A stretch of DNA of 64,000 nucleotides from Brevibacillus panacihumi W25 (GTDB taxonomy: Bacteria; Bacillota; Bacilli; Brevibacillales; Brevibacillaceae), in contig NZ_KI629782.1 in NCBI RefSeq assembly GCF_000503775.1, positions 1,542,045-1,606,044 on the forward strand. The letters run 5' to 3'. Numbering within the stretch: position 1 is the first letter of the stretch; each line of letters begins with the position of its first letter. The translations under genes and the position numbers were made by a program. This document shows, piece after piece, positions 1-64,000 of the stretch. The notes beneath the pieces are model-generated. The model was given only the letters and a program-made list of their open reading frames with translations. It ran no database searches and had not been told where the DNA came from.

Positions 1-320
1 AAAGCCTGGGAAATATCCGCTTCGTCCACCTGAAAATGGGCCAAGGCATCATGCAGGTGTTTGACAATGGCATCGAAATGCTCGGGCTGCAGATTCATTC
101 CGGTATGAACCTTTTCCATGGATTGTCCCGTGTATCGACCCGGACCACCTAAAGCAAAGCTGATGAATTTGGTTTGGTGAAGGCGTTGCTTTTCCATATC
201 CGTGTTGGCAAAAAAGTGATTCACGGTCTCGTCCTTAAGGACAAGCTCGTAAAAGGTATCCACAACCTTGCGAATCACGTCTTCTCCGCCCAGCTTGTCA
301 TAAAGAGTTCCTGTTGTCAT
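1..320 (-). CDS. Group 1 truncated hemoglobin (partial, cut by window edge)
   Basis: About 106 codons of a 2/2 globin are visible; the C-terminus lies beyond the left edge. The protein begins MTTGTLYDKLGGEDVIRKVV, typical of GlbN/YjbI-type globins, with the conserved Phe-Tyr pair of helix B (VDTFYEL), FALGGPGRYTG, and the VHTGMNL segment carrying the proximal haem-ligating His. Such proteins bind oxygen or NO in the cytoplasm. The ATG at 320 follows AAGGTGG; an ATG 5 nt upstream runs directly into TGA and is not the start. It is transcribed alone, away from the small membrane protein gene to its right. The family call is secure; the physiological ligand is not shown by sequence. Confidence 0.88.
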   Translation of the reverse strand, partial: MTTGTLYDKLGGEDVIRKVVDTFYELVLKDETVNHFFANTDMEKQRLHQTKFISFALGGPGRYTGQSMEKVHTGMNLQPEHFDAIVKHLHDALAHFQVDEADISQA

Positions 321-392
321 CCCATCCACCTTTTCCTGATGTTGTCTGCCCATGTTTAGTTTTTTCTTAGGCAGGAAGAGTTATGTAGCAAC

Positions 393-419
393 AAAAAAAT
401 CGCCCTGCAAAGAGGGCGA
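393..419 (-). terminator. Intrinsic terminator of the 437-649 gene
   Basis: Read on the minus strand, CGCCCT-CTTTG-CAGGGCG forms a short GC-rich stem followed by ATTTTTTT, directly after the stop of the small membrane protein gene. Confidence 0.8.
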
Positions 420-436
420 GTTGTTGATTTATTTGG

Positions 437-649
437 TTACAATTTTTGTGTTTTCATGCTCATCAAACGGAATACAGCGCTTAACAGGAAAATGTTCATT
501 CCTGCAATCAGACAGCCAATGGAGACCATGAGTGGAAAGTTTTCCGCTCTGAGATCGCTTACATTGAGCACCAGCAAAAGCATTCCCACAATTGTAGCGG
601 TCCAAGCCATCCATTTTAATGTGTTGGCAGCTTTATAGTCATGATTCAT
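437..649 (-). CDS. Small two-helix membrane protein, unknown function
   Basis: The 70-residue product has two hydrophobic segments, roughly residues 13-30 and 41-60, separated by a short polar loop with RAENF, and a basic C-terminus (FRLMSMKTQKL). That fits a small inner-membrane protein with both ends in the cytoplasm. ATG at 649 is preceded by AAGGGG at good spacing, and the gene is followed by an intrinsic terminator, so it is a believable monocistronic gene. I do not recognise a family. An overlapping frame of similar length (429-614) lacks such a start and looks like a shadow. Confidence 0.6.
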   Translation of the reverse strand: MNHDYKAANTLKWMAWTATIVGMLLLVLNVSDLRAENFPLMVSIGCLIAGMNIFLLSAVFRLMSMKTQKL

Positions 650-821
650 GTTGCATAACCCCTTATCATCCGAGTATGATTGCGTTTTCCTTATTGATAC
701 TTTGATTGTAACATAAAATTCACTTGTTGTTCATGTTTTGTTCAAATTTTTATTGAAAAATTGTCAAAGTTTTTTCCGCAATCCTATTGGAGATGAGGTT
801 GTCATATGTTTCCTCTGTGAC

Positions 822-872
822 AAAAACGTGAAAAGCCTGCGGTCCCCCCTACTGGAAGTCCCACAGGCTTTT
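822..872 (-). terminator. Terminator of the TerC-family gene
   Basis: AAAAGCCTG and CAGGCTTTT arms enclose a G/C-rich loop, followed on the minus strand by CACGTTTTTG, immediately after the stop of the gene at 874-1581. Confidence 0.8.
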
Positions 873-873
873 A

Positions 874-1581
874 TTAGTGCAGCTCTTCTCCTGTCTTTTT
901 GGGCTGTAGCGGATCAGGCTTGGAAGATCCACGACGTTTCATGTAAGTACCAAGTGCAATGATCACAAGAGCAAGAGCAACAGGTACTAGGACAGGCGAG
1001 AGGGGAAGATACCGCTCGACCCAAACGCCGACCAGCTTGTCCTCCATGATCATTTGCCCTGCCGTGAAGCCCAGTATGCCTGCCCCGAGCAACACAATGA
1101 CGGGAAAACGCTTCATCAGCTTCATCAGCAAGCGGCTCCCCCAGATAATCAGCGGGATGCTGATCGCCAGTCCGATCACGACGAGCAGAATGCTGCCTTT
1201 TGCCGCTCCCGCTACCGCGATCACATTGTCTAGACTCATAATCATATCTGCGAAGATAATGGTTTTCAACGCGCCCATCATGGACGAGCTGCTCTCGATC
1301 TCGCTGTCTTCTTCCTCACCCTTCAACAGCTTGATCGCAATCCAGAGCAGCAGCAGTCCCCCGATCACTTGTACCAGGGGAATTTTCAACAGCCAGATCG
1401 CGATAAAGGTCAGCAGGATACGCATCCCGACAGCCCCAAAGGTTCCCCAAAATATCGCCTTCTTTTGCAGGTGCGGACTCAAATTGCGGCAGGCAAGCGC
1501 GATGACCACGGCATTGTCGCCGCTCAACACCAGGTCTACCATAATTAATTGCAGGATGCTAAGCAGAAAATCAGATGTCAT
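874..1581 (-). CDS. TerC-family integral membrane protein (YjbE type)
   Basis: The 235-residue polytopic protein carries two copies of the TerC acidic motif: LVLSGDNAVVIALA near residue 18 and ADMIMSLDNVIAVAGA near residue 112, each with an Asp inside a membrane helix. About seven hydrophobic segments are visible, with a basic Lys/Pro-rich tail. Members of this family (YjbE, YceF, YkoY, Alx) are linked to metal, notably manganese, export and tellurite resistance. Start ATG follows GGGGGAGCAACC. I looked for a manganese (yybP-ykoY) riboswitch upstream and did not see one. Monocistronic with its own terminator. Confidence 0.85.
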   Translation of the reverse strand: MTSDFLLSILQLIMVDLVLSGDNAVVIALACRNLSPHLQKKAIFWGTFGAVGMRILLTFIAIWLLKIPLVQVIGGLLLLWIAIKLLKGEEEDSEIESSSSMMGALKTIIFADMIMSLDNVIAVAGAAKGSILLVVIGLAISIPLIIWGSRLLMKLMKRFPVIVLLGAGILGFTAGQMIMEDKLVGVWVERYLPLSPVLVPVALALVIIALGTYMKRRGSSKPDPLQPKKTGEELH

Positions 1582-1656
1582 GGTTGCTCCCCCATAAGGT
1601 TGATCTCTTCATCATGTTGTCCTTCTTTGTGCGCACTACTATTTCCAAACATTTCC

Positions 1657-1860
1657 CTATGCAACAAATAGAAAAAGGTCATCATCACTGTTCCAGGATA
1701 ACGACCTTCTATGCTTTCGCTGATGCAGTTTTTCTGCTTTCGTTTTGGTTACACGCTGTCTCATGTCTGCAAAGGCGAAGATGCTTCTGTTTTGATCCGG
1801 ATTGCGTTTGCCTTCACGAGCCATTTTTTCGCGCTGCTTGCGGGCATTGCTTTTCGCCAT
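1657..1860 (-). CDS. Small basic conserved protein, unknown function
   Basis: This 67-residue, highly basic protein begins MAKSNARKQREKMAREGKRN and contains SIFAFADMRQRVTKTK, a pattern I associate with short conserved hypothetical proteins of Bacillales. It has no membrane segment or signal peptide. The charge suggests nucleic-acid or ribosome binding, but that is only inference. The start ATG is preceded by GGGAG at about 9 nt. It stands alone between the TerC gene and the dehydrogenase gene. Confidence 0.6.
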   Translation of the reverse strand: MAKSNARKQREKMAREGKRNPDQNRSIFAFADMRQRVTKTKAEKLHQRKHRRSLSWNSDDDLFLFVA

Positions 1861-1946
1861 ATGAATTCACTCCCATCGATCATTTCATGGTGTTATCATA
1901 CGGCTGCGCGGGGTGTGATGCAAGCTTTTTTGAACAGAAACAGGCG

Positions 1947-2882
1947 TCAGGGCTCCCGTTTTTGTTTTGCTAGACGCAGGAACTGCTCATCGCGTTTTTG
2001 CAAGCGATCATCGACAGAGGTATCCGCATAGGAATAGATGCCCGCTCCAGTCTTGGTGCCGAGATCGCCCTTTTCCACCAGCTTTCGGATGATGGCGGGC
2101 GCTGCTTCGGACTTGTCCAGCTCCGGTGCGAGGTTGTCCATCACGCGCTGCCAGGTGTCCAGCCCGCCGAAGTCAGCGGTTTCGATCGGACCGACAAATG
2201 CCCAGCGGAATCCAATACCGTCTTTCATCACCGTATCGATTTCATGTGCATCCGCTACACCGCTTGCCAGAAGGGAAAAGGCTTCCCGCATCAATGCAGT
2301 CTGCAGGCGATTGGCGATGAAGCCCGGCACGTCCTTTTTCAGCAGAACAGGAGATTTGCCGATCTGCTTGATCCATTCCACTGTTTTTTGAACGACATCC
2401 TCCGAGGTTTTTTCGTGGCGCACGATCTCGACAAGCGGAACAAGCTGGGCAGGATTGAAAAAGTGAGTAATGATAAAACGCTGTGGTGTCTTCGCTTTTT
2501 CAATCAGTCGCCCGATGGAAAACGTAGAGGTATTGGACGCAATGATTGCATCTGGCTTGGCGTACGCTTCCAACTGTTCAAACAAGGTCCATTTCAGGTC
2601 GATTACTTCGGGGATTGCCTCCGTGATCAGATCAGCATCCGCTACCGCTTCCTGCAAGTTGGTGGTCAACGTGATTCGCGCCAAAGCTTCCTGCTTCGCC
2701 TGCTCTGTCAGCACGTCCTCCCGCACCTGCAGGGAGAGGCTTCGCTCAATGGCTTGTCTGGCTTTGCCCAGCAATTCATCCTTTAGATCGTACAATGAGA
2801 CCGAATAACCTGCCATTGCATATACCTGGGCGATTCCATGCCCCATGACGCCGGAACCGATCACTGCTGCCCTTGTTGTCAT
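1947..2882 (-). CDS. 3-hydroxyacyl-CoA (3-hydroxybutyryl-CoA) dehydrogenase
   Basis: The 311-residue enzyme has an N-terminal Rossmann domain with IGSGVMGHGIAQ (GxGxxG) and the acidic residue of an NAD-type site (LYDLKDE). The catalytic His lies in THFFNPAQLVPLVEI, followed by the KDVPGFIANR segment and the C-terminal dimerisation domain (GIGFRWAFVGP, GGLDTW). It oxidises 3-hydroxyacyl-CoA with NAD in fatty acid or butyrate metabolism. Its ATG overlaps the kinase stop as ATGA, so it is translationally coupled as the last gene of the sensor operon. A dehydrogenase in this position is unusual. Substrate chain length cannot be read from sequence. Confidence 0.88.
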   Translation of the reverse strand: MTTRAAVIGSGVMGHGIAQVYAMAGYSVSLYDLKDELLGKARQAIERSLSLQVREDVLTEQAKQEALARITLTTNLQEAVADADLITEAIPEVIDLKWTLFEQLEAYAKPDAIIASNTSTFSIGRLIEKAKTPQRFIITHFFNPAQLVPLVEIVRHEKTSEDVVQKTVEWIKQIGKSPVLLKKDVPGFIANRLQTALMREAFSLLASGVADAHEIDTVMKDGIGFRWAFVGPIETADFGGLDTWQRVMDNLAPELDKSEAAPAIIRKLVEKGDLGTKTGAGIYSYADTSVDDRLQKRDEQFLRLAKQKREP

Positions 2883-4255
2883 TTTTCATCCTCCTGACGG
2901 GAAAGAACATTTTTTTTATTCAATGTGACGGAAAAAGTTGTCCCTGTCCCCAGACTACTGGATACGTGGATATCACCATGATGTAAATCTATGATTTGCT
3001 TGACGATGGATAATCCAAGCCCATTCCCTTTTACAGAACTATTACGGGCTTTGTCTACTTTATGAAACGGTTTAAAAATATAAGCACGCTCTTCTTCAGG
3101 GATCCCGATCCCATTATCGGTTATGGATACGACGACGTGATGAGCGTTTTCTGTGGATCGGATACGAATCATGCCTTGGGGCGGAGTGAATTTGATGGCA
3201 TTGCTCAATAAGTTAATCCACACTTGATCCAGCTGATCTTGATCCGCTTCAATCGCGATGCCCTCCATCTCAACATCCATTTCGATTTCCTTGGCCTTCC
3301 ATAGGGGTTCCAACGTGATGACAATCCTTCGCAGCTGCTCATCCAGCCGGTATGCACGTACCTTCAGTGGATGGTGATCCTGCTGCAAATAGGAGAGTTG
3401 GAGCAGATTTTGACCTAACCGGGATAATCGCTCACTTTCTTCTTCAATAATCGTCAAATACTTCAACCGGACCTCTTCGCTCAATTTCTTCTGCTTCAAA
3501 GCCTTCGTGAACCCTGTGATGGAAGTCAGCGGCGACTGAATCTCGTGGGAAACACTGGAAACGAATTCATTCCTCATTTGATCAAGTTTCGTAAGCTCTT
3601 CGGCCATTTCATGAAAACTGATGCTTAATTGGCCAATTTCATCCTTGCGCTTCGTAGAGAGGCCTTCGCGATCAAATGTCCCTTTTGCCATCTTTTTTGT
3701 CGCTTCCGTCAAACGTCGAATCGGATTCACCACATACCGGGCGGCAATCAGAATGAGGAAGCTGCCAAAAAACAGAATCAACATGTATAAGACGTGGATC
3801 GAGTGCATGAGCTCTTCCTCTACCCGATTATGTTGCAGGGAAATAAACATGGCGTAAGGCTCACCATTGATCTGAAGGGGGATCCCAACCATCGGAATGC
3901 TATGAATATTTGCATCTAATGTGCGTGTAATGTTATTCGCAAGCACGAGCTCTATATCACGAGGATCCACATGAATAGGCTCTATTTCTTGAAGCAAGGG
4001 CTCCCTGTCTTTCTTGTAGAGTTGGAGAAGGTTACCCGAATAACCGGAGAAGTGTTGCATAAACGGTACCAGCTCGGCAGAAGGAGTCGACTGATAGGCT
4101 TGAATGATCTTTTGGCCGTCTGTAAGCAAGCCGTCGTATACAATATCGTGGATTCGCGTTTGAAACATCCAGTTGCTGATTGAAAACGCGGTGAACAGGC
4201 TAACCATCACGATGCCGATGAAGATAAGGACTACGCGGAAATAGAGAGATTTAAT
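2879..4255 (-). CDS. hssS-like: HssS-like membrane sensor histidine kinase with probable ATT start
   Basis: With an ATT initiation codon at 4253-4255 the protein is 458 residues: a complete first membrane helix (starting IKSLYFRVVLIFIGIVMV), an extracytoplasmic domain of about 120 residues, a second helix (MLILFFGSFLILIAARYVV), HAMP (NPIRRL), HisKA with SVSHEIQSPLTSI (His near 237), and HATPase boxes NLLSNAIKF, DNGIGIP and GNGLGLSI. The SHEIQSPL form is typical of HssS haem sensors. GGAGGTGA lies 6 nt before the ATT, which overlaps the regulator's stop (ATTAA). The downstream GTG at 4210 has no ribosome site and would remove half of helix 1. Signal assignment to haem is inference. Confidence 0.85.
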   Translation of the reverse strand: MKSLYFRVVLIFIGIVMVSLFTAFSISNWMFQTRIHDIVYDGLLTDGQKIIQAYQSTPSAELVPFMQHFSGYSGNLLQLYKKDREPLLQEIEPIHVDPRDIELVLANNITRTLDANIHSIPMVGIPLQINGEPYAMFISLQHNRVEEELMHSIHVLYMLILFFGSFLILIAARYVVNPIRRLTEATKKMAKGTFDREGLSTKRKDEIGQLSISFHEMAEELTKLDQMRNEFVSSVSHEIQSPLTSITGFTKALKQKKLSEEVRLKYLTIIEEESERLSRLGQNLLQLSYLQQDHHPLKVRAYRLDEQLRRIVITLEPLWKAKEIEMDVEMEGIAIEADQDQLDQVWINLLSNAIKFTPPQGMIRIRSTENAHHVVVSITDNGIGIPEEERAYIFKPFHKVDKARNSSVKGNGLGLSIVKQIIDLHHGDIHVSSSLGTGTTFSVTLNKKNVLSRQEDEK

Positions 4256-4931
4256 CGCGGTTCACCTCCAATCGGTACCCAAGACCGCGAATCGTCACAA
4301 TGCGGAAATCGGCTTCGAATTCGGCAAACCGTTCTCTCAACCGCTTGATGTGCACATCCACGGTCCGCTCGTCTCCCTCATAATCCATGCCCCAGATCTG
4401 CTCAATCAAATTTTCGCGTGTAAATAGCTGCCCGGAATAGCTTCCCAATTTGTACAGCAAGTCGAATTCTTTCATGGGAAGGGTGACTGTTTTTCCGTCC
4501 TTGTAAATCACGTGATAGCTTTTTTGGTCCAAGGTGATGCTCCCCAGCTTGATCGTGCTGGAAGTAGCGATGCGATATCGCTTGAGCAGTGCTTTTACCC
4601 GCAGCACCAGCTCCACTGGATCGAAAGGCTTTACCAGATAATCGTCCGTTCCCAGCTTAAAGCCTTTGATCCGGTCGGTGGTCTCACCTTTCGCTGTGAT
4701 CATCAAGATCGGCATCTCTTTGAACTCGCGAAGATTCGCACACAAATCCCACCCGTCCATTTTGGGCATCATGATGTCCATGATAACCAGATCCACGACA
4801 TGATTCTCTACGTATTCGAGCGCTTCCTCACCGTTTGTTTTTTGAATGATTTCATAGCCTTCATCTTCCAGATACAGTCTGACCAGCTCACGAATATTTG
4901 CATCATCATCTACTACGACGACTTTTGGCAA
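4251..4931 (-). CDS. hssR-like: HssR-like OmpR/PhoB-family response regulator
   Basis: The 226-residue protein has a receiver domain (acidic pair DDD at 8-10, phospho-acceptor Asp52 in VIMDIMMPKMDGWDLC, Lys in YLVKPFDPVEL) and a winged-helix domain with LPMKEFDLLYKL, FTRENLIEQIWG and GDERTVDVHIKRLRERF, ending IRGLGYRLE. The linker KRYRI and the GMDYEGDERTVDVHIKRLR segment closely resemble HssR as I remember it. TTG start at 4931 follows GGGGAG and lies 1 nt after the stop of the upstream gene. It probably binds the two GTTCATATT-type direct repeats at 5843-5862 and 5897-5916. Confidence 0.87.
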   Translation of the reverse strand: MPKVVVVDDDANIRELVRLYLEDEGYEIIQKTNGEEALEYVENHVVDLVIMDIMMPKMDGWDLCANLREFKEMPILMITAKGETTDRIKGFKLGTDDYLVKPFDPVELVLRVKALLKRYRIATSSTIKLGSITLDQKSYHVIYKDGKTVTLPMKEFDLLYKLGSYSGQLFTRENLIEQIWGMDYEGDERTVDVHIKRLRERFAEFEADFRIVTIRGLGYRLEVNRD

Positions 4932-4932
4932 C

Positions 4933-5769
4933 TTATTTCTCCCCTTTGATTTCTACAACAAATGGAAATGCCCGAACCTTTCCATTTTGCTTGAATTCCG
5001 CCCATATTTTATAGATGCCGGGTTGGCTGAACCTGGTCTCGAAAATCGGCTGCTTCTCATTGGAAGGATGAACATGGAGAAAATGTTGCGCCTTTTCATC
5101 CAGAATGACGACATGCCCCATCGCTCCCAAGTAAGGAGTCAGATTGGTTTGATCCAACTCAAAATTCAGCATCACGGGTTCGTTTGCTTGCAATGAACTC
5201 ATCAAGAGCGTCACGGTCTCCCCGTCAACCTGTCGCGTCAACGTGCTGTCCGGCAATAGCCCATGATCATGATCCTCGGCTGCTTCAGGATTTCCCACTG
5301 TAAATGGAACGGGAGTCACATGGTAGGCGAGATGCTTTGGCTTTATGTCAACAAACGCCTTATAGGACCCTTCCTTTAAAGAATGGGGGACTCGAAATTC
5401 TCCTTTCCCCGTCTGCTCAGGGTGAACGTGATCATACTTCTGCAAGCTTTCATCTACCATAATCAAATGCAGGATCTTTTCGTGGTTTATTTCGAGTTCT
5501 GTGACCGGATTTCCCGCCTTGTCTTCTAAATTAATGACTACCTCCTCTTGTTCCGCTCGGACCGACACGTTTACCTCGCTTTGAACATCGTGCAAAGGAT
5601 CGCTTCCATGCTCATGGCTGCTCTCGTGGGTTTGTGCGCCATGCTCATTCATCCCATGCTGATTCCCCACGGCAACCTGTTGTTTTTCCACTACCCATTC
5701 ATCATAGGCGGCAAACCCGCCCAGCACTACGGCTACATATAGAACGGCAGTCATGATTGATTTCTTCAT
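4933..5769 (-). CDS. His-rich membrane-anchored exported protein with two HVHP motifs
   Basis: About 278 residues. One N-terminal helix (about 3-24) is followed by a His/Glu-rich stretch (QHGMNEHG, HESSHEHG) and two immunoglobulin-like repeats, each with a His pair: YDHVHPEQ near 115 and FLHVHPSN near 240, the second followed by PGIYKIWAEF. This resembles YtkA/FixH-type or copper-handling extracellular proteins. The His clusters suggest metal or haem binding, which is inference. ATG at 5769 is 8 nt from GAGGAG; the ATG at 5775 is too close. It is the first gene of the sensor operon and could deliver or buffer the signal sensed by the kinase. Confidence 0.7.
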   Translation of the reverse strand: MKKSIMTAVLYVAVVLGGFAAYDEWVVEKQQVAVGNQHGMNEHGAQTHESSHEHGSDPLHDVQSEVNVSVRAEQEEVVINLEDKAGNPVTELEINHEKILHLIMVDESLQKYDHVHPEQTGKGEFRVPHSLKEGSYKAFVDIKPKHLAYHVTPVPFTVGNPEAAEDHDHGLLPDSTLTRQVDGETVTLLMSSLQANEPVMLNFELDQTNLTPYLGAMGHVVILDEKAQHFLHVHPSNEKQPIFETRFSQPGIYKIWAEFKQNGKVRAFPFVVEIKGEK

Positions 5770-5829
5770 ATTCATTTCTCCTCATCATTCAATCTGGAGT
5801 GCAGCCCTATGCGGACTGACCCTGTAGAG

Positions 5830-5862
5830 ACAGTAAACCGGTTGTGTGAACTCTATATGAAC
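5830..5862 (-). promoter_or_regulatory. HssR-type direct repeat and promoter of the sensor operon
   Basis: On the minus strand GTTCATATA-GA-GTTCACACA forms a 20-bp direct repeat with 2-bp spacer (5862 to 5843), matching the published HssR site GTTCATATT-N2-GTTCATATT. Exactly 7 nt further is TACTGT (5835-5830), a plausible -10. No good -35 exists apart from the repeat, as expected for activator-dependent promoters. Confidence 0.7.
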
Positions 5863-5896
5863 AAAAAAACGACCGCACAAGAGCAATTGCCTTTTC

Positions 5897-5929
5897 ATTC
5901 ATATTCAGTTCACAAAAGTGGAATATAGT
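5897..5929 (+). promoter_or_regulatory. HssR-type direct repeat and promoter of the DJ-1 array
   Basis: ATTCATATT-CA-GTTCACAAA (5897-5916) is the same type of direct repeat in the opposite orientation. It is again followed after exactly 7 nt by a -10 (TATAGT, 5924-5929), 45 nt before the first DJ-1 gene. The matching geometry of the two divergent sites supports co-regulation. Confidence 0.7.
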
Positions 5930-5974
5930 CAGACGCAAGCAAGGTAATCAGGAAGGTAACAGGAGGAGATTCGA

Positions 5975-7366
5975 TTGAAGAGTTTGTTAGTACGCATGGC
6001 TGTTTATGTAGGTATTTTCTTATTAGTGGTCGGTGGAAGCGGATTGCTCGGATTTATCAGCGAACAAAAAGCATACTGGTACGCCATACGCAATGAACCG
6101 ATTTCCGCGATACAAAATATTGAAATACCGGAACATGATCCGAATAAGCCAACTGCAGCGGTTGTTTTGGGCAGTCCCACTACGGAGGTATTTGATTTTG
6201 TCGTACCTTACCAAATGCTGGCAATGACTGAAGCTTACAATGTTTATGCTGTTGCTCCGACCAAAAACATGACGTCACTGACTGGCGGTCTGGATCTGGT
6301 GCCTCACTATTCATTTGAGGAAATGGATCAATTATTGGGAGCAAGTCCTGACCTGATCGTAATCCCATACATGCCTTTAGGCGACCAGGAAAAGTACAAA
6401 CCAGTGCGTGAATGGATCCAAAAGCATTCCGAAACGTTCCTCCTGAGCATTTGTGGCGGAGCGATTAATCTTGCGGATACTGGATTATTGCAAGGAAAAT
6501 CATCAACCATCCATTGGCAATTCTTTGATCAGACAAGAAGGTCATTTCCTGAAACGAACTGGATCCGGGACCAGCGGTTTGTTGTTGGCGGCGAGAATAT
6601 GGTTTCTTCGGCCGGACTCACATCCGGAATCGACGCAACCCTTTATGTGATTTCACAGCAACTGGGCGAAGCTATGGCGGCAAAAATCGCCAACGAATTG
6701 AATTACCCTTCATACCATTTTGTCAAAAATCCAAAGGTTGATCCTTATTATATTGATCTGAGCGAAAACGTTTATCTGTTCAATCAAGCCTTCCAATGGA
6801 ACCAGAAACAGACAGGCGTGCTACTGTATGATGGCATGGACGAAGGGGAGCTGTCATCGATTTACGATACGTATGCCGCTTCCGGAACGACCAAGGTCAT
6901 TTCCCTTTCCCATACGGAACAGCCGATCGTGACAAAACATCATCTCAACCTCATTGCCAAATATCCAGTGGGGAATGCTCCAGAGCTTGATCGTGTGATC
7001 GTTCCCGGCACCGATGCAAAATCCTTGGCGGAAAAGGTTGTCCAAGAGTGGACCGAAAAGGGCAATGGCGTAGTACCTGAATTCTTGCATCACGATTCAG
7101 CAGACAGATTTATGTTCGATGCGCCGCTTGAAGATTTGTCCAAACAAGAGGATGTTCTGACAGCGATATACGGAGCAAAACGGTTGGAGTATCGCGCTGA
7201 CTACTTGAAATTCGAGGGTAACCCGTTCTCTATCGAATCTTTCGGTGTTCCGCTTTTGCTTACCGTAGTCGCATTGCTGACAGCATTCTTTATCGACAGA
7301 CGGTTCATTACAAAGAAAATTTTAGGTTCAGGCAGAGCTGCCAATAACTGGAGGAAAATAAGATGA
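5975..7366 (+). CDS. Membrane-anchored double DJ-1/PfpI-domain protein, copy 1
   Basis: 463 residues: N-terminal helix (about 5-27), a DJ-1/PfpI domain (about 58-230) with Glu71 in SPTTEVFDF and nucleophile elbow LLSICGGAINLADTG (Cys160), a second similar but elbow-less domain (about 275-390, starting TGVLLYDGMDEGELS), and a C-terminal helix (about 428-445) before a basic tail. Family members include deglycases, chaperone-like proteins and glutamine amidotransferase relatives; the actual reaction is unknown. TTG start at 5975 follows AGGAGGAG. First of three paralogues joined by ATGA overlaps and driven by the HssR-type site. Confidence 0.8.
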   Translation: MKSLLVRMAVYVGIFLLVVGGSGLLGFISEQKAYWYAIRNEPISAIQNIEIPEHDPNKPTAAVVLGSPTTEVFDFVVPYQMLAMTEAYNVYAVAPTKNMTSLTGGLDLVPHYSFEEMDQLLGASPDLIVIPYMPLGDQEKYKPVREWIQKHSETFLLSICGGAINLADTGLLQGKSSTIHWQFFDQTRRSFPETNWIRDQRFVVGGENMVSSAGLTSGIDATLYVISQQLGEAMAAKIANELNYPSYHFVKNPKVDPYYIDLSENVYLFNQAFQWNQKQTGVLLYDGMDEGELSSIYDTYAASGTTKVISLSHTEQPIVTKHHLNLIAKYPVGNAPELDRVIVPGTDAKSLAEKVVQEWTEKGNGVVPEFLHHDSADRFMFDAPLEDLSKQEDVLTAIYGAKRLEYRADYLKFEGNPFSIESFGVPLLLTVVALLTAFFIDRRFITKKILGSGRAANNWRKIR

Positions 7367-8775
7367 AGAAGATATTCTTGCGCTTGGCTACTTATGTGTT
7401 GATTTTGGCTGTGTTTGTAGGCGGGGTAGGGTTGCTCGGATATAATCGTTCATTTCAGGACTTTTACGGTGCGCTTCGCCAAGAACCCGTTCCAGCTCTG
7501 CAAGGCGTGAAGAAGCCCGAATACGATCCGAATAAACCTACTGTAGCCGTCTTGTTGGGGAACGAGACGACCGAGGGATCAGATTTTATGATTCCCTATG
7601 AATTGTTCTCCAGGACAGAGGCATTCAATGTCTTTGCCGTTGCTTCAGACAATCAGGTGAAGTCATTAACCGGAGGTCTTGATCTGGTACCGCACTATTC
7701 TTTTACAGAGTTGGTTCAATTATTGGGGAAAAGCCCTGACATCATCACCATCCCATTTATGGTAACGAATGACGCTGAGAAATTTGCTCCTATCCGAAAA
7801 TGGATACAACAGCATGCCAACACCACGTTCGTAAGCATTTGCGGGGGATCGGGAAACCTAGCAGCTACCGGTCTATTGAAAGGAAAGTCAGCGGCAACAC
7901 ACTGGCAGAATCTTGTCGTTTTCCCAAAGCAATTTCCTGAGACGAACTGGTTAGCAGATCAGCGGTATTTTCATAACGGAAACGTGATATCCTCAGCCGG
8001 TGTCTCATCAGGAATCGATGCCGTTCTCTATGTGATTTCGCAAAAGGTTGGGGAACCCGTAGCCGAAAAAATAGCAAAAGAAATGAAGTACCCTTCTTAT
8101 CACTTCGTTAAAAATCCGAAGGTAGACCCGTTTTATATGGATTTTCGCTTTTCTACCTATGTATTGAATAATGCGTTTCAGTGGAACAAGAAACAGGCAG
8201 GCGTCCTGTTGTATAACGGCGTGGAGGAAATGGCGCTGGCTTCCGTATTCGATATTTATTCTGACACTGGAACGACTAGGGTTTTATCCATTTCCAGCTC
8301 GGAGCAACCCATAGTGACAAAACACGGCCTGAACCTGATTTCCAGACACGTGATAGCAAACGCCCCACAATTGGATAAATTGATGATTCCGGGAAGAGAT
8401 GCGAAATCGTTGGCTGCTGCGGAAATCAGGCAATGGAACGAGGCGCGGAACGACACGAACCCCCAGTTCGTGCACAGTGATTCTCCAGATCGATTCTTAT
8501 TTGAAGTGCAGCTTGAGGATTTAGCCAAGCAAGAGGACCTGCTCACCGCCAAGCATGCGCTGAAACGACTCGAATTTCGTTCGAATGATATACAGCTGGA
8601 AGGCAAACCGTTTCCCCTCGAAACTTACAGCAATCTCCTTTTGACTGCTTTCCTTGCCCTATTCATCGCTTTCTGTATTGATAGAAGATTGATCATCAAG
8701 AAACCCTTTTTTCAAATGAATACCTTACACAGGTATTGTATGAGATGTACCATCCTCAGGAGGAAAACGACATGA
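7363..8775 (+). CDS. Membrane-anchored double DJ-1/PfpI-domain protein, copy 2
   Basis: 470 residues with the same plan as copy 1: N-terminal helix, DJ-1 domain with Glu in NETTEGSDFMIPYELF and nucleophile elbow FVSICGGSGNLAATGLL, degenerate second domain beginning AGVLLYNGVEEMALA, and C-terminal helix (NLLLTAFLALFIAFCIDRR). The ATG overlaps the stop of copy 1 (ATGA) and is preceded by GGAGG. Its last 20 or so residues (after FIDRR-type end) differ from the other copies and run over the ribosome site of copy 3. Its 3' third is very close in nucleotide sequence to copy 3, pointing to recent duplication or gene conversion. Confidence 0.8.
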   Translation: MKKIFLRLATYVLILAVFVGGVGLLGYNRSFQDFYGALRQEPVPALQGVKKPEYDPNKPTVAVLLGNETTEGSDFMIPYELFSRTEAFNVFAVASDNQVKSLTGGLDLVPHYSFTELVQLLGKSPDIITIPFMVTNDAEKFAPIRKWIQQHANTTFVSICGGSGNLAATGLLKGKSAATHWQNLVVFPKQFPETNWLADQRYFHNGNVISSAGVSSGIDAVLYVISQKVGEPVAEKIAKEMKYPSYHFVKNPKVDPFYMDFRFSTYVLNNAFQWNKKQAGVLLYNGVEEMALASVFDIYSDTGTTRVLSISSSEQPIVTKHGLNLISRHVIANAPQLDKLMIPGRDAKSLAAAEIRQWNEARNDTNPQFVHSDSPDRFLFEVQLEDLAKQEDLLTAKHALKRLEFRSNDIQLEGKPFPLETYSNLLLTAFLALFIAFCIDRRLIIKKPFFQMNTLHRYCMRCTILRRKTT

Positions 8776-10115
8776 AAAGGCTATTCCTGCGTTTGATTGT
8801 TTTTGTCTGTATATTCACCCTGCTAGTTGGAGGGGTTGCAACTCTCGGGGTTGTTCATTCGCAAAAAGATTTTTACGGTGCGGTTCGTCAAGAGCCGCTC
8901 CCTTCCTTGCAAAGTGTAAAGATACCGAAGCACGATCCGGCTAAGCCTACTGTAGCGGTTATGTTGGGAAGCGAAGCTACTGAGGGACTGGACTTCATGA
9001 TTCCCTACGAAATTTTCGCGAGGACAGGTGCCTACAACGTATATGCCGTTGCTGCAGACACCGGCATCAAGACGCTGTCAGGCGGATTGGATGTCGTGCC
9101 GCACTACTCGTTTCAGGAAATGGATGAAATGCTAGGGAAAAGCCCGGATATTATCGCCATTCCTTTCTTGACCGATCAGGAAGAGACGTTTGAACCAGCA
9201 AAAGAATGGATTCTAAAACACCAAGAAACTACGCTAGTAAGCATTTGCGGTGGCGCGGGCAATCTAGCCTCTACTGGCTTGTTGAATGGAAAATCGTCCA
9301 CCTCGCATTGGCAAACGATTTGGTCTAGAAAAATAAACTATCCGCAGGTGGACTGGAAGAGAGATCTGCGATATGTTCTTGCTGATCAAAACATAGTGTC
9401 CTCTGCCGGTATTACATCTGGAATCGATGCAGTCCTTTATGTGATTTCACAAAAACTTGGTGAACCGATGGCGGCCAAGGTAGCCAAAGAAATGAATTAT
9501 CCTGCTTACCACTTCGTACACAATCCAAAGGTAGATCCCTTCTATATCGATAGGCACTATTCTACGTATGTCCTGAACCTTGCTTTTCAATGGAATAAGG
9601 AAAAGGCAGGAGTGCTGCTCTATGATGGCGTAGAGGAGATGGCTCTGGCTTCCGTATTCGATATCTATTCTTCCTCTGGAACGACCCGAGTCTATTCCAT
9701 ATCGAATTCGGTTGAACCCATCGTAACGAAGCACGGTTTAAACCTGATTGCGCGACACCCAATAGCGAAAATACCCACAATCCATAAGATGATCGTTCCG
9801 GGTACAACGGCTACATCATTGGCCGCAGAGGAGATCAAAAACTGGAACGAACAGGGGAACAACAAGGAGCTGCAATTTGTACACAGCCATTCACCGGATC
9901 GCTTTCTATTCGAAGTTCAACTCGAAGATTTAGCCAAGCAAGAGGACCTTCTTACGGCTAAACACGCGGTCAAGCGGCTTGAGTATCGTGCGAGTGATAT
10001 CCAGCTGGAAGGCAAGCCATTTCCCCTCGAAACTTACGGCAACCTGCTTTTGACTGCTTTCCTTGCCTTGTTCATCGCTTTCTTTATCGACAGACGATTC
10101 TTCAGGAAATATTAA
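8772..10115 (+). CDS. Membrane-anchored double DJ-1/PfpI-domain protein, copy 3
   Basis: 447 residues starting MKRLFLRLIVFVCIF at 8772, the ATG that follows AGGAGGAAAACGAC and overlaps the copy 2 stop (ATGA); an upstream in-frame ATG at 8736 has no ribosome site. N-terminal helix, DJ-1 domain with GSEATEGLDFMIPYEIF and LVSICGGAGNLASTG (nucleophile Cys), second domain starting AGVLLYDGVEEMALA, C-terminal helix ending IDRRFFRKY. Both catalytic-type residues are kept in all three copies, so none looks like a decaying duplicate. Last gene of the array, followed by a hairpin. Confidence 0.8.
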   Translation: MKRLFLRLIVFVCIFTLLVGGVATLGVVHSQKDFYGAVRQEPLPSLQSVKIPKHDPAKPTVAVMLGSEATEGLDFMIPYEIFARTGAYNVYAVAADTGIKTLSGGLDVVPHYSFQEMDEMLGKSPDIIAIPFLTDQEETFEPAKEWILKHQETTLVSICGGAGNLASTGLLNGKSSTSHWQTIWSRKINYPQVDWKRDLRYVLADQNIVSSAGITSGIDAVLYVISQKLGEPMAAKVAKEMNYPAYHFVHNPKVDPFYIDRHYSTYVLNLAFQWNKEKAGVLLYDGVEEMALASVFDIYSSSGTTRVYSISNSVEPIVTKHGLNLIARHPIAKIPTIHKMIVPGTTATSLAAEEIKNWNEQGNNKELQFVHSHSPDRFLFEVQLEDLAKQEDLLTAKHAVKRLEYRASDIQLEGKPFPLETYGNLLLTAFLALFIAFFIDRRFFRKY

Positions 10116-10116
10116 A

Positions 10117-10159
10117 AAGCCGCAAGCTCGATCCTCAACACGGACCGGGCTTGCGGCTT
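10117..10159. terminator. Bidirectional terminator between DJ-1 array and spoVR
   Basis: AAGCCGCAAGC and GCTTGCGGCTT form an 11-bp stem. On the minus strand it is followed by TTTTTAAT (end of spoVR); on the plus strand it follows the copy 3 stop directly, with a weaker pyrimidine tract. Confidence 0.8.
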
Positions 10160-10189
10160 CTCCTTCTACGCTTCCTGATTCTCGTTTGC

Positions 10190-11614
10190 TTACAAAAAGC
10201 GGCGATTCACCTTTTTTCCCTCATAACTGAACAGCGCCTGCCGATCCTCCATCACGGTCTCGAGATGAACACCCCTGCCCCAGAGGTCGTACACATATGG
10301 CAAGGTTTTTTCCACGTATTTGACGTCCAGCTCCAGCCCCTCGTAGTGATGCTTCAGATACAAATCCCCGGAGCGGAGGTGGTCGCCATCATGCACCATG
10401 ACGTACGGGAAGCCGCCATTGACGCGTGTAGCGGCCAAACCATCGCGCACCTGCTCCCATTGCTTGTCGGTCACGACCCACTCGTTGCCCTGTTTGCCAA
10501 ACATGTAGAGATCGAGTTTGTTGACCAGATCCTGCGTCAGGAAGTTGCGGATGAAGCTGATGTCCGACTCCAGCTCCCGCACCTCAAAAATTTTGGCGCG
10601 TCCCTCTCCCGGTTTGCGGCCAAAGCGCTCCTGCTCTTCCTGCGTCGGATTGTTCCAGCGTTCCTCAATATCCTCGAAAATTTTCAGGCCGAGGTGATAC
10701 GGGTTGATGCTCGTGGTGGACGGTTGGATGACCGAGGAATGCAGCTTGGCGAAATCAATGGTCTCCGCTTCGGTCAGGTCCATCTCGCGCAGGATGCGCA
10801 TATGCCAGTAAGTCGCCCAGCCTTCATTCATGATCTTCGTCTCCAGCTGCGGCCAGAAATACAGCATCTCATCGCGGATAATCGTCAGGACATCGCGCTG
10901 CCAGTCTTCCAGCACCGTGCTGTATTCCATAATGAACAGCAGGAGGTCTTTTTCCGGCTGCGGCGGGAACTTGCGGGCAGCAGGCTTGGCGGCGGAGTCC
11001 TGCTCCTTTTTCTCCTTGCGATCCAGATTCCATAGATCATCGTAGGGGCTAAGCCGTTCCTTGCTGGTGTTCACCGGCTCCTCTGACTCCCGCTTCCAGC
11101 GAAGCTTGGGGCGCAACAAGCTGGGATCGATATGCTCCTGGATCGCCAAGGCAGCATCCAGCAGATTTTCCACCGCTTCCTTGCCGTATTGAATTTCGTA
11201 CTGACGAATCCGCTCACTGCTCGCAGCCATGCTCTCCACCATTTCGCGGTTCGTGTTGGAGAAGCGTACATTGTTCTTGAAAAAGTCGCAGTGGGCCAGG
11301 ACGTGTGCGACGATCAGCTTGTTCTGGATCAGCGTATTGCCGTCCAACAGGAAGGCGTAGCAGGGATTGGAGTTGATCACCAGTTCGTAAATTTTGCTCA
11401 AATTCAAGTCGTATTGCAATTTCATCCGATGGAAGGATTTACCAAAACTCCAATGCGAAAATCGGGTCGGCATCCCGTACGCCCCGAATGTATAAATAAT
11501 GTCAGCCGGGCAAATCTCATAGCGCATCGGGTAAAAATCGAGACCAAATCCTTTGGCAATTTCGGTGATCTCGTCGATGGACCGCTCCAGCTCTTTGCGT
11601 TCTTCATTTGTCAT
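10190..11614 (-). CDS. spoVR: SpoVR family protein
   Basis: 474 residues of a SpoVR/YcgB-type protein, recognisable from the N-terminal region ([36 protein letters not shown]), the [16 protein letters not shown] segment, the [22 protein letters not shown] and [16 protein letters not shown] segments, and the C-terminal [10 protein letters not shown]. SpoVR is involved in spore cortex formation in Bacillus; the biochemical activity is unknown. Start ATG at 11614 is chosen because AGGAGGGGA lies 7 nt before it; a GTG 8 codons earlier has no site. It supports a spore-forming host. Confidence 0.92.
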
Positions 11615-11741
11615 GACGTCCCCTCCTCTTTCCGGCACCTGCTATATGTATATGAGGTTGTCGGCAAAAGACGCTATGTTTTAGGGGAAGTGTGCGGTCC
11701 ATCTGCATGTTTTTTGAGCCTTGAAACAGTGATTTCAAAGC

Positions 11742-12635
11742 TTACTTGGCAAAGGTAACTTCAAACCCTTCCTTTGGCATCACAAATTTAGCCGTCCGCA
11801 ACGGGTTGACGATCTGTGATACGCGCAAATCTCCACGAAGCCCCATGATGCAGACAATCTCGTTGGCCTCGTATTCGGGCAAACGCTCCTGTAAAAAGGT
11901 AAACATACTCTCGACAGCAGACTGACAGGCTTCATCGAGAGTAGCAGCAGAAGCAATCACATAGAAATTCGTTGAATCCTCCACAACCGGGGTGTGAAAA
12001 TGCTGCTGTTTCAGCACCTCCACCTTTACCCGCACACGACTGCCGATCTCCAGTCCACAAACAGCTACTTCTCCGTCGCCCATCAATGCATGGACATCGC
12101 CAATGGCCAATTGTGCGCCCGCAACAGAAACCGGAAGATAGACGATTGCCCCCTCCGTAATTTCCTTCGTATCCATATTTCCTCCGTGATTACCAGGGGA
12201 ATAGGTGGGGATATCTTCGGTTTTTGGCGCGACACCGATGACGCCGATCATCTTCCTGATCGGAAAAACATGCCGTTCGTTAAACTGAATCAAACCATCA
12301 ACTACGCGAAAAGTTTTCACCTCAGGCTCCTGCACATATTTATGCAGCGCTCCTGCCCCTGGTCGCAGGTACATGATTCCCGTCTCCTCGAGGTCAATGG
12401 ATATCACAGTGATTTTCAAGGTATCCCCCGGCATTGCCCCTATGACGGCAACTGGCCCCGTCGCGGGATTTAACCCCTGCAGAGCATGTACCTTGTTTTT
12501 GGATGATTCTGTCAACTGCTCCCGGTAGCAGTCATAGGTCTCAAACACGATCTCAGCCCCTGATTCCACTGTCATCACGGGTTTGAGGTCGGGTGCAAAT
12601 GAGAAGATGTGATTTGCTTTGGCGATGGTATGCAT
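11742..12635 (-). CDS. Acetamidase/formamidase family protein
   Basis: 297 residues matching the FmdA_AmdA family: N-terminal VESGAEIVFETYDCY, GLNPATGPVAVIGAMPGDTL, the glycine-rich YSPGNHGGNMDTKEITEGA, and IGDVHALMGDGEVAVCGLE typical of the active-site region. These cytoplasmic enzymes hydrolyse formamide or short aliphatic amides to ammonia and the acid, supplying nitrogen. ATG at 12635 follows AGGAGG. It lies alone between spoVR and a DUF3889 gene; substrate specificity is not evident. Confidence 0.88.
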   Translation of the reverse strand: MHTIAKANHIFSFAPDLKPVMTVESGAEIVFETYDCYREQLTESSKNKVHALQGLNPATGPVAVIGAMPGDTLKITVISIDLEETGIMYLRPGAGALHKYVQEPEVKTFRVVDGLIQFNERHVFPIRKMIGVIGVAPKTEDIPTYSPGNHGGNMDTKEITEGAIVYLPVSVAGAQLAIGDVHALMGDGEVAVCGLEIGSRVRVKVEVLKQQHFHTPVVEDSTNFYVIASAATLDEACQSAVESMFTFLQERLPEYEANEIVCIMGLRGDLRVSQIVNPLRTAKFVMPKEGFEVTFAK

Positions 12636-12706
12636 GCTATACCTCCTATCTGATTTGCGAAGCGCTTTTTTTATCCTTCTGGGAATTATTGCAGTAGAGT
12701 TTGGAT

Positions 12707-13030
12707 TTATGGCGCCTGACCATCTCTGAATTGTATCGAAACCACTTTCTCTGTCCGAGGGTCAAACGTGATGATGACCGTTACGCCGAACTCTCTACGG
12801 TCCTGGCGCAGCCATAGCCTGAAGGTCTCCCGCGCCCGATCAGTCTGCAAGTTCTCCCGCCCAACGTGGAGGTAATCAATGATTGCGGCCTTGGGATAGC
12901 GTTTTTGGGTTTCTTGAACGGCCATTCTTCCCCATTTCGCATAGGGAGGAGTCTCTGGAGCTATCGCATATGCGGATGCAGAGAATGAAATCAAGGAAAA
13001 AAGCAGAAACAAACGCATGAGAGAATGCAT
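12707..13030 (-). CDS. Secreted DUF3889-domain protein
   Basis: 107 residues with a signal peptide (MHSLMRLFLLFSLISFSASA, cleavage probably after AYA) and the DUF3889 signature PPYAKWGRMAVQETQKRYP followed by AIIDYLHVGRE and VTVIITFDP. The family is small, extracytoplasmic and uncharacterised in Bacillales. ATG at 13030 follows GGCGGG, and that ribosome site is the 3' arm of a hairpin (13037-13072), so translation may be damped. Downstream of a micro-ORF on the same strand. Confidence 0.75.
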   Translation of the reverse strand: MHSLMRLFLLFSLISFSASAYAIAPETPPYAKWGRMAVQETQKRYPKAAIIDYLHVGRENLQTDRARETFRLWLRQDRREFGVTVIITFDPRTEKVVSIQFRDGQAP

Positions 13031-13036
13031 GAAAAT

Positions 13037-13072
13037 CCCGCCTTTTACAAAGTAGTGTAAGCGAAAGGCGGG
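13037..13072 (-). terminator. Hairpin between micro-ORF and DUF3889 gene, covering a ribosome site
   Basis: CCCGCCTTT and AAAGGCGGG form a 9-bp stem on the minus strand followed by ATTTTC. It could terminate the micro-ORF transcript. Its 3' arm contains the GGCGGG ribosome site of the DUF3889 gene, so it may instead reduce that gene's translation. Confidence 0.5.
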
Positions 13073-13093
13073 TAATCTAACCGGATTTAGCTT

Positions 13094-13195
13094 CTAGAGT
13101 CTCCTGGATAATGCCTGAACGATGATCACGACGACCACAACCAATAAGATGAGGGTACCGATCAGTATCAGACCCGGTATACCAAATGAAGACAA
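13094..13195 (-). CDS. 33-residue single-helix peptide with TatA-like N-terminus
   Basis: TTG at 13195 lies 7 nt after a full GGAGGTG site. The product reads MSSFGIPGLILIGTLILLVV plus VVVIIVQALSRRL: a short polar start with FGIPG, one membrane helix and a basic end. FGIPG-LILI matches the start of TatA/TatE proteins of Bacillales, but the amphipathic helix and the FGP hinge that follow in TatA are absent. It may be a small membrane protein unrelated to Tat transport. It lies 38 nt downstream of the acyl-CoA synthetase-like gene on the same strand. Confidence 0.55.
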   Translation of the reverse strand: MSSFGIPGLILIGTLILLVVVVVIIVQALSRRL

Positions 13196-13233
13196 ATCAA
13201 CACCTCCAGAACGTTCCGCTACTTTCCTTTTTC

Positions 13234-14504
13234 CTATTTGATTCCATCTCGTAACAGCAATTTCCTGTCTACCTTCCCCAAATGGGTATAAGGCAGACGA
13301 TCTACAATAAGAATCTCTCTTGGCTGTTGATAGCGTGCCAGCCTTGGACGCAGCCAAGCGAACATCTCCTCCGCTGTCATTGCTGCTTGCGGTTCGAGAA
13401 GAATATAGGCTTGCAATCGATGCCCGTACAAATCGTCCGGGACTCCGATCACGGCGGCATCCTCTACATGCGGATGAGTGAGCAGAAGCTGCTCCACTTC
13501 AAGCGGATACAGATTCACACCTGCTGAAACAATCATGCTATCCGTTCTGCCGCACAAAAAATAGTAGCCCTTTTCATCCCGGTAGCCGACATCCCCGGTC
13601 TCGATCCAGGCCTTGGAGCGATTCTTCATCGACCATTTGTTTTGGATGCATAATTGGCCGGGTTGACCGACTGCCACTTCTTTGTTGTGTTCATCCACGA
13701 TTTTGATGCGCACACCCTCAATCTTTCGCCCGATTGTCCGGGCGGAATAGCAGAGATCCTGTGGTGTCGCGATGATATTCAAGCCCGCTTCCGACGTGCC
13801 GTACAGATTGTACAAGACCGCTCCCAACTGCTCAGCCGTCTCTTTCACCAGCTTGGGGTTCAGCTCCGCTCCTCCCGAGGCAATACATACAAGGGACTTT
13901 AAATCGGCCGCATTGGTTCTCAGCATTTTATGCAGCATCAGCGGTACGACAGTGACGACCTCCACCTGGTGTTCGCGAATCAAACGGCATGCTTTTCCGG
14001 GATCGAACCCCTGCGAAAGAACGACCTTTTTCCCCAGGGCCATGAATAGGAGCAAGACCGCTACCCCGTACCCGTGATAAATCGGCGTTGCAATATACGC
14101 CGTATGACAAGGCAAAATGTTCAAGCGGGTCATAAAAGCGAAAAACGGGTCCAAATAATGAAAGAGCGAAGGTTTGTGCCTGGCTTCCTTGGCTTTTCCA
14201 GTCGTTCCTCCGGTTAATAGAACCAGCTTTCCCGCTGACATCCGTCGCGATATTGTTTTCTCGTTCTCACTTCCAAAGCAAAGACTGTTGATCGCTGGCA
14301 ATGTCTCATGATAGCTTAACAGCACCTTCGCAGACGGAAATTCGCCCAGCCAGTGGCTTTGTTCCTCATCGCAGACCAACAGATCGAAATCATGCTGCTG
14401 CAACAGGCGTTGAAACTGCCCCTCGCTTGTCTTTGCAGGAAGTAGATAGACATCCGCTCCCGACGACGAAACAGCAAAGATCGCTTTAATCAAAGACGCA
14501 TGGT
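13234..14504 (-). pseudogene. C-terminal part of an AMP-dependent acyl-CoA synthetase-like gene, split by IS3 element
   Basis: About 420 codons of an adenylate-forming enzyme: P-loop-like LVLLTGGTTGKAKEA, ATPIYHGYG, LYGTSEAGLN, the GDVGYRDEKGYYFLCGRTDSM hinge region and the LGKVDRKLL catalytic Lys motif. Such enzymes activate carboxylic acids as acyl-AMP and usually acyl-CoA. The first about 90 codons lie beyond the insertion at 15784-16057. Removing the element and one GGT copy restores a continuous frame through GLACSNHASLIKAIFA, giving 513 residues. A start inside this fragment would lack the N-terminal domain, so it is probably inactive. Confidence 0.9.
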
Positions 14505-14587
14505 TGGTATTATCCCCTCATGGTAGACAGTGAAAAAAGAGTTCATGGTATCATGGACTCATCATTGTTGACCGGAGGGGATTTTTT

Positions 14588-14926
14588 ATGCCGCCAAAGA
14601 AGGGACAAGCCTTTAATCGCTATGACGAGGATACGAAGAAAGAGGCTGTTCGCTTACGTGTTGAAGAACAGTGGAGCTACCCAATGATAAGGGAAAAACT
14701 CGGAATTAAAAGCGATGCGCAGATCATCAGTTGGGTACGTAAGTACCAGAGTGGAGAATCGTTTGAGGATTATCGTGGGCGTTGGACAAAGAAGCATTTT
14801 AGTAGTGTAGAAGAGGAAAATACCTACTTGAAAGCGCAGGTCGAATACCTAAAAAAGCTCAATCCGAATCTACATGGGGAGGGAAGTTGGATAAGCAAGC
14901 CCGGTTTAGGACCATCGAAAAAATGA
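14588..14926 (+). CDS. IS3-family transposase OrfA
   Basis: 112 residues: an HTH domain of IS3 OrfA type (FNRYDEDTKKEAVRLRVEEQ, IREKLGIKSDAQIISWVRKY) followed by a leucine-zipper-like stretch (VEEENTYLKAQVEYLKKL). The frame continues past the slippery A6G at 14851 to a stop at 14926. Binds the element's ends; the functional transposase is the OrfAB fusion made by -1 frameshifting. Preceded by GGAGGGG before ATG. Confidence 0.9.
   Translation: MPPKKGQAFNRYDEDTKKEAVRLRVEEQWSYPMIREKLGIKSDAQIISWVRKYQSGESFEDYRGRWTKKHFSSVEEENTYLKAQVEYLKKLNPNLHGEGSWISKPGLGPSKK
14851..14857 (+). other. Probable -1 programmed frameshift site (A6G)
   Basis: AAAAAAG is read CTA-AAA-AAG in the OrfA frame. Slipping back one base continues as GCT-CAA-TCC-GAA and stays open through the OrfB frame, giving a fused OrfAB protein across VEYLKK-AQSESTWGGKLDKQ. 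The location and sequence match IS150-type frameshifting. Confidence 0.75.
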
Positions 14927-15738
14927 AGAAGAAGTATCCCATCGTCATGCTTTGCAAGATCGCCGAAATATCGCGGGCTGGTTACTACAAGTGGAAAACA
15001 ACCGTTGGAAACCGTGAAGCTCGGATTGAGCAAGATACCGATCTAAAAGAACACATTCTCGCGATTAATCGGCTGAGACCTTATTTTGGATACAAACGTA
15101 TGCGTACGGCTCTACGCAAAGAAGGGCTTCACATTAACCATAAAAAGGTACGTAGGCTCATGCGAGAACTGGGTATTCGCTCGGTTATCCGTAAGAAACG
15201 CCCCTTTGCGGGGCGGAAACCATCTGTTGTCTTCCCGAATGTTCTCAACCGTGAATTTACAGCAGATACTATTTTGAAGAAATTTGTGACGGACATTACT
15301 TATGTCCGAGTTGAACATGATTTTGTCTATTTGTCAGTTATTTTAGATCTTTGTAACAACGAAGTCGTAGCCTGGGAAATATCTACGCGAAACGATTTAC
15401 AGCTCGTATTGGATACCGTAAAGCAGTTGGACGCCAAAGACGCCATTCTTCACTCAGATCAAGGATTTCAATACACAACCAAATCGTACAGTAATCTTCT
15501 CGAGGAGAAAAAACTCATTGGAAGCCATTCAAGACGTGGGAACTGCTTTGATAACGCCTGTATAGAGTCGTTCTTTTCCCACCTGAAAACAGAAAAGCTT
15601 TACCTTGAGAAGCCAAATAGCGAAGTTGCAGCACGTAAAATGATTGCCGAATACATCAATTACTATAACCATGAACGCTTTCAGAAAAAACTTGGCGACC
15701 TCTCCCCGATAGAATATCGAGAAGCGATCGCCGCCTAA
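14887..15738 (+). CDS. IS3-family transposase OrfB (DDE integrase domain)
   Basis: 283 residues from a possible TTG; more likely produced as the C-terminal part of the frameshifted OrfAB. It has the HTH_21 region (RPYFGYKRMRTALRKEGLHI), and the DDE triad of the rve domain: Asp in FVTDITYVRVEHDFVYLSVI, Asp in ILHSDQGFQYT, and Glu in NACIESFFSHLKTEKLY, ending with YNHERFQKKLGDLSPIEYR. All catalytic residues are present, so the copy could be active. Confidence 0.93.
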   Translation: MDKQARFRTIEKMKKKYPIVMLCKIAEISRAGYYKWKTTVGNREARIEQDTDLKEHILAINRLRPYFGYKRMRTALRKEGLHINHKKVRRLMRELGIRSVIRKKRPFAGRKPSVVFPNVLNREFTADTILKKFVTDITYVRVEHDFVYLSVILDLCNNEVVAWEISTRNDLQLVLDTVKQLDAKDAILHSDQGFQYTTKSYSNLLEEKKLIGSHSRRGNCFDNACIESFFSHLKTEKLYLEKPNSEVAARKMIAEYINYYNHERFQKKLGDLSPIEYREAIAA

Positions 15739-15783
15739 GTTAATCACTCTTTTTTAGTTGTCTACTTGACGGGGCTACGACCA

Positions 15784-16057
15784 GGTTGCTGCAAGCTAGT
15801 CCCGCTTTTTTGCCACGGGTAAGCTGATACCTCGTTTGCAAAACGGCACAAAGCTGTTCGGCTTGCGCATACAATTGATGATAGGTTAGGCTCTCCCCTT
15901 CATCCACTAACGCCAGCTTTTCCCCGTACGTTCTCGCTGAAAAATTCAGCAGCGTCATCAAATTGATTCCATAGCGGTAGACGGCGGCCGTTAAACGAAG
16001 CAACGTCAAAGGAGAAAGCAGCTTCATTTTATAGAAGATATAGAGTAGTTTCAGCAC
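15784..16057 (-). pseudogene. N-terminal part of the split acyl-CoA synthetase-like gene
   Basis: About 91 codons, starting at GTG 16057 (AAGGGA upstream, 2 nt after the SDR stop): VLKLLYIFYKMKLLSPLTLL, then the conserved NLMTLLNFSARTYGEKLALV-DEGESLTYHQLY start of adenylate-forming enzymes. It reads into the IS element after GLACSN, where it picks up about 15 foreign codons and stops. Translationally coupled to the SDR gene, so both belonged to one pathway, probably modification of a fatty acyl or polyketide-like acid; this is inference. Confidence 0.85.
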
Positions 16058-16059
16058 GT

Positions 16060-16908
16060 CTATTTTCCCTTGCCTCTCTGTAAAGACCTTGAAATTCCCT
16101 TCTCCAACCACCTTCTGAAAACGACGGAGGCCAATTGGCCGAAAATCAGCCACCATGGCTTGTACTGTTTCCTTTTGCTGTAGATGGCCTTTCCGATAAT
16201 CCTTGCGGCGTGCATAGAAGACATGGCTGGAAACGTCCGATACGCTTCCGTCGGCTCGATCATGGGCGTTCGGACCAGGGGAAAATAGATCGAGGTCGTG
16301 GCAATCCCCCTGTTGTTCATCTCCGGCTGAGCTGAGCGAAACCAGGTGTCAAAAGCAGCCTTCGATGCTTGATAGGCAGCCCATTGGGGAAAGGGGAGCA
16401 GCAAAGCATTGACGGTCGAGATGTTGATAATCTGGCCTTGCTTTTTTTCCAGCAGGGGAAGCACGGACATAAGCAGTCGGACCGGGGCAAAATAATGGAT
16501 TGCCATCGTCCGGGTAAAGTCATGCAGGCGGTCCAGAGAGTCATAGATTGAGCGTCTGATGGAGTGACCGGCGTTGCTGACGACCAGATCAAGACCATCG
16601 GGAAGCTGATGGAGAAACGCTAGCAAGCCCTCCATCTCCTGATCTTGGCGAAGGTCGGCAGCAAACAGACTGATGGTCGCTCCCCTCGCTTCGAGTTCTT
16701 TTTTCATGGCCTGGAGCTTGTCCTCTCTTCTGGCGACCAGAATGAGATGAACCCTCTGATCAGCCAACAGATACGATAGCTGCTCACCAATTCCCGAGCT
16801 CGCCCCCGTAATGAGTACTGTCTTTCCTTCCAGCGCGAGCCGCAGCTTTTGGCTATGGAAAAATGTCGGCGGAAACAGCAGATGCTCGATAACACTGTAG
16901 GTAGACAT
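16060..16908 (-). CDS. Short-chain dehydrogenase/reductase (SDR)
   Basis: 282 residues with the classical SDR signature: VLITGASSGIGEQLSYLLA (cofactor glycine motif), LVARREDKL (Arg suggests NADP), LDLVVSNAGHS, INISTVNAL with catalytic Ser region, and YQASKAAFDTW (YxxxK). Extra residues at the N-terminus (about 25 before the Rossmann fold) and a long basic C-terminus (KPWWLIFGQLASVVFRRWLEK) suggest membrane association. It is directly upstream of, and 2 nt from, the disrupted acyl-CoA synthetase-like gene. Substrate unknown. Confidence 0.88.
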   Translation of the reverse strand: MSTYSVIEHLLFPPTFFHSQKLRLALEGKTVLITGASSGIGEQLSYLLADQRVHLILVARREDKLQAMKKELEARGATISLFAADLRQDQEMEGLLAFLHQLPDGLDLVVSNAGHSIRRSIYDSLDRLHDFTRTMAIHYFAPVRLLMSVLPLLEKKQGQIINISTVNALLLPFPQWAAYQASKAAFDTWFRSAQPEMNNRGIATTSIYFPLVRTPMIEPTEAYRTFPAMSSMHAARIIGKAIYSKRKQYKPWWLIFGQLASVVFRRWLEKGISRSLQRGKGK

Positions 16909-17044
16909 GATGAACTCCTCTCTTGGTGAGAATCCGAAAGATTATACCATGGAGTCATTCGCCAAATTATCCTATAAGCCTGTCTGTTTCAACATTAACA
17001 TTCCGTCAAAAAACGACAAGATCTCGTTACTTGGCTGTTCCCCT

Positions 17045-17073
17045 AAGAAAAAGGCGTCTCACGAGGAGACACC
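17045..17073 (-). terminator. Terminator of the 17091-17273 gene
   Basis: GGTGTCTC-CTCGT-GAGACGCC followed by TTTTTCTTAG on the minus strand, 18 nt after the stop. Confidence 0.8.
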
Positions 17074-17090
17074 AAATATTCCTCCTGCCG

Positions 17091-17273
17091 TCAGCGTTGA
17101 ATCCAATCCCGTACACCGGTGTAGATCAGCCCAACGGAGAAGACAAGCATTGCGACGATCCCAACCGCATCCACTACCGGATCGAGCCCGGAGAGGAAGG
17201 AACCTTCCAGCGGCGTTTTCAGCAGGCCATAGCCGCCCAAGAGACCACCTGCGAGAGAAAGAAGTTTGTTCAT
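17091..17273 (-). CDS. Small glycine-rich membrane protein, unknown function
   Basis: 60 residues starting MNKLLSLAGGLLGGYGLLKT, with two hydrophobic segments around residues 4-18 and 34-54 and a terminal YTGVRDWIQR. Start ATG at 17273 lies 8 nt after GGAGGTGA; an in-frame GTG upstream overlaps that site and is rejected. A terminator follows. I do not recognise the family. Confidence 0.6.
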   Translation of the reverse strand: MNKLLSLAGGLLGGYGLLKTPLEGSFLSGLDPVVDAVGIVAMLVFSVGLIYTGVRDWIQR

Positions 17274-17492
17274 AATTCCTGTCACCTCCCTTGCCAGCAG
17301 GGCTATTTATGCTCCCTGCGTTGCTTCATACTATGAACTGGTCGATGACGGGGTTTGTACCGTTGTACATACAGTTGTTCATGAATTTGCAATTGGGCAA
17401 GGGCTTCCATCTTGGGGTACAATGAAAACAGTTCAGTGACCTATTCACAAGCTGGCACAAATGCCTGCTTTATTCAAAGGAGTGTCCCTTTC

Positions 17493-17867
17493 ATGAAACT
17501 GTTTCTGATGCTGGGCAGTATCAGTGGACTATTATCGGTCGCGTTGGGAGCGTTCGGTGCCCATGCGTTGAAGGAGCGATTGGACGAGTATTCGCTCGGA
17601 ATCTTCCACACGGGTGTTACCTACCAGACCACTCACGCGTTGGCCATGATCATTGTCGCGCTTTTGATCAAATGGTATCCTGATTCCAGTGGCCTCCAAT
17701 GGGCCGGCTGGAGCTTCCTCGTCGGTACCTTGATCTTCTCTGGCAGCCTGTATGCATTGGCGATGTCAGGCATCAAAGTGCTGGGTGCCATCACCCCGAT
17801 TGGCGGAGTCTTGTTCATCGTCGGTTGGGCCTTGCTCGTGATCCACGCCTGGAAAATAGCTTCCTAA
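17493..17867 (+). CDS. DUF423 family membrane protein
   Basis: 124 residues starting MKLFLMLGSISGLLSVALGA, with the DUF423 pattern FGAHALKERLDEYSLGIFHTGVTYQTTHALA in the first loop and four hydrophobic segments, ending with GGVLFIVGWALLVIHAWK. YwdK of B. subtilis is a homologue; function unknown. ATG at 17493 is preceded by AAAGGAG, and an upstream in-frame ATG at 17412 has none. Own terminator follows. Confidence 0.85.
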   Translation: MKLFLMLGSISGLLSVALGAFGAHALKERLDEYSLGIFHTGVTYQTTHALAMIIVALLIKWYPDSSGLQWAGWSFLVGTLIFSGSLYALAMSGIKVLGAITPIGGVLFIVGWALLVIHAWKIAS

Positions 17868-17880
17868 CTCCATCTAAGAG

Positions 17881-17925
17881 ACGCCCGCGATCAGTCCAAA
17901 GCTACTGCTGATGCGGGCGTTTTTC
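17881..17925 (+). terminator. Terminator of the DUF423 gene
   Basis: ACGCCCGC and GCGGGCGT arms with a second short stem inside, followed by TTTTTCATCC, just after the stop at 17867. Confidence 0.85.
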
Positions 17926-17949
17926 ATCCTACATACAAGGAGGATCCCC

Positions 17950-18797
17950 ATGAAAAAACTGCCTGAATGGGCCATCACCTATCTGCATCGAATGCGCCTG
18001 AAGCCGCAAGACCCGGATTTTCCTTTCTTGCAAGCGATTTGTCGGGCGCACATGCAGGTATTTCCCTATGAAAATGTGAGCAAGCTGCTTTTTTTGAGCA
18101 AAAATCCAGCGACAAGCTCGTGCCTACCCCGGAGGAGTACGTCGCCAACGCGGTTCGTTACGACATGGGCGGAACCTGCTTCGCCAACAATGGCAGTCTG
18201 CTTGCTCTGCTGCGTGCCTTGGGCTACCAGGGCCACCTTATGCCGTTGTCGCCAACCCATATGGCGATTCTTATCCGAGGACTGCTCCCGAATGATGAAC
18301 CCGTCTACGTCGACATGGGGGCTGCCGCTCCGATCTTTGTACCTGTCGCCCTTCACTCTGCAGCCGAGCAGGAAATCGCTTTTGGATTCGAGTCTGTCCG
18401 GATCGTACGGGACCCCGTTCAACCAGAGCGTTTTCGTTTTCTGCGCTTTCGCCGCGGTGAACTGGTCAGCGACCGCTGGAATTTTGATCCTTCTGAGGCG
18501 AAGGAAATTCAAGACTTTTCTGAATCCGTGGCGCTTACCTTTCAACCGGATGCTACCTATATGGGCTGCCTGCGCGTCCAGCTCTATCAATTGGATCGTG
18601 GGCGCAGTCTCTCCCTGTTGAACAACTCGCTGCAAATCATGAAGGAAAACGGAGCAGAAGAAAAAATCCTGCTCCGCTCTCTTGACGAAATGGAGACAAT
18701 GGTCGCAGAGGAATTCGCCTTGCCGCGTCTGCCTGTGCGGGAGGCAATCGCCATTTTGCAAAATAAAGGGATCGACGTGTTCGCCCCTGGGGATTGA
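17950..18797 (+). pseudogene. nat-like: Arylamine N-acetyltransferase homologue, frameshifted
   Basis: The first frame (ATG 17950, AAGGAGGA upstream) encodes MKKLPEWAITYLHRMRLKPQ to FPYENVSKLL, the NAT N-terminal helix bundle. The second frame resumes as DKLVPTPEEYVANAVRYDMG and contains the catalytic triad: Cys in GGTCFANN, His in SPTHMAIL, Asp in PVYVDMG. The join lies at 18089-18104, where T7 and A5 runs occur; one extra base in either run would give a single frame of about 282 residues. Family members acetylate arylamines or related substrates with acetyl-CoA. Either a real frameshift or a homopolymer sequencing error. Confidence 0.8.
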
Positions 18798-18874
18798 GTC
18801 ATCCCGGCGAATCACCTCCCCGGGACATTTGCCATATGGTGTAGAGTTACCATTTCCTTAAAGGAGAGGAACCG

Positions 18875-19495
18875 ATGGCAAAGTCCTCCTACACCCATAC
18901 CTCCTACTATTACGGAATGCCGGACATGTACATGCAGATGGGATATTTCCCTTTTCCCACCCAGGCTGCACCCGAAGCTGTCACGGGCAACGTGCTGGTT
19001 CCTTATGCCATGTCAATGTCCATGCAGTGCCGATATTATCTGGGGCAGACGGAGAAGATCGACATCAGCGGCACGCAGGGCTATGCCGCATTGGTCAATC
19101 CCGTCCGCTCCACGATGCAGCTTTATATCAATGATTGGTATGTCAGCAACTTCACGGATCATCCAGTGGAAATGCAGCTATGGTTCGGACAGGCGCGTGC
19201 CGTGACCGGGGCCAAAACCTCCTCCCAGATTACGTCCGGCTATGTGCAGCCCTCCCCCTGTCCCACCTCGCAAGGACAGATCCTCTACTCTTCCGGTGGT
19301 GCCTTCCCTCCGGCTGACGGCGTGATCGCCTCTACACGCATTCTCCCTCCGATGACCACAGTCAACGCGGAGAAAAACGGCCACTGGATTCTTGCTCCCG
19401 GCACAGCACTGATGTTCCAATTTCCTCAGGCTGAGCGGGAAGGAGGACAGGTCCTGTCTGCGATCGGCTGGTGGGAGCAGCCTTTGTTTCGGTGA
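18875..19495 (+). CDS. DUF6143-like protein
   Basis: 206 residues. After a Tyr/Met-rich start (YYYGMPDMYMQMGYFPF) the protein has YYLGQTEKIDISGTQGYAAL, NPVRSTMQLYINDWYVSNFT, PSPCPTSQGQILYSSGG, ILPPMTTV and a closing AIGWWEQP, a pattern I recall for DUF6143 proteins of Bacillales. No signal peptide; probably a beta-rich fold. Possibly spore- or surface-associated, which is a guess. ATG follows AAAGGAGAGG. Confidence 0.6.
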   Translation: MAKSSYTHTSYYYGMPDMYMQMGYFPFPTQAAPEAVTGNVLVPYAMSMSMQCRYYLGQTEKIDISGTQGYAALVNPVRSTMQLYINDWYVSNFTDHPVEMQLWFGQARAVTGAKTSSQITSGYVQPSPCPTSQGQILYSSGGAFPPADGVIASTRILPPMTTVNAEKNGHWILAPGTALMFQFPQAEREGGQVLSAIGWWEQPLFR

Positions 19496-19527
19496 ATGCG
19501 GTGGTCCGCTCGAAAACACAAAAAAAA

Positions 19528-19547
19528 CGGAGTGCCCTCGCACTCCG
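19528..19547. terminator. Hairpin after the DUF6143-like gene
   Basis: CGGAGTGC-CCTC-GCACTCCG is an 8-bp perfect stem. The T tract (T8) is on the minus strand, where no gene lies upstream, while on the plus strand it is followed only by CTGCTTTCATTT. It probably ends the plus-strand transcript inefficiently or both directions. Confidence 0.55.
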
Positions 19548-19733
19548 CTGCTTTCATTTATAAAGAATATATTCCCACGTTGAAAAGCCAATTCTCCCGT
19601 GTTACAATGGGAATTGGTCTTTAGATTCGTCACTCTATTTTCGAGTATGTCTTTCCACTATCTATCTTAGCACAGAATCATTTGGTTGTCAACAAAACAA
19701 GCGGAACCAAAATAATCATAAAGGAGCGGTTCG

Positions 19734-22088
19734 ATGAGCGTATCTGACCAAGAGTGGCGTGAGGAAGCACAGCGCGTTGAGCAGGTCGTGGACGTGATCC
19801 ACAAGCGAATCCATGATTTGACGGAGCAGGTGAGTGATGTCACGACGGACATCGTCAGTATCCGCAAGCATTTTTGGGATGATGTGACCGTCAACTTCGA
19901 GGATGCGATAGAAGCTGTCGAGACGTATGCCAGCATCAAGCAGCAAGCAGAAGTTCTCTCCGAGCGGGAACGTGCTCATCGGCATGCCGTGAAGCAATTG
20001 AAAATCTTGAGACGGCTGGAGCAAAACCCATACTTTGGCCGCATCGATTTTCTAGAAGAGGGTGAAAGGCAAGCAGAACCTGTCTACCTGGGGATTGCCT
20101 CCCTGCTGGACGAACAGGACGAAGCTTTTCTCATCTATGATTGGCGAGCTCCCATCTCCAGTCTCTATTACGACTATACGCCAGGTCCAGCCAGCTACGA
20201 TACGCCGGCAGGGCGCGTGGACGGAGAAATCACCTGCAAGCGTCAATACAAAATCCGAGACGGCCGTCTGCTCCATCTCTTCGATACAGGAGTAACCATC
20301 GGGGATGAACTGCTTCAAGAAGTTTTGGGCAAACAGGCCGACACCCAAATGAAGAGTATCGTCGCGACGATCCAGAAGGACCAGAATCGCATCATCCGCA
20401 ACGAAAAAAGCAGGCTGGTCGTAGTTTCCGGTGCGGCAGGAAGCGGCAAGACCTCCGCCGCCATGCAGCGCATCGCTTATCTGCTTTACCGGTATCGCAA
20501 AACGCTGCAAGCGGAGCAGGTGGTCTTGTTCTCCCCCAACGCCCTTTTTAACAGCTACGTCTCCACCGTCCTCCCCGAGCTGGGCGAGGAAAACATGCAG
20601 CAGACCACGTTCCAGGAATATGCAGAGCATCGGCTCGGCTCCCAATTTGACCTGGAGCATCCGTTGGAACAGATGGAGTACGTCCTGCGCGCAATGGAGG
20701 AGCCGGGATACGAGACGAGACTGGAAGCGATCCGCTGGAAGTCATCGGCAGCGTTTATGCACATCATTGACCAATACGCAGAACGCCTCAAGCAGTCCGG
20801 CCTCATTTTTCGCGACATCGCTTTCCAGGATCGCAAGCTCATTGACGCCCGGCAGATTCATGAGTTTTTCTATTCCTTGGATACCTCCCTGCCGATTCCC
20901 AATCGGATGGTTCTCGTCGCCAGATGGCTGCTCACCGAATTGAAAAAACGCGAGCGTTCCGAGCGCAGAAAGCCCTGGGTGGATGACGAGCTGGAGCTGC
21001 TGGACAAGGAAGAATTCGCCAAGGCATACCAGCAACTGCGGCGCAAAAACCAGTTCCACGAAGAATCATTTGATGACTTTGACCGGGAACGCGACCTGCT
21101 TGCCGCCAAGCTGGTCAAACGCGCTTTCAAACCGTTGCGCTTGATGGTCCGCGAGCTAGGGTTTATCGACACACCAGGGATCTATCGTCAGTTGTTCAGT
21201 CAGCCTGAACAAATCGAGATTCTTTTGCCAGATGGAAAACGGAGCGGGAACTGGCCTGCCATCTGTGAGCAGACTCTGCTTCGCCTGGAACAAAACCAGC
21301 TATCCTATGAGGATACGCCTGCTTTTCTCTATCTGCAGGAGCGGCTGGAAGGCTTTCAGACGAACAACCTTGTCCGCCATGTCTTCATCGACGAGGCGCA
21401 GGACTACTCTCCTTTTCAATTCGCTCTCATCCAGCGCCTGTTCCCCCGTGCCAAAATGACGGTGCTGGGCGACTGGAATCAAGCCATTTATGCCCACGCG
21501 TTTGACCAGGACAGCTTTGAGGCAGTCGCTTCCCTGTACGAGCCCGCAGAGACGGAGACCTTCTTGCTGACCAAAAGCTACCGTTCGACGCGGCCCATCG
21601 TGGAGTTTACGCGGCAGTTGATCCCCGGTGGTGAGCGGATTGAGCCGTTCAATCGGGACGGGCTGAAGCCAAGCATCACTCGCGTGCAGGATGAAGCCGC
21701 TCGCAAGGACTGGATCTGCTCCCGGGTCCACAGCCTGCAGGAGAACGGACATCAGACCATTGCCATCATTACCAAAACAGCAGCCGAAGCCAAGGCCGCA
21801 TACGAGCAGCTTCGCGATTCGCTTGCGCTTCGTCTGATCGGCAGCGGTACAATTACATTCGAGAGCGGGATCCTGGTCATCCCCGCCTATCTGGCCAAAG
21901 GCGTAGAATTCGATGCCGTGATTCTCCATGATGCTTCGCGTGAGAGCTACGGTCATGAGAGAGAGCGAAAGTTGTTTTATACGGCCTGCACCCGCGCAAT
22001 GCATGAATTGCATCTTCTTTATTCAGGGGAAGTAAGTCCGTTTTTGGCAGATGTTTCGCCTGATGCTTGTGAGTGGATTGGGTCATAA
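19734..22088 (+). CDS. helD: HelD-type RNA polymerase recycling ATPase (UvrD/Rep fold)
   Basis: 784 residues. The N-terminal 100 residues are a charged coiled coil (WREEAQRVEQVVDVIHKRIH through AEVLSERERAHRHAVKQLK), as in HelD, which inserts into the RNA polymerase channels. Next are PYFGRIDF and FLIYDWRAPISSLYYDY, Walker A GAAGSGKTSAAMQR (233-240), the HVFIDEAQDYSPFQ Walker B motif, and the C-terminal helicase half (LTKSYRSTRPIVEFTRQL, FYTACTRAMHELHLLYSG). HelD uses ATP to release stalled or DNA-bound polymerase. Monocistronic, ATG after AAAGGAG, strong terminator. Confidence 0.92.
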   Translation: MSVSDQEWREEAQRVEQVVDVIHKRIHDLTEQVSDVTTDIVSIRKHFWDDVTVNFEDAIEAVETYASIKQQAEVLSERERAHRHAVKQLKILRRLEQNPYFGRIDFLEEGERQAEPVYLGIASLLDEQDEAFLIYDWRAPISSLYYDYTPGPASYDTPAGRVDGEITCKRQYKIRDGRLLHLFDTGVTIGDELLQEVLGKQADTQMKSIVATIQKDQNRIIRNEKSRLVVVSGAAGSGKTSAAMQRIAYLLYRYRKTLQAEQVVLFSPNALFNSYVSTVLPELGEENMQQTTFQEYAEHRLGSQFDLEHPLEQMEYVLRAMEEPGYETRLEAIRWKSSAAFMHIIDQYAERLKQSGLIFRDIAFQDRKLIDARQIHEFFYSLDTSLPIPNRMVLVARWLLTELKKRERSERRKPWVDDELELLDKEEFAKAYQQLRRKNQFHEESFDDFDRERDLLAAKLVKRAFKPLRLMVRELGFIDTPGIYRQLFSQPEQIEILLPDGKRSGNWPAICEQTLLRLEQNQLSYEDTPAFLYLQERLEGFQTNNLVRHVFIDEAQDYSPFQFALIQRLFPRAKMTVLGDWNQAIYAHAFDQDSFEAVASLYEPAETETFLLTKSYRSTRPIVEFTRQLIPGGERIEPFNRDGLKPSITRVQDEAARKDWICSRVHSLQENGHQTIAIITKTAAEAKAAYEQLRDSLALRLIGSGTITFESGILVIPAYLAKGVEFDAVILHDASRESYGHERERKLFYTACTRAMHELHLLYSGEVSPFLADVSPDACEWIGS

Positions 22089-22090
22089 CA

Positions 22091-22137
22091 ACAGCAGCAG
22101 TCTGGTAAGAGAAAATTCCCAGACTGCTGCTGTTTTT
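22091..22137 (+). terminator. Strong terminator of helD
   Basis: A 14-15 bp stem, ACAGCAGCAGTCTGG with CCAGACTGCTGCTGT, followed by TTTTTC. Confidence 0.92.
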
Positions 22138-22214
22138 CTATACAACGAAAGCAAGAGATCCTTGCTAGATTTCCCCACACAACATGAGAAAATGGCAGTA
22201 AGGAGAGGATGAAC

Positions 22215-23342
22215 ATGAACATTGGCGAGAAGCTCAAGCTAAGAAGACAAAAAGCCGGATTCACCCAGGAACAAATCGCCGCCAGAATGAACATTACGAG
22301 GCAAACGCTTTCCAATTGGGAAGTCGGTAAAAATATTCCAGACATCAACTCTGTCATCGCACTCGCTCACATTTACGGTCTCTCCTTGGATGAATTGTTG
22401 CTAGGAAAAATCTATTTCAAAGGAGAGCTCACTATGTTTCCAAGACGTACGAGAGATGAGATGGAAGCCATCATTCGCAACCATTATCCTGCGGCATCCG
22501 AAATCAAAGAATTGACGGGAGGTTTAGCCTCTCAGACCGTCTTTTTCGAAGCGAACGGGAACCGGTACGTGTTCAAGACGGGACCTCGCAAAGAAGCGTT
22601 CGGAAAAGAACAATGGGTGTATGACCACTATCAACATGTACTCCCCATCCGCCGAGTCATCCAGATTTACGAGCCAGAACGGCAACCACCCTATGCCATA
22701 TACGATTTCATCGAGGGAGTGAAAGTGTTTGACCTGAATAGACAGGAACTGTCCGAAGTCGTTCCCTCCTTCCTACAGATCCTGTCTACCCTTCGATCTC
22801 TCGAGGTATCCAATTCGGATGGATATGGCCGTTTTGACGAAACAGGAAAGGCACCTTACCCTACATGGCTCGATTTTGTAGAAGCCATTTATAACGATAA
22901 GATCTACAACTGGTCCGCGGCGGAGAAAAAAGGCCTGGACGCTGAGATCATCGATACCGCCATAAGGAAATTGAAAAGTGGTGTAAGTAGCGTAACGATA
23001 AGCAAAAAGCAGTTGATCCATGGTGATCTAGGTTCATTTAATGTCATTGCCGACCGGGGACACATCTCCGGAATGATCGATTGGAGCCTGTCCATGTACG
23101 GGGACCACCTCTATGATATAGCCAATCTACTGTTCTGGAACGAAGATAAGCTTCAACCGCTACTTACTCACCTGAAAGCCATGTATTCGCATTCACCCGA
23201 AACCGAGAATACGCTCCATTGCTACATGCTTCGGATCGGTCTCGAAGAACTGTATAATACGGTGATCCTGCAGGAAGCAGGTTATGATGTAGAATGGGTA
23301 GCGAACCGGCTGCAGCGCATTGCAAAAGATATGGCAGGATAA
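22215..23342 (+). CDS. XRE regulator fused to aminoglycoside/hygromycin-type phosphotransferase domain
   Basis: 375 residues. Residues 1-60 form an XRE helix-turn-helix (IGEKLKLRRQKAGFTQEQIA, ITRQTLSNWEVGKNIPDI). The rest is an APH-fold kinase with GGLASQTVFFEANGNRYVFK, the catalytic loop HGDLGSFNVIADRG and GMIDWSLSMYGDHLYDIANL, most like APH(4)/Hph-type enzymes. ATG at 22215 is better spaced from AAGGAGAGG than the ATG at 22209. An internal ATG at 22434, at the domain junction, has its own AAAGGAGAG, so a free kinase may also be made. Whether it phosphorylates a drug is unknown. Confidence 0.8.
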   Translation: MNIGEKLKLRRQKAGFTQEQIAARMNITRQTLSNWEVGKNIPDINSVIALAHIYGLSLDELLLGKIYFKGELTMFPRRTRDEMEAIIRNHYPAASEIKELTGGLASQTVFFEANGNRYVFKTGPRKEAFGKEQWVYDHYQHVLPIRRVIQIYEPERQPPYAIYDFIEGVKVFDLNRQELSEVVPSFLQILSTLRSLEVSNSDGYGRFDETGKAPYPTWLDFVEAIYNDKIYNWSAAEKKGLDAEIIDTAIRKLKSGVSSVTISKKQLIHGDLGSFNVIADRGHISGMIDWSLSMYGDHLYDIANLLFWNEDKLQPLLTHLKAMYSHSPETENTLHCYMLRIGLEELYNTVILQEAGYDVEWVANRLQRIAKDMAG

Positions 23343-23346
23343 CAAA

Positions 23347-23390
23347 AAGGGAGTCTGAGTGCTTGCTTGCCTGGCACCAGACTCCCTTCT
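23347..23390. terminator. Bidirectional terminator
   Basis: AAGGGAGTCTG and CAGACTCCCTT arms between the convergent XRE-kinase and MFS genes. The minus strand reads TTTTTGTT after the stem and the plus strand TCTTGATC. Confidence 0.85.
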
Positions 23391-23398
23391 TGATCCTC

Positions 23399-24652
23399 TT
23401 ATGCATCAACTGACTCTTTCACGACCACGAATGCCTGTGCCTGCCGTTTCACATACATTTTCCTTCCCAGCCAGTAAAAGAGCAGACTGAATACCGCTAA
23501 AAACGCCATGAACGAAAACATGACCGGGCCACCGTAAGCGAACAGGATCATGCCACCCACCCACGGGCCCAGAAAGCTTCCCAGCTCGCTGATGCTCTGC
23601 GCGCCGTAATACGTGCCGCGCATTCGGGCAGGCGTGATCTGGTCGATCTGTGCGTATTCGGCAGGGATGATCAGGATCTCGCCAAGTGTAAAGACGACCA
23701 TCGACGCTACAAACCAGCTCCACCCGACAGAAGTAGCAAATCCTATCTCCCCGATCGCCATCAGCAAGGCTCCTGCCACGATCCGGGACAGTAGCGAGTA
23801 GCGTTCCACCAGACGAGTCAGCGGAATTTGCAGGAGCAGGACGGTTATTCCGTTGACACTCATCATCACCCCGAACAACGCTACCCCATCTGCAAAGTTG
23901 TCACGCAAATACTGGGACAGTGTAACAGACATTTGACCGTGAACCGTTACCAAGAGAATCCCTCCGATGACGAAGCAAAGCAGAGCCGCGTCTCGAAACA
24001 AAACCTGCCCCATTTGCCGGAGACTGGGCTTTTCCTCGGCGTCGTCCATTCCTTCATTCGCCACGCCATCTCCCACGCCATACTTGCGGCAAGCCACATG
24101 CAGCACGAAAGCAAACAGCAGATAGGAGAAAGCGGTCAGCCAGAACGCAATCCCACTGCCCGCAATCCCGAGAAAGGCTCCAAATACCGGCCCAATGGTT
24201 ACTCCTAGATTCACCGCCATATAGCGGTTGGAAAATACCCGAAATCTTTTATCCTCCGGCGTTACATCTCCCATCAAGGCCTTGGAGACCGTACCGTAAA
24301 TCGAACTTGCCAGTCCTTTCAACAGGCTGATAAGCAGTAATGCCAGCGGATCGCTTACCATGACAAAAACCATGTACGAGATCGCCATCGCCAGCATGGA
24401 GAGAATCATCAGCCTTTTTCGGCCGAACAAATCCGACAAGACGCCGCCAAAAAATCCGCCGAACGTCCCCGCCAATGGCCCGGCTCCGATGATCAATCCG
24501 ATGGCTGCCGGGCCGAGTGTCGTCGTTTCACTCAAGTAAATCGCCAAAAAGGGCATGCTCATCATCTGTGTGAGCATGACGAAGACCGTTCCCCCCATCA
24601 AGAGGTGGACGACAGGATGATACGCCTGCCAAGCTTGTTGCAGCTTTTGCAT
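23399..24652 (-). CDS. MFS transporter (multidrug-type)
   Basis: 417 residues starting MQKLQQAWQAYHPVVHLLMG at 24652; twelve hydrophobic segments, with the MFS motif GGFFGGVLSDLFGRKRLMIL between helices 2 and 3 and a related TRLVERYSLLSR in the second half. Drug efflux or small-molecule export is typical. It begins 8 nt after the stop of the ArsR-type regulator, so the two are co-transcribed and the regulator probably controls the pump. A longer in-frame reading from 24760 overlaps the regulator gene and is rejected. Confidence 0.85.
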   Translation of the reverse strand: MQKLQQAWQAYHPVVHLLMGGTVFVMLTQMMSMPFLAIYLSETTTLGPAAIGLIIGAGPLAGTFGGFFGGVLSDLFGRKRLMILSMLAMAISYMVFVMVSDPLALLLISLLKGLASSIYGTVSKALMGDVTPEDKRFRVFSNRYMAVNLGVTIGPVFGAFLGIAGSGIAFWLTAFSYLLFAFVLHVACRKYGVGDGVANEGMDDAEEKPSLRQMGQVLFRDAALLCFVIGGILLVTVHGQMSVTLSQYLRDNFADGVALFGVMMSVNGITVLLLQIPLTRLVERYSLLSRIVAGALLMAIGEIGFATSVGWSWFVASMVVFTLGEILIIPAEYAQIDQITPARMRGTYYGAQSISELGSFLGPWVGGMILFAYGGPVMFSFMAFLAVFSLLFYWLGRKMYVKRQAQAFVVVKESVDA

Positions 24653-24659
24653 ACGGAAC

Positions 24660-25583
24660 TTAGTCCCCTTCCCTCTCCAAAAAGTTGCGCAAGAGCAAGG
24701 GCAGACGATCGACAAACGATTCACGCAGGCTGTAGTACGAAACCGTCGAATAGCCGACATAATGTGCCCGGATCAATCCAGCGCGCCGCAGTGCCGTGAC
24801 GTGGTGATGCACGGTGCTTTTTGCCAAGGATACCTGCTGCTGCAGCTCCCCGAGCGTGCAGGGCCTGATGGCGAGACAACGCAGAATCTGCAGGCGCTTT
24901 TCATCCGCCAGGCATTGCGTCATCGGCAGGAGTTCGCGCAGCGGCTCAGACTGCTCCACAGCAGCATCCGGCACAGGATACAAGCAGGTAGCAATTCCGC
25001 GATGAAAGTCCAGAACTGACGAAAATGCGCAATGATACTGCGGCACGAGTACAACCTGTTGCAAATCGTCCATCGGTTCGATCCAGATCCCGCGAGTCGC
25101 ATGGTCGATCAGTGCGGGCGGTTCCAGCGTGGACACAAGGCCTTTCAGCTCTTCTGCGCTTTTTTGCAGATTGGCCAAAATGAGCGGCTCCAGCTTGGAA
25201 AAATAATGCTCATTCCAGCGCCGCAGCAAAGACAGGCTGCGATCGCGAATTTCTCCCAGATTGAGCGGGATGCTGTCCACCCACGGCGCCAGACGCTCGT
25301 AAATCTCCCCGGGCGGAATATTCTTTAGCCAGTCCAGAAACGCATCGACACTTTCTTTCTCGGGAGACTGCGCGACCAACAAGACGATCCGATGCAGCAC
25401 TTCCCAGCGTTCATCTTCCAGTTCCTCGGCAAAATCCGCAGGCAGCATCATCTGCGTTTTCGCCTTCCAATCACTCCCCATGTGCAGATGCTTTCTTTCC
25501 GCTTCATTCAAATACGCATAAAGACTCATCACACATTCATAGGCAGGAAACCATTCGATACAAATTGAATAATTGTTATTCAT
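24660..25583 (-). CDS. ArsR-type winged-helix regulator with long N-terminal domain
   Basis: About 307 residues. The C-terminal 90 are an ArsR/SmtB winged helix (LADEKRLQILRCLAIRPCTL, QVSLAKSTVHHHVTALRRAG, VGYSTVSYYSLRE). The N-terminal 200 residues resemble the ligand-binding part of DUF5937-type ArsR regulators. No ArsR metal-binding CxC motif is seen in the wing helix, so a small-molecule ligand is more likely. ATG at 25583 follows GGTGAT. First gene of the regulator-MFS unit. Confidence 0.82.
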   Translation of the reverse strand: MNNNYSICIEWFPAYECVMSLYAYLNEAERKHLHMGSDWKAKTQMMLPADFAEELEDERWEVLHRIVLLVAQSPEKESVDAFLDWLKNIPPGEIYERLAPWVDSIPLNLGEIRDRSLSLLRRWNEHYFSKLEPLILANLQKSAEELKGLVSTLEPPALIDHATRGIWIEPMDDLQQVVLVPQYHCAFSSVLDFHRGIATCLYPVPDAAVEQSEPLRELLPMTQCLADEKRLQILRCLAIRPCTLGELQQQVSLAKSTVHHHVTALRRAGLIRAHYVGYSTVSYYSLRESFVDRLPLLLRNFLEREGD

Positions 25584-25713
25584 TCGATCACCATCGAACA
25601 TATATTTTTTTCAAGTGTATCACAAAGCTTCCTGCACTGTACAGAGGATCAATTTGATGAACAAGTGATATAATTGTCAAAAGATTGAAAATAAAATGGG
25701 CGGGGGGAAGGTC

Positions 25714-27363
25714 ATGGAATTCGATGCAATCGTGGTAGGAGCCGGGCTTGCTGGTCTCGTGGCGACAGCAGAAATTGCGGATGCCGGAAAAAAAGTATTG
25801 CTGTTGGATCAAGAACCGGAAGCCTCCATGGGTGGTCAGGCCTGGTGGTCCTTCGGGGGGTTGTTCCTCGTCGATTCACCCGAGCAAAGGCGAATGGGGA
25901 TTCGGTATTCCAAGGAGCTGGCATGGCAGGACTGGTTAGGCGCAGCTGGCTTTGACCGGGATGATGAGGATTACTGGGGCAAAAAATGGGCGGAGGCCTA
26001 TGTCGATTTTGCCGCAGGGGAGAAACGCGCCTGGTTAACCGGCATGGGCGTCCGCTTTTTCCCCGTAGTCGGATGGGCAGAGCGCGGCGGCGGTCTGGCC
26101 CTGGGTCACGGGAATTCCGTCCCCCGATTCCATATTGTCTGGGGTACTGGTCCCGGCATTGTAGAGCCATTCGAACGGCGTGTCCGTGAGCATATGCGAA
26201 ATGGGTTGGTCGAGTTTCGTCCACGGCATCGGGTCGACCAGTTGATTACGAGGAATGGCGCCGTCTTTGGCGTAAGTGGATCGATCCTTGCCCCCAGTTC
26301 TGCAGCACGCGGGGAAGAGAGCAGCCGCGAGGTGACGGGAAGCTTCGACTATCATGCGACAGCAGTGCTCGTAGCAAGCGGCGGAATTGGCGGCAACCAC
26401 GACCTCATTCGCCAAAATTGGCCCAGCCGGCTCGGTCAGCCTCCCAAACGCATGCTGTCAGGTGTCCCCGCCCATGTAGATGGAAGGATGCTTGGCATCA
26501 CAGAGGAAGCGGGAGGTCGAATTGTGAATCGCGATCGGATGTGGCATTACACAGAAGGAATCAAGAATTGGGCTCCCATCTGGAACAAACACGGCATCCG
26601 AATCCTGCCTGGTCCCTCTTCCCTTTGGTTGGATGCGCGCGGGCAGCGTTTACCACCCCCGAACTTCCCCGGCTTTGATACATTGGCTACCCTCGAAGCC
26701 ATCCAGAAGACGGGTTACGACTACTCCTGGTTTATTTTGACGCGAAAAATCATTGAAAAGGAATTTGCCCTCTCCGGTTCTGAACAAAATCCGGATCTGA
26801 CGGGAAAAAGTATTCGCAAGGTAATCGGCAGAGCTTTAAAAAGCATTCCCGATCCTGTCAAAGCCTTTATGGACAAGGGTGAAGATTTCATTATTGCAGA
26901 TCATTTGGCAGATCTGGTATCCGGCATGAATGAACATACTGGCGACCATTTATTGAACCTGTCTGACGTAGAACGGCAAATCAAAGCCAGGGATCGCGAA
27001 ATCGACAACAAGTTTACGAAGGATCATCAGATCACGGCGATTCGGGGCGCGCGCCATTACCTGGGTGATCGACTCATCCGTGTTGCTCAGCCGCATAAAA
27101 TCCTCGATCCGAAAAACGGACCTCTCATCGCGGTTCGCCTGAATATCCTGAGCCGGAAAACCCTGGGCGGTTTGCAGACGGATTTATCGGGACGAGTATT
27201 AAATTCCGCTGGCGATCCGGTTCCGGGGCTGTATGCTGCCGGAGAGGTTTGCGGATTTGGCGGCGGCGGTGTCCACGGGTATCGTGCTCTCGAAGGAACA
27301 TTTGTCGGAGGCTGCCTTTTTACGGGCCGTGTAGCAGGCAGATCAATTGCAGCAGAGTCATGA
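25714..27363 (+). CDS. FAD-binding dehydrogenase (3-ketosteroid dehydrogenase-like)
   Basis: 549 residues starting MEFDAIVVGAGLAGLVATAE at 25714, just after GGGGGGAAGG; the ATG at 25696 lies upstream of that site. Features: N-terminal FAD Rossmann motif GAGLAGLVA, SMGGQAWWSFGG flavin contact, LVASGGIGGNHDL, and the C-terminal GLYAAGEVCGFGGGGVHGYR-ALEGTFVGG closing motif of fumarate reductase/KsdD-type flavoproteins. Probably a cytoplasmic dehydrogenase of unknown substrate; short FAD-binding dehydrogenases of this type are common in actinobacteria and Bacillales. Confidence 0.85.
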   Translation: MEFDAIVVGAGLAGLVATAEIADAGKKVLLLDQEPEASMGGQAWWSFGGLFLVDSPEQRRMGIRYSKELAWQDWLGAAGFDRDDEDYWGKKWAEAYVDFAAGEKRAWLTGMGVRFFPVVGWAERGGGLALGHGNSVPRFHIVWGTGPGIVEPFERRVREHMRNGLVEFRPRHRVDQLITRNGAVFGVSGSILAPSSAARGEESSREVTGSFDYHATAVLVASGGIGGNHDLIRQNWPSRLGQPPKRMLSGVPAHVDGRMLGITEEAGGRIVNRDRMWHYTEGIKNWAPIWNKHGIRILPGPSSLWLDARGQRLPPPNFPGFDTLATLEAIQKTGYDYSWFILTRKIIEKEFALSGSEQNPDLTGKSIRKVIGRALKSIPDPVKAFMDKGEDFIIADHLADLVSGMNEHTGDHLLNLSDVERQIKARDREIDNKFTKDHQITAIRGARHYLGDRLIRVAQPHKILDPKNGPLIAVRLNILSRKTLGGLQTDLSGRVLNSAGDPVPGLYAAGEVCGFGGGGVHGYRALEGTFVGGCLFTGRVAGRSIAAES

Positions 27364-27367
27364 ATAA

Positions 27368-27406
27368 CAAAAAAGGAGCCTATTCCACGTGTGGACAGGC
27401 TCCTTT
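27368..27406. terminator. Bidirectional terminator
   Basis: AAAGGAGCCT and AGGCTCCTTT arms between convergent genes. On the minus strand (end of the MerR gene) it is followed by TTTTTTG; on the plus strand by CAGC. Confidence 0.8.
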
Positions 27407-27431
27407 CAGCGGTACCACGAACCACGAAGCA

Positions 27432-27944
27432 TCAAGTTTTTCTTACGGAGGTCGATGACATGTCCGTTTTGGCCGATACTGAAAAATAATTCATCTGAAC
27501 AGGTGAAACTCGCTTTGTTTTCGTTTTTCCCTTCATTTTTTCTGAAGCTTCCTCCTGAATATCATTCGAGTTGTCCCATCGTAATCTTCCCTCCTCCAAC
27601 TTCATATCGATAAAATCGATAACCTGCTGCAAAGAGGCGATTTGGTTGACAATCGTTTCCCGGTGGCTCCTTAAGTGTTCCACAAGTTCGGGATATTCCG
27701 CAGGGTCAGCATCGGTGGAGACTGTCAAAAAAGGCCGCATTTCTTCTAGCGACATCCCGGTTTTTTTCAGACACGATATCAGCCGGATCGTATTGATGTC
27801 CTCCTGCCGGTAGACGCGGTGTCCGTTACTCTTTCGGTCTGCCAAGGGCAACAAAGCGATCTTTTCGTAATAACGGATCGTATCTTCAGAAATTCCGGTT
27901 TGCATTGCGGCTTGCTTTATTGTAAAAGTTTGCTCTTCCTTCAT
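27432..27944 (-). CDS. MerR-family transcriptional regulator
   Basis: 170 residues: N-terminal winged helix FTIKQAAMQTGISEDTIRYY, EKIALLPLADRKSNGHRVYR, then INTIRLISCLKKTGMSLEEM and a coiled-coil dimerisation helix (LRSHRETIVNQIASLQQVID). No conserved Cys cluster of metal sensors; the C-terminal tail is basic and Ser-rich. It faces away from an SDR gene. Both genes have promoters with 19-bp spacers containing the same palindrome, so this protein very likely represses/activates both by the MerR DNA-untwisting mechanism. Confidence 0.92.
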   Translation of the reverse strand: MKEEQTFTIKQAAMQTGISEDTIRYYEKIALLPLADRKSNGHRVYRQEDINTIRLISCLKKTGMSLEEMRPFLTVSTDADPAEYPELVEHLRSHRETIVNQIASLQQVIDFIDMKLEEGRLRWDNSNDIQEEASEKMKGKTKTKRVSPVQMNYFSVSAKTDMSSTSVRKT

Positions 27945-27976
27945 CCTATCCCCTCCCGGAAATTATTATTTTGTAC

Positions 27977-28007
27977 ATTATAAATATTGGAGCTGGCTCC
28001 AAGTCAA
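27977..28007 (-). promoter_or_regulatory. MerR-type promoter of the regulator gene
   Basis: On the minus strand TTGACT (28007-28002), a 19-bp spacer containing TTGGAGCCAGCTCCAA, and TATAAT (27982-27977). An over-long 19-bp spacer with a palindrome is the hallmark of MerR-controlled promoters, here implying autoregulation. Confidence 0.85.
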
Positions 28008-28043
28008 GTCTCCTTCCCTTAGGAAAACCTTTGCACTCACGTC

Positions 28044-28074
28044 TTGACTTGGAGTCGACTCCAAGTAATAGAAT
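28044..28074 (+). promoter_or_regulatory. MerR-type promoter of the SDR gene
   Basis: TTGACT (28044-28049), 19-bp spacer with the perfect palindrome CTTGGAGTCGACTCCAAG (28048-28065), and TAGAAT (28069-28074). It shares the operator arms with the divergent promoter. Confidence 0.87.
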
Positions 28075-28122
28075 GTGCGCTATCAGGGCAAATGCCCTAC
28101 TATCAGGGGGGGGAGACTTGCA

Positions 28123-28980
28123 ATGAACATGAACCAACATAAAAATATCGCATTGATTACGGGTGCAAGCGCCGGGATCGGGTTGGAGTTAACTCGGAAA
28201 TTGTTATCGGAGGACTGGCAGGTAGTTGCTTTGAACCGTTCTGATTTTCCAGCGGACGATATGAGAATTCAAAAAGCAGTCAAGAGTGGATGGCTTCGAA
28301 TTTATAAAATAGCTGATCTTGCCGATTATGCCAGCTTGAGACGATCTTTGGAAGAAATAAAAAGCAAGGAGCAGTGGATCGATATTTTGTTCAACAACGC
28401 TGGCGGGTCCTTTCCCGAGCTGAGCTATTCGAAACAAGGACGTGAACAGCATTATGAGCTGTTGACAGTCGTTCCATATATCATTCTGATGGAATTAAAA
28501 GAACTCATCAAAAATAGTGAATTAAAAACAGTGATCAATACCTCATCTTCAGCGCTAAAATTTACGAAAGAGTTTACTATCGAAAGCCTGGAGCGCCCCG
28601 AAACCTTCCGTAAGCTGATTGGTCCTTACGCCACCTCAAAGCTAGCGCTTTCGCTGTGGACGCAGGCCATCGGTCCGCAGCTTGCCAAGGAAAACATCAA
28701 GATCCGCAGTGTTGACCCGGGTAGCAACAATACGCTAAGAAAAGGGAAGAATCCCGGACTGCCCCTATTGGTTAAACCGTTGATGAAGCTGTTTTTCTCT
28801 CCGCCTACTCACGGCGCCAACAAGCTGTATGAAGGTGCTCTCGGGGATCATCGTAATGAGACCGGCGTGTTTTTGCTGAAAGGCCAGGTTGCAGAATTAA
28901 AATTTACAGATCAAGCACGACACGTTTTGGAAAGGATTCATACAATTTACGAACATGAGTTTTTACAACGTAATTTTTAA
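28123..28980 (+). CDS. SDR-family oxidoreductase controlled by MerR regulator
   Basis: 285 residues starting MNMNQHKNIALITGASAGIG at 28123 after GGGGGGAGA. Features: TGASAGIG cofactor motif, DILFNNAGGSF, INTSSSALKF (catalytic Ser) and YATSKLALSLW (YxxxK), then VDPGSNNT. A long substrate-binding C-terminus is typical of dehydrogenase/reductase (DHRS)-like SDRs. The promoter's -10 at 28069 excludes starts upstream of about 28080. Inducer and substrate are unknown. Confidence 0.87.
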   Translation: MNMNQHKNIALITGASAGIGLELTRKLLSEDWQVVALNRSDFPADDMRIQKAVKSGWLRIYKIADLADYASLRRSLEEIKSKEQWIDILFNNAGGSFPELSYSKQGREQHYELLTVVPYIILMELKELIKNSELKTVINTSSSALKFTKEFTIESLERPETFRKLIGPYATSKLALSLWTQAIGPQLAKENIKIRSVDPGSNNTLRKGKNPGLPLLVKPLMKLFFSPPTHGANKLYEGALGDHRNETGVFLLKGQVAELKFTDQARHVLERIHTIYEHEFLQRNF

Positions 28981-29030
28981 CTTTATGTGCTCGTTGAAAA
29001 AAATGTTTTAGACTGAACACGGATAATTGA

Positions 29031-29090
29031 AACAGCAGCGACCTAAGACCTGAAAATAAAGTCTTAGACTCGCTGCTGTTTTATTTTATG
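29031..29090 (+). terminator. Terminator of the SDR gene
   Basis: AACAGCAGCGA...TAAGAC with GTCTTAGA...CGCTGCTGTT gives a long stem with a small internal loop, followed by TTATTTTATG. Confidence 0.87.
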
Positions 29091-29175
29091 TCCGATCGAA
29101 TTGCGCAGAGTCGACGCTATTTTGTCCTTCTGCGCTTTACGCATGAAAGTTAGCTTTCAGCTATATTTATGCTAT

Positions 29176-30629
29176 TCAAAAAAACAATAAGTGCCAGTAA
29201 ATTGCCCAAGGAATAAAAGGAATCCCTCCATAAAGTATCCATTTTACACGCGCACTCGTTTGTTGTTTCCTTTGATTTTTCAAACAAGAAATGATGAGCA
29301 GGATGATTAATACTGCCGTAATTGTAGCCAATAGCTGAATAACAATCCATAAAAATGGAATACCGGCAATGACCCATCCTATATCTCTCCCTCATTCGTC
29401 CACAGGGAAATGAGATACATCCAGAAACTAAGAATGGAGATCATCCCAGTTAAAGCAGTCCAGCCAGCCAATCTTTGAATGGAAGGAGCCTTTGTTTTCT
29501 TTTTCAATCGATCCTTTATGGAAACGAAATAACACCCTATAAAAATCAACAGAAAAAGTACTGATATACCTAGTTGAAACCAATAGTAATCATACCAATG
29601 TACGGTGGTAAGATCGGTCAGACTCTTACTCATTTGTACAGGTGTTTGTCCAACCGTTTGGGCTACCGGCGGTTGGCCATTAATAACATGAAATAACCAT
29701 GAGGTCATCGCTTCCGCATAACCTGGATAGAGTGTCTTCAGGGAGACAAAGCCGTCATCCGTGTTGTTGTAAATGGAATGATCTGCACCCTCAATATACT
29801 GTAAAACATAGTTTCGATTACCGGCTTTGTCTAAAGCATTTTTGAAAATCTCTGCACTCTCTGCAGGTGGCACTTGTCGGTCTTTGCTACCCTAGATAGC
29901 TAAGAAAGGTTGATGAATTTTTTGTAATGGGGGAACAGGATTATAGACCGCTCCTGACCCAGGTAGTGAAAACACGACGCCTGCTCCATTGTATACAAGA
30001 GAATGAATAGCAGATTTGGATTGGACGCCTTGATGACGCAACCGATTTTCTACATTCCAAGTTTGTTGTTGGGCTGGAGAAATGCCCGGCGCACCACTTG
30101 TGATAACAAATGCAATATCATCTGTTTGTGAAGCTGCTAGTGGTGCAACCCAACCGCCTTCACTTAAGCCCCAAACTCCTACCTTCTTATTATCAATATC
30201 TGATCGGGTTTGGAGAAATTTCACCCCTGCAATAAGATCTTGGGCCAACAATTCATAGGAACGATTTGTCTTAGAATATCCTTTACTTCTCTTGTTATAA
30301 ATCAATGCTACGATACCAGCTCGGGCAAAAACCTCTGCTTCTTTACGAATGTCTTTTTGATTTCCACCCTTCCCAGGATCGCCAACTCCAGAACCATGCG
30401 CAAGAACAATTCCAGCCTTTCGTCCAACTTGATTAGGAATGAGTACCGTTCCATGTAATGTTTCCTTGTATTCCCCGGTCCCGCTTTCAAAAGTAATGGT
30501 CTCTTCATGAAAATCAACTTTCTGTTCGTTAGAATTTGCATTCACCAATGATGAGTCTGCATGAAAAATAAGCATTAGAGCTAGAAGTACTAAAAACACC
30601 TGATGTCCTAGTTTTTTTAAAAAGACCAT
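29176..30629 (-). pseudogene. Secreted alpha/beta-hydrolase with C-terminal membrane helices, decayed
   Basis: ATG at 30629 (AGGGGGAAAGAC upstream) starts a signal peptide (VFLVLLALMLIFHADSS) and an alpha/beta hydrolase with IVLAHGSGVGDPGKGGN and nucleophile GVWGLSEGGWVAPLAA. An in-frame TAG at 29892-29894 replaces what should be Trp in PFLAI-W-GSKDRQVPPAES. The same frame then continues with the catalytic His (GADHSIYNN) and two helices. Near 29385 a GA repeat shifts the frame, after which two more helices (GWVIAGIPFLWIVIQLLATI) run to a TGA at 29176. Two independent lesions make it a pseudogene, though the first 245 residues could still be made. Confidence 0.82.
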
Positions 30630-30872
30630 GTCTTTCCCCCTATGAAGAATTTTGCTATTAAACAGTCTTTTGGAATGTACTGGCCTGCAAGCAACCTGAC
30701 TACTGTAGTGTAAATAAACACCCGTCATGTTAAGCAGTATCTTTAAAACAAATACCACATAAGTTAAAACTTGCATAGGACATCCGTCCTGTACATAAAA
30801 CATAACAACTCCGGGAGGCTACAAATTGAACAAGCGTTTGTGGGAACCCGGCGAACCCCAACTGCCCGTCAC

Positions 30873-30909
30873 CAAAACAAAGGCAGCCGATCATTTCGAC
30901 CGGCTGCCC
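30873..30909 (-). terminator. Terminator of pepF
   Basis: GGCAGCCG and CGGCTGCC arms, followed on the minus strand by TTTGTTTTGG, about 48 nt beyond the stop. The 30630-30957 gap otherwise shows no gene. Confidence 0.8.
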
Positions 30910-30957
30910 TCTTGTCAGTGATTGAGTAATCCCCAGAATTCGAGTACTGCTCTTGTG

Positions 30958-32748
30958 TTACTGATTTTCGGTGAGACGCAGGAATTCGTCGATGTCCGCA
31001 ACAGCCAGATCGACAGCTGCCTGCCAGAAGTCCACTTTGGTCATATCCTCGCCGAGGTGCTTCTGCGCCAAATCCTCGACTCGCATCCGCCCCGTGTCCT
31101 GGAGCAAGGCATCGTATTTCGCGGCAAAGCTTTCGCCTTCCTGCAAGGCCCGGGCGTAGACGCTCATGCTGAACAAATAGCCGAACGTGTACGGGAAATT
31201 ATAGAACGGGTACGAGGTGATGTAGAAGTGCAGCTTGGATGCCCAGAAATGCGGCTCATAATCCGCGAGAGCATCGCCGTATGCTTCCCGCTGGGCTTCC
31301 AGCATCATCTGATCCAGATCGACAGCACGTACCACCCCTTGCTTGCGTTTTTCATAGAAGTTTTTCTCAAACAGGAACCGCGCCTGGATGTTCATAAAGA
31401 ACGCAACCACGGACTGCAGCTTGTCTTCCAGAAGCACCAGGCGCTCCTCGTCATTTGCTGCCTGCTTGACCCCGGCATCCGCCAAGATCATCTCGGCAAA
31501 CGTCGACGCTGTCTCCGCTACATTCATCGCGTAATTTTGCGCGAGCGGCGGCAGACCCCACATGACATGCTGGTGATAGGCGTGGCCCAGCTCATGTGCC
31601 AGTGTAGATACGTTGCTTGCGTTGCCTGCATAGGTCATGAAAATCCGGGATTGCCTGGACACCGGGAAGCTGGTGCAAAATCCGCCAGGACGCTTGCCAG
31701 GGCGATCCTCTGCCTCGATCCATGCTTCATCGAATGCTTTTTGAGCAAACTCCGCCATATTGGGATTGAATCGTCCGAAGTGCTCGACGATCATCGCTGC
31801 TGCATCGTCATACGGCACTTTTTTCGTCTGGCTGCCGACAGGTGCCCCGACATCGAACCAGCTCAGCTTCTCCAGGCCGAGCAGCTTGGCTTTTCGCTGC
31901 AAATAGGCGACGAGCTTGTCACGACGGTTGTTAATGGCCTGCCACATCGCATCCAATGTGCTTTCCTGCATCCGGCCGATTTCGAGCGGCTCCCGCAAAA
32001 TCTGATCCCAGCCGCGATTACGGTACAAAGCCAGGCGGAATCCGCCCAAATGGTTGAGAGCCAATGCGCACAGATCCGTTTCCCGTCCCCATGCCTCCAG
32101 CCACTTGGCGTATACCTTTTCCCGGACTTGACGATCCGGATGTCCGATCAGATTGGCTGCTTGCCCGACCGACAACTGCTTCGTCTCACCATCCAGCTCT
32201 ACTTCAATCGTAATGCGCCCGACCACCGTATTGTACAGCTCTTGCCAGGCGTGATAGCCGTCTACAGCCAGATCGCTTGCCAGCACTTCCTGATCGGTCG
32301 GCAGCTTATCTTTCGCGCGGCGACGGCGTTCATCGAGCGAAAAGGCGAGCGGTGACAGCTCCTCCTCTGCGAGCAATTGGCGCCAAGCATCTTCTTCAAT
32401 CGCCAGCAGCCGCTGTTCCCAAGCGCTTAATCCAGCAGATAAGGCTGCCGAAATGCTTTTAACCCGTCCGCCCAGCTGCTTCGCTGCCTCATCCTTTACA
32501 TTTTGTGCGGTCAGGCAGGAGATAAACGCTCCCGCTTCCCTGATGCGCACAGACAAGCTCTGCACAGAAGAGACAGCCGCCAAAAATGTCTCCTTTTCTT
32601 CAAAAACGAGATCTGTGCGATCCAGCTCTCGCTTCCATTCCGAGATGTCAGCTTCCAAGCGGTCAAGAAAAGCAGCAAAAGCTTGCGATTCACTTCCTCC
32701 GGGAAACAGCACTTCCAGATCCCAACGCTGTGCGAGTTGTTGCGTCAT
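30958..32748 (-). CDS. pepF: M3-family oligoendopeptidase (PepF type)
   Basis: 596 residues, the usual length for oligoendopeptidase F. Zinc site in VSTLAHELGHAYHQHVMW (HExxH) with the third ligand Glu in MNVAETASTFAEM. N-terminal helical domain and the HFWASKLHFYITSYPFYNFP-YTFGYLFS region that forms the peptide channel are present. Cytoplasmic, cleaves short peptides of about 6-20 residues. ATG after GGGGGGATTGAC. Monocistronic, with terminator. Confidence 0.92.
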   Translation of the reverse strand: MTQQLAQRWDLEVLFPGGSESQAFAAFLDRLEADISEWKRELDRTDLVFEEKETFLAAVSSVQSLSVRIREAGAFISCLTAQNVKDEAAKQLGGRVKSISAALSAGLSAWEQRLLAIEEDAWRQLLAEEELSPLAFSLDERRRRAKDKLPTDQEVLASDLAVDGYHAWQELYNTVVGRITIEVELDGETKQLSVGQAANLIGHPDRQVREKVYAKWLEAWGRETDLCALALNHLGGFRLALYRNRGWDQILREPLEIGRMQESTLDAMWQAINNRRDKLVAYLQRKAKLLGLEKLSWFDVGAPVGSQTKKVPYDDAAAMIVEHFGRFNPNMAEFAQKAFDEAWIEAEDRPGKRPGGFCTSFPVSRQSRIFMTYAGNASNVSTLAHELGHAYHQHVMWGLPPLAQNYAMNVAETASTFAEMILADAGVKQAANDEERLVLLEDKLQSVVAFFMNIQARFLFEKNFYEKRKQGVVRAVDLDQMMLEAQREAYGDALADYEPHFWASKLHFYITSYPFYNFPYTFGYLFSMSVYARALQEGESFAAKYDALLQDTGRMRVEDLAQKHLGEDMTKVDFWQAAVDLAVADIDEFLRLTENQ

Positions 32749-32841
32749 GTCAATCCCCCCAGTTCATTCCACTTCAAATCTACGAAATTTTCTTGTACGT
32801 TCAAATAATTCTTTGCAAGCAAGCCAATTCCTGCCTGAAAT

Positions 32842-33789
32842 TTACTCGGGTATTGTCTTGGTATCCCCGATTTCATCCATCAGGATTCGCTCTCTCCTCT
32901 CTCCCGCCGCTTCCCGCAAGCGCTGGATCGGCTCATGGATCGGTTCTCTGGACAGAACGAATGTATTCCAATGAATCGGCACCAGCCAGTCAGCTCCGGT
33001 CTCCTCAAACATCTGCCACGCCTGCTCCGGTGTACAATGGGCTTGCTGGTAAGAATCCGGACTGTACGCGCCGATCGGCATAAAGACCAGATCAAATTTG
33101 CCAAATGTCTTTGGCAGGTCCGTCATCCGAACGTAGGCGGTATCGCCCGGATACAGGATGCGTACTCCGTTTTTCTCGATCACGTATCCGTTGTAGCCAT
33201 AATCCGTATTCCATGGAAATCGATTGCCCCAATGACGTACGGGAATGGCATGAATCGTGACATCCTTCGCTGTACGCGTGCTTTGTCCCGGCTCCAGCTC
33301 TTCGATCAATCCGAATGGCAGCGTGTTGACCAGCCTTGCCGTATTTTTTGCCGTAATGACTTGTGTCTCGCGGCGTGCCAGCATGCGCAAGGTGGGCAAA
33401 TCCACATGATCCAGATGCGCATGCGACAGCAGAATCAGATCGATATCTACTTCTTGCATCTCCTCCACCGTCAGAGCTGGCGGCGTAAAGCGCTTGGGAC
33501 CAATCTGCCCGAAGCCCGGGATGTTGACCCCGATTCCTTCACAAAGAACCGGATCGGTGATGATTTTGACCCCGAACAGATTGAGCAGGATGGTGGAATG
33601 TCCGATCCAGGCAAACGTAACCTCCGTATCCCGCCATTCGGCAGGTCTTGGTCTGTGCTTCAGTTGCTGAGGAGTGGCTTTCGGCCGATGCGCCATATGC
33701 CGTCTATACATGTAGAGAACATACACCACAAACAACAAAGCAAGGAGCCCGATTACTGCTCCGGCCCAGATTAAGAATGTCATCAGCAT
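32842..33789 (-). CDS. Membrane-anchored MBL-fold hydrolase (NAPE-PLD/UlaG-like)
   Basis: 315 residues: one N-terminal helix (about 5-27), a basic linker, then a metallo-beta-lactamase fold with WIGHSTILLNLFGVKIITDP, LLSHAHLDHVDLPTL (HxHxDH), PVRHWGNRFPWNTDYGYNGY, ILYPGDTAY and IPIHWNTF-type end (LVPIHWNTFVLS). This arrangement resembles N-acyl-phosphatidylethanolamine phospholipase D-like proteins. Substrate unknown, perhaps a lipid given the anchor. ATG at 33789 follows AAGGAG. Confidence 0.85.
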   Translation of the reverse strand: MLMTFLIWAGAVIGLLALLFVVYVLYMYRRHMAHRPKATPQQLKHRPRPAEWRDTEVTFAWIGHSTILLNLFGVKIITDPVLCEGIGVNIPGFGQIGPKRFTPPALTVEEMQEVDIDLILLSHAHLDHVDLPTLRMLARRETQVITAKNTARLVNTLPFGLIEELEPGQSTRTAKDVTIHAIPVRHWGNRFPWNTDYGYNGYVIEKNGVRILYPGDTAYVRMTDLPKTFGKFDLVFMPIGAYSPDSYQQAHCTPEQAWQMFEETGADWLVPIHWNTFVLSREPIHEPIQRLREAAGERRERILMDEIGDTKTIPE

Positions 33790-33862
33790 GGAGAAACTCC
33801 TTTATTTCAGTCTCAATGTTCATTATTATAACAAGGAAAATGATGGTTAAGCAGACCCATCG

Positions 33863-34135
33863 GTGGAAATGAAGCGAAGGAGGGGGATCGGGACGGTTTT
33901 CGTTCATCCGGATTTTCAAGGGCAGGGAGTTGCCAATGTGCTTCTCAATGCGATTTTTCTTACCTTATTGGGAAACGGATATACGAGAGCACAACAAGTA
34001 TGGAGAAAAAAATTTGGCGAACCGACTTATCTGTTTCCCAATTATTGGGGGAATGGGACTGATCATATGATCTGGAAAGGAAGGGTCTCGGATCAGCCGT
34101 TGCGCTTTGTCAGCGTAATAAACCGCCTTCCTTAG
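33863..34135 (+). pseudogene. Remnant of a GNAT-family acetyltransferase
   Basis: The 90-codon frame contains GTVFVHPDFQGQGVANVLLN, which is acetyl-CoA-binding motif A of GNAT enzymes, but almost nothing of the N-terminal strands that should precede it. The C-terminal part (FGEPTYLFPNYWGNGTDHMI-WKG) looks protein-like. There is no convincing ribosome site at the first ATG. Best read as a truncated leftover gene. Confidence 0.5.
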
Positions 34136-34150
34136 AAGGCGGTTCTCTTT
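34121..34150. terminator. Bidirectional terminator at the end of mobB
   Basis: AACCGCCTTC-CTTA-GAAGGCGGTT, a 10-bp stem, followed on the plus strand by CTCTTT and on the minus strand by TATTACG. It overlaps the end of the GNAT remnant. Confidence 0.7.
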
Positions 34151-34652
34151 AACGCAGCTTTCGTATAAAAGCGGCAAGCCCGCTTGCGTCATCGATGAAA
34201 AAATGCGGCAGATCCGCATATACCTCGTCACGCCAATGGACAATGCCTGCCACGTTGGTCAGCTCCGGCAGCAGCTCCCGGTGTTCCGCTTCCCGGATGA
34301 GCAAGAGCTTCGGATAAGCCTCCCGTTTGAATCCTTCTACCAGCACCAGTTCGACACCTGCCTGACCCATTCGATCGATGAGCGCAGCCAGCGGCACGGG
34401 ACGTTGTTCGATCCAGGCTGTCTTCGTCTGTGACGTGATGGCGACTAGCGAAGCGCCTGCCTCGCGATAACGCCAGGTGTCTTTTCCCGGCTGGTCAATC
34501 TCAAAATCATGCCCGCCATCATGTTTGATCACCCCGACTCGCATGCCCTCCTGCTCAAGCAGCGGAATGAGCTTGGCCAACAAAGTCGTTTTGCCCGTGT
34601 TGGCGTATCCCACCACTTGCATCACAAGCGGTTTCTTGTGTTCGTCGGTCAA
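34149..34652 (-). CDS. mobB: Molybdopterin-guanine dinucleotide biosynthesis protein MobB
   Basis: 167 residues with P-loop VVGYANTGKTTLLAKLIPLL, GVIKHDGGHDFEID and DTWRYREAGA, VELVLVEGFKREAYPKLLLI, all typical of MobB. This GTP-binding adaptor assists MobA in attaching GMP to the molybdenum cofactor. TTG start at 34652 follows GAGGTG, which is part of the last codons of moeA; 3 nt separate the genes. Last gene of the fdhF-moeA-mobB run. Confidence 0.92.
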   Translation of the reverse strand: MTDEHKKPLVMQVVGYANTGKTTLLAKLIPLLEQEGMRVGVIKHDGGHDFEIDQPGKDTWRYREAGASLVAITSQTKTAWIEQRPVPLAALIDRMGQAGVELVLVEGFKREAYPKLLLIREAEHRELLPELTNVAGIVHWRDEVYADLPHFFIDDASGLAAFIRKLR

Positions 34653-34655
34653 GTC

Positions 34656-35915
34656 CTACACCTCTTCCCGCCAGCTTGGCTGAGCATGTACGATCACATC
34701 GACCAGCTCTCCAGCCTGCTTGCCACGCCCCCCGGCTGGAATGACGATCAGGCATTCGCTGTTTTTAAGTGTCCCCAGATTGCCTGCTTTATCGTTGAAG
34801 TCAGGCTGTGCGATCAAGACCCCGTCTTTTTGCAGCAGTCTGCCGCGCAAATAGCGAGGATGTGGACAAGGCTTCTCGTAGGGGCTGCCTAGCTGTGCCT
34901 TGATCGGTTCTAGTGAAACCTGCTTTTTTCCTGCCAGGCATTGCAGAGCGGGGCGTGCGAACAATTCATACCCGACAAAACAGGCTCCAGGATTGCCGGA
35001 CAAGGCGAGGACCGGTTTGCCCGACATCAGCAAGCCAGTCGTCGGGCTTCCCGGGCGCATAGCGATCCGGTTGAACAAGAGCGTTACCTCCGGTTCATCT
35101 GCCAGAGACGCAATGACATCGTAATCCCCTACCGATACTCCCCCGCTGCTGATCAGCAGATCCACTTCCCGGACGTAGCCCGTCATTTTTTGCTTCGCTT
35201 CCGCCAACTCATCGGGAAGAACCGGAAACAGCACGGGAATGCCTCCTGCCTCGGTGATCAGTGCGGCCAGCATCGCTGTATTGCTGTTGCGGATTTTTCC
35301 CGGTGCAAGCGGTTCATCGACAGCGACGAGCTCGATCCCGGTGGAGAGCAGCCCGACACGCGGCTTGCGGATGACACTCACCTGCGAATAGCCAAACGTC
35401 GCCAGTACGGCGATCGTCCCTGCATTGACCCGTTCACCCGCATGAGCCACGACAGTACCCTGCGCGATCTCCTCTCCGCGCCGGGAGAGATTTTCTCCGG
35501 GACGCAGGGCGCGTTTGATCCCGACGACCTCGGAGTGGACTCCCGGATTTTCCGTCTGTTCGAACATGATGACCGCGTCTGCTCCAGCCGGCATCATCGC
35601 CCCGGTCATGATTCGCGTGGCGCACCCAGGGTCGACCGGGATGCGCGGTACTTGACCGGCGGCGACCGTCTCTACCACCCGCAAGTATACGGGCTGATCG
35701 ACAGCGGCATGAACAGTGTCTGCGGCTTTCACGGCAAACCCGTCCAGTGGGGAGCGGTCAAAAGGCGGCATGTCGCAGGTGGCGATCACATCATGCGCCA
35801 AGATCCTTCCGTACGCCTCCCCGAGCTCTACCTGCTCCTCATCCAGCTTTTGCAGTCTTGCCAATAGCTCCTGCAAGGCTTCCTCCACCGTCTTCATCTG
35901 TCGTGAAAAACGCAT
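34656..35915 (-). CDS. moeA: Molybdopterin molybdenumtransferase MoeA
   Basis: 419 residues starting MRFSRQMKTVEEALQELLAR (ATG 35915 after GGAGGAG; an upstream GTG/ATG reading lacks a site). Shows PPFDRSPLDGFAVKA, RIMTGAMMPAGADAVIMFEQ, the MoCF_biosynth domain VGLLSTGIELVAVDEPLAPG-KIRNSN, ISSGGVSVGDYDVI, and ALSGNPGACFVGYELF. MoeA inserts molybdate into adenylylated molybdopterin. Placed directly after the molybdenum enzyme gene. Confidence 0.94.
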   Translation of the reverse strand: MRFSRQMKTVEEALQELLARLQKLDEEQVELGEAYGRILAHDVIATCDMPPFDRSPLDGFAVKAADTVHAAVDQPVYLRVVETVAAGQVPRIPVDPGCATRIMTGAMMPAGADAVIMFEQTENPGVHSEVVGIKRALRPGENLSRRGEEIAQGTVVAHAGERVNAGTIAVLATFGYSQVSVIRKPRVGLLSTGIELVAVDEPLAPGKIRNSNTAMLAALITEAGGIPVLFPVLPDELAEAKQKMTGYVREVDLLISSGGVSVGDYDVIASLADEPEVTLLFNRIAMRPGSPTTGLLMSGKPVLALSGNPGACFVGYELFARPALQCLAGKKQVSLEPIKAQLGSPYEKPCPHPRYLRGRLLQKDGVLIAQPDFNDKAGNLGTLKNSECLIVIPAGGRGKQAGELVDVIVHAQPSWREEV

Positions 35916-35965
35916 CTGCTGCTCCTCCTTCTGTCTGTCACCAGGTCGTCCGTCCATTTCAACTG

Positions 35966-38314
35966 TCAGCCTACGTTCACATCCAGATCTTCAATCCGTT
36001 TTTCGACGTATTGGAGGTCTTTGTTGGCGTGAAACCTGTCGGCCTTCTCTATTTTAACCGCTGTATTGTATTCCGGAATTCCAGCGTACTTCTCGTACAC
36101 GCCCTTGGGAATCAGCACGTTGCCCTCCGGCCAGTATACCTGGATATTCCCGCGTTTTGTTGCCTCATACTTGGCCCGTCCCTGGAAGGTTCCATGGGCG
36201 TTGTAGACGACCACATTTTCCCCATCCGCAATGCGCAGCTCGCGCGCATCGTCCGGGTGGATCAGCACATCGTAGCGGTCCGCATTGTTGAACGGGTCTG
36301 TCTTGCCGTACACCATCGAGTTGAACTGCTTGCCGCGACGCGTCGTCACATAGAAGTGGCCCTGCGGCTTTTTCAGGTCCGGTACTTCGATCGCCAGCAG
36401 ATTGGCGCGGCCGTCCGCTGTCGGGCAGATCCCGCCTTCACAAAGCCAGGCTCCTCCCCATTGGAAGACATCGCCGCGATTTTTCAAATGCTGGATGCCG
36501 TCGTAGTTGGGATTTGCCTTGGCAATTTCTTCGCGAATCTGTTGCGCATTGTCAAAATGCATCAGATGCTTTTTCTGCGGGTAGACGCGCGCTGCGAGGT
36601 CGACATAGATCTGCCACTCCGCACGCGCCTCCTCAATCCGCGGCCCTTCCACCTCAGCGCTGAAGTAAACCATCCGCTCCGTGCTGGTAGAAGTGCCTCC
36701 ACCCGGCTGCTCGTAGCGTGTCATCGCGGGAAGAATGATGACTTCCTCCCGGGCATCAACCAGCGTAGAGGTATTGAAGATAATATCCTGGTGCACGCGC
36801 AGTTCGACGCTCTCCAGACATGTCTTGATAAAATCGGGATTGGGCATCGTCTCCAGGAAATTGCCCCCGCTGGTGTAGAAAAGCCTCGTCTTGCGTTCGT
36901 GTCCCTCCGGCAGCAAAGCATTTTCGATGCTGACACCGACAATATCTCCCTGCCATTTCGGAATCGAAAAGCCCCACAGCTTCTCGATTCGATTCCAGCT
37001 TTTCTCTTCAAAATCACCGCCAGGCAAGCTGAACGGATCTGCTCCCATCTCGCCGGAGCCTTGCACCCCGGAGTGTCCGCGAATCGGCATGACGCCGCAG
37101 TGCTTCCGGCCGATAAAACCGCGCAGAATCGCCAGGTTGGCTACCTGTGAGATGTTGTCCGTACCAAAGCGATGCTGGGTCAGTCCCATGCTCCAGACGA
37201 ACACACCCGACTTGGAGCGGGCCAGCAGCAGGGCAAAGTCCTTCATCCGCTCCCGGCTGAGACCGGAGGATTCCTCCAGTACCTTCCATTCCAGGCTTTT
37301 GACATGCGCTCTCAATTCTTTCAGCCCATTGGCATGCTGACTGACAAAATCGCGATCAATCGCCGATCCCGGCTTCTCGTCCTCCATCTCGAACCAGATC
37401 TTCATGACACCGTTCATAAAAGCGATGTCTCCGCCGATGTTCACCTGGTAAAACTCGTCTACGATCTTGGTTCCAAACATGGCGCTTTCCGAGATGGACG
37501 GGATCCAGTACTTCTCCATCGCAGGCTCCCTGTAGGGATTGATCAGGATGATTTTCGTCCCGGCCTTTTTGGCGGCATACATGTACTTGGTGGAGACAGG
37601 CTGGTTATTGGCAGGCACCGATCCCCAGAAGACGAGGACGTCGGTCCCGATCCAGTCCTGATAATTGCAGCTGGACGCCCCAATCCCCAGCGAGCGCTTC
37701 AAAGCTGTCTTGCTCGGCGAATGGCAGATGCGGGAAGCGTTGTCGATGTTGTTCGTGCCCAGAAAACGGGCCATTTTCGCCGCTGTATAGTAGACTTCAT
37801 TGGTGATTCCCCGAGAAGTAAGGAAAAAAGCGAGCTGTTTGGGGTTGATTCCTTTGATTTTGCTGGCGATGCGGTCCAGCGCCTCATTCCAGCCAAGACG
37901 CGTAAACTTCTTTTCACCCGGCTTGCGCGACAGCGGATACGGGATCCGTCCCAGCTGGCGAAGCTCCACGCTGGACATCTCGCGCAGCACATCAACGTCC
38001 TCCAGCCATTTCGGCTCGATGGCGGGCATGGTGTTGAGCCGCAGGACATTGAGCCGCGTGGAACACAGATGTGGTCCTGTCAAAGTCTGGTCGTACAAGC
38101 CCGATACGCCGAGTGCGCAACCATCGCAGACCCCTTGCGTCAAAATCCGATAGGCATATCCGAGATTATCCCGGTTCTCATACACGACCTTCATCGTGTC
38201 GCGGATATGGTGGGGCTTGATTTTGCCCATTCCCATCGGCATCCACGACGCCCATAGCGATGGCTTCCATGAAGTGTCCAGTTTGATCGGTCCCTGATGT
38301 CTCGTCTTTCCCAT
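35966..38314 (-). CDS. FdhF/YdeP-family molybdopterin oxidoreductase (formate dehydrogenase-like)
   Basis: 782 residues. N-terminal TQGVCDGCALGVSGL holds the Cys pair usual in YdeP-type proteins; the classical four-Cys 4Fe-4S cluster of NarB/FdhF is reduced. Molybdopterin-binding blocks include TDVLVFWGSVPANNQPVSTK, GLTQHRFGTDNISQVANLAI, MPIRGHSGVQGSGEMG and the C-terminal NAHGTFQGRAKY barrel. NASRICHSPSKTALK has a Cys at the position used as metal ligand. FdhD, MoeA, MobA and MobB nearby fit a bis-MGD formate dehydrogenase-like enzyme; YdeP homologues are also tied to acid resistance. Expression passes through leader RNA A. Confidence 0.88.
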   Translation of the reverse strand: MGKTRHQGPIKLDTSWKPSLWASWMPMGMGKIKPHHIRDTMKVVYENRDNLGYAYRILTQGVCDGCALGVSGLYDQTLTGPHLCSTRLNVLRLNTMPAIEPKWLEDVDVLREMSSVELRQLGRIPYPLSRKPGEKKFTRLGWNEALDRIASKIKGINPKQLAFFLTSRGITNEVYYTAAKMARFLGTNNIDNASRICHSPSKTALKRSLGIGASSCNYQDWIGTDVLVFWGSVPANNQPVSTKYMYAAKKAGTKIILINPYREPAMEKYWIPSISESAMFGTKIVDEFYQVNIGGDIAFMNGVMKIWFEMEDEKPGSAIDRDFVSQHANGLKELRAHVKSLEWKVLEESSGLSRERMKDFALLLARSKSGVFVWSMGLTQHRFGTDNISQVANLAILRGFIGRKHCGVMPIRGHSGVQGSGEMGADPFSLPGGDFEEKSWNRIEKLWGFSIPKWQGDIVGVSIENALLPEGHERKTRLFYTSGGNFLETMPNPDFIKTCLESVELRVHQDIIFNTSTLVDAREEVIILPAMTRYEQPGGGTSTSTERMVYFSAEVEGPRIEEARAEWQIYVDLAARVYPQKKHLMHFDNAQQIREEIAKANPNYDGIQHLKNRGDVFQWGGAWLCEGGICPTADGRANLLAIEVPDLKKPQGHFYVTTRRGKQFNSMVYGKTDPFNNADRYDVLIHPDDARELRIADGENVVVYNAHGTFQGRAKYEATKRGNIQVYWPEGNVLIPKGVYEKYAGIPEYNTAVKIEKADRFHANKDLQYVEKRIEDLDVNVG

Positions 38315-38374
38315 AACGCAACGCTCCTCTCCCCTGGCTTCTCTTCCACCCTTCTTCTCCTAATTCCTGAGGCG

Positions 38375-38530
38375 CGAAAAAACCACCATGAGACGTCCCT
38401 TGTCCAAAGGATAAGAGTGCGTTCACGGTGGTTGCTACGGCAGGTTCGCTACCTAGTCTCCTCAGCGTGTCTGTCTGTTGCGAAGCCCCATTGTCTAACC
38501 GGTGAACAGGACCGCTGCTTCGTGTAGATT
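38375..38530 (-). ncRNA. Leader RNA A upstream of the fdhF-like gene: conserved core plus terminator
   Basis: On the minus strand the intergenic RNA has two AGCGNNCCTG blocks (38516-38507 AGCGGTCCTG and 38450-38441 AGCGAACCTG), CACCGGTT after the first, and GCTGAGG before the second. An intrinsic terminator follows: AACCACC...GGTGGTT then TTTT, 38433-38375. The same order of motifs occurs in leader B before the OFA transporter gene. The layout is that of a transcription-attenuating riboswitch or protein-dependent attenuator. I cannot match it to the Moco, SAM, T-box, ZTP or manganese classes. Confidence 0.65.
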
Positions 38531-38896
38531 CTAGGGCTCATTTTTAAATTTCTTTTCAATGTCCCGATCAAACACGAAGATAGACATCCCAAAGTCGCGT
38601 TCAATGTCAATATCGAGGAATAGTTCGACGAATTTTGCTCCAAGGAATTCTTCCATGTCTACTGGCTGATTATTGCGGTACATTTCCTTGACCATCTCAG
38701 TCCGTGCCGCTCGCAGGGTCTGCTTTCCGTCTTCCCAAGTAGCAATGAACTTTTCCACCGGCGAGAGGTTGCCCTCCATTTCGCAAATAGCCCAGTTTTT
38801 GCAAAAGGTGGTATTGATCTTGCTTGGTCCCTTTCCCATATGACGCTTTCGGTACGCTCTGACCAGATTGCTAAATTCTGCTTCGTATTTATTCAT
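38531..38896 (-). CDS. DUF2294 (MpsC-like) protein
   Basis: 121 residues: EAEFSNLVRAYRKRHMGKGP-SKI, GNLSPVEKFIAT, GKQTLRAARTEMVKEM and LGAKFVELFLDIDIERDFGM-SIFVFDRDI are the DUF2294 pattern. These small soluble proteins often accompany formate dehydrogenase genes in Bacillales; their role is unknown. Its stop is immediately followed by leader RNA A, and it begins 50 nt after the OFA transporter gene, so transporter, DUF2294 and fdhF-moeA-mobB may form one operon. Confidence 0.8.
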   Translation of the reverse strand: MNKYEAEFSNLVRAYRKRHMGKGPSKINTTFCKNWAICEMEGNLSPVEKFIATWEDGKQTLRAARTEMVKEMYRNNQPVDMEEFLGAKFVELFLDIDIERDFGMSIFVFDRDIEKKFKNEP

Positions 38897-38946
38897 CGCG
38901 GCAAGTCACCTTTATATTTTCATTCTTACTATGACTTTACCATTGA

Positions 38947-40227
38947 TCAACTCGCGAGTTCAACAGCGTTTTCGTTTCGTTTCGCTTCCTCTTGCAGTTT
39001 TTTGATATCCAGTCGGATGATCAACGAGATCACAAGCGCTACCACGAACATCGCTGCGAAGATCGACAATGTGCCTGTGTAGCTGCTAGTCGTTTTGTGT
39101 ACCCAAGCGGCAAAGATCGGACCTGCCAGACCAGCCGCAGCCCAAGCCGTCAGGATGTACCCATGAATGGCACCCAATTGCTTCGTGCCAAACAAGTCGC
39201 CGATGTACGCCGGGATCGAAGAGAAGCCCCCGCCGTAGCAAGTCATGATGATGAACATCGCCACCATGAACAGGATCGGATTGGTCAACGCAGGAAGCAG
39301 GAAGAACAGAACTGCCTGGATGATAAAGAATGCCGTATACGTATTAGGACGGCCGATATAGTCAGAGAAGGAAGCCCAGCCGATGCGGCCAGCACCGTTG
39401 AACAATCCATTCAGACCAACCATGAGAGCTGCAGTCGCGACAGACATCCCGACCATCTCCTGCGCCATTGGCGACGCTACGGAAATGACGGCAATCCCAC
39501 AGGTTACGTTGATGAACAGCATCAGCCACAAGAGATAAAAGCGGCGTGTTTTCACTGCTTCGTTGGCAGTCAGTTGGCACAGATCTTTCTTGATTTGCTT
39601 TTTGCCCGCGTTCGCATCGGCAGAAAAGCCTGCCGGAACCCAATCTTTTGGAGGCGGAGCGAGGTATTGCGCAGAAGCGAACATCACAACAAAATAGATG
39701 ATACCCAAAATGTAGAATGTATTCGCAATCCCTACGCTATCGATCAGCATATTCATAATCGGACTGGCAATCATCGACGCGAACCCGAAGCCCATGATCG
39801 CAAGCCCAGTCGCCAAACCGCGGCGGTCAGGGAACCATTTTACCAGTGTCGATACAGGTGTGATGTAGCCGACACCAAGCCCGATCCCGCCAAGGACCCC
39901 GTACGTGATGTACAGAAACGGCAGGCTTCCCATGCTGGTTGCCAGCCCGGCACCCACAATCCCGGTACCGAAGAAAATCGAAGCCAGAATACCCGCTTTT
40001 CTCGGGCCGTGTTTTTCTACGTAATGACCCAGGAACGCTGCAGACAATCCCAGGAACAGAATTGCGATACTAAACGTAAACTGGATGTCTGGCAATTCCC
40101 AGCCAAATTGCTGCTGGATGGGTTTGGTGAATACGCTCCAGGCGTATACCGAACCGATGGAGAGGTGAATTCCTACCGCAGCCAAGGCAATCAGCCAACG
40201 GTTTTTCACTTTTTGCTCCATAAACAT
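38947..40227 (-). CDS. OFA-family MFS transporter (oxalate/formate antiporter-like)
   Basis: 426 residues, twelve helices, starting MFMEQKVKNRWLIALAAVGI-HLSIGSVYAWSVFTKPI, the characteristic OxlT/YhjX start. Other OFA signs are GVLGGIGLGVGYITPVSTLVKWFPDRRGLATGLAIMG and SFSDYIGRPNTYTAF (in WASFSDYIGR). The family moves oxalate, formate or other small carboxylates. Association with a formate dehydrogenase-like enzyme suggests formate or oxalate as cargo; that is inference. AAGGAG lies before two in-frame ATGs (40227 and 40221). Preceded by leader RNA B. Confidence 0.87.
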   Translation of the reverse strand: MFMEQKVKNRWLIALAAVGIHLSIGSVYAWSVFTKPIQQQFGWELPDIQFTFSIAILFLGLSAAFLGHYVEKHGPRKAGILASIFFGTGIVGAGLATSMGSLPFLYITYGVLGGIGLGVGYITPVSTLVKWFPDRRGLATGLAIMGFGFASMIASPIMNMLIDSVGIANTFYILGIIYFVVMFASAQYLAPPPKDWVPAGFSADANAGKKQIKKDLCQLTANEAVKTRRFYLLWLMLFINVTCGIAVISVASPMAQEMVGMSVATAALMVGLNGLFNGAGRIGWASFSDYIGRPNTYTAFFIIQAVLFFLLPALTNPILFMVAMFIIMTCYGGGFSSIPAYIGDLFGTKQLGAIHGYILTAWAAAGLAGPIFAAWVHKTTSSYTGTLSIFAAMFVVALVISLIIRLDIKKLQEEAKRNENAVELAS

Positions 40228-40277
40228 TCATCTCCTTCGTATAAGTTCTAAGAGAAGCCTATACGGCTCTCTTGCAA

Positions 40278-40518
40278 AAAGAAAAACTGCTGAGTTCACC
40301 CATCTTTTTTCCAAAAGCAAAGGAAAAAAGGGAAAATGGGTGAAACACAGCAGTTAATCATCAGCAGGAACGCTACCTCAGCATCAACAGACAAGTGTTA
40401 TGTTGCCTATTCAATTCAGATTGGCCACAAAAGAACCGGCGACAGGAACGCTATCCCGCGTCAATTTGTGTCCAATAAGTGGGGAAATCATGAAAGTATT
40501 GTGACAACCCCAACCTTA
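40278..40518 (-). ncRNA. Leader RNA B upstream of the OFA transporter gene
   Basis: From a promoter at 40525-40553 the RNA contains AGCGTTCCTG twice (40452-40443 and 40374-40365), GCCGGTT after the first block, a GCAACA...TGTTGATGC hairpin, GCTGAGG before the second block, then an intrinsic terminator with CAGCAGTT-type arms (AACTGCTG...CAGCAGTT plus an ACCCAT/ATGGGT inner stem) and TTTTC at 40285-40278. It shares core order with leader A. With its promoter it fills the 40228-40634 gap. Confidence 0.68.
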
Positions 40519-40553
40519 CATAGTATACTACCATGTAAGCGTTCACTCGACAA
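40515..40553 (-). promoter_or_regulatory. Promoter of the OFA operon overlapping an inverted repeat
   Basis: On the minus strand TTGTCG (40553-40548), 17-bp spacer, TAGTAT (40530-40525). CTTACAT and ATGTAAG (40515-40521 and 40533-40539) form an inverted repeat around the -10, a possible operator shared with the divergent fdhD. Confidence 0.55.
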
Positions 40554-40634
40554 TATTTCTTACTAAAAAATGTTGGATCAAAATTAAGAAGAACCCACTC
40601 AATACAGTGCTTTTCTGTGAGCAAGGAGGAAGAC

Positions 40635-41450
40635 ATGGCAGACCTGACCCATACAATCAGCAGACCCGTTCTCAAAATATCGACTGACCAGCACGCCTGG
40701 GAAGAGGATGAAATCGTCACGGAATATCCCCTGACCATCTTCTTGAACGACGAAGAGTTCGCCACCATCGTCTGTACACCGGCGGATTTGGAAGAGATGG
40801 TAATCGGTTTTTTGGCTGCGGAAGGCGCGATCAAGCAATACGACGAGATCAAGCAGCTCACCATCGATGAAGCGCAGGGCTTCGCCTATGTGGACCTGCA
40901 TCAGAAAACCCAATTGTCGCAGAGCTTTTTTTCCAAGCGGCGCATCACCTCCTGCTGCGGCAAAAGCAGGCAGTCTTTTTACTTTTTCAGCGATGCGCGC
41001 ACAGCCAAGCCCGTGGAAGGGACCACTACGATCACCCCTGCCCAAGGCATACGCCTGATGCAGGAGCTGCAATCCACATCTGAGATTCATCGCCAGACGG
41101 GAGGTGTCCATAACGCGGCGCTTTGCACACCGGACGGCCCTGTGCTGCAATACTCGGATATCGGACGCCATAACGCGCTGGATAAAATCTACGGAGAATG
41201 TCTGCGAAAAGGCATCTCCACGCAGGATAAAATTCTCGTGTTTAGCGGCCGCATTTCCTCGGAAGTCCTGTTAAAGGCGGCGAAGATCGGTGCGGGCATC
41301 ATTCTCTCCAAATCCGCGCCTACGGAGCTTGCCTTGCAGTTGGCCGAAGAGCTGAACATTACGGCTGTTGGCTTCGTCCGCAACGGCAAAATGAATGTCT
41401 ATACGCACGCGCAGCGGATTCAGCTGGATGAGCGTGAAACAGCCGATTAG
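40635..41450 (+). CDS. fdhD: Formate dehydrogenase accessory sulfurtransferase FdhD
   Basis: 271 residues. Shows EYPLTIFLNDEEFATIVCTP-ADLEEMVIGFLAAEGAI, the sulfur-carrier Cys region RITSCCGKSRQSFYFF, TGGVHNAALC and YSDIGRHNALDKIYGECL, then FSGRISSEVLLKAAKIGAGI. FdhD passes sulfur to the molybdenum site of formate dehydrogenases. ATG at 40635 follows AAGGAGGAAG; an in-frame GTG at 40617 lies upstream of the site. Divergent from the transporter operon; a GNAT gene follows after 20 nt. Confidence 0.94.
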   Translation: MADLTHTISRPVLKISTDQHAWEEDEIVTEYPLTIFLNDEEFATIVCTPADLEEMVIGFLAAEGAIKQYDEIKQLTIDEAQGFAYVDLHQKTQLSQSFFSKRRITSCCGKSRQSFYFFSDARTAKPVEGTTTITPAQGIRLMQELQSTSEIHRQTGGVHNAALCTPDGPVLQYSDIGRHNALDKIYGECLRKGISTQDKILVFSGRISSEVLLKAAKIGAGIILSKSAPTELALQLAEELNITAVGFVRNGKMNVYTHAQRIQLDERETAD

Positions 41451-41470
41451 CCACAGGGGGTGCTTGCCAA

Positions 41471-41944
41471 GTGAAAATTCGCTCTGTCCAAGTTTCAGAC
41501 TATGATGTCATCTCCCCCATCATCAATGAGTGGTGGGGAGGCAGGCCAATGGCGGACAAGCTGCCGAAGCTGTTCTTTGTTCATTTCACCACGACCAGCT
41601 TTATTGCCGAGCTGGATGGCAAAATGGTCGGTTTTTTAATCGGTTTTTTATCTCCCGCGTATCAGGATGAAGGGTACATCCATTTTGTCGGGGTTCATCC
41701 TGATTATCGCAAGCATCATGTTGGCCGGGAGCTGTATCATCGTTTTTTTGCTGTCATGCGAGAGAATGGCAGGAGTATCGCGCGTGCGGTTACTTCACCC
41801 GTCAATAAGGGATCCATTGCGTATCATACGAAGATGGGATTTGAAATCGAAAAAGGCAACAAAGAAGTGGACGGGATTTCTGTCTTTGCTGACTACGACG
41901 GACCCAATCAGGACAGAGTCTTATTTGTGAAAACAGTGCAATAA
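41471..41944 (+). CDS. GNAT-family N-acetyltransferase
   Basis: 157 residues with FIAELDGKMVGFLIGFLSPA, IHFVGVHPDYRKHHVGRELY (acetyl-CoA loop) and SIAYHTKMGFEIEKG. GTG start. It follows fdhD closely and ends in a strong terminator. Acceptor substrate unknown. Confidence 0.87.
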   Translation: MKIRSVQVSDYDVISPIINEWWGGRPMADKLPKLFFVHFTTTSFIAELDGKMVGFLIGFLSPAYQDEGYIHFVGVHPDYRKHHVGRELYHRFFAVMRENGRSIARAVTSPVNKGSIAYHTKMGFEIEKGNKEVDGISVFADYDGPNQDRVLFVKTVQ

Positions 41945-41966
41945 GCATATGGTGCTTAAAAAACAT

Positions 41967-42005
41967 GGCGCTCGGATCGAGGATGATCTGAGCGCCTTTT
42001 TCTTT
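41967..42005 (+). terminator. Terminator after fdhD-GNAT
   Basis: GGCGCTCGGATC and GATCTGAGCGCC arms, then TTTTTCTTT. Confidence 0.92.
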
Positions 42006-42007
42006 GT

Positions 42008-42631
42008 TTACAGTTGTCCCTTTCTTCGCCGCTGCTCCTCTTCCACTGCTGCCTGATACTCCTCTGGCGTATTGGCATTGAATACCGCCCACGGGTCCAG
42101 CAGACCTTCAGGCGTCGGATGGACACGCAACTCTGCGAGCGTCTGCATCAGGCGCAGCTCTCCTCGCTCCAAAGCTTTCTCCCAGCGGCTTTGTGTGCGC
42201 CGATGATAGAGGGCCACGAGCGGATGAAGCCTGCCTTGCTCATGAGCCGCGATCACATCCCAATCCTCGACTCCCTGTGCGTACCGGATCAGCCTTTCGA
42301 TCTGTTCCCGGTCCATAAAGGGAAGGTCGCAGGACAGGACAAGCAGCACTTCCTCTTGGCGCATGCGAAAAGCAGTGACCAGGCCGCTGACAGGACCGGC
42401 AGAGAGAACAGCGTCGGGAATAATGGTCACGTCGCCTTTTCGCCTCACTTCCTCCGGCAGCCTCTCCCCATGATTGGACACGATCAGACAGGGCAACTGC
42501 GTTGCGGTTATCGCTTCCACCAGTTCAGAGAGCATGGTTCCTCCTCTCCAGGGGAGCAGTTCCTTGGGCGAACCCATGCGACGGCTGCTTCCTCCTGCAA
42601 GAATGACACCGCCAATCGAAAAAATGCTCAT
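42008..42631 (-). CDS. mobA: Molybdenum cofactor guanylyltransferase MobA
   Basis: 207 residues starting MSIFSIGGVILAGGSSRRMG, with GSPKELLPWRGGTML, IPDAVLSAGPVSGLVTAF, LVLSCDLPFMDREQIERLI and HPLVALYHRR. It transfers GMP from GTP to molybdopterin to make MGD, required by the fdhF-like enzyme. ATG at 42631 follows GGAGGAAAAG; upstream in-frame ATGs lack sites. Convergent with the fdhD unit. Confidence 0.93.
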   Translation of the reverse strand: MSIFSIGGVILAGGSSRRMGSPKELLPWRGGTMLSELVEAITATQLPCLIVSNHGERLPEEVRRKGDVTIIPDAVLSAGPVSGLVTAFRMRQEEVLLVLSCDLPFMDREQIERLIRYAQGVEDWDVIAAHEQGRLHPLVALYHRRTQSRWEKALERGELRLMQTLAELRVHPTPEGLLDPWAVFNANTPEEYQAAVEEEQRRRKGQL

Positions 42632-42648
42632 CTTTTCCTCCAGAATGG

Positions 42649-42684
42649 TTGACATTTTCTGTGTACAGTTTATAATAAGTATAA
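42649..42684 (+). promoter_or_regulatory. dps promoter with overlapping PerR box
   Basis: TTGACA (42649-42654), 16-bp spacer, TATAAT (42671-42676), both perfect. TTATAATAAGTATAA at 42670-42684 matches the PerR box TTATAATNATTATAA at all but one defined position and covers the -10, so peroxide-dependent derepression is likely. Confidence 0.85.
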
Positions 42685-42719
42685 ACAAATAATAATTCTA
42701 AATAAGGAGAGAAACCCAC

Positions 42720-43157
42720 ATGGAAAAACAACTTTTTGAAGCCTTAAATAAACAAGTAGCCAACTGGACCGTCCTCTACACCAAACTGCACAACTATCAC
42801 TGGTATGTGAAAGGTCCTCACTTCTTTACCTTGCATCCGAAATTCGAGGAATTCTACACAGAAGCCGCCGCGCATATCGACGAACTGGCCGAGCGCGTCT
42901 TGACTTTGGGAGGGCAACCTGTCGCTACTTTATCCGGCTCTTTGCAGGCTGCCAGCATCCAGGAGGCATCTGGCAAGGAAACAGCCGAGCAAATGGTTGA
43001 ATCTATTGTACGCGATTTCGGCATCATGGTGGACGAGCTGAAGCTGGCGATGGAGATCGCCGAACAAGCCGGTGATGAAGAAACCTATGATATCCTCTTG
43101 GCGATTCGGGCACAACTGGAAAAACACAACTGGATGCTGAAAGCATTTCTGCAATAA
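42720..43157 (+). CDS. dps: Dps/MrgA-type ferritin-like DNA-protection protein
   Basis: 145 residues of the four-helix Dps fold: [28 protein letters not shown] contains the ferroxidase His and Asp/Glu ligands, and [22 protein letters not shown] the partner-subunit ligands. Forms dodecamers that oxidise and store iron using peroxide. Length matches MrgA. Promoter carries a PerR box; ATG follows AAGGAGAG. Terminator follows. Confidence 0.93.
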
Positions 43158-43170
43158 CAGGCCAAAAAAG

Positions 43171-43207
43171 AAAGGGCGAAGCGGGAAACCACTTTGCCCT
43201 TTTTTTC
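43171..43207. terminator. Bidirectional terminator between dps and Rok-like gene
   Basis: AAAGGGCGAAG and CTTTGCCCTTT arms, followed on the plus strand by TTTTTC; A-rich on the other side so it can serve both convergent genes. Confidence 0.87.
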
Positions 43208-43213
43208 TATTCT

Positions 43214-43678
43214 CTACAAGGAAAAAGTCAGCTTTCTTCCCGTTTTCCCCACCTTCACCTCTGGGAGCAGCTTCAGCGCTTTTTGAATGCCGATGTACTC
43301 ACTTGAAAATTCAACACCATGCCGCTCTTTCAACTCTTCGCACAATTCCGCCAGTGACGTCGGCGACATGCGCTCGCGCAATATTTCCCTGATTTGATCT
43401 GCGACCTGCTGGTAATCATGACGGATGTGCGTCTTACGCACTTTTACCCTTTGCAGCATCTCGGTTGGAATCTCCTCCGCGGAGGATGCGGCAGCCTCCT
43501 GGAAAAACTGGCCCGGATCTTCTCCACCCTCCGCATCCAATTCCCGAATCCGTGACAATACCTGCTTGATCTCCCCGCCAAGCTGCTTGTCCTGGTCTAC
43601 ATATTGCCTGCGCAACGCCATTCTTTGTTCCAATAAAGCCTGTAATGTCATCTGCAACGCTTTTCGCTCATTAAACAT
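43214..43678 (-). CDS. Rok-like nucleoid-associated protein
   Basis: 154 residues. MFNERKALQMTLQALLEQRM resembles the coiled-coil start of B. subtilis Rok (MFNEREALRL...). A linker follows, then a C-terminal winged-helix-like domain (LAELCEELKERHGVEFSSEY, IGIQKALKLLPEVKV). Rok binds A/T-rich, often acquired DNA and silences competence and foreign genes. The similarity is strongest at the N-terminus, so a Rok-type fold is likely, with function inferred. ATG start at 43678. Confidence 0.7.
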   Translation of the reverse strand: MFNERKALQMTLQALLEQRMALRRQYVDQDKQLGGEIKQVLSRIRELDAEGGEDPGQFFQEAAASSAEEIPTEMLQRVKVRKTHIRHDYQQVADQIREILRERMSPTSLAELCEELKERHGVEFSSEYIGIQKALKLLPEVKVGKTGRKLTFSL

Positions 43679-43802
43679 TGCGTTGTTCCCCTTTATTATT
43701 CAGAATACTTCTTTCATCATAATACATAAGACGGCTTTGTTTCCACTTTCTCCCGGTAATTTTCTTGCTTATTTTGGATGTTTTTAAAAAAGTAAAGAAG
43801 AA

Positions 43803-43850
43803 AATAAAAAAACAGGTGTATCGTGGGATTTGACCATGATAGACCTGTTA
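43803..43850 (-). terminator. Terminator about 170 nt beyond the secreted protein gene
   Basis: AACAGGT...CCATGAT and imperfect complement, then TTTTTATTTT on the minus strand. The 43679-44022 gap holds nothing else I can recognise besides this hairpin and the short promoter region of the Rok-like gene. Confidence 0.72.
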
Positions 43851-44022
43851 AATGTAACCAGTGAATAAACAATTCTTATTCGTAGAATGATTTTTTTCGA
43901 TACTGGTTATCCAAAATGATAGTCAAATGGGCTGAAATGTAACTGGCTAATGCCACCATATAACATAATTCGTCTTGAACTAGGGTTCTAAGCCGATAAT
44001 CGACTTCTTAATTTTACTTCAC

Positions 44023-44811
44023 TTATTTATCCTCTTCTAACAGTTTTACTTTCTTCCCCTTTTTCTCGTTCACTTCATCAACGGTCCATTTCCCATCATT
44101 GTCAGCTACTAGGGTATGAACAACATTTGTTCCATTTTTCTTTTTTTCGAGAATATATCCATTCTGATTAGACTGGTGGATATAAACATACGGCATTATG
44201 TCATTCTCTTGCTGCTTCTCCATAACGTCAACTACGATTTGCTTTAAAGAATCTGAATAATTTGTTTCGCTTACCTTTACGGCCTTAAAGAAGTCATAGT
44301 CCTCTATTTCTAAATCAAAACTGATTAAAATATCTTCAACTACATCCTTTTGAAAAGTAGAAAGTGTTTCCTCTATATCTTCGGAAGTAGATGTGGTAAA
44401 TGCCGCTGGGTCCCATCTCACCTTATCATAATCCTCCAATTGATCAGTCACTTTACCACTAGAATTGTATTGAGTATGAATTGAATTTATCTCCCATAAT
44501 CCCCTAATACTTTTACTTCCTGAAACTACTCCAGCAATTTCAGCAATTCTAGAATTTCTTGGATAGCTACTATCATTATCTTTTCTTATATCGTTAAAAT
44601 ACACATTTGCTGAAACACCCACTTGGGGATAGATAGCATCTGTTTTTGTTTCTGCCTCCCAAATTACATTGTAAGAGCTCGACCCAATGGTACCAATGTC
44701 AATATAGGCTGTAGCGGTTTTTATACTTGCGTATGCACTAGATGTAAATAGACCTGCTACCAATGCAAGACTTGATACGGACATAATGAGTGATTTACTG
44801 AGTTTAATCAA
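44023..44811 (-). CDS. Secreted protein sharing a C-terminal domain with the neighbouring anti-sigma factor
   Basis: About 262 residues with a signal peptide (MIKLSKSLIMSVSSLALVAG, cleavage probably after AYA). The middle (SIKTATAYIDIGTIGSSSYN to IRGLWEINSIHTQYNSS) is probably beta-rich. The C-terminal 100 residues, ISFDLEIEDYDFFKAV to VMEKQQENDIMPYVYIHQSN and NGYILEKKKNG, align with the same region of the protein encoded at 44970-45554. TTG at 44811 is the likely start; GTG at 44820 is closer to AAAGGG. No known family recognised. Confidence 0.65.
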   Translation of the reverse strand: MIKLSKSLIMSVSSLALVAGLFTSSAYASIKTATAYIDIGTIGSSSYNVIWEAETKTDAIYPQVGVSANVYFNDIRKDNDSSYPRNSRIAEIAGVVSGSKSIRGLWEINSIHTQYNSSGKVTDQLEDYDKVRWDPAAFTTSTSEDIEETLSTFQKDVVEDILISFDLEIEDYDFFKAVKVSETNYSDSLKQIVVDVMEKQQENDIMPYVYIHQSNQNGYILEKKKNGTNVVHTLVADNDGKWTVDEVNEKKGKKVKLLEEDK

Positions 44812-44923
44812 TCCACACACATCCCTTTAATAGATTTATTTACAATCACGACATTACCAAAATATTACTTATATTACAATTAATCCATTATTTATTTCAC
44901 ACAATATTCACAAATAACGAATG

Positions 44924-44954
44924 GCCCATTATCAGTCGTACTTTGATAATGGGC
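44924..44954 (-). terminator. Hairpin after the anti-sigma gene
   Basis: GCCCATTATCA and TGATAATGGGC give an 11-bp stem with a 9-nt loop, 15 nt after the stop. The following tract is not U-rich, so termination may be partial and allow read-through into the secreted protein gene. Confidence 0.55.
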
Positions 44955-44969
44955 TTATTGATACCTTAA

Positions 44970-45554
44970 TTAGTTCTTTTGTAATTGTTCTGTCTTTGTT
45001 ATATTCCAATCCCCTTCTTTGTTCAGTTCAATAATGTAAAGTACATACGATTCCACCTTATTTTCCAATATATACCCCTTTGTGTCATCGAGCTTACTGA
45101 TGTATACACTTGGCTTCATGTCGCCATTTTGTTGTTTATCCATTATGCTATTTACTAAAGTAAGCAATGGTCTTGGCTCTTTTTTTATCCACATTTCGGT
45201 AACGTCTTTACGCTCGTATTCCTCCAGGTCCAAACCGAATGCTTCCTCAATCGTAGAATCAATCCTCTTTCTCTGTTCAATTAGCATCTGGTCAATCTCC
45301 TGACTGATTTTTTCCTCTCTTTCATTTCGTGGTTCCTTGAAAAAAATGTATGTCTGCGTGCCATATACGCCTCCCGCGCCTACTAATAGCATGGAAAAAA
45401 TGATCCCTACGACAAAAGCTGGTTTTCTCATGATTTGTCTTCTCCCTCTCGCTCGCTCTTTTATCTGATCATGCAATCGTTCCCAGGAATCAACGCTACT
45501 TTCCATCCGCTCAGCTTGTTTTCTCAAAGTGGTTTTCAATAGTCTTTCCCACAT
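44970..45554 (-). CDS. Probable membrane anti-sigma factor
   Basis: 194 residues starting MWERLLKTTLRKQAERMESS at 45554 (GGAGGG upstream), overlapping the sigma gene by 44 bp. The cytoplasmic N-terminus of about 45 residues is basic and helical. One membrane helix follows (FVVGIIFSMLLVGAGGVYGT), then an extracytoplasmic domain (AFGLDLEEYERKDVTE to IMDKQQNGDMKPSVYISKLD, GYILENKVESYVLYII). That domain recurs in the secreted protein downstream. Position directly after an ECF sigma gene is the main evidence for anti-sigma function; no ZAS zinc motif is seen. Confidence 0.7.
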   Translation of the reverse strand: MWERLLKTTLRKQAERMESSVDSWERLHDQIKERARGRRQIMRKPAFVVGIIFSMLLVGAGGVYGTQTYIFFKEPRNEREEKISQEIDQMLIEQRKRIDSTIEEAFGLDLEEYERKDVTEMWIKKEPRPLLTLVNSIMDKQQNGDMKPSVYISKLDDTKGYILENKVESYVLYIIELNKEGDWNITKTEQLQKN

Positions 45555-46125
45555 GGTCTGGACCCTCCATTTCTTTGTTTTGAGGAGCATATCCCTTAGC
45601 TGTCATCGACCTTTCGATACGTTCTCTCGCATGGTGGAGGCGAGACTTTACGGTCCCTTCGGAGATATCCAATATGCGGGAAATTTCCTTTACACTCCAC
45701 TCGTTGAAATAATAAAGAATAATGACCGTTCGTAATTTGTCGCTTAGCCTGTTAACTGTATGATGCAGTGCCTGATGGACCTCGCTTTGTTCCATATCCT
45801 TGTAAATATCCGTTTCGTCTGCATACTCAGTCACTTCCTTGGTAGAGAGAAACATAGATTTCCACTTCTCTTTCCAACGAGCACGCAAGCATCGCCTGAC
45901 CAAAGTACGGTAAAACCAGGAAGAAAAAAACTGGGGCTCTTTAATCGTCTGAATTTGATAGTAGCTCTGCAAAAACGCTTCCTGAACAAGATCTTCAGCC
46001 AACTGTCTGTCCCGCATAATCAAAAATGCTGTTTGTTTGGCTTTTGCTTCATATCGTTTCACAATGATTTCAAAAGCGGTAATATCTCCCTGCTGACAGC
46101 GCATTACCAATCCGGCATCGTCCAC
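45511..46125 (-). CDS. ECF-type RNA polymerase sigma factor
   Basis: About 204 residues: region 2 (MRCQQGDITAFEIIVKRYEA, RDRQLAEDLVQEAFLQSYYQ, FSSWFYRTLVRRCLRARWKE) and region 4 (LHHTVNRLSDKLRTVIILYY, FNEWSVKEISRILDISEGTV-KSRLHHARERIER). GTG at 46125 is 8 nt from AAGGA; the TTG at 46131 is too close. First gene of a sigma/anti-sigma/secreted-protein unit. Target promoters are not known. Confidence 0.9.
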   Translation of the reverse strand: MDDAGLVMRCQQGDITAFEIIVKRYEAKAKQTAFLIMRDRQLAEDLVQEAFLQSYYQIQTIKEPQFFSSWFYRTLVRRCLRARWKEKWKSMFLSTKEVTEYADETDIYKDMEQSEVHQALHHTVNRLSDKLRTVIILYYFNEWSVKEISRILDISEGTVKSRLHHARERIERSMTAKGYAPQNKEMEGPDHVGKTIENHFEKTS

Positions 46126-46234
46126 GATCAACTTCCTTTCTTCTGACTTTCTTACCAGTATAGAGGCATGCGAAACAAGATCGGTTCAGTTTTTTTCAAG
46201 AAAGTAGCTTCGTAAGGAGATGAAAGTTCGCACC

Positions 46235-46975
46235 TCAACGCAACATGGTCTGCAGCATCCACTGCTCCAGTGCAGCGGCTGTCTGCTGCCACTGGTCCTG
46301 AGCGGAAATAATCGCCGGGTAATCCCCTTCTTGCATCCCGTAACTGCCGAACTGGGAGTGGTTTCCCCCCTCTATACTCATATAGACCGCCTGGGTGGGC
46401 AGAAAGCTTTTACCAGCTTCGAATTTCTGCGAATTGACGATGCCATCCCGCGTGCCAAGCAAGGAAAGGACCGGGAGCTGTGTCTGGCTGAGATCGCCGC
46501 GCTTGTCTGGATAAGCAGCGAGAAAAAACACACCGCTAAACCGGTCCGGGTGGAAAGCGGCATAGCGAGCAGCCATCGCGCCCCCCATCGAATGCCCTCC
46601 AATGACAAAGGGCTGGTCAGGAAAGTTTTTCAGCAATTCATCCGCACGCTGTATGTCAGCGATAGCCAGATTGAACGGCATTCGGGCGATATAGACGCGA
46701 TGACCATATCCCGCGAGCAGGCGGGCAAGCGGCGCATAACTCTCAGGCGTGACTCTCGCTCCCGGGTACAAAATCACAGAAGGATCGAAGGATCGGCCCC
46801 CTTCAAAAACAACCCACTCTCCGTAGTCCGTCACAGTGATGCCTTCTCCTCCCTGCATCGCCTTCAATGCCGTCTCATTTGGCGGAAACGGACGCAGGAA
46901 CCAGATCGCCGTACAGGCAGCAATCAACAACAACAGGAGAAGCCCTCTTTTGAATCTGCGCCTTCTGTCACTCAT
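46235..46975 (-). CDS. Membrane-anchored alpha/beta hydrolase
   Basis: 246 residues: basic N-terminus and one helix (GLLLLLLIAACTAIWFL), then an alpha/beta hydrolase domain with VVFEGGRSFDPSVILYPGAR, nucleophile elbow VIGGHSMGGAMAARYAA, acid LLGTRDGIVN and His in SIEGGNHSQFGSYGMQEGD. This matches the short Abhydrolase_5 group in Firmicutes. ATG at 46975 follows GGAGGG. Substrate unknown. Confidence 0.85.
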   Translation of the reverse strand: MSDRRRRFKRGLLLLLLIAACTAIWFLRPFPPNETALKAMQGGEGITVTDYGEWVVFEGGRSFDPSVILYPGARVTPESYAPLARLLAGYGHRVYIARMPFNLAIADIQRADELLKNFPDQPFVIGGHSMGGAMAARYAAFHPDRFSGVFFLAAYPDKRGDLSQTQLPVLSLLGTRDGIVNSQKFEAGKSFLPTQAVYMSIEGGNHSQFGSYGMQEGDYPAIISAQDQWQQTAAALEQWMLQTMLR

Positions 46976-47143
46976 CGTCAACCCTCCCTTTATCCTGTTG
47001 CACGTTTTCTTAGTATGCCTCTATTTTCCTCGTCCTTTCAGGAAGTTTAACGGTTCTTGACAGGAGGAATTCTGGCTTCCGGGACATCCCTTCATCCCCA
47101 GTTGCTCCAGCTGATTGCTGCTTGAGGCTAATCATTCCCCCTT

Positions 47144-47182
47144 GCAAAAAAGGGAGGAGCGCTTTTTCTACGCTTCTCCCTT
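47144..47182 (-). terminator. Terminator overlapping the end of the CGNR gene
   Basis: GGGAGAAGCG and CGCTCCTCCC arms followed by TTTTTTGC on the minus strand; the stem begins inside the last codons. Confidence 0.78.
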
Positions 47183-47725
47183 CTCTTTTTGCCGCTCTCG
47201 AAACCGACGAACTTTCATGAGATTCCCGCACGCTTTGTCATCACACCAGCGGCGCACCCGGTTGCGGCTCTCATCAAAAAAGACCCACTGACAATCCCGG
47301 TTGTCGCATATTTTCAGCCTCCGACGATCCTGATGAACCAGCAGATCGGCAAAAGACTCCGCAATCCTTCCCATGACGTTGTCCCAGCCCCCTGACGCAC
47401 TTACCTGCTCCAGCCGATAATCCTGTTCTGCTAGGGACAGGCGCAGATGTGACGGCGACAAAGCCAGGACTTGATTCAGCGCATCCAAATCCTTTACAGA
47501 GATGGCCTTGCCCTCGACCACAGCTTCGACCATCTGCCGCAGCAAATGGCGCAAGGAGAGCAACGATGCAAGCTCCGATTGCGGGGCAGGCTGTGGTGCG
47601 GTCAGATTCCATTTATGCAGAAAAGCTTCCATCCATTCGGCCTTCTCCAAGCGATTTTCCCGACGACCGGAACCGCGCCAATCTCTCCAATCACTATTTA
47701 AAAAGTCTACACAGAGCCACTCCAC
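47168..47725 (-). CDS. CGNR zinc-finger (ABATE-domain) protein, putative regulator
   Basis: 185 residues. The N-terminus starts with MEWLCVDFLNSDWRDWRGSG (ABATE-type pattern), with a helical middle. The C-terminal zinc finger KICDNRDCQWVFFDESRNRV-RRWCDDKACGNLMKVRRFRE has four Cys. CGNR proteins are probable stress-linked transcription regulators. The gap to the divergent DinB gene contains no obvious operator beyond a loose GTACC...GGTAC repeat. Confidence 0.85.
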   Translation of the reverse strand: MEWLCVDFLNSDWRDWRGSGRRENRLEKAEWMEAFLHKWNLTAPQPAPQSELASLLSLRHLLRQMVEAVVEGKAISVKDLDALNQVLALSPSHLRLSLAEQDYRLEQVSASGGWDNVMGRIAESFADLLVHQDRRRLKICDNRDCQWVFFDESRNRVRRWCDDKACGNLMKVRRFRERQKEKGEA

Positions 47726-47875
47726 TTACATTCCTCCATTTATTAAAGCAAAAAACTAATCTGTACCTTGCATGATATACCAACATATGGTACATTCCAA
47801 CTGTAACCAACGAAGTATATTTTGATGGTTACAAACCCAATTCAAATAACGCTTGAACGGACGAGGAGGATTCGT

Positions 47876-48364
47876 ATGGATGTGAAAGAGTTGTTGTTGC
47901 AGGAGTGGAGATGGACGTATGACGAGGAAGACTGGTATCCGCCTTTGCGTGCTGCCTTATCTGGCGTAGATGCGAAGGAAGCAAGCTGGAGGGCAGACGG
48001 AGCAGCAGCCAATACCATCTGGGAGACCGTCAGCCATTTGCTGTACTACAAAGAACGCTTCCTCCATCGTCTATCGGGCACAGAATTTGTCTCCGATGCG
48101 CAGAGCAATGAAGATACCTTTATCCCGCAGGGAAGCAGTGACGACGAAGAAGCTTGGAAACGAACCGTCCAGCGTCTGGAAGAAGTTCATCATCTCCTCT
48201 ATGAAAAACTGGGCTCCCTGACCATGGAGGAGCTTCAGCAGCCCTTGCCTCAGGTCTCGGTACAGCAAAGCGCCATGAGCCTGGTGATGCACGACGCTTT
48301 TCACACCGGTCAAATCGTGCAATTGCGCAAGCTGCGGGGAACCTGGCCCGCTCAACGTTCCTGA
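47876..48364 (+). CDS. DinB-superfamily protein
   Basis: 162 residues starting MDVKELLLQEWRWTYDEEDW at 47876 after GAGGAGGA. His residues at NTIWETVSHLLYYKERFL and MHDAFHTGQIVQLRKL are the spaced metal ligands of the four-helix DinB fold. DinB/YfiT proteins include thiol-dependent transferases and uncharacterised stress proteins. Confidence 0.83.
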   Translation: MDVKELLLQEWRWTYDEEDWYPPLRAALSGVDAKEASWRADGAAANTIWETVSHLLYYKERFLHRLSGTEFVSDAQSNEDTFIPQGSSDDEEAWKRTVQRLEEVHHLLYEKLGSLTMEELQQPLPQVSVQQSAMSLVMHDAFHTGQIVQLRKLRGTWPAQRS

Positions 48365-48442
48365 TTTTTTTGCAGGACATGAATCCCACTCTCACGAATA
48401 TTCCTATCAATTCGGATCCAAATTTTTCTAGGAGGCGATCGT

Positions 48443-48793
48443 ATGTCGAGGGTGGTACTATTTGAAATGAACAGCCAGGACCCGGAGCGGGCATCATCTT
48501 TTTATTCTTCTGTCTTTGGCTGGCAGGTGGCAGCGCCGAATTGGGGCTATCGGGAGGTGGCGACAGGCTCTGACAACCAGCCGGGAATCAATGGCGGGAT
48601 TTCGCTGGGGCCAGCTGATTATCCCCATGGCACGCGGGTCGTGATTGAAGTGGAATCGATTGATGAAACCATCAAGGCAGCGGTTGAAAACGGCGCGCAA
48701 ATCGTACGCGATAAAATGGAGTTCGATGCCTTCTATCTCGCGTATCTCGTCGATCCGGTAGGACTTGGCATCGGTTTGATCCAACATAAATAG
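48443..48793 (+). CDS. VOC-family (glyoxalase-like) protein
   Basis: 116 residues with the beta-alpha-beta-beta-beta pattern of the vicinal oxygen chelate fold: VVLFEMNSQDPERASSFYSS-VFGWQV, GINGGISLG, RVVIEVESIDETIKAAVENG and AYLVDPVGLGIGLIQ. Some usual metal ligands are missing, so catalysis is uncertain. ATG after AGGAGG. Confidence 0.85.
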   Translation: MSRVVLFEMNSQDPERASSFYSSVFGWQVAAPNWGYREVATGSDNQPGINGGISLGPADYPHGTRVVIEVESIDETIKAAVENGAQIVRDKMEFDAFYLAYLVDPVGLGIGLIQHK

Positions 48794-48803
48794 GACAAAA
48801 TAC

Positions 48804-48831
48804 TTGATTTCGATCAAATTTTTACTATACT
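48804..48831 (+). promoter_or_regulatory. Promoter of the lysine riboswitch-lysP transcript
   Basis: TTGATT (48804-48809), 16-bp spacer, TATACT (48826-48831), placing the start about 30 nt before the aptamer. Confidence 0.65.
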
Positions 48832-48868
48832 TGATGAGTAACATAATCTCATACATGTTATCCTCATC

Positions 48869-49066
48869 TTTCACGATGAGGATAGAGGTCGCGGCTTTTA
48901 TAGGAATCTGTACGAGATACAAAAGATATCGAGGACTACAGAAGAGGGAAAAGCTGCCGAAGCCCGCACTGCATCTTTTGTGCAAACGGGCTGGGGCTGT
49001 ACTCGAAAGGGACAGAACTGTCACGTTGGCGAGCCTGCGCTGACGTGTTGTGCTATCTTCCGTGAA
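48869..49066 (+). ncRNA. Lysine riboswitch (L-box)
   Basis: TTCACG...GAGGATAG at 48869-48884 pairs with CTATCTTC-CGTGAA at 49053-49066 to close P1. Inside are AGAGGTCGCGGC, GGGAAAAGCTGCCGAAG, GGGCTGGGGCTGT and GGGACAGAACTGTCACG, the conserved L-box blocks. A terminator follows at 49088-49127. High lysine should favour termination and reduce lysine permease expression. Confidence 0.93.
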
Positions 49067-49087
49067 GGCTTGGTGGGGATTGAATAT

Positions 49088-49127
49088 ACCGCTCTTGGCC
49101 TATATTTGGGCTAAGGGCGGTTTTTTC
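49088..49127 (+). terminator. Expression-platform terminator of the lysine riboswitch
   Basis: ACCGCTCTTGGCC and GGGCTAAGGGCGGT arms, then TTTTTTCG. Confidence 0.9.
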
Positions 49128-49186
49128 GTTTCTCCGACCTTCCTTTCACCAAAAATATCTCTTATGAAAGGTCGTGCTTACGCATC

Positions 49187-50626
49187 ATGTCTAACCAACA
49201 GCAACTCAAGCGCGGTCTGAAAGCCCGCCACCTGACGATGATTGCCATCGGCGGATCGATCGGTACAGGATTGTTTCTCGCCAGTGGCGGCTCGATTCAT
49301 TCCGCAGGTCCGGGCGGTGCCTTGGTCGCTTACATCGCGATCAGCATCATGGTGTACTTTTTGATGACAAGCCTGGGGGAAATGGCTGCCTTTATGCCGG
49401 TTTCCGGCTCCTTCAGCACCTATGCCACCCGGTTCGTCGATCCATCTCTCGGCTTTGCATTGGGCTGGAATTACTGGTACAACTGGGCCATCACGATTGC
49501 GGTAGAGCTATCCGCCGCCGCGCTGATCATGAAATACTGGCTGCCAGATGTGCCGTCGATGATCTGGAGCGCCTTGTTCCTGCTGCTCATGTTCGGACTA
49601 AATCTATTATCCGTAAAAGGTTACGGTGAATCAGAATACTGGTTTTCCCTGATTAAAGTAGTGACAGTCATTCTCTTCATTATCTTTGGGATTCTGATGA
49701 TTTTTGGCATCATGGGCGGTGAATCGGTCGGGTTCCAAAATTTCACCAAGGGTGATGCTCCTTTCAGCGGCGGTTTCATGGCGATGCTTGGCGTCTTCAT
49801 GATCGCCGGCTTCTCCTTCCAGGGGACCGAGCTGGTGGGGATCGCAGCCGGGGAGAGCGAAGATCCTGCCCGCAACATTCCACGCGCCATCCGCCAGATT
49901 TTTTGGCGCATCCTGCTCTTCTACATTTTGGCGATTTTCATTATCGGACTGCTCGTCCCATACGACAATCCGAATCTGATCAGCGGGGATCTGACCGACA
50001 TCGCCATCAGTCCGTTTACCATCGTCTTTGAAAAAGCAGGTTTTGCCTTCGCTGCTTCCGTCATGAACGCAGTCATTCTCACCTCCGTCCTGTCTGCGGG
50101 GAACTCGGGGATGTACGCTTCTACACGGATGCTCTGGAATCTCGCGAAGGAAGGCAAAGCACCGAAGATTTTTGCCAAGCTGACACGCCACGGCGTACCG
50201 ATCAACGCTTTGATCTTGACGGCCCTGATCGGCGCATTTGCTTTCTTGTCCTCCTTGTTCGGAGATGGCGTCGTCTACGTCTGGCTGCTAAACGCTTCCG
50301 GGATGTCCGGCTTCATCGCCTGGCTGGGAATCGCCATCAGCCACTACCGTTTCCGCAAGGCTTTTCTGGTGCAAGGACGCGACCTGCGGGAATTGCCTTA
50401 CAAGGCGAAGTGGTTTCCGTTTGGCCCGATCTTTGCCTTCATCATCTGTCTGATCGTCATTATCGGTCAGAACTACGGGGCATTCCTCGGCGACACCATC
50501 GACTGGTACGACGTGGCTGTCTCCTACATCGGCCTGCCGCTCTTCCTGATCGTCTGGCTGGGGTATAAATGGAGCAGGAAGACGAAAGTGGTGGCATTGG
50601 AGCAAGTAGACTTGCGTCAGGAATAG
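49187..50626 (+). CDS. lysP: Lysine-specific amino acid permease (APC family)
   Basis: 479 residues, twelve helices. LKARHLTMIAIGGSIGTGLF is the APC substrate-binding start, followed by MAAFMPVSGSFSTYATRFVD, GWNYWYNWAITIAVELSAAA, FSFQGTELVGIAAGESEDPA and NAVILTSVLSAGNSGMYAST, all close to E. coli LysP. The lysine riboswitch directly upstream makes lysine the substrate with good confidence. The ribosome site before ATG 49187 is weak. Confidence 0.92.
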   Translation: MSNQQQLKRGLKARHLTMIAIGGSIGTGLFLASGGSIHSAGPGGALVAYIAISIMVYFLMTSLGEMAAFMPVSGSFSTYATRFVDPSLGFALGWNYWYNWAITIAVELSAAALIMKYWLPDVPSMIWSALFLLLMFGLNLLSVKGYGESEYWFSLIKVVTVILFIIFGILMIFGIMGGESVGFQNFTKGDAPFSGGFMAMLGVFMIAGFSFQGTELVGIAAGESEDPARNIPRAIRQIFWRILLFYILAIFIIGLLVPYDNPNLISGDLTDIAISPFTIVFEKAGFAFAASVMNAVILTSVLSAGNSGMYASTRMLWNLAKEGKAPKIFAKLTRHGVPINALILTALIGAFAFLSSLFGDGVVYVWLLNASGMSGFIAWLGIAISHYRFRKAFLVQGRDLRELPYKAKWFPFGPIFAFIICLIVIIGQNYGAFLGDTIDWYDVAVSYIGLPLFLIVWLGYKWSRKTKVVALEQVDLRQE

Positions 50627-50629
50627 ACA

Positions 50630-50668
50630 AAGACATGGGGTGCAATTGCATTCCATGTCTTCTTTACA
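50630..50668 (+). terminator. Terminator of lysP
   Basis: AAGACATGG and CCATGTCTT arms, then CTTTAC. The remaining gap to 50961 holds the leader of the macrolide kinase gene; a GTG micro-ORF with GGAGGG at 50721-50768 is possible but unsupported. Confidence 0.75.
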
Positions 50669-50825
50669 AAGAGGGGCAACCATGTTACGCTGTATTCATC
50701 TAAGATGATCGGAGGGTTACGTGTGGCAAATTTTTCCCGATAAAAAGACAGCAATGCAATTTGCATAATGCGCGTTCTTTTCTGCCTGTGTGCAGCGTAA
50801 TCGGGATTGGTCTGCCTATACACGG

Positions 50826-50873
50826 ATGCCCATGAAGTCAAATGGTGCTATTTTTGGTGTTCTCCAAAAATAG
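50826..50873 (+). CDS. Possible leader peptide of the macrolide kinase gene
   Basis: ATG to TAG encodes MPMKSNGAIFGVLQK. The whole second half lies in a perfect inverted repeat, GCTATTTTTGG (50847-50857) and CCAAAAATAGC (50864-50874). A ribosome on this ORF would block that hairpin. The ribosome site is weak, so translation is uncertain. Confidence 0.4.
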   Translation: MPMKSNGAIFGVLQK

Positions 50874-50903
50874 CCGTCCTGCATTCCTTTCTCGATGCGT
50901 TTT

Positions 50904-50932
50904 ACACAGGCCTGATATGCCTGTGTTTTTTT
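50904..50932 (+). terminator. Leader terminator before the macrolide kinase gene
   Basis: ACACAGGC-CTGATAT-GCCTGTGT followed by TTTTTT, only 30 nt before the gene start at 50962. Placement between a hairpin-bearing leader ORF and the resistance gene suggests transcription attenuation. Confidence 0.8.
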
Positions 50933-50961
50933 ATTTTCTCGAAAAAGGAGTGCTTGTACGT

Positions 50962-51888
50962 ATGACGATCCAACCTTCTCATGACTATCAAGCAGTGATC
51001 GAAGAGATGCTTGCCATTACTCGACAGCACGGTATTCGCTTAAACCCTGAGGGGATAACAATCAACGAATCCGGCATGGATTTTCTCGTGGCCATGGCCA
51101 CAGACGACAACGAAGGGGCATGGATCTTGCGTAAGCCGAGACGTCCCGACGTCTGGGAGCGCGCGTGTAACGAACAAAACGTTTTGGCATTTGTACGTGA
51201 CAGATTGTCCGTTGAGGTGCCAGATTGGCGTATTTTCACATCCGAACTGATTGCCTATCCATTGCTTGACGGAAATCCGGTCGCGACTGTCGATCCAGGA
51301 GGAGCAGGCTATGTTTGGCAGTTCGAGCAAGCTTCGTTGACCGACACCTTTTTTGACTCACTTGCCCAGGCTCTCGCTACCCTTCACCAGGCAGACTTGA
51401 AAGAAGCGGCTGCGGCTGGGGTGCGGGTCAAAAGCCCGCAGGAAGCGCGTGAAGCCTTCTCAAATAATATCGAAGAGATCAGGCAAAGCTTCGAGATTCC
51501 CGAGAAGCTCTACACACGGTGGCAGACATGGCTTTCTGAAGACTCCTATTGGCCTGAACATTCGACATTGAATCACGGCGATCTCCACCCTCCCCACATC
51601 CTTGTGAATGGTTCACAGAAAGTAACGGGTCTGATCGATTGGACGGAAGCCGAATGTGCGGATCACGGCAAGGATTTTGTGATTCTTTTTGCTCTCTTCG
51701 GCGAGGAGAGACTTCGCGATTTGCTGGGCCGTTATGAGAAGTTCGGCGGCAAAGTATGGCCTCGCATGCATGAGCATATCGTCGAGCAGTGGGTTGCCTA
51801 TCCGGCCCTTGTCGCCAAATTCGCCCTTGTCACAGGGAAGGAATCCGATAGGGAGATGGCAAAAGGCATGATTGCAAGCTTTCAGTGA
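50962..51888 (+). CDS. mph-like: Macrolide 2'-phosphotransferase family protein (Mph-like)
   Basis: 308 residues starting MTIQPSHDYQAVIEEMLAIT. APH fold with FLVAMATDDNEGAWILRKPR, ERACNEQNVLAFVRDRL, LTDTFFDSLAQALATLHQAD, catalytic loop LNHGDLHPPHILVNG and the metal site TGLIDWTEAECADHGKDFVI. The pattern is that of Mph enzymes, which inactivate macrolides by phosphorylating the desosamine 2'-OH with GTP. Chromosomal homologues occur in Brevibacillus and Bacillus. AAAAGGAG lies upstream. Substrate range cannot be judged from sequence. Confidence 0.85.
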   Translation: MTIQPSHDYQAVIEEMLAITRQHGIRLNPEGITINESGMDFLVAMATDDNEGAWILRKPRRPDVWERACNEQNVLAFVRDRLSVEVPDWRIFTSELIAYPLLDGNPVATVDPGGAGYVWQFEQASLTDTFFDSLAQALATLHQADLKEAAAAGVRVKSPQEAREAFSNNIEEIRQSFEIPEKLYTRWQTWLSEDSYWPEHSTLNHGDLHPPHILVNGSQKVTGLIDWTEAECADHGKDFVILFALFGEERLRDLLGRYEKFGGKVWPRMHEHIVEQWVAYPALVAKFALVTGKESDREMAKGMIASFQ

Positions 51889-51928
51889 GAATGACGTTTT
51901 TCTAATTGCAAGTGTTCTGTGATCAGGT

Positions 51929-51958
51929 TTGTGATTCCGATTCTTTTCGGATTATAAT
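51929..51958 (+). promoter_or_regulatory. Promoter of the amidoligase transcript
   Basis: TTGTGA (51929-51934), 18-bp spacer, TATAAT (51953-51958), about 30 nt before the leader peptide's ribosome site. Confidence 0.65.
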
Positions 51959-51997
51959 ATCTATACTTTATAAACTGTTATTCAGGAGGCGTTTTTC

Positions 51998-52024
51998 TTG
52001 ACAAGAAAAAAAGTCCCTCGTTAA
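51998..52024 (+). CDS. Eight-residue leader peptide upstream of the amidoligase gene
   Basis: TTG ACA AGA AAA AAA GTC CCT CGT TAA encodes MTRKKVPR, 8 nt after a full AGGAGG. Its last codons are the 5' arm of a hairpin whose 3' arm reaches the ribosome site of the amidoligase gene. The R-K-K stretch resembles the +x+ motif on which ribosomes stall in some macrolide-inducible leaders. Confidence 0.5.
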   Translation: MTRKKVPR

Positions 52025-52077
52025 TCCCGTGCTCCGCCGCCTTCTTCCCTACATGATGTGACTATCACAACGAGGGA
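52014..52077 (+). promoter_or_regulatory. Hairpin masking the ribosome site of the amidoligase gene
   Basis: TCCCTCGTT (52014-52022) pairs with AACGAGGGA (52069-52077); the GGGAGG ribosome site is at 52074-52079. With the leader peptide this has the layout of translational attenuation as in cat and erm genes. Confidence 0.55.
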
Positions 52078-52086
52078 GGATGGCGA

Positions 52087-53004
52087 ATGATGAAGCCCAT
52101 TATTATTCGGGATTGGAAAGACCTTTATTTTGGCGTCGAGATTGAATTTGTTGGGGGAAAACCAGAAGATGTCGAGCTTTTGCCAGGCTGGACAATGGCG
52201 TTGGATGAACGGCAAATTGATGATACTGGCGAAGAGTCCGGCAGCGAGCTTCAAAGTCCCCCCATTCAGTGGAAAGATCGGGAAAAAATCAACGAGATGT
52301 TGCAAAGGCTCATTGCGACAGGAGCGAGGGTAAATTGGAATTGCGGACTTCACGTCCACGTTAGCATGGAGCCTTGGGGGGAAGAAGCAATTCCCGATTT
52401 TATCGATGCTGCGTTGCAATATCAGGAATCAGTGAAATACGTATTTCATACTAGTGAAGATCGGCTGGTATACTGCCCTCCTGTCACCGTGGAAATGCGG
52501 GATCAGTTTGTTTCCGACCCAGGGGATGCGGCTCTTCGACATAGAGGGCGTCCTCAATCCCATCGGTGTGGCATCAACATTGCTGCATGGTTCGATAACA
52601 GGACAGTAGAAATTCGTTATGCTAACGGCACTTTGAAATACGATGAAGTAATCACTACCGTCGAATTTTGCCTTCGCTTCGTTGCAGCCGTTGGTGCAAG
52701 ACGCAAGCTTTCATGTGATCCCAAACAAATGGCAAATGACCTCGGAGTATCTCTCACTGGGTATCCTCCGCCCATTCCTGCCCCACTTTGGTATCGTGAG
52801 AGAATATGGTTGGAAAATATGTTAGTACCGATATTAACCCCTATAGCCACCAGCCTCGTCCCAGATAGCGAAATCCTTCATATACTGCCTAGGCCAGATG
52901 GTTTATTGGTTGCCATCGAGAATCCCGATGGCAAGCTGATAAAATACCTTTTCCATTTATCTTCAAACGGCTGGAAAGTGGAAGGTAAGCTCCCAGATTC
53001 ATAA
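52087..53004 (+). CDS. Amidoligase-family protein
   Basis: 305 residues with the Amidoligase_2 pattern: LYFGVEIEFVGGKPEDVELL, a Glu-rich ESGSELQSPPIQW, CGLHVHVSMEPWGEEAIPDF (metal-binding His pair) and RTVEIRYANGTLKYDEVITT. These enzymes, of the glutamine synthetase/GCS superfamily, form amide bonds with ATP, often on peptides or cell-wall material. The C-terminal 90 residues have no recognised domain. ATG at 52087 is 7 nt after GGAGG. No peptide-substrate gene is adjacent. Confidence 0.78.
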   Translation: MMKPIIIRDWKDLYFGVEIEFVGGKPEDVELLPGWTMALDERQIDDTGEESGSELQSPPIQWKDREKINEMLQRLIATGARVNWNCGLHVHVSMEPWGEEAIPDFIDAALQYQESVKYVFHTSEDRLVYCPPVTVEMRDQFVSDPGDAALRHRGRPQSHRCGINIAAWFDNRTVEIRYANGTLKYDEVITTVEFCLRFVAAVGARRKLSCDPKQMANDLGVSLTGYPPPIPAPLWYRERIWLENMLVPILTPIATSLVPDSEILHILPRPDGLLVAIENPDGKLIKYLFHLSSNGWKVEGKLPDS

Positions 53005-53015
53005 GATTGCTTTAG

Positions 53016-53042
53016 AGCCCCCCTCGATTTGGGGGGCTTTAT
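53016..53042 (+). terminator. Terminator of the amidoligase gene
   Basis: AGCCCCCC-TCGATTT-GGGGGGCT followed by TTATCAT. Confidence 0.87.
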
Positions 53043-53079
53043 CATACATGCGTTTTTCTTTCAATTCTGATTGATTCAA

Positions 53080-53538
53080 CTAGCGAAGTGCCTGCTTTAC
53101 CCGCTCGATCTGGGCAAGATGGTCACGGACATGCCGAACGCGCAGTTCCAGCAGCTCTTTGAACGTGTACCGCACTCCATCGGGATATTTCCCGATCCGC
53201 TCAAGCTGCTCGGGAGTCAGATTTTCCAGAATCGGAAGCATGCTGGCCCGCAGCATTTGGAACAGGAGCAGATGCTGCTCGCGGTTCAACCGTTCATATC
53301 CCAGGTTATCCGTCCAAGCTTCCTGATCAAATGACAGCAGAAGCGGTTCTTCCTCCGCCAAGACTTTTCTCAGCCGGTGTGTCGCCAGGATTTCATCATC
53401 CGTCACGTGAATCACAATCTGATGGATACTCCATTTGTCTGGTCCAGGTTGGAAACGCAGCTCTTCCTCAGACAACCCTTCGATGGCTTCTCGCAGCAGC
53501 GAATAGTCTTGGCTGTACTCCTCGATCAACTTTTCCAT
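53080..53538 (-). CDS. DinB-family damage-inducible-like protein
   Basis: 152 residues starting MEKLIEEYSQDYSLLREAIE at 53538 (GGAGGG upstream). FQPGPDKWSIHQIVIHVTDD-EILATHRL carries the first His ligands and VRHVRDHLAQIERVKQAL the last, as in the DinB_2 group. Probably metal-dependent; function unknown. Confidence 0.85.
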   Translation of the reverse strand: MEKLIEEYSQDYSLLREAIEGLSEEELRFQPGPDKWSIHQIVIHVTDDEILATHRLRKVLAEEEPLLLSFDQEAWTDNLGYERLNREQHLLLFQMLRASMLPILENLTPEQLERIGKYPDGVRYTFKELLELRVRHVRDHLAQIERVKQALR

Positions 53539-53670
53539 TCGATTCCCTCCTCTATCATTGGTTGTGTGGCAGGGAGCATTCAATACATACATATTTTCTT
53601 GATTATGGAACAAATACCTGCATGGTTTTAGCCAATAATAATTGACCCGTTTACTAGCGAACCCGTTAAC

Positions 53671-53871
53671 TTAATCTTGTTTTCTTACTAACTCATAGAA
53701 AATCTGTGTTACTTCAGCATAGCCGACAATTCTTGATCCTTCCTGAATTCTGATCTTTTTTCCGATCCATAAAGTTCGAGGATATGCTTCGGGTGAAAGA
53801 AAAGTAATTGTGGCTTCAATATCAGGCATAGACTTACTCTTTCTATGAATGATCCTTACTATTATTTCCAT
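53671..53871 (-). CDS. Small conserved-type protein with EF-Tu-domain-like C-terminus
   Basis: 66 residues. MPDIEATITFLSPEAYPRTL and IGKKIRIQEGSRIVGYAEVT resemble the closing strands of EF-Tu domain 3, a pattern found in short stand-alone proteins of Bacillales. The ribosome site is weak. Function unknown. Confidence 0.5.
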   Translation of the reverse strand: MEIIVRIIHRKSKSMPDIEATITFLSPEAYPRTLWIGKKIRIQEGSRIVGYAEVTQIFYELVRKQD

Positions 53872-53937
53872 TCAAACCGATCTTGAATGAAAGATACCTG
53901 TCAAATTTAAATCTGTACTCCAGATATTATGTCCTAG

Positions 53938-55005
53938 TCAGTCGAGGGGGATTTCAAACCGCAATTGTTGGTCAACAGCGATCGTAATGGAGCTTGAGTT
54001 CGCCGAAATGGGATGGAAATCCTTCGTAAACCGGGATTCCCCGACAATGCCGCCTCGTCTATTTCCCTTTTCGTCAGTAATGCTGGAAAGAGGAACACCA
54101 TTTGAATCGAAAACGCGAATCGCATTCGACAAAAGCATGATCTGATTCCACTTTTCGTCATCGCTCAAGTTGGGAGACTCGCCTTCACCCTGTACCCCAA
54201 AAACAATTCTAGTTGCACTAGGGGTCCGAACAATTTGTTCAACCGTTAGTGTGTAACCTCTAGATTGACCTGAGACGTTTGGCTGCATTACTTTTGTAAC
54301 CTCATCTGCCGACATTCGGGAAAGCGGAATCTCAAATGACCAGTTGCCTTCTACGCCCCCCATTTTCTGCAGCCCCAATTGCAGCGTGAATTCTTGAGGC
54401 AATTCCTCCATGAAAAACGGCTGGAATGTTCCGTAGTACGTATTTCCACCAACGTGACGCCAATGCAGTAGGTAGTTCTTTTTGGCTTCCTCTGCCGTAA
54501 ACGTTCTTGTGATTGACTGACCTCCCCAGTTGTAGCTTAATTTTTCTATATGTTGAAACCCGCTCCCATTCGGTGGGAATGTAACTGTAAAGCCGATAGA
54601 GAGGTTCAGACGATCGTAATAGGCTTCTTTGAGTGCGACTGTGATCCCCTGGTCTGTCTCCGTTTGATCCAGTGGTTGAGTCAACCCTTGCTGATTCGCT
54701 TCTTTTACCCCCGAATCCCCTATAAATCCGAAGATTGAGCCCACATACGGCAATGTTTTGAGCATATGGGCCATGGTTGGGGAAACGAACCCCGTACCGA
54801 TCAACAAAAACATACCTGCTATGAGGCAAGCAACTGGGATCAGCCAATTGTTCTTTCGTACGTGTGACTTTTTTTGTACATGGCGACTGGGAAGTGGGAG
54901 CGATTCTAGGACTTGATCAATTCCAGCGGAGAATTGTGCCGGAACATCCCCAGTCGCTCTCTTGGCAATTTGTCGAAGCTCTTGATCCACTTGTTGTTCA
55001 TTCAT
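53938..55005 (-). CDS. DUF4179-type membrane anti-sigma factor
   Basis: 355 residues: a cytoplasmic N-terminus (MNEQQVDQELRQIAKRATGD to LPLPSRHVQKK), one membrane helix (WLIPVACLIAGMFLLIGTGF), the DUF4179 segment LKTLPYVGSIFGFIGDSGVK, and a large extracytoplasmic part with repeated beta strands. It overlaps the sigma gene by 8 bp (ATGAATGA). This order and domain are usual for ECF anti-sigma factors in Bacillales. Confidence 0.82.
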   Translation of the reverse strand: MNEQQVDQELRQIAKRATGDVPAQFSAGIDQVLESLPLPSRHVQKKSHVRKNNWLIPVACLIAGMFLLIGTGFVSPTMAHMLKTLPYVGSIFGFIGDSGVKEANQQGLTQPLDQTETDQGITVALKEAYYDRLNLSIGFTVTFPPNGSGFQHIEKLSYNWGGQSITRTFTAEEAKKNYLLHWRHVGGNTYYGTFQPFFMEELPQEFTLQLGLQKMGGVEGNWSFEIPLSRMSADEVTKVMQPNVSGQSRGYTLTVEQIVRTPSATRIVFGVQGEGESPNLSDDEKWNQIMLLSNAIRVFDSNGVPLSSITDEKGNRRGGIVGESRFTKDFHPISANSSSITIAVDQQLRFEIPLD

Positions 55006-55537
55006 AACCTTTCCTCCATTCCGTAGACTCCGAAGTGAAATAGGCAGCCAACTTTTTTCTAGCGCGACTCAATCGAGATTTGATGGTTCCCTCTGGTTGC
55101 CTCAGAATGACCGCCATATCTTTAATCGCCATATCTTCAAAGTAGTAAAGAACGATACAGAGTCGAAGTTCTTTCTCCAAGAACTGAACCGCTTCTTGCA
55201 GCTCGATATTCTCTTCAAAACGATAGGGTGATGCTGGCTCTTGCCAATCGTCTAGTAACATAAGTTTGCTGGTTTTGCGGGCCAGACGGTGGCATTCATT
55301 CACAAGGATCCGCATCAGCCATGAATGGAACAAACGGGGCTCACGTAATGTAGACAATGAATGATACGCTTTTAAAATTGCTTCCTGCGCAGCGTCCAGG
55401 CACTCGTTTTCGGATTGTAATATGGTACGGGCTACTCGATACATGCTTCGCTCGTTTTTCTTGATCAACCTCGTAAAAGCTTCCACATCTCCTGAACAAG
55501 CAAGCTCTTCGTCGCAGTTATTCATTGGTTCTCTCAT
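54998..55537 (-). CDS. ECF-type sigma factor paired with DUF4179 anti-sigma
   Basis: 179 residues: region 2 (FTRLIKKNERSMYRVARTIL, ECLDAAQEAILKAYHSLSTL, FHSWLMRILVNECHRLARKT) and region 4 (LQEAVQFLEKELRLCIVLYY, MAVILRQPEGTIKSRLSRAR). A second ATG 4 codons in is an equal start candidate. Second sigma/anti-sigma pair of the window, clearly different from that at 45 kb. Confidence 0.9.
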   Translation of the reverse strand: MREPMNNCDEELACSGDVEAFTRLIKKNERSMYRVARTILQSENECLDAAQEAILKAYHSLSTLREPRLFHSWLMRILVNECHRLARKTSKLMLLDDWQEPASPYRFEENIELQEAVQFLEKELRLCIVLYYFEDMAIKDMAVILRQPEGTIKSRLSRARKKLAAYFTSESTEWRKGYE

Positions 55538-55649
55538 TCAATTCTTCACATCCTGTTTGAAGTCTCTCTATGATAGACACAATGATAGAGCGGTTCGGTT
55601 CTCATATTGTTATAATTAAATCACTTTCATCATTTATAACTAAATATAA

Positions 55650-55690
55650 GTTGAAAAAAGGCAGCCGAGAAACGATACTCAGCTACCTCC
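55650..55690 (-). terminator. Terminator of the NlpC/P60-like gene
   Basis: GGTAGCTGAG and CTCGGCTGCC arms (two mismatches), then TTTTTTC on the minus strand. Confidence 0.68.
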
Positions 55691-55734
55691 CTTTTTATTT
55701 GAACTACCGAATCCATTAGCTCCACTGGCAAATT

Positions 55735-56175
55735 CTAATCCCAATGCTTTTTTTGTATTCCTTTTAATATCCTTTCAACAGGAGCCCATCCAATTAATTT
55801 GGGTTGGCTCCATCCCGGAGCTGGTGTGAGACTCTCAATTTCTAAGTAGTTATCTATTCTAACTTTATCCCAGGCATGTATTACATCTCCATTCCCAAGA
55901 GATAAACCTACATGTCCCCAATTTTTTATTTCGCCTTCGACCATACCAGAACATGAATAAAAAACAAAAGTTCCTTTTGGCGGAAACCCTATATGGTTGT
56001 GAGCCTCATACAGTTCTGCTGACTCTTGGGCATCGGCGCCGCCCCACATTTCAATTTCGTTGCTTCTTTCATAAGCGTCTTCAACAAATGCAAGGCATCT
56101 CAGGCGATAATCCTTAGAATTCAAGTGATTTCTTGCCCAAATTATGGCATTTTCAATTTCCTTTTCAAATTTCAA
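55735..56175 (-). CDS. NlpC/P60-like cysteine peptidase domain protein
   Basis: 146 residues from TTG 56175 (GGAGGG at 7 nt; the ATG at 56190 overlaps that site). YRLRCLAFVEDAYERSNEIE carries the nucleophile Cys, NWGHVGLSLGNGDVIHAWDK the His residues, followed by GWSQPKLIGWAPVERIL. It has no signal peptide or binding domain, so it may act inside the cell or be released otherwise. Such stand-alone P60 proteins are common in Bacillales. Confidence 0.72.
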   Translation of the reverse strand: MKFEKEIENAIIWARNHLNSKDYRLRCLAFVEDAYERSNEIEMWGGADAQESAELYEAHNHIGFPPKGTFVFYSCSGMVEGEIKNWGHVGLSLGNGDVIHAWDKVRIDNYLEIESLTPAPGWSQPKLIGWAPVERILKGIQKKHWD

Positions 56176-56209
56176 TAACTTCCCTCCCATGTTGTTAAGC
56201 TGTTGTTCT

Positions 56210-57064
56210 CTAGATCTCTGTCGCGTCTATCGGAAGCCCCCGTACTCTCTCCAAATAGGCTATCACATTGCTATGGTCGCGAGCAGGATATTCATATTTC
56301 AGCTTGTCCGCAAGCAGTTGCCCTGCTTCTTTGGCAAGTTGCAGCGTCGCAAAAAGGGATTCCCATACTTCCGAGTAAGCTGGACCGCTGTATGTCTGCT
56401 CGAATAAGTGCCATAGTTCTTCAGGAAGATAGTTTTTTAGCCATTTCGAGGCAAATCCCAGATTTACTTCCCAATTATTCTCCACTCCAACATACCAGGT
56501 TAACAGTTGCATCAAATCCTGTTTTACAACGATATCCAACATAAACTTTGCGTATGGCAGCTGGTCTCTCCACAAACCCTTGGCCACATTCGTCGAGCAC
56601 CATAAGAGATTATTCACGTTCTTGTAGAACTCATCAGCCGAAGGTTTAACGGTTATATAGGAGGCTTCTGAGGGAGGAGGAAACTCTTTTAGAACATTAT
56701 CTTTGTCCAGAAGCACTTTGGTCAGACTATCTTCCATGTGCTCGTTGACGGTCTTAGCTCGGCGGAATGAAAGATCGATTCTTACCCCATCCGTAAACTG
56801 CATAAGAAAAATGTATTCATCCTCGCCATCCGTCTTACTATCATTTAGCTGCATCATAATCAGTTCGCCAAACGTTCTAATCCAATCCTGATGATCCACA
56901 TAATGTCTAGGCTCGGTGACAACAAATAGTAGATCATAATCGCAAAAGATGTCCTTCGTCACATTCGGGTTAACTCGTGATCCATTCAGGATAACGGCCC
57001 TTACCTTCTCGTCAGCATGAGCGAATTGTAATAGTTGATCGATAACTTCAGACTCTGTTCTCAC
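56210..57064 (-). CDS. aadK-like: Aminoglycoside 6-adenylyltransferase (AadK/ANT(6)-like)
   Basis: 284 residues starting MRTESEVIDQLLQFAHADEK at GTG 57064 (AAAGGAGG upstream; the in-frame TTG is too close). Nucleotidyltransferase core VRAVILNGSRVNPNVTKDIF-CDYDLLFVV with the DYD metal pair, FTDGVRIDLSFRRAKTVNEH with the third Asp, VLLDKDNVLKEFPPPSE, and the C-terminal helical domain. The closest known relatives adenylylate streptomycin; actual activity is not provable here. Confidence 0.87.
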   Translation of the reverse strand: MRTESEVIDQLLQFAHADEKVRAVILNGSRVNPNVTKDIFCDYDLLFVVTEPRHYVDHQDWIRTFGELIMMQLNDSKTDGEDEYIFLMQFTDGVRIDLSFRRAKTVNEHMEDSLTKVLLDKDNVLKEFPPPSEASYITVKPSADEFYKNVNNLLWCSTNVAKGLWRDQLPYAKFMLDIVVKQDLMQLLTWYVGVENNWEVNLGFASKWLKNYLPEELWHLFEQTYSGPAYSEVWESLFATLQLAKEAGQLLADKLKYEYPARDHSNVIAYLERVRGLPIDATEI

Positions 57065-57258
57065 TTGCAACCTCCTTTGTTTGATGACTCTAACTTTCTA
57101 TCAAAAGGGCACGATGTGGCATGTCAGGATTAGCGATCGTACAGCCGTCCCCCACATTGTACAAAGAGGTCACAAATGCCCTTACTGCAATTGCAATCTA
57201 TAAGGTTCTTTCGATATGTAGGATAAATTATCCCTCCATCAGGCTCTTACATTTTTGC

Positions 57259-57290
57259 AAAAAGAAAAAACTTGCCCTGTCGGCAAGTTC
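57259..57290 (-). terminator. Strong terminator 200 nt beyond the aminotransferase gene
   Basis: AACTTGCC-GACAG-GGCAAGTT then TTTTCTTTTT on the minus strand. It probably ends the alaR-alaT transcript or belonged to the fragmentary gene at 57320. The rest of 57065-57258 shows nothing recognisable. Confidence 0.85.
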
Positions 57291-57319
57291 TCTATACAAC
57301 GATATTGTGTAAGCTGAAT

Positions 57320-57427
57320 TCATACTCGGGGCACCCCCAGCTTCAGGACGGCTTCTCTGCCATCCTGAAGCCTCACCGGGGTGACGCAGTTGTTGCTGAG
57401 CGAATTACGGAGTCGGCTCCAAGCCAT
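57320..57427 (-). pseudogene. Fragment of an aminoglycoside phosphotransferase-family gene
   Basis: The minus-strand frame reads RNSLSNNCVTPVRLQDGREA-VLKLGVP and stops. This matches the N-terminal nucleotide-binding lobe of APH-family kinases (pattern LSNNYVAPVRRADGTPAVLKLG). No catalytic loop follows and the region ends in a terminator, so it is a remnant. Confidence 0.55.
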
Positions 57428-57483
57428 TGCCGTCCCATCGCCCCTGAGCGCCGCTGATCGTCTTAACGCCCCCTTGGCAACGC

Positions 57484-58668
57484 CTAAGACAAACGGCTTA
57501 CAAAACGCTCCATCCGATCCAGCGCCTTTTTCAACTGCTCCATAGAGGTGGCATAGGAGCAGCGGATATGACCATTCCCACTTTCCCCAAACACGTCCCC
57601 TGGAACCACCGCTACTTTCTCCTCCATCAACAGCTTTTCAGCAAAATCCGCAGCGGACAATCCCGTAGAAGCAATGGACGGGAAGGCATAAAAAGCACCC
57701 TCGGGCTCATGGCAAGCAAGACCGATCTGACGGAAGCCGTCTACGACGTAATTGCGCCGCTGCCGATAGCTCTCCACCATCCGCTCCATGTCGCCCTGTC
57801 CATGGCGCAGGGCTTCCAGCGCCGCCATCTGTGCCATCGTCGGGGCGCACAGCATCGTGTACTGATGAATTTTCAGCATCCCGGCCAGCAGCTCTGGCTC
57901 TGCACAGACGTAGCCGAGGCGCCAGCCTGTCATGGCAAAAGCTTTGGAGAAGCCAGAGATGAGGATCGTCCGCTCCTTCATGCCTGGCAATGCGGCGATG
58001 CTGTCGTGCATGCGTCCGTATGTCAGCTCCCCGTAAATTTCGTCGGAGATGACCAGCAGATCATGCTTTTCCAAGATCGGCAGCAAGGCTTGCCATTCCG
58101 CAGCGCTCATCGTGCTTCCCGTCGGGTTGTTCGGATAGCAGAAGATAATGGCTTTGGTCCGAGCAGTAATATGCGATTCCAGTTCCTCCGGTGTCAGCTT
58201 GAACTGGTTCTCCATCGTCGTTTTCAAAAAGACGGGCACCCCGCCAGCCAGACGGATTACCGGCTCGTAGGAGACGTAGCAAGGCTCGACGACCAATACC
58301 TCATCGCCCGGATCGAGGATCGCTCGCAAGGCAATGTCAATCGCTTCACTGGCCCCGACTGTCACGAGGATTTCCTTTTCGGGATGATAGCTGACGGCAA
58401 AGCGCTCCTCCAGATATTTCTGAATCTCCACGCGCAGCTCCAGCATCCCGGCATTGGAGGTGTAGGCGGTATAGCCGCGCTCCAGCGACGAGATCGACGC
58501 TTCCCGCATCCGCCATGGAGTGACGAAATCCGGCTCCCCTACCCCGAGCGAGATGACACCCTCCATGGATGCCGCCAGATCAAAAAAGCGGCGGATTCCC
58601 GATGGCTTCAAGGATTCTACAGTAGCAGACAGACGACGTTTTGCAGTCAAGGTTGATTGTGTACTCAT
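57484..58668 (-). CDS. alaT: Class I aminotransferase, probable alanine transaminase (AlaT/YugH type)
   Basis: 394 residues of fold-type I PLP enzyme: GVISLGVGEPDFVTPWRMRE, the TSNAGMLELR region, YPNNPTGSTMSAAEWQALLP, VISDEIYGELTYG, PLP Lys in LISGFSKAFAMTGWRLGY and the closing RCSYATSMEQLKKALDRME. Its ATG overlaps the stop of the Lrp-type gene. The pairing with an Lrp regulator and the alanine T-box match the B. subtilis alaR-alaT (yugG-yugH) operon, so alanine/pyruvate transamination is likely. Confidence 0.87.
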   Translation of the reverse strand: MSTQSTLTAKRRLSATVESLKPSGIRRFFDLAASMEGVISLGVGEPDFVTPWRMREASISSLERGYTAYTSNAGMLELRVEIQKYLEERFAVSYHPEKEILVTVGASEAIDIALRAILDPGDEVLVVEPCYVSYEPVIRLAGGVPVFLKTTMENQFKLTPEELESHITARTKAIIFCYPNNPTGSTMSAAEWQALLPILEKHDLLVISDEIYGELTYGRMHDSIAALPGMKERTILISGFSKAFAMTGWRLGYVCAEPELLAGMLKIHQYTMLCAPTMAQMAALEALRHGQGDMERMVESYRQRRNYVVDGFRQIGLACHEPEGAFYAFPSIASTGLSAADFAEKLLMEEKVAVVPGDVFGESGNGHIRCSYATSMEQLKKALDRMERFVSRLS

Positions 58669-59165
58669 GGGGTTACCACCATCCTGCGATCTTCATCGCG
58701 ATCCTCCAGCTCGATGCCGTCATGCTTGTAGCGCTGCAGGATAAAGTGCGTAGCTGTCGATACGACAGAGTCGATCGTCGCCAGCTTTTGCGAGACGAAC
58801 GACGCCACCTCACGCATCGTTTTTCCTTCCAGCACCACCGAGAGATCGTAGCTGGCTCCCGACATCAGATAGACTGCCTGCACTTCGGGAAAACGGCAGA
58901 TGCGCTTGGCTACCTCATCAAAGCCCACATCGCGCTTGGGCGTTACTTTTACATCGATCATGGCCGTGACATACGGATGATCATCAACCCGCTCCCAGTT
59001 GATCAGGGCGGGATATTTCACAATGATGTTTTCCTCTTCCAGAGCGGCGATCGCCTTCTCTATCTCTTCTTTTGGCTCCGCCAGCATCTTCGCCAGCTGT
59101 TCGACATCCTGTCTGCTGTCCTCTTCCAAAAGACGCAGCAGCTCCATCTGTTTTTGACGGTTCAT
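58665..59165 (-). CDS. alaR: Lrp/AsnC-family regulator (AlaR/YugG type)
   Basis: 166 residues starting MNRQKQMELLRLLEEDSRQD at 59165 (GGAG upstream). Winged-helix part EQLAKMLAEPKEEIEKAIAA-LEEENIIVKYPALINW, then the ligand-binding RAM domain YVTAMIDVKVTPKRDVGFDE, ICRFPEVQAVYLMSGASYDL. It overlaps alaT by ATGA and is preceded by an alanine T-box. Expected to activate the operon in response to alanine. Confidence 0.87.
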   Translation of the reverse strand: MNRQKQMELLRLLEEDSRQDVEQLAKMLAEPKEEIEKAIAALEEENIIVKYPALINWERVDDHPYVTAMIDVKVTPKRDVGFDEVAKRICRFPEVQAVYLMSGASYDLSVVLEGKTMREVASFVSQKLATIDSVVSTATHFILQRYKHDGIELEDRDEDRRMVVTP

Positions 59166-59194
59166 TCTCACCACTCCATTCTCCTTGTCAAATC

Positions 59195-59507
59195 AAAAAC
59201 GCCCCAGCAACCGGACTCGGGCATACACCTGGTTCCGATTGCTGAGGCGAACGATCGCGGTACCACTCAGCTTTTTTGTCCCTCTCACAAAAGACAAACT
59301 CATGCAGTCAACTAAGACGTGCGCCCGATAACGTGGGCCAGCCGCTGCCTTCTACGAAATGCGCAACAGGTTCAAAGGCAGTGCTCCAAGGTGGCGTTCA
59401 AAAAGAGTTTGCGACGGCCCTTTCAGCATGCAGGCCGCTCTCTTTGCGTCAAAGCTCTCTTCTACTTTCCTTTTCACAGCGTTGTTCAGTATGGCTTTGC
59501 TTGAATG
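59195..59507 (-). ncRNA. T-box leader, alanine specifier (GCC)
   Basis: The T-box sequence TGGTACCGCG lies at 59265-59256 in the RNA. Stem I carries the specifier loop GAAC-GCC-ACC with GCC, an alanine codon, at 59395-59393. The terminator, GCCTCAGCAA with TTGCTGGGGC then TTTTT, occupies 59248-59195. Uncharged tRNA-Ala should stabilise the antiterminator and switch on alaR-alaT. This leader fills the 400-nt gap. Confidence 0.93.
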
Positions 59508-59513
59508 ACTCAG

Positions 59514-59542
59514 ATTATAGAAAGCTTTTGCCCGCTTGTCAA
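59514..59542 (-). promoter_or_regulatory. Promoter of the T-box-alaR-alaT transcript
   Basis: TTGACA (59542-59537), 17-bp spacer, TATAAT (59519-59514) on the minus strand: a perfect sigma-A promoter. Confidence 0.93.
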
Positions 59543-59566
59543 CTGAAACCTGCTGGTCACACTCTT

Positions 59567-60970
59567 CTATTTTTTCACGGATGGCATGACATCATCCGGA
59601 ATCGGGCATACATACTTCTCTTTGCCCAGACGTTGTTTCAATTCGACTTTGGCTTTTTCGATCAGCTCTGGGTTTTTCAGCATATCCACGGCTGTTGCAG
59701 CCATGACTTTACCAGCATGCAGCATTCCTTTATGACCAATGGAAGTTGCACCGAGCGTGACCCACTGCCAGGAGTGCAGCGTCGAGCCATTGATGAAGCA
59801 GGCCGTCGTGCATTGGGCAGTTGGTGTGATCCAGCTTACGTCCCCTACATCAGAGGAGCCGTTGAGCGGTCTTTGCTCGCCGTTATACGAATTAAGCCAG
59901 GTAACCATATCTACATCCGGGCCGTCTGGCGTCTCTTTTTCCGAGGTGCGCAGTTCTGACTCAGTCAAAGTGGCACGTACCTCTTTGGCCAAAGCCAGCT
60001 CTGCCTCGTCGTGGACCGGAACACCCAGTTGTTGGAAATTGCGGTACATAACCTCTTCCAGCGTTTGATTTTGCACCAGGTTGGAGCATGCTTTGTCAAA
60101 GACGATCTCCACTTCGGTTTCGGTCATGAGCGCAGCACCTTGGGCGATTTTGCAGACACGTTCGTAAATTTCCTGTACGAGTTCCACTTTTGGAGCGCGC
60201 ACGAGGTACAGTACTTCTGCGAACGACTGCACAACGTTCGGCGAAAAGCCGCCTGTGTTGGTAACTGCGTAGTGTACACGAGCTTCCGGGATGATGTGCT
60301 CACGCAGGTAGTTCACGCCGACATTCATCAGCTCGACAGCATCCAGGGCACTGCGTCCGAGATGTGGGCTGGCAGCGGCGTGGGAGCTTTTCCCGTGGAA
60401 TTTGAAATACACTTGGTAGTTGGCAAGCGAATTCATCGCCATGATGCTGTTGTAGCCCATCGGGTGCCAGCACAGAGCAAAATCGACGTCATCGAACAAT
60501 CCCGCACGTGCCATGAAGGTCTTACCGGAGCCGCCTTCTTCCCCAGGGCAGCCGTAGTAGCGAACCGTACCGGGCAGATTGTTTTCTTCCATGTATTGTT
60601 TGACCGCGACGGCTGCTGCCAGGGAGGCGGTGCCGAGCAGATTGTGGCCGCAGCCATGTCCGTTTGCGCCTGGCACCTCGGCTTCCTGTTTCGCCTGACC
60701 TTTCTTTTGACTCATGCCGGAGAGGGCGTCATATTCTCCCAAGATCGCGACAACCGGACCGCCGCTTCCAAAACTTCCGATAAAAGCCGTCTTGATTCCG
60801 CCGACGCCTTTCTCTACCGTAAACCCTTCGCTCTCCAGGGTGCTCGCGAGCAGTTCGGCCGACTGGAATTCTTCGAAACGAGTCTCTGCAAACTCCCAGA
60901 TGCGGTCGCTCACTTTGATAAACGACTCTCTTTTGCTTTCGATCATTTCTGCAATCCGTTGTGTATGCAT
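59567..60970 (-). CDS. abgB: M20-family amidohydrolase, AbgB type
   Basis: 467 residues: N-terminal SDRIWEFAETRFEEFQSAEL, VVAILGEYDALSGMSQ, metal site GANGHGCGHNLLGTASL, YGCPGEEGGSGKTFMARAG, dimerisation-domain segment KFHGKSSHAAASPHLGRSAL and C-terminal LNGSSDVGDVSWITP with STLHSWQWV. It matches the large subunit of p-aminobenzoyl-glutamate hydrolase. Last gene of abgT-abgA-abgB. Confidence 0.88.
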   Translation of the reverse strand: MHTQRIAEMIESKRESFIKVSDRIWEFAETRFEEFQSAELLASTLESEGFTVEKGVGGIKTAFIGSFGSGGPVVAILGEYDALSGMSQKKGQAKQEAEVPGANGHGCGHNLLGTASLAAAVAVKQYMEENNLPGTVRYYGCPGEEGGSGKTFMARAGLFDDVDFALCWHPMGYNSIMAMNSLANYQVYFKFHGKSSHAAASPHLGRSALDAVELMNVGVNYLREHIIPEARVHYAVTNTGGFSPNVVQSFAEVLYLVRAPKVELVQEIYERVCKIAQGAALMTETEVEIVFDKACSNLVQNQTLEEVMYRNFQQLGVPVHDEAELALAKEVRATLTESELRTSEKETPDGPDVDMVTWLNSYNGEQRPLNGSSDVGDVSWITPTAQCTTACFINGSTLHSWQWVTLGATSIGHKGMLHAGKVMAATAVDMLKNPELIEKAKVELKQRLGKEKYVCPIPDDVMPSVKK

Positions 60971-61029
60971 ATAGAAACATCCTCTCTATTTTGCAGTTTG
61001 ACACCTCTTGTGATCAATCGAAGAGTCCC

Positions 61030-62289
61030 TTAGGCAAGAATTCGTCTCGCAATTCGATTCAGCAACTCGACGCTGCGCGGAAGAATTTCCTCCTGAATAT
61101 CGAACTTCGGATGGTGGTGAGGTGCCGGAATATCGGTTCCAATCGACATGTACGTCCCTTTGCCCCCGCGATCCTGCACGCGCTTGATCATAAAGCTGGC
61201 ATCCTCGCTGCCCATTGAGTTGTGTTCGCCCTTTTTAAAAGAGTGAAAGCCTTCTACCTTTTTTGCCTCTTCCAAAGCCAGTTCGGCCATCTCATCGTCA
61301 TAATCAATCGGAATGGCTCCTCCGATGACTTCAATTTCATAGTTGAGATCGTGCATGGCAGCGCTGCTGGCGATAATGTTGCGCACCCGCTTTTCGAGCT
61401 CGGCATTGACCTCTTCTGTCTCAGAGCGGGTCTCCACAATCATTTTCGCATAGGCAGGGATGATGTTGGCTGCCGTTCCGCCTTCCAGCACGCCGACGTT
61501 GATGCGGGTATCGGCGGAGCTAAATCGGGTAATCGCATGAATGTTAAGCAAAGCGGTAGCTGCCCCCAGCAAAGCATTTTTCCCTACCTCAGGCGATGCG
61601 CCGGCATGGGAGGAGACACCGTGGAAATGAGCCAGCATTTTCGTCGTCGCGAGAAACCCGTGGGAACCGCCATGAATTTCACCCAGCGGGACATTGACTC
61701 CGAGATGATGGCAGAAAATGTAATCAACATCGTCCAAAAGTCCTTTTTGCACGATCGAATAAGCGCCACGCACACCTTCCTCTGCGGGTTGGAATATCAG
61801 TTTGACGGTGCCGGAAAAGTCTCCGTCTGCAAGCTTTTCCGCCAGCCCCAGACCGATGGTGGTATGTCCATCATGGGCACATGCGTGCATGTTGCCTTCA
61901 TAGCGGGAGCGAAAGCCATTTGCCTTGGGGAAATGATCTTCTTCTTTGCTCTCCAGCACGGGCAGGGCATCCATATCGAAGCGAAACGCCACCGTAGGTC
62001 CGTCCGCCTTTCCTTTTTTCACACCGATTACAGCTGTGTAGCCGCCGCGCATTTTTGCTGCAATGGCAGGATTGGCGCCGTCACGCAGCGCCCGTTCGTA
62101 TGCTTGGTCCAGTACTTGCTGTGATGGCAGGCCCCTGCGTGAGGGGCCGTCCATTGCATCTTGTCCGTATATCACGTCGTATCCGAGAGAAGTCAGCAAT
62201 TCCACCACTTTGGCAGCGGTGCGAAATTCAGTGAAGCCTACTTCCGGATGCATATGAAAATCTCTTCGTATAGAAACCAAATCCATCAT
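61030..62289 (-). CDS. abgA: M20-family amidohydrolase, AbgA type
   Basis: 419 residues: RRDFHMHPEVGFTEFRTAAK, VAFRFDMDALPV, MHACAHDGHTTIGLGLAEKL, LIFQPAEEGVRGAYSIVQKG, FCHHLGVNVPLGEIHGGSHG and FHGVSSHAGASPEVGKNALL. Two adjacent M20 subunits plus an AbgT transporter reproduce the E. coli abgABT arrangement for p-aminobenzoyl-glutamate; related dipeptide-like amides are possible. ATG follows AGGAGG. Confidence 0.88.
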   Translation of the reverse strand: MMDLVSIRRDFHMHPEVGFTEFRTAAKVVELLTSLGYDVIYGQDAMDGPSRRGLPSQQVLDQAYERALRDGANPAIAAKMRGGYTAVIGVKKGKADGPTVAFRFDMDALPVLESKEEDHFPKANGFRSRYEGNMHACAHDGHTTIGLGLAEKLADGDFSGTVKLIFQPAEEGVRGAYSIVQKGLLDDVDYIFCHHLGVNVPLGEIHGGSHGFLATTKMLAHFHGVSSHAGASPEVGKNALLGAATALLNIHAITRFSSADTRINVGVLEGGTAANIIPAYAKMIVETRSETEEVNAELEKRVRNIIASSAAMHDLNYEIEVIGGAIPIDYDDEMAELALEEAKKVEGFHSFKKGEHNSMGSEDASFMIKRVQDRGGKGTYMSIGTDIPAPHHHPKFDIQEEILPRSVELLNRIARRILA

Positions 62290-62328
62290 CAGTTATACCT
62301 CCTAATTCTCTTTGGAGCATCTTTATGC

Positions 62329-63867
62329 TTACAGGTGAGGGTATACCCCAGGCCCAATTGGCAAACCTAGGAAATACCAGGCGATAAAGAACAGCGTCCA
62401 AATGATGAAAATCGCGATCGGGTAAGGCAGAATCAAGGAATAGTAAGTTCCCAGCTTGGCATCCTTATTGTATTCCTGCAGGAAGCCCAGGAACAACGGG
62501 ATGAACGGCGACACAATCGCGAACGGAATGACGGACGAGTCGGCAATCCGGAATGCAATTTGCGCGAATGCGGGGTGGAAGCCCAACGCCATGAACATCG
62601 GAATGAACACCGGTGCCAAAAGCGACCAGATCGCAGAACCACTGGCGATAAACATACAGAGGAACGCGGACAAAAACATCAAGCCGATGAAGACTGGAGC
62701 GCCTGTCATGTTCATTTTTTCCAGCACGTCTGTAATAGACAGGGCGAGGAAGCTGCCCATGTTGCTCCAGTTGAACATCGCGACGAATTGCGACAGCGGG
62801 AACACCATGACGATAAAACCAGCCATTCCTTTGATCGGATCAGTCAGCAAGGCAGGAATGTCATTTTGCTTTTTGATTACCCCGACTTTCAAGCCGTACG
62901 TAATCGCAACCGTGAAGAAGAACAGCAAAATAACAGGTACAATTCCCGAAATGAAAGGAGATGGAACGACAGTACCCAGTTTCGGATCGCGAAGAATACC
63001 GTTGGCAGGAACCACTAATGCTGCGATGACAGCGATGAACACCAATGCCGCCACACCTGCAGCGCGAAGACCTTTCTTTTGGATATCGCTTAGATCTTCC
63101 AGTTTGCCGACCTTATCCCCTTTGTAGACACCCAGCCTCGGTTCGATGTATTTATCGGTGATAAAGCCGATGATTGCGGACAGCAAGAATACGGAAGCCG
63201 CCATGAAGAACCAGTTGTCCAAAACGCTGACCGTTACGTTCGGATCAACGCCTTTTGAAATCTCCGAGCTGATACCGGAAAGCAAGACGTCTGTCGTCAC
63301 GATCAGGATATTCGCGGTAAAACCGGACCCAACACCCGCGATCGCAGCCAAAAGACCGGCGATCGGGTTACGCCCTACTGCCATGAAGATCATGGCTCCC
63401 AGTGGAGGCATAATCACGAAAGCTGCGTCAGAAGACACATGACTGAAAAAGGCGATAAATGCTACCAGATAACTGGCGTAGCGGGCGCTTACTTTCAGGG
63501 ACATTTTGCGGATAACCGCTTCCAAAAGCCCTACCTTTTCAGCCAACCCGACCCCAAGCATCAAGGTCAGAATCGCCCCGAGCGGCAGGAATCCGGAGAA
63601 GTTTTTGATAATGTTGGGCAGCAGCCATTGGAGGCCCTCTTGGCTAAGCAGATTTTTCACCGCTACTTGTTCATTTTTGATCGGATCCATCGCTGTTACG
63701 TGGAACCAGGACAAGAGAGCGGTGGCGACCATCAAAATGGCGATCAGGTAAAGGAAAAGCATGAATGGGTTGGGCAGCTTGTTCCCGATTCTCTCGACCC
63801 ACTTCAAAAGGCCCCTTCCTTCTGACTGCTGATCGATTTGGTCTGTTCGGATTGGATGTGCACTCAT
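62329..63867 (-). CDS. abgT: AbgT-family transporter
   Basis: 512 residues, nine to eleven helices: LLKWVERIGNKLPNPFMLFL, FSGFLPLGAILTLMLGVGLA-EKVGLLEAVIR, FFSHVSSDAAFVIMPPLGAM, AGVGSGFTANILIVTTDVLL, and SGSAIWSLLAPVFIPMFMAL. These are the AbgT/MtrF family signatures. Imports p-aminobenzoyl-glutamate or exports sulfonamides in characterised members. ATG follows GGGGGG. First gene of the operon; its hydrolase subunits follow. Confidence 0.92.
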   Translation of the reverse strand: MSAHPIRTDQIDQQSEGRGLLKWVERIGNKLPNPFMLFLYLIAILMVATALLSWFHVTAMDPIKNEQVAVKNLLSQEGLQWLLPNIIKNFSGFLPLGAILTLMLGVGLAEKVGLLEAVIRKMSLKVSARYASYLVAFIAFFSHVSSDAAFVIMPPLGAMIFMAVGRNPIAGLLAAIAGVGSGFTANILIVTTDVLLSGISSEISKGVDPNVTVSVLDNWFFMAASVFLLSAIIGFITDKYIEPRLGVYKGDKVGKLEDLSDIQKKGLRAAGVAALVFIAVIAALVVPANGILRDPKLGTVVPSPFISGIVPVILLFFFTVAITYGLKVGVIKKQNDIPALLTDPIKGMAGFIVMVFPLSQFVAMFNWSNMGSFLALSITDVLEKMNMTGAPVFIGLMFLSAFLCMFIASGSAIWSLLAPVFIPMFMALGFHPAFAQIAFRIADSSVIPFAIVSPFIPLFLGFLQEYNKDAKLGTYYSLILPYPIAIFIIWTLFFIAWYFLGLPIGPGVYPHL

Positions 63868-63916
63868 ATGAGAACCCCCCTTAGCGTCGTTTTATACCTC
63901 TTTTCCTCATGCCGTC

Positions 63917-63941
63917 GTATTATTCTTTCGGGAAATAATAC
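63917..63941. promoter_or_regulatory. Inverted repeat upstream of abgT, possible operator
   Basis: GTATTATT and AATAATAC are perfect 8-bp arms with a 9-bp centre, about 50 nt before the abgT start. No known regulator assigned; the promoter itself is not clear. Confidence 0.4.
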
Positions 63942-64000
63942 AGCGCTGAGTGAGTGATCAGTCTTTTTCAATCACAAATTGAAAGCCCTTTCATTTCTGT

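Follow-up and report, generated by a model that had tools for sequence, protein, structure and literature searches.

Tandem hairpin leaders that overlap predicted terminators form an apparently undescribed RNA family upstream of formate-related genes in Bacillales

RNA hairpins that act close to a terminator are familiar in Bacilli, where the RAT elements of LicT, SacY and GlcT are antiterminator hairpins with internal loops that overlap the terminator. The guanidine-II (mini-ykkC) riboswitch is built of small tandem hairpins with ACGR tetraloops and responds to a small ligand, and the Moco riboswitch is found near molybdenum-enzyme genes. We know of no RNA-level regulator of formate sensing, and the literature searched contains no mention of a formate riboswitch. 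In the sections of two reports that we draw on (PMC3369931, PMC8934654), the targets of EutV-type ANTAR proteins are described as two small capped hairpins joined by a linker, with hairpin 2 embedded in the terminator; a single hexaloop is the minimal target, and sites are spread over the regulon.

Here we describe two leaders in a window of Brevibacillus panacihumi W25, the window being the whole 64,000-nucleotide stretch of DNA that was analysed. Both are on the minus strand, leader A (approximately 40282-40470) before a gene for an MFS transporter, and leader B (approximately 38377-38528) between the genes for a DUF2294 protein and an FdhF/YdeP-family enzyme (Table 1). Each leader has a pair of hairpins that share the cap AG-[NGNN(N)C]-CU. 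Hairpin 1 of leader A is composed of an outer stem CACAAA/TTTGTG, an internal loop, CGG/CCG, a 1-nt bulge, GATAG/CTGTC and the loop CGTTC, and in an extended fold the pairing of its hairpin 2 reaches further into the 5' arm of the terminator. In leader B the inner part of hairpin 2 (38435-38456) is CTAGGTAG[CGAAC]CTGCCGTAG, including the conserved 1-nt bulge, and relatives have a stronger outer stem at this hairpin than the window does. A simple terminator scan of the window listed neither leader terminator, as its loop and stem limits do not suit them, and the terminators therefore rest on folding. A consensus promoter scan of the minus strand found none before leader A.

Table 1. Genes and predicted RNA elements of the locus; positions are those of the window.
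Feature	Position	Strand	Remarks
mobB, molybdopterin guanine dinucleotide	34149..34652	-	
moeA, molybdenum cofactor	34656..35957	-	
FdhF/YdeP-family molybdopterin oxidoreductase	35966..38314	-	TIGR01701
Leader B intrinsic terminator (predicted)	38377..38433	-	fold -25.3 kcal/mol; 5' arm AACCACCG overlaps the foot of hairpin 2
Leader B hairpin 2 (predicted antiterminator)	38430..38466	-	model match and folding
Leader B hairpin 1	38494..38528	-	outer stem TCTA/TAGA, loop CGGTC; model match and folding
DUF2294/MpsC-family protein (PF10057), 121 aa	38531..38896	-	between leaders A and B
MFS transporter (previously labelled OFA)	38947..40227	-	best model is the SfMCT L-lactate transporter
Leader A intrinsic terminator (predicted)	40282..40355	-	fold -33.9 kcal/mol; 5' arm overlaps hairpin 2
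Leader A hairpin 2 (predicted antiterminator)	40353..40388	-	GTTGAT/ATTAAC enclosing the AG[CGTTC]CT hairpin; folding and covariation
Leader A hairpin 1	40426..40470	-	predicted by RNAfold from leader A alone; RNAalifold and covariation across 57 leaders
fdhD, formate dehydrogenase sulfurtransferase, divergent	40617..41450	+	

The sequence blocks named in the original prediction are all present, in the order given, on the minus strand of both leaders, and each leader is followed directly by a long hairpin and a run of T; the CCGGTT block is the 3' side of hairpin 1. The caps and stems of the hairpins are kept in relatives, but GCAACA and GCTGAGG are not conserved in those seen outside Brevibacillus. 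The conserved unit is the hairpin, present once or twice per leader. The doubled, terminator-linked arrangement recurs in relatives. It is this recurrence that places the leader pattern beyond chance. In the 64-kb window itself AGCGNNCCTG is present in seven copies, compared with 1.86 on average and never more than 6 when the sequence was shuffled 100 times. The two leader pairs account for four copies, one copy is inside the transporter gene and two are elsewhere.

Alignment of the leaders supports their being RNA structures with covarying hairpins. Alignment A1 contains 57 leaders with the doubled motif, drawn from relatives of the transporter (80 loci), one row (L086:2570) having been dropped beforehand. 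With an unguided MAFFT alignment of these leaders RNAalifold recovers both hairpins, with double changes in 6 of 12 pairs, and the consensus has a one-base 3' bulge in hairpin 1. In the named structure, to which outer stems were added by hand, 17 of 25 pairs are changed on both sides; shuffled controls reach 17 double-changed pairs in 9 of 500 cases, and reach the 151 cells or the covariation score in none of 500. The named structure pairs 85.8% of cells, compared with 33-50% when the partners are slid. Covariation is similar once the chemoreceptor leaders described below are added (alignment A3, with 36 of the 57 A1 rows and 8 new ones). The AG/CU pairs are invariant and hence have no covariation support. 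No model was built from a generic single-hairpin alignment (A2, 78 of 92 rows), in which MAFFT offset the A and B types by one base; four spurious rows had been removed before the 92-row hairpin set was used.

Among 150 unique hairpins there are 5 nt in the loop of 136 and 6 nt (NGNNNC) in 14, the shorter form being present in all 57 P1 hairpins and in 79 of the 93 P2 or single hairpins. All 136 of the 5-nt loops have C at position 5, and 135 of them have G at position 2, in counts for which the search pattern required AG and CTG and allowed only G or A at position 2 and C or T at the last position.

The covariance model R1, with E up to 1, finds just two copies in the whole 5.5-Mb genome, leaders A and B. 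At E <= 0.01 it matches at least 47 of 398 genomes of the window's class and at least 79 of 193 genomes of one family in that class, and model R2, a covariance model with the chemoreceptor leaders added, matches at least 79 of 397 genomes of one order; these are lower bounds, with few candidates scored per genome and stricter filters, and the genome samples overlap in part. R2 at E <= 1 matches 40 of 40 genomes preselected for an R1 match, and in a sample of the phylum R1 (E <= 0.01) matches 1 of 348 genomes, the window's own. Where the leader accompanies a transporter relative (50 of 80 loci) the named loci are all from Bacillales. The covariance-model search, put forward originally as a check on the reading of A and B as related structured leaders with terminators, thus finds many further copies in related genomes, and with the covariation these bear out that reading.

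At the gathering threshold, Rfam 15 returns nothing over the window leaders or over the leaders in 12 other loci, and down to E 10 the window leaders give sub-threshold matches of miRNA or snoRNA type only; the Moco family is not matched at either level. The original prediction could not match the leaders to a known riboswitch class, in agreement with this absence of any matching Rfam 15 family. The motif-discovery surveys consulted do not name the leader family in their main text under the terms used, the sole match being the unrelated fhsA motif, and searches for DUF2294, or for an antiporter with a riboswitch, return unrelated work only. The leader family is apparently undescribed.

A feature common to most leaders is the relationship of hairpin 2 to the terminator. 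In leader A hairpin 2 runs into the terminator, and in leader B it overlaps the terminator at its foot. Hairpin 2 and the 5' arm of the terminator overlap by at least 3 nt in 60 of 67 model matches (E <= 0.01, window left out) and in 48 of 61 matches from 40 picked loci, or 108 of 128 when the sets are pooled; all were taken without regard to terminators, and in the other 20 the overlap, a terminator or the core could not be located automatically. As a control, 15% of the hairpins that combine the AG/CU stem with another loop were drawn at random; of these 172 hairpins, 63 are terminator-like and 16 have the overlap. Copies of AGCGNNCCTG across 120 loci, with hairpin-1 and coding copies included, overlap in 121 of 223 instances. 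An in-locus control from other AGCGNNCCTG copies (overlap in 33 of 43) was spoiled, most of these being sub-threshold leaders; 27 of 32 such copies lie within 420 nt upstream of a target gene in the transporter-relative loci. A further count, 84 of 92, was discarded as circular, its rows having been selected for a nearby terminator.

Because they share the 5' arm, only one of hairpin 2 and the terminator should be able to form at a time, and a mutually exclusive terminator and antiterminator, the hallmark of a cis-acting transcription attenuator, is predicted in these leaders. The leader B that stands before fdhF has just one hairpin (GGCACUUGGYAG-loop-CUGYUAAAGACUAACC) and a terminator in many Bacillaceae loci, and one hairpin can therefore suffice. 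Of the 40 linkers from loci L024-L096, among which a single one is from Brevibacillus, 24 carry a cre-like word, TGDAAVCGNTT (mean of 0.014 after shuffling); none of the 17 Brevibacillus-type linkers from the preceding loci has it. CcpA may bind at these words.

The genes that follow the leaders form a narrow set. Downstream of the 61 matches from the 40 picked loci, the gene recognised first encodes the transporter 30 times, FdhF/YdeP 22 times, DUF2294 3 times, a formate dehydrogenase (Fdh) alpha once and an sCache_3 chemoreceptor 4 times; the one remaining match precedes a 71-aa open frame of no known kind. The tally was made by hand, on loci chosen from the R2 matches of the order rather than taken at random, the first 20 favouring unlinked or weak matches. 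Three operons of that set carry, instead of FdhF/YdeP, a formate dehydrogenase alpha above the NCBI TIGR01591 cut-off. In genome G058 a dual leader precedes an Fdh-alpha-like gene away from the transporter operon, the gene being read as two frames that are each below the whole-protein cut-off, and in genome G029 a single hairpin precedes fdhD-, moeA- and moaA-like genes, named by inspection. Seven more chemotaxis leaders come from R1 matches (loci L150-L155 and L159), with EAL-CheW-receptor targets in L150 (from Pfam), L154 and L159 (both by inspection), EAL and STAS genes in L151, and a receptor gene in L152, L153 and L155.

Receptors of the sCache_3 type are present in L150, L152, L154, L159, L195, L196, L198 and L209; that of L150 matches PF17202 (sCache_3_3) with 120 bits and Cache_3-Cache_2 with 85 bits, and of the other calls four were made by similarity to L150 and three by inspection. 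The L153 and L155 receptors have dCache_1 domains, not sCache_3. Receptors of the Cache_3-Cache_2 or sCache_3 kind are reported from Pectobacterium, Pseudomonas syringae and Agrobacterium as binding formate or responding to it (PMC12501870), and formate binding is also reported for an sCache_3_3 receptor from the gut (PMC12415202); residues R142, T145 and T158 of PacF are named in this literature. An R-x-x-T...GT pattern that fits the PacF residues is present in 7 of the 8 sCache_3 receptors, the eighth having NT for GT, and may mark formate-binding residues.

The link to formate that had been suspected from the locus gains weight from the leaders that precede probable formate chemoreceptors and formate dehydrogenases belonging to a different family, whereas Moco and molybdate, also among the original candidates, do not explain the chemoreceptor targets. 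The label OFA for the transporter is doubtful, as it passes the L-lactate carrier model with 477.8 bits (cut-off 320), falls below the cut-offs of both oxalate/formate antiporter models, and has the L-lactate transporter 6g9x as its nearest solved sequence; it is 100% identical to a transporter of Brevibacillus panacihumi. We infer that the most likely inducer is formate or a signal derived from it; since the transporter scores as a lactate carrier and not a formate one, another monocarboxylate could be the signal. The dCache_1 receptors of L153 and L155 likewise count against formate.

A plausible scenario, and the one we judge probable, is that the leaders are a Bacillales family of cis-regulatory RNAs that switches transcription termination of a formate regulon through a trans-acting factor. 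By default hairpin 1 and the terminator would form and RNA polymerase would stop. When formate or a derived signal is available the factor, most likely an RNA-binding protein that recognises both hairpins by their AG[NGNN(N)C]CU caps, would hold hairpin 2, which would take the 5' arm of the terminator; with no terminator formed, the transporter, DUF2294 and dehydrogenase genes, or elsewhere the chemoreceptor, would be transcribed. Leader A would be the gate of the operon and leader B an intercistronic second gate before the dehydrogenase. The computed basis is the conserved covarying hairpins, the arm shared with the folded terminator, and the target genes; the polarity, an ON switch in which the factor favours hairpin 2, is suggested by the layout. 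If the rest of this explanation is granted, an RNA-binding protein is again the probable reader, as the small hairpins with their short conserved caps, the variable linker and the single-hairpin variants before fdhF resemble protein-binding sites such as ANTAR targets.

The same layout could be read without a protein, with one or two small hairpin aptamers binding formate, or a close small carboxylate, directly as an ON switch. We think this unlikely. In its favour, the regulon revolves around a single small molecule that is taken up, oxidised and probably sensed, neither antiterminator protein family that was tested (ANTAR and CAT_RBD) is universal, and each hairpin has a conserved 1-nt bulge and an internal loop; tandem small hairpins can be riboswitches, as guanidine-II illustrates. 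However, the conserved nucleotides are few for an aptamer and there is no evident pocket. A CG:CG kiss between the two loops, as in guanidine-II, was rejected as a general feature, as at least one of the loops has lost its CG step in 21 of 101 rows, taken from A1 and A3 with some leaders in both.

DUF2294 (PF10057) could be the RNA-binding antiterminator, a special case of control by a trans-acting factor that we regard as doubtful, in spite of its strong co-occurrence with the leader in both loci and genomes. Of the 80 transporter loci, 50 have the leader, and 49 of these carry DUF2294 and 47 carry FDH; of the 30 that lack the leader, 1 carries DUF2294 and 5 carry FDH. In one family of 193 genomes the leader-type DUF2294 accompanies a model match in 77 of 79 genomes; of the 114 genomes lacking a match 2 carry it, and those two have a single-hairpin leader after all. 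The association persists when the genes are unlinked: in seven genomes examined DUF2294 is retained although hundreds of kb separate it from the leader or it sits on a different contig, and in G562 it adjoins the sole leader found there, before a chemoreceptor operon. Against this, G483 has a chemoreceptor leader with no DUF2294 match at E 1e-10; a second exception, G568, rests on a weak and doubtful leader match at the end of an open frame. A DUF2294 paralogue of 44-53% identity is present in FDH operons without a leader (10 of 12 loci inspected, the leader being sought by pattern), and DUF2294 may therefore be an FDH accessory whose co-occurrence is indirect. Its predicted fold (pLDDT 91) has no clear match, with a best Foldseek E of 6.4e-3 and a best VIA Z of 7.3.

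It is highly improbable that an ANTAR protein reads the cap as a variant form of the A1/G4 dual hexaloop. The tandem hairpins with the second inside the terminator, the A1 and G4 of AGCGNN and the EutV-like layout all agree with it, and ANTAR matches at E 0.001 are present in 14 of 24 leader-bearing genomes; but the other 10 have no match at that threshold, and 12 of 24 have none over the cut-off. Moreover, the AGNGNN hexaloop, with its Y(-1)/C closing pair, cannot be closed in the 136 of 150 hairpins that have a 5-nt loop, and is closable in 6 of 12 six-nt loops checked. CAT_RBD has no match in 7 of the 24 genomes, and neither ANTAR nor CAT_RBD (LicT-type) proteins, not being universal, are retained as general readers. 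Least credible of all is that the repeats serve a transcription factor as operators in the DNA, as the direct repeat AGCGNNCCTG might suggest, since the stems covary, the second cap has a fixed relation to the terminator arm, and the loop length differs by one between conserved bases.

With control through a trans-acting factor as the preferred explanation, the leader family provides a narrow and legible regulon in many Bacillales and a direct handle on formate sensing there, and flags DUF2294 and the transporter called OFA as parts of formate physiology. If a protein reads the leaders, it would probably represent a new antiterminator family; if the RNA alone were to read formate, the smallest carboxylate, this would be a new ligand class.

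Comparison with the described systems shows both likenesses and differences. They share a molybdenum-enzyme neighbourhood with the Moco riboswitch but have no Rfam match to it. Like guanidine-II, their hairpins are small and tandem with CG-containing loops, whereas the loops are NGNNC, the CG steps are not always kept and there is no Rfam match. As in the RATs of LicT, SacY and GlcT, an antiterminator hairpin with internal loops overlaps the terminator, and many linkers here have cre-like words, but most A-type leaders have two hairpins, the sequence is different, and CAT_RBD was not found in some of the hosts. The ANTAR dual-hexaloop targets of EutV, NasR and AmiR differ in their A1/G4 hexaloop, the loop here being NGNN(N)C closed by AG/CU and Y-G; the leaders also have longer stems with an internal loop and bulge, and single-hairpin forms before fdhF in many loci. 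Although most hairpins fail the hexaloop test and many genomes the protein test, the leaders appear to work like ANTAR dual-hairpin antiterminators, having the same arrangement of tandem hairpins before a terminator that the second hairpin overlaps.

Between the two hairpins, 24 of 40 leaders (loci L024-L096) carry the cre-like word TGDAAVCGNTT; this linker word suggests that antitermination is joined with catabolite repression.

The Pfam name of DUF2294, MpsC, may be misleading. Paralogues with 44-53% identity lie inside formate dehydrogenase operons at 10 of the 12 loci examined (L249-L259), most of these operons including fdhD, and a pattern search for the leader at these operons found none. 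In genome G562 the sole leader found adjoins a leader-type DUF2294 gene and precedes a chemoreceptor operon (L159). A regulator of approximately 451 aa is divergent from the EAL-CheW-receptor operon in this locus and in L150 and L154; it is of the HTH_3/TPR type as assigned by a Pfam run on L150 only of the three.

A well-matching dual leader in L194 stands upstream of an open frame of 71 aa that fits no known type. The leader-preceded transporter gene of L139 is visible as a short frame only, and the formate dehydrogenase alpha gene of L133 is split into two frames as read.

Coordinates of leader-associated genes and other RNA elements
Feature	Location	Strand	Remark
Dual leader	L194 4023-4150	-	63 bits
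Leader-type DUF2294 gene	L159 (G562) 7670-8029	-	adjoins leader
Transporter gene	L139 4147-4431
Formate dehydrogenase alpha	L133 2057-4147
'OFA' transporter	window 38947-40227	-
Lysine riboswitch	window 48875-49063	+	RF00168, 82.4 bits
Open frame	window 49187-50626		479 aa
T-box leader	window 59240-59486	-	RF00230, 105.7 bits

The window also contains a T-box leader and a lysine riboswitch, downstream of which is an open frame that, by inspection, looks like an amino acid permease. The transporter behind leader A, labelled 'OFA' in the original prediction, gets a far higher score with the model for L-lactate carriers (SfMCT) than with those for oxalate/formate antiporters.
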